Shown here piece by piece: positions 1-5,049 of a DNA stretch of 5,049 bases. A program made the position numbers and the translations under genes. Where the stretch lies: the NCBI GenBank assembly GCA_023140905.1, contig JAGLKS010000328.1:1-5049 (forward strand), in the 5' to 3' direction. The notes under the pieces were generated by a model, which saw only the letters and a list, made by a program, of their open reading frames with translations, searched no databases and was not told the DNA's origin. Every line of letters begins with the position of its first letter. The first letter of the stretch is position 1. This stretch comes from Alphaproteobacteria bacterium (lineage in GTDB: Bacteria; Pseudomonadota; Alphaproteobacteria; Micavibrionales; Micavibrionaceae).

Positions 1-307
1 TCTCTATGGGCAGATCTTTTTTGCCTATATCATGGGGGAGAACAGCCCTGTACATATTATTAGCAACATTGTTGCCAAGCTCCATGTATAAGCAGGTGTT
101 TTTAATACCTGTTGCAACGCGCATTGCATGTTCGTGAAAAATATAGGTAATATCATCTGGACGCAGTGCATCATAAGTCTTTAACTCTTCAAGCTGTTCT
201 TTTATAAAGGGTTTAAAGATATTCTGGCATGTCTCATCGGTTTTAAAATCGAAACCTTTGGGCCAGTCTTTATTATAGTCTGCCCGGTTTTTAAAATTCG
301 CGAACAT
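1..307 (-). CDS. HD-domain (HD-GYP-like) phosphohydrolase, 5' part only
   Basis: This gene starts at ATG 307-305 and stays open to the left edge, so 102 residues are visible and the C-terminus is missing. An in-frame TAA lies two codons upstream of the ATG, so no earlier start is possible; an AGGA (318-321) sits 10 bases upstream. The start overlaps the leuC 3' end by 17 bases, which suggests translational coupling. Residues 58-64 (HEHAMRV) and 90-100 ([11 protein letters not shown]) resemble the two metal-binding blocks of HD and HD-GYP domains, with His60 and the His92-Asp93 pair as likely ligands. HD proteins are metal-dependent phosphohydrolases, and HD-GYP members cleave cyclic di-GMP. 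The GYP block and the last Asp would lie outside the window, so the substrate is unknown. The first 45 residues are hydrophilic, with no signal peptide. The HD assignment is fairly firm; the subfamily is not. Confidence 0.8.
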
Positions 308-1694
308 CGGTTAGTTTTCCTGTAATAGCGGCTATTGCGGCCATGGCTGGTGAAAGTAAATGAGTGCGGCCTCCTCGACCTTGACGGCCTTCGAAGTTTC
401 TATTGGATGTGGATGCGCAACGATCACCGGGGTTAAGCTGGTCAGGGTTCATGCCCAAGCACATGGAACAACCGGCTTCGCGCCAGTCAAACCCTGCTTC
501 TTTAAGGATATCAGCAATGCCTTCTTGTTCAGCCAAAGCTTTGACAAGACCGGAGCCGGGGACTACCATAGCCTCAACACCATCAGCAACTTTTTTGCCT
601 TTAGCGATTTTTGCGACTTCTCGTAAGTCTTCGATACGGCCATTTGTGCAAGAGCCAATGAAAACGTTATCAATGGTGATATCTTGCATTTTTGTGCCTG
701 CTTCAAGTCCCATATATTCTAACATGCGTTTAACTTCTGCTTGTTTGCCCGGATCTTCAAAATCTTCGGGAGAGGGGACTTTGCCAGTGATAGGGACAAC
801 GTCTTCTGGTGTTGTTCCCCACGTTACAGATGGACATATGTCTTCTGCATCAAATTCAATTTCACGGTCAAAGTTTGCGTTTTCATCAGTGTATAGTGTT
901 TTCCAGTAGCTAACCGCTTTGTCCATGTCTTCACCTTTAGGGACCATAGGGCGGTCTTTGACATAAGTGAAGGTGGTTTGATCTGGAGCTATCAGGCCTG
1001 CGCGTGCCCCGGCTTCAATGGACATGTTACAAATCGTCATACGGCCTTCCATGGAAAGGTTCACAATAGCATCACCCGCATATTCTATGACATAGCCTGT
1101 ACCACCTGCTGTGCCAATATGTCCGATGATGTGAAGGATAACGTCTTTGGCTGTGACCCCTGCGCCAAGCTTACCGTTTACAGTAATGCGCATGTTTTTA
1201 GAAGGTTTTTGGATAAGCGTTTGTGTCGCCATAACATGTTCAACTTCGCTTGTGCCGATGCCAAAAGCCAGAGAACCAAATGCGCCATGTGTAGCTGTAT
1301 GACTGTCTCCGCAAACAATAGTCATGCCGGGCAGAGTGAAGCCTTGCTCTGGGCCGATAATATGGACAATGCCTTGACGTTTGTCGGTCAGGTCAAAAAG
1401 CTGAACACCGAATTCTTTACAATTATTGCGTAAAGTTTCAATCTGAATGCGGCTATCTTTTTCCTCAATAGGGAGGGTGCGATCTGTAGTAGGGACATTA
1501 TGATCCATTACAGCTAAGGTATTCTCTACGCGCCGTAATTTACGTCCAGCCATGCGCAAACCTTCAAAAGCCTGCGGTGATGTTACTTCGTGGACAAGGT
1601 GACGGTCTATATAAATCAAGCATGTGCCGTCATCGCCTGTTTGTTCAATAACGTGATCATCCCAGATTTTTTGGTATAAGGTGCGTGGGGTCAT
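291..1694 (-). CDS. leuC: 3-isopropylmalate dehydratase large subunit
   Basis: LeuC with the small subunit LeuD isomerises 2-isopropylmalate to 3-isopropylmalate in cytoplasmic leucine biosynthesis. The 467 residues match the usual family length (about 466), so the gene is complete. It belongs to the aconitase superfamily. The three [4Fe-4S] ligands are visible: Cys349 in GSCTNGR and Cys409 and Cys412 in AGCSMC. Other family blocks are [13 protein letters not shown] (128-140), the segment ending HVMATQ (153-158), and [10 protein letters not shown] (430-439), followed by [14 protein letters not shown]. The start is ATG 1694-1692 with AGG six bases upstream, and the N-terminus ([12 protein letters not shown]) fits the family. 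It follows rplS after 39 bases with no clear terminator between, so it may be read from the rplS transcript. The next gene downstream is an HD-domain gene, not leuD; the small subunit must be encoded elsewhere or further left. Confidence 0.97.
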
Positions 1695-1733
1695 AATTTG
1701 CCTGTTATTCCCAGCTTCTAAGCCACTACCGGA

Positions 1734-2141
1734 TTATTTTGCAGTTTTTTTAGCTTTAACCGGCTTTGTTTCAACGCTGTGCCCGGTTGTACGTTCGGAA
1801 ATACGTGCAGATTTACCGCGCAGCTCACGCAAGTAATATAGTTTTGCACGGCGAACAGAACCACGGCGGATAAGCTCGACTGAATCAATGCGGGAACTCC
1901 ACATAGGGAATACACGCTCTACGCCTTCACCATAGCTGATTTTACGAACCGTGAAACTTTCATTAATGCCGGAACCTTGACGGGCGATACATACGCCTTC
2001 ATAAGCTTGAATACGTTCACGTGTTCCTTCTTTAACTTTTACGTTTACTTTGACTGTGTCACCGGGGCCAAAATTTGGAACCTCTTTGGTGGATTGAAGC
2101 TGCTCAAGTTGCTTTGCTTCGAACTTTTGTAATGTATTCAT
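1734..2141 (-). CDS. rplS: 50S ribosomal protein bL19
   Basis: bL19 is a bacterial large-subunit ribosomal protein located at the interface with the 30S subunit. The 135 residues carry the family pattern: a short N-terminal helix ([15 protein letters not shown]), the barrel core with [27 protein letters not shown] (from about residue 24), [17 protein letters not shown], and [18 protein letters not shown] near residues 97-114. The protein is longer than the roughly 115-residue E. coli form. The extra part is a Lys/Thr-rich tail (about residues 115-135), as seen in many alphaproteobacterial versions. The start is ATG 2141-2139 with AAGG nine bases upstream. In many bacteria rplS directly follows trmD; here an unrelated gene and a 309-base gap intervene, so it probably has its own promoter. 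Identification is secure. Confidence 0.97.
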
Positions 2142-2298
2142 AGTCTTATACCTTTTTCTTAATCCTTTATATGAAACCCGATTTCAGACTGCGTAAAGGA
2201 CTGTGTAAAATAATATTTGTCCGTACATATCCGGCGGTTTCTTTATCTTTTTTATTGGAACTACTATAAGCTTAAAGTGCCTTCCAGCATCGCGTTCT

Positions 2299-2325
2299 TT
2301 TATATGATTAGTGTAAAAAAGACAA
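2299..2325 (-). promoter_or_regulatory. Candidate promoter for rplS
   Basis: On the minus strand TTGTCT (2325-2320) is followed after 15 bases by TATAAA (2304-2299). The -10 matches the sigma-70 consensus at five of six positions and the -35 at four of six, but the spacer is two bases shorter than ideal. It lies about 160 bases upstream of rplS. In an AT-rich region such matches arise by chance, so this is tentative. Confidence 0.3.
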
Positions 2326-2400
2326 GCTATTTCTTTTCTTTTTTGTGCCTCAGTATTCTGTCTCCAGTTTGGAAACGGCTTGAGTTAAGAGTGTCTTTTT

Positions 2401-2440
2401 GCGGTTTTAAAATCAATGGAAAAAACCGCGTAATTTTTAG
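2401..2440 (+). terminator. Hairpin, terminator-like on the plus strand
   Basis: GCGGTTTT (2401-2408) pairs perfectly with AAAACCGC (2422-2429), leaving a 13-base loop. On the plus strand the stem is followed by GTAATTTTTAG, resembling an intrinsic terminator with a delayed U tract. On the minus strand, where the neighbouring genes are transcribed, it is followed by A-rich sequence, so it lacks a U tract. It lies 22 bases beyond the stop codon of the unknown gene. It may still help end or stabilise that transcript, or stop antisense transcription. Confidence 0.35.
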
Positions 2441-2450
2441 GGGATGGCAG

Positions 2451-3026
2451 TTAACCAAACATGGGCCCGCACGTTCTCTCTGGGTTACGAAGATTATCTA
2501 ATATAATATCATCTATCACTTTTCTCATTTCTTTATTTATGTAAAACGCTACAAACGTTAAACCTTTAGCCAAACGGGTATCATCTTTGATGTCATCATC
2601 CATGGCTTCGAGTATTTGCTCGTATAATTCTTTGTTTATTTCTCTTACAACCCCACAGTTGTTCAGGCCATGACCCATTTTCGAGAGACCATTTACCAAA
2701 TTTTCTTTGCTTATGTAGCCACTTTTGAGACCTGCCATTAAATCTCTTTGATCTATTATCCTTCTTTCTAACAAAATCTGAACCTTGTTGATGATTTTTT
2801 CATCAGACATATCTTTAATTATGTCCAGCATCCACGGAATTTCTTTTACATACTCTTTTGCAACAGCTCGCATACGATGTGCTATATCTATATATACGTT
2901 TGCACCATCTTGCATGCGAGACACATCTTTCTCATTTTCAGGAACACCACAGATTAATTGTACAATAGCACTGATGCCTTCCGTAGGAGGTTTCGAGGAG
3001 AAGAAGCACTTTGTATCATAGCTCAT
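2451..3026 (-). CDS. Hypothetical protein, probably all-helical, soluble
   Basis: I do not recognise this 191-residue protein. It is complete, starting at ATG 3026-3024 with AAGAG nine bases upstream, and ending at TAA 2453-2451. It has no signal peptide or membrane segment. The sequence is charged and rich in Ile, Leu, Lys and Asp/Glu, which suggests a bundle of helices after residue 40. Residues 91-103 (IDQRDLMAGLKSG) and 105-117 (ISKENLVNGLSKM) look like two copies of a 14-residue helical unit. Cysteines are at 7, 26, 124 and 186; no metal-site spacing is evident. It sits between trmD and rplS, which are usually adjacent, has a possible promoter of its own, and looks AT-richer than its neighbours. 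These points suggest a lineage-specific insertion, perhaps by transfer. The long open frame and a plausible ribosome-binding site support a real gene; the function is unknown. Confidence 0.75.
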   Translation of the reverse strand: MSYDTKCFFSSKPPTEGISAIVQLICGVPENEKDVSRMQDGANVYIDIAHRMRAVAKEYVKEIPWMLDIIKDMSDEKIINKVQILLERRIIDQRDLMAGLKSGYISKENLVNGLSKMGHGLNNCGVVREINKELYEQILEAMDDDIKDDTRLAKGLTFVAFYINKEMRKVIDDIILDNLRNPERTCGPMFG

Positions 3027-3085
3027 TTATTTCAACTCTTTTGTATTTATATATCACCACTCCGCCGAGAATATCACTTTTTGCT

Positions 3086-3114
3086 GTTATTATGCAATAT
3101 GTTTGTCCTGTCAA
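3086..3114 (-). promoter_or_regulatory. Candidate promoter for the unknown gene
   Basis: A perfect TTGACA (minus strand, 3114-3109) lies in the 103-base gap downstream of trmD. The -10 is less clear: AATAAC (3091-3086) has the ideal 17-base spacer and four of six consensus matches, while CATAAT (3094-3089) matches five of six but only 14 bases away. Transcription from here would give the unknown gene a leader of roughly 50 bases. Confidence 0.4.
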
Positions 3115-3119
3115 TTCGC

Positions 3120-3140
3120 ACAGGCAAGATCATTGCCTGT
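3120..3140. other. Hairpin over the trmD stop codon
   Basis: ACAGGCAA (3120-3127) and TTGCCTGT (3133-3140) form a perfect 8-bp stem with a 5-base loop. It includes the last codons and stop codon (TGA, 3132-3130) of trmD. On the minus strand no U tract follows, so it is not a standard intrinsic terminator. It could mark or protect the 3' end of the rimM-HAD-trmD message, or partly separate it from the gene downstream. Confidence 0.45.
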
Positions 3141-3864
3141 TCTTCATATGCTTTTTCCATAAATCATAGCGGCGTTCGCGGGTCAGTATTTCCGATTGTT
3201 CAAGGCGCCAGCTTTCAATGTTTTTATGGTGGCCTGAGATTAGAACTTCCGGAATTGTACGTAACTGGCCGTTTGCATCCGTCCATTGAGCAGGGCGGGT
3301 ATAGTGCGGATATTCCAGTAATCCGTTGGAAAAGCTTTCTTCGTCCGGTGTAGCTTTGTTTCCCATAACACCATCAAGCAGCCGGATACAAGCATCCATT
3401 AAGATTATAGCGGCAGGTTCTCCACCGGAAAGGACATAATCGCCGATGCTTATTTCTTCGAAGTTGTGAGCGTCAAGCAAGCGTTGATCTACACCTTCAT
3501 AGCGTCCACATAATATGGTCAGTGTTGGAGTGGTTGCAAGATCTTCTATCAGGGCTTGATTAAGCGGTTTTCCACGTGGGCTCATATAGATTTTACGGCC
3601 CGGTTGTTTTATTGAGAGTAGAGCTTTCTCGATAACGTCCGGGCGCATAACCATTCCTGCACCGCCGCCAAAAGGTGTATCGTCTACGCATTTATGTACG
3701 CCACCAGCAAAGTCACGGATATTGATGCATTCATAAGACCATACGTCTTTTCCCAGAGCTTTACCGCTTAGGGATTGTCCCAGTGAGCCGGGGAACATTT
3801 CCGGGAAAAGGGTTAGCAGGTTTACGTGCCATGGTTTTGTTTTGCTTTTTTTCATAGATTTCAT
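3130..3864 (-). CDS. trmD: tRNA (guanine-N1-)-methyltransferase
   Basis: TrmD transfers a methyl group from S-adenosylmethionine to N1 of G37, next to the anticodon of certain tRNAs, and so prevents +1 frameshifting. It is a cytoplasmic SPOUT-family dimer with a trefoil-knot active site. The 244 residues are close to the usual length. Family blocks are LLTLFPEMF (16-24), DDTPFGGGAGM (61-71), SPRG (95-98), CGRYEGVDQR (119-128), SIGDYVLSGGEPAA (139-152), YPHYTRP (185-191) and VLISGHH (207-213). At the position of the E. coli catalytic Asp169 this protein has Glu176 (EESF instead of EDSF). The start is ATG 3864-3862, two bases after the HAD gene stop. No clear Shine-Dalgarno precedes it, so translation is probably coupled. 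A second ATG three codons in (3855) is an alternative start; the conserved core begins only near residue 11. Confidence 0.97.
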   Translation of the reverse strand: MKSMKKSKTKPWHVNLLTLFPEMFPGSLGQSLSGKALGKDVWSYECINIRDFAGGVHKCVDDTPFGGGAGMVMRPDVIEKALLSIKQPGRKIYMSPRGKPLNQALIEDLATTPTLTILCGRYEGVDQRLLDAHNFEEISIGDYVLSGGEPAAIILMDACIRLLDGVMGNKATPDEESFSNGLLEYPHYTRPAQWTDANGQLRTIPEVLISGHHKNIESWRLEQSEILTRERRYDLWKKHMKNRQ

Positions 3865-3866
3865 AA

Positions 3867-4553
3867 CTATTTTATATAGGGGATTAAATCCATAAAGTCA
3901 TCAATAACGATCATTGCGCCGTTTTCTTTTAGCATCTGTGCGCGTTTTGGTTCGTTTACCAGTCCTTCAATCGTAAATCCTATTGGTGTAACATTGGCGG
4001 CTTTGGATGCTATCATGTCGTTCATATTATCGCCGATATAGGCGCATTCATCAGGTTGGACATTCAAGAGTTTCATAGCTTCTATGATAATGTCAGGCTC
4101 AGGCTTGCGACGCATTGGCGGGTCACTTGTAACGACGGTGCTATAGATATCTGCTATTTCCATAATTGCCAGATCGTTTTCTAGTTTGTATAGTCGTTTG
4201 TTCGTGGACAGAGCGCAGTTCTCTTTTCCTATCTTGTCTATGAATTCACGTATGTTTTTGCCTAAATGTACTTTGTTTTCAGCGAATAACGTTTGGCGTT
4301 TTTTATTACGCTCAGCTGTGAATTCTTCTATATAAGGACGCATGTCGCAGCGCAGCATTTTTCCCACAGCTAGAAGTTTATCACGGCTTGCCATTCCTGC
4401 AAGTTTACGCATGTCTGAGGGGGGAAGTCTTTCAGATATATCAGCTTTTTCCAGAACTGTATTGATTTCGCCGCAGTCAAAGCTGGCAAAGATGGCTTCT
4501 GTATTGACTGTGACGCCATCAAAATCAAAAATAAATGCCGTGAATTTCTTCAT
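3867..4553 (-). CDS. HAD-superfamily hydrolase, phosphoglycolate phosphatase-like
   Basis: HAD hydrolases remove phosphate from small metabolites through an aspartyl-phosphate intermediate, using Mg2+. All four motifs are visible in this 228-residue protein: motif I DFDGV (10-14; nucleophile Asp10, acid/base Asp12), motif II LSTN (115-118; Ser116 or Thr117), motif III Lys150 in RRKPEPD, and motif IV GDNMND (174-179; Asp175 and Asp179). The segment between motifs I and II (about 15-90) is mostly helical, as in the C1 cap of the CbbY/Gph group. Length is usual for that group, and there is no signal peptide, so it should be cytoplasmic. Substrate cannot be read from the sequence; phosphoglycolate or another sugar phosphate is possible. 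It starts ten bases after the rimM stop and ends two bases before trmD, so it appears to be an operon member, although rimM and trmD are usually direct neighbours. The Shine-Dalgarno is weak, which fits coupling. Confidence 0.88.
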   Translation of the reverse strand: MKKFTAFIFDFDGVTVNTEAIFASFDCGEINTVLEKADISERLPPSDMRKLAGMASRDKLLAVGKMLRCDMRPYIEEFTAERNKKRQTLFAENKVHLGKNIREFIDKIGKENCALSTNKRLYKLENDLAIMEIADIYSTVVTSDPPMRRKPEPDIIIEAMKLLNVQPDECAYIGDNMNDMIASKAANVTPIGFTIEGLVNEPKRAQMLKENGAMIVIDDFMDLIPYIK

Positions 4554-4563
4554 GTTTTATGCT

Positions 4564-5049
4564 TTATTCCATGCGGAAAAGTTCTGTATTTCTGAGCATA
4601 ACAGATTTTTCTTCCAGATCAATATTTGTGACATAATCGTTGTGAAACGGGACATAGAAGGATTCTCCACCGTTGGCGGGTCTTATCTCTAATAAATCTC
4701 CGGCACCAAAGTTATTAACAGCTATGATTATGCCAAGAATATCGCTGTGACCGTGGGTTTTAGCGGTTAGCCCAACGAGATCCTCGATATAGAATGTGTC
4801 TTCTCCTTCAATATTCGGCAATGTTTCACGTGAAACAAACAGGGAACATTTGAGCTTTTTAGCGTCTTCCGGCGTAGTTATTCCTTCGATAGAAGCCAGT
4901 ATATATTTGCCCGTGGAGTTCTTTAGAGTGATAGTTAGGCTGGCATTATCAGCAGGGTTTTCACTCGTATAGAGTGGGCCTTTTAACAGAGAAAGGTCAT
5001 CACAATATGGAATGATTTTGACCAGCCCTTTAACACCGTGCGTAGAGGC
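4564..5049 (-). CDS. rimM: Ribosome maturation factor RimM, 5' end cut
   Basis: RimM binds the 30S subunit through ribosomal protein uS19 and assists late 16S rRNA processing and head assembly. The frame is open from the right edge to TAA 4566-4564, giving 161 residues; only about the first 10-15 residues should be missing. The N-terminal domain begins with THGVKGLVKI (visible residues 3-12), includes SIEGITTPEDAKKLK (53-67), and ends at LFVSRETLP (70-78). The PRC-barrel-like C-terminal domain follows with EDTFYIEDLVGL (83-94), NNFGAGDLLEI (112-122) and VPFHNDYV (133-140). A TTG at 4821 is in frame but is internal, since the conserved N-terminal domain lies upstream of it. Codons for visible residues 71-76 contain the exact parS palindrome (4822-4837), so this stretch may be under double selection. 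In related genomes rpsP usually lies just upstream, which would be beyond the right edge. Confidence 0.95.
   Translation of the reverse strand, partial: ASTHGVKGLVKIIPYCDDLSLLKGPLYTSENPADNASLTITLKNSTGKYILASIEGITTPEDAKKLKCSLFVSRETLPNIEGEDTFYIEDLVGLTAKTHGHSDILGIIIAVNNFGAGDLLEIRPANGGESFYVPFHNDYVTNIDLEEKSVMLRNTELFRME
4822..4837. other. parS: parS: ParB-binding centromere site inside rimM
   Basis: TGTTTCACGTGAAACA is a perfect 16-bp palindrome and an exact match to the canonical parS sequence bound by chromosomal ParB (Spo0J) proteins. ParB dimers nucleate here, spread along the DNA and work with ParA to move the origin region to daughter cells; they also load SMC. It lies within rimM, encoding the end of Phe71 plus Val-Ser-Arg-Glu-Thr (visible residues 72-76). 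parS sites inside genes are known in other bacteria. A 16-base exact match by chance in 5 kb is very unlikely, though the protein sequence fixes part of it. ParB binding here is inferred, not shown. Confidence 0.88.

What the first reader, a model, noticed from the sequence alone, without database searches (positions are those of the whole stretch)
4822..4837. Exact canonical parS palindrome embedded in the rimM coding sequence
TGTTTCACGTGAAACA is a perfect inverted repeat identical to the chromosomal parS consensus. It sits in codons of a conserved part of RimM, with synonymous choices (GTT TCA CGT GAA ACA) that complete the palindrome. Known parS sites cluster near the replication origin, so this suggests that the rimM-trmD-rplS-leuC locus is origin-proximal in this organism and that the RimM sequence here is held by both protein and DNA function.
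Basis: partly seen in the sequence, partly recalled or inferred. Interest (0 to 1): 0.8.

Follow-up and report, generated by a model that had tools for sequence, protein, structure and literature searches.

The report
Dispersed parS joined to SOS-box half
Inside a ribosome-maturation gene of an uncultured alphaproteobacterium sits a perfect copy of parS, the DNA mark for the chromosome-sorting protein ParB, joined to half of a sequence that resembles the binding site of the DNA-damage repressor LexA; relatives carry such joined copies far from where replication starts, and they would likely let ParB load there only when the DNA-damage alarm is on.

Summary
In detail: 4822-4837 is an exact 16-bp parS inside rimM. 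The DNA itself is conserved: seven genus members, the window's included, have an exact or near parS at the same codons, where codon identity peaks in the gene. The inferred origin-proximal location is not supported by relatives. In near-complete congener G009, rimM is at least 904 kb from parB; in carrier G002, at least 403 kb. The site belongs to a second class of parS. Class I copies cluster by parB. Class II copies carry GTTC at one fixed offset (RTGTTC-N6-TGTTYCACGTGAAACA) and are dispersed. In five genus members GTTC marks 27 of 29 far sites and 1 of 13 near sites; in 119 loci from across bacteria, 3 of 244 parS copies. The composite occurs in 23 of 142 genomes of the order and 16 of 385 of the class, with no control hits. 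In three lineages examined both classes use one palindrome variant, so ParB very likely reads both. The left 15 bp match a LexA (SOS) box in layout; one copy is the only such repeat before a recA gene. Proposed: LexA masks these ParB-loading sites until DNA damage. LexA binding is inferred; the window's own incomplete genome shows one class II copy and no such box at lexA.

The parts
4822..4837 (.). exact 16-bp parS palindrome TGTTTCACGTGAAACA
4844..4847 (-). one-sided GTTC half (plus-strand GAAC) at the fixed offset that marks class II sites
   Evidence: direct from sequence; 27 of 29 far sites in five genus members carry it
4822..4849 (-). class II composite ATGTTC-CCTGTT-TGTTTCACGTGAAACA
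   Evidence: pattern hit C255:4823-4847 minus
4833..4847 (-). SOS-box-like direct repeat GTTC-N7-GTTT that overlaps one parS arm
   Evidence: layout as in lexA, recA and Y-family polymerase promoters of the genus; LexA binding untested
4564..5049 (-). rimM (5' end cut by the window edge); element codons TGT TCC CTG TTT GTT TCA CGT GAA ACA = CSLFVSRET
291..1694 (-). leuC; in genus g30 (G040) a class II element lies about 59 bp before the leuC start, 6 kb from rimM, instead of in rimM

Best explanation
The rimM palindrome is one of a set of parS sites, scattered along the chromosomes of relatives, that share a GTTC half at a fixed offset, so that one arm of each parS overlaps an SOS-box-like repeat; ParB very likely binds them, and LexA likely covers them until DNA damage. 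Shown: the composite sequence; its dispersion in relatives; its near-restriction to sites outside the parB cluster; a common palindrome variant of cluster and dispersed sites in three lineages; codon-level conservation in rimM. Inferred: ParB loads at the palindrome as it does elsewhere; a LexA dimer on GTTC-N7-GTTY hides one parS arm, which avoids the fitness cost of parS away from the native cluster; LexA cleavage during SOS frees the sites; ParB then brings SMC and/or MipZ to the whole nucleoid, to hold the chromosome together or hold off division. The elements lie inside genes and between convergent genes as well as in promoter-sized gaps, so a promoter role is not needed.
For: (1) GTTC at offset 10 upstream of the palindrome: 27 of 29 far sites and 1 of 13 near-parB sites in G000, G001, G002, G005, G010; at each other offset from 4 to 39 the count is at most 1 (Fisher 1e-7). 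Outside control: 3 of 244 parS copies in 119 loci. (2) Composite pattern in 23 of 142 order genomes and 16 of 385 class genomes (G000 is in both); reversed control 0 in all. (3) Far from the origin: G001 sites map all round the G009 chromosome; in complete G353, 8 class I sites lie within 7 kb of parB and all 8 class II hits are at least 498 kb away. (4) Palindromes co-vary: G040 has GTTCCACGTGGAAC at the 4 cluster sites found in a 16-kb stretch and at all 11 dispersed hits; G353 has GTTTCACGTGAAAC at all 8 + 8; G400 has CGTTTCACGTGAAACG at 4 class I and 6 class II sites. (5) SOS-box likeness: GTTC-N7-GTTC at lexA in 7 of 10 genus loci and before recA and a Y-family polymerase in G009. A matrix made only from class II spacers ranks the polymerase and recA boxes 2nd and 4th of 34 in the fetched 82% of G009; lexA is 17th. 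The Caulobacter box GTTCttgttatGTTC (PMC12700426, passages) has the spacer of three class II sites in G001 and G010. (6) G040 carries a class II element about 100 bp before the recA frame, the only GTTY-N7-GTTY in that 6-kb locus. (7) In G002 the two cluster sites have T in both arms, but its 3 dispersed sites have C in the GTTC-proximal arm only, which makes exact GTTC-N7-GTTC. (8) MipZ is encoded in congener G009 (PF09140, 316.6 bits). (9) In Caulobacter extra parS lowers fitness at mid-arm, with a ~500 kb permissive region around the native cluster (PMC5815017, passages).
Against: No binding data. The second half is GTTT, not GTTC, in 41 of 67 order sites and 44 of 44 sites beyond the order; in G001 the lexA box keeps GTTC while its class II sites have GTTT. 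Three of 10 lexA loci, those of the window's own genome, G005 and G011, show no GTTC-N7-GTTY at all. Point 7 is also an exception to point 4: in G002, and in half of the G005 class II sites, cluster and dispersed palindromes differ. The proximal-C excess is 11 vs 2 in the order (p 0.02) but 11 vs 4 with the class (p 0.12), and the loci are not independent. The lexA boxes of the genus score poorly on the class II spacer matrix, the top-ranked G009 box has no clear SOS gene, and AT-rich promoters may inflate the ranks. In Caulobacter an extra parS near the terminus was tolerated (PMC5815017, passages), so ter-side sites would not need a mask. The window's own MAG shows one class II site only; its nearest relative by RimM (G011, 66%) shows none. 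Flank-less sites away from parB exist: G000 nadE, G005 C66; G011 C62 is unplaced. G131, G136 and G139 have 9, 7 and 5 exact parS copies but no class II hit.
Confidence: 0.4

Rival explanations
1. Class II is a ParB-only site: GTTC one helical turn upstream is an extra contact for ParB (a third, partial half-site) that tunes affinity, clamp loading or sliding at dispersed sites; LexA plays no part.
For: 11-bp spacing puts the repeats on one helix face. Palindromes co-vary with cluster parS in G040, G353 and G400. The second half is GTTT, which suits parS more than LexA, in 44 of 44 sites beyond the order. The own lexA locus has no such box. P. aeruginosa ParB binds half-sites GTTTCAC/GTTCCAC genome-wide (PMC10419367, passages).
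Against: Only GTTC, not GTTYCAC, is conserved upstream. GTTC-N7-GTTY with a Y/W-biased spacer is SOS-box layout. One copy sits in front of recA. G002 dispersed sites depart from its cluster parS by exactly the change that completes GTTC-N7-GTTC.
Confidence: 0.35
2. Ordinary origin-proximal parS: one more member of the parB-linked cluster, lodged in a gene near the origin.
For: Exact consensus. In G103 and G135 rimM is 251 and 207 kb from parB.
Against: rimM is at least 904 kb from parB in G009 and at least 403 kb in carrier G002. The GTTC flank is on 1 of 13 near-parB sites but on this one.
Confidence: 0.08
3. The dispersed elements are LexA operators only, and the parS likeness of the right arm is incidental.
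For: GTTC-N7-GTTC layout; recA promoter copy in G040.
Against: The 14-bp palindrome is intact and matches the cluster parS in three lineages. Lineages beyond the order have GTTT. Many elements are inside genes or between convergent genes. The seven lexA boxes found in the genus lack the palindrome.
Confidence: 0.06
4. Chance: the RimM motif V-P/S-R-E-T-L-P happens to be spelt as parS.
For: The peptide is natural for this genus: VSRET 14, VPRET 12 and VPREA 14 of the 120 homologues listed.
Against: Given the peptide the codons have probability 0.0019-0.0103 in each of five genomes. Codon identity peaks at the element. The GTTC flank is there too, and the same composite occurs elsewhere in the genomes of relatives.
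Confidence: 0.05

Closest known systems
Chromosomal parS (ParB/Spo0J centromere site)
   Same: Exact 16-bp palindrome; ParB gene in 136 of 143 genomes searched; cluster copies in mnmE, mnmG and rsmG near parB.
   Different: Class II copies carry GTTC at a fixed offset and lie far from the origin, down to the terminus side; the review PMC7022226 (passages) places the vast majority of parS in the origin 20%.
LexA (SOS) box of Alphaproteobacteria, GTTCN7GTTC
   Same: Direct repeat of GTTC 11 bp apart; similar spacer; one copy in front of recA.
   Different: Second half often GTTT and fused to a parS palindrome; found inside genes and between convergent genes.
Half-parS sites of Pseudomonas aeruginosa ParB
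   Same: ParB sites scattered over the genome (PMC10419367, passages).
   Different: Those are 7-bp half-sites in large numbers; these are full palindromes with an extra GTTC, at most 11 hits per genome.
Noc-binding sites (NBS) of Firmicutes
   Same: Dispersed palindromes related to parS (recalled).
   Different: NBS has another sequence and a ParB paralogue as reader (recalled). Here the palindrome is parS itself; G001, G005 and G010 show one ParB each at E 1e-8, though G002 and G006 show three matches each. Sites reach the terminus region in the G009 frame.

Membership tests
chromosomal parS | 16-bp palindrome TGTTTCACGTGAAACA or close variant | tested here: met
chromosomal parS | location in the origin-proximal region near parAB | tested here: not met
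   tested in relatives, not in the window's own fragmented MAG: at least 904 kb from parB in G009, at least 403 kb in G002
chromosomal parS | ParB in the same organism | tested here: inconclusive
   none in own MAG, 74.75% complete; 136 of 143 genomes searched have it
chromosomal parS | ParB binds and loads at the site | not testable with these tools
   indirect only: palindrome co-varies with cluster parS in G040, G353, G400
alphaproteobacterial LexA box | GTTC-N7-GTTC | tested here: not met
   window has GTTC-N7-GTTT, one base off; exact in the G040, G066 and G002 class II hits
alphaproteobacterial LexA box | position in an SOS-gene promoter | tested here: not met
   window copy is inside rimM; one of 11 G040 copies is in front of recA
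alphaproteobacterial LexA box | LexA binding | not testable with these tools
   LexA gene found in 10 of 10 genus genomes searched, the window's included
Noc-binding site | a Noc-type ParB paralogue as reader | tested here: inconclusive
   one ParB match each in G001, G005, G010 at E 1e-8, but three each in G002 and G006; none in the own MAG

The most novel reading that the evidence does not exclude
Alphaproteobacteria carry a network of SOS-gated centromere sites: parS palindromes fused to LexA boxes all along the chromosome, closed by LexA in healthy cells and opened on DNA damage, so that ParB turns the whole nucleoid into a ParB/SMC/MipZ platform that holds the chromosome together and blocks division, a Noc-like checkpoint without Noc.
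Probability: 0.28. Interest if true: 0.92.

Novelty: new variant of a known kind. Interest (0 to 1): 0.74.

Why it matters
parS is the textbook origin-linked bacterial centromere, and extra copies can be harmful in model species. A conserved, recognisable second class of parS placed away from the origin and built over an SOS-box-like repeat would mean that ParB has a programmed chromosome-wide role, and it offers a direct, testable link between DNA damage and chromosome segregation or division.

Tried and rejected
Polarity: element orientation against ori-ter, as for KOPS. In the G009 frame 18 mapped sites run ter-to-ori and 5 ori-to-ter (G001 8 vs 2, G010 4 vs 2, G005 3 vs 0, G002 2 vs 1, G000 1 vs 0, recount), but many are the same locus in several genomes, and in complete G353 it is 4 of 8 (my count, parB taken as origin). 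Not claimed.

Neighbourhood conservation between genera: 3 of 8 mappable G040 elements lie within 6 kb of a genus g1 element (p about 0.02), but it fails at 12 and 26 kb. Three of the 11 G040 elements (C1:288209, C1:1268373, C8:31699) were dropped as unmappable. Suggestive only.

Mobile repeat: rejected, because flanks beyond the element differ between sites; five G353 copies do share one spacer.

Because of the limit, and because near relatives may be left out there, this is weak.

ParB in the own genome: two models, none found.

A G009 box first taken to precede an S24-type regulator was not borne out by Pfam and is not used as an SOS gene.

Literature: searches are search listings. One search gave nothing, and none of the titles and abstract openings listed in the others describes LexA-parS composites or GTTC-flanked dispersed parS. 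No bioRxiv preprints and few subscription papers are held, so this is not proof of absence.

Full report
The observation. The 16-mer at 4822-4837 is an exact parS and is the only match in the window within 3 mismatches. It lies in rimM on the minus strand. The gene order on the minus strand is rimM, a HAD-type hydrolase, trmD, an ORF of 191 aa without family, rplS, leuC. The own genome is a 1.75-Mb MAG in 381 contigs, 74.75% complete. With up to 2 mismatches it holds four sites: rimM (exact), mnmE (exact), a frame on the mnmE contig (2 mismatches) and nadE (1 mismatch); the reversed control gives none. ParB was not found in this MAG, but 136 of the 143 genomes searched have it.

Is rimM held by DNA? 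Crossing parS positions with RimM positions and a motif scan of 104 family genomes gives rimM-embedded sites at the same codons in seven of the twelve genus members: exact in G000, G001, G010; one mismatch in G002, G005; two mismatches in G003, G006. G004 and G011 have the motif but no parS. G009 has rimM without the motif, G008 has only a rimM fragment and G007 no rimM match. The motif scan hit 9 of 104 genomes, all of this genus; two of its 11 hits (in G001) are not rimM. In a codon alignment of eight genomes (the six carriers in it used for the count, G006 not in it) codon identity at identical residues is 93 of 118 in the nine element codons and 626 of 1330 elsewhere, and the three best 9-codon windows of 145 start at the element's first column or one or two columns before it. 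Given the peptide, the parS codons have probability 0.0019 to 0.0103 in five genomes. Shared ancestry contributes, but codon identity in the rest of the gene is only 47%.

Is the locus near the origin? No, as far as relatives tell. G009 has two contigs (1376629 and 1052325 bp); about 82% of it was fetched. parB is at C2:497019 and rimM at C1:968470; however the contigs join, they are at least 904 kb apart of a possible 1214 kb. GC skew turns at about C2:480 kb (origin) and C1:620-720 kb (terminus), which puts rimM 888 kb from the origin on an arm of about 1156 kb if the contigs join as the skew suggests. The window's genes map to the same block (-883 to -888 kb). In carrier G002, contig arithmetic alone puts rimM at least 403 kb from parB. 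In G033 and G062 the distance is about 1.0 Mb of about 2.5 Mb; in G103 and G135 it is 251 and 207 kb.

Two classes of parS. G001 has 15 sites within 1 mismatch on eight contigs; even the tightest contig arrangement spreads them over 777 kb of 1.7 Mb. Mapped on G009 they lie in the origin cluster and at +27 (hisD), -437 (ileS), -556, +617, +846, -888 (rimM), -914, -1065 (sufD), -1141 (ybgC) and +1195 kb (gene names); one more lies about 7 kb from parB on the parB contig. Aligning flanks showed that the dispersed copies, and not the cluster copies, carry RTGTTC six bases upstream on one side. Counts for G000, G001, G002, G005, G010 (sites within 1 mismatch): far 27 of 29, near parB 1 of 13; other offsets at most 1. 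Near and far were set by the parB contig or by synteny to G009. One site cut by a contig end (G005 C161) was dropped; the hisD site of G001, on its own contig but +27 kb in the G009 frame, is counted as far. The two far sites without the flank are G000 nadE and G005 C66. T precedes GTTC in 25 of 27. Among 244 parS copies in 119 loci drawn from across bacteria, 3 have the flank.

Spread. The composite GTTC-N7-GTTYCAYRTGRAAC occurs in 23 of 142 genomes of the order and 16 of 385 of the class (G000 is in both), with no reversed-control hit in either. G040 has 11 hits and G353 has 8; class II counts in these genomes come from the composite pattern alone, so flank-less far copies there were not scanned. 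In the stretch fetched around parB, G040 has 4 class I sites and G353 has 8. In G400 one class II site lies about 4 kb from parB among 4 class I sites and five lie farther. In these three lineages both classes use the same palindrome variant: that is the main argument that ParB reads both. G002, and half of the G005 class II sites, depart from it by one base in the arm next to GTTC. In G040 one class II element is about 59 bp before leuC and 6 kb from rimM, in the same neighbourhood as the window's rimM-leuC block.

What the flank looks like. GTTC-N7-GTTC is the Caulobacter LexA box (PMC12700426, passages only). In this genus it stands at lexA in 7 of 10 loci; the loci of the window's own genome, G005 and G011 show none. 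In G009 it also stands before recA and a Y-family polymerase. The class II spacer is about H-Y-N-W-W-W-T in the order; a matrix made from it ranks the polymerase and recA boxes 2nd and 4th of 34 GTTC-N7-GTTC in G009, but lexA 17th, and the first-ranked one has no clear SOS gene. G040 has a class II element about 100 bp before the recA frame and no other GTTY-N7-GTTY in that 6-kb locus. In G002, the cluster sites have T in both arms and the three dispersed sites have C in the arm next to GTTC. Against this, the second half is GTTT in 41 of 67 order sites and in all 44 sites beyond the order, and G001 keeps GTTC at lexA but GTTT in class II.

Mechanism. Shown by sequence: two parS classes, dispersion, shared palindrome variants, SOS-box-like overlap, codon-level constraint. 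Inferred: ParB binding, LexA masking, SOS release, SMC or MipZ recruitment. MipZ is encoded in G009 (PF09140). A mask is plausible because extra parS lowers fitness at mid-arm in Caulobacter, though there an extra copy near the terminus was tolerated (PMC5815017, passages). Scattered ParB binding as such has a precedent in half-parS of P. aeruginosa (PMC10419367, passages), and the general rule that parS lies in the origin 20% is stated in PMC7022226 (passages). On recount I lowered the LexA reading from 0.42 to 0.40 and the novel case from 0.30 to 0.28 and raised the ParB-only rival from 0.33 to 0.35, because the own lexA locus shows no box and G002 and G005 break the co-variation; I also lowered the LexA-operator-only rival from 0.07 to 0.06.

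Limits. The window's own MAG has a single class II hit, so a network in this very species is not shown. MAG contigs may be misbinned. The class II definition was made after seeing the data in the genus; the order and class scans and the 244-copy control are later tests.

Noticed in passing
G136, G139, G131: Class-level relatives with 7, 5 and 9 exact parS copies; in G136 seven copies lie on six contigs, none of them the parB contig, and none of the three has a class II hit. A second, flank-free kind of dispersal may exist.
   Followed up: partly
window 2451-3026 minus: A 191-aa ORF between trmD and rplS has no Pfam or NCBIfam match at E 0.001.
   Followed up: no
window 3867-4553 minus: A HAD-type hydrolase sits between rimM and trmD, inside the usual rimM-trmD pair.
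   Followed up: no
G434 C2:143361 and 143395; C3:112868 and 112879: Doubled class II elements: two copies 34 bp apart, and one palindrome with GTTC on both sides.
   Followed up: no
L054:3598-4017 minus (G001) and G010 C208:5671 in L072: A parS-like element overlaps the predicted start codon of ybgC, the tol-pal thioesterase (protein begins MFHVKH or MFHMKH), 4 bp from the next ORF in G001.
   Followed up: no
G001 C9:953-1129 and C6:3361-3537: Two extra 76-aa frames match the LexA DNA-binding domain in G001.
   Followed up: no
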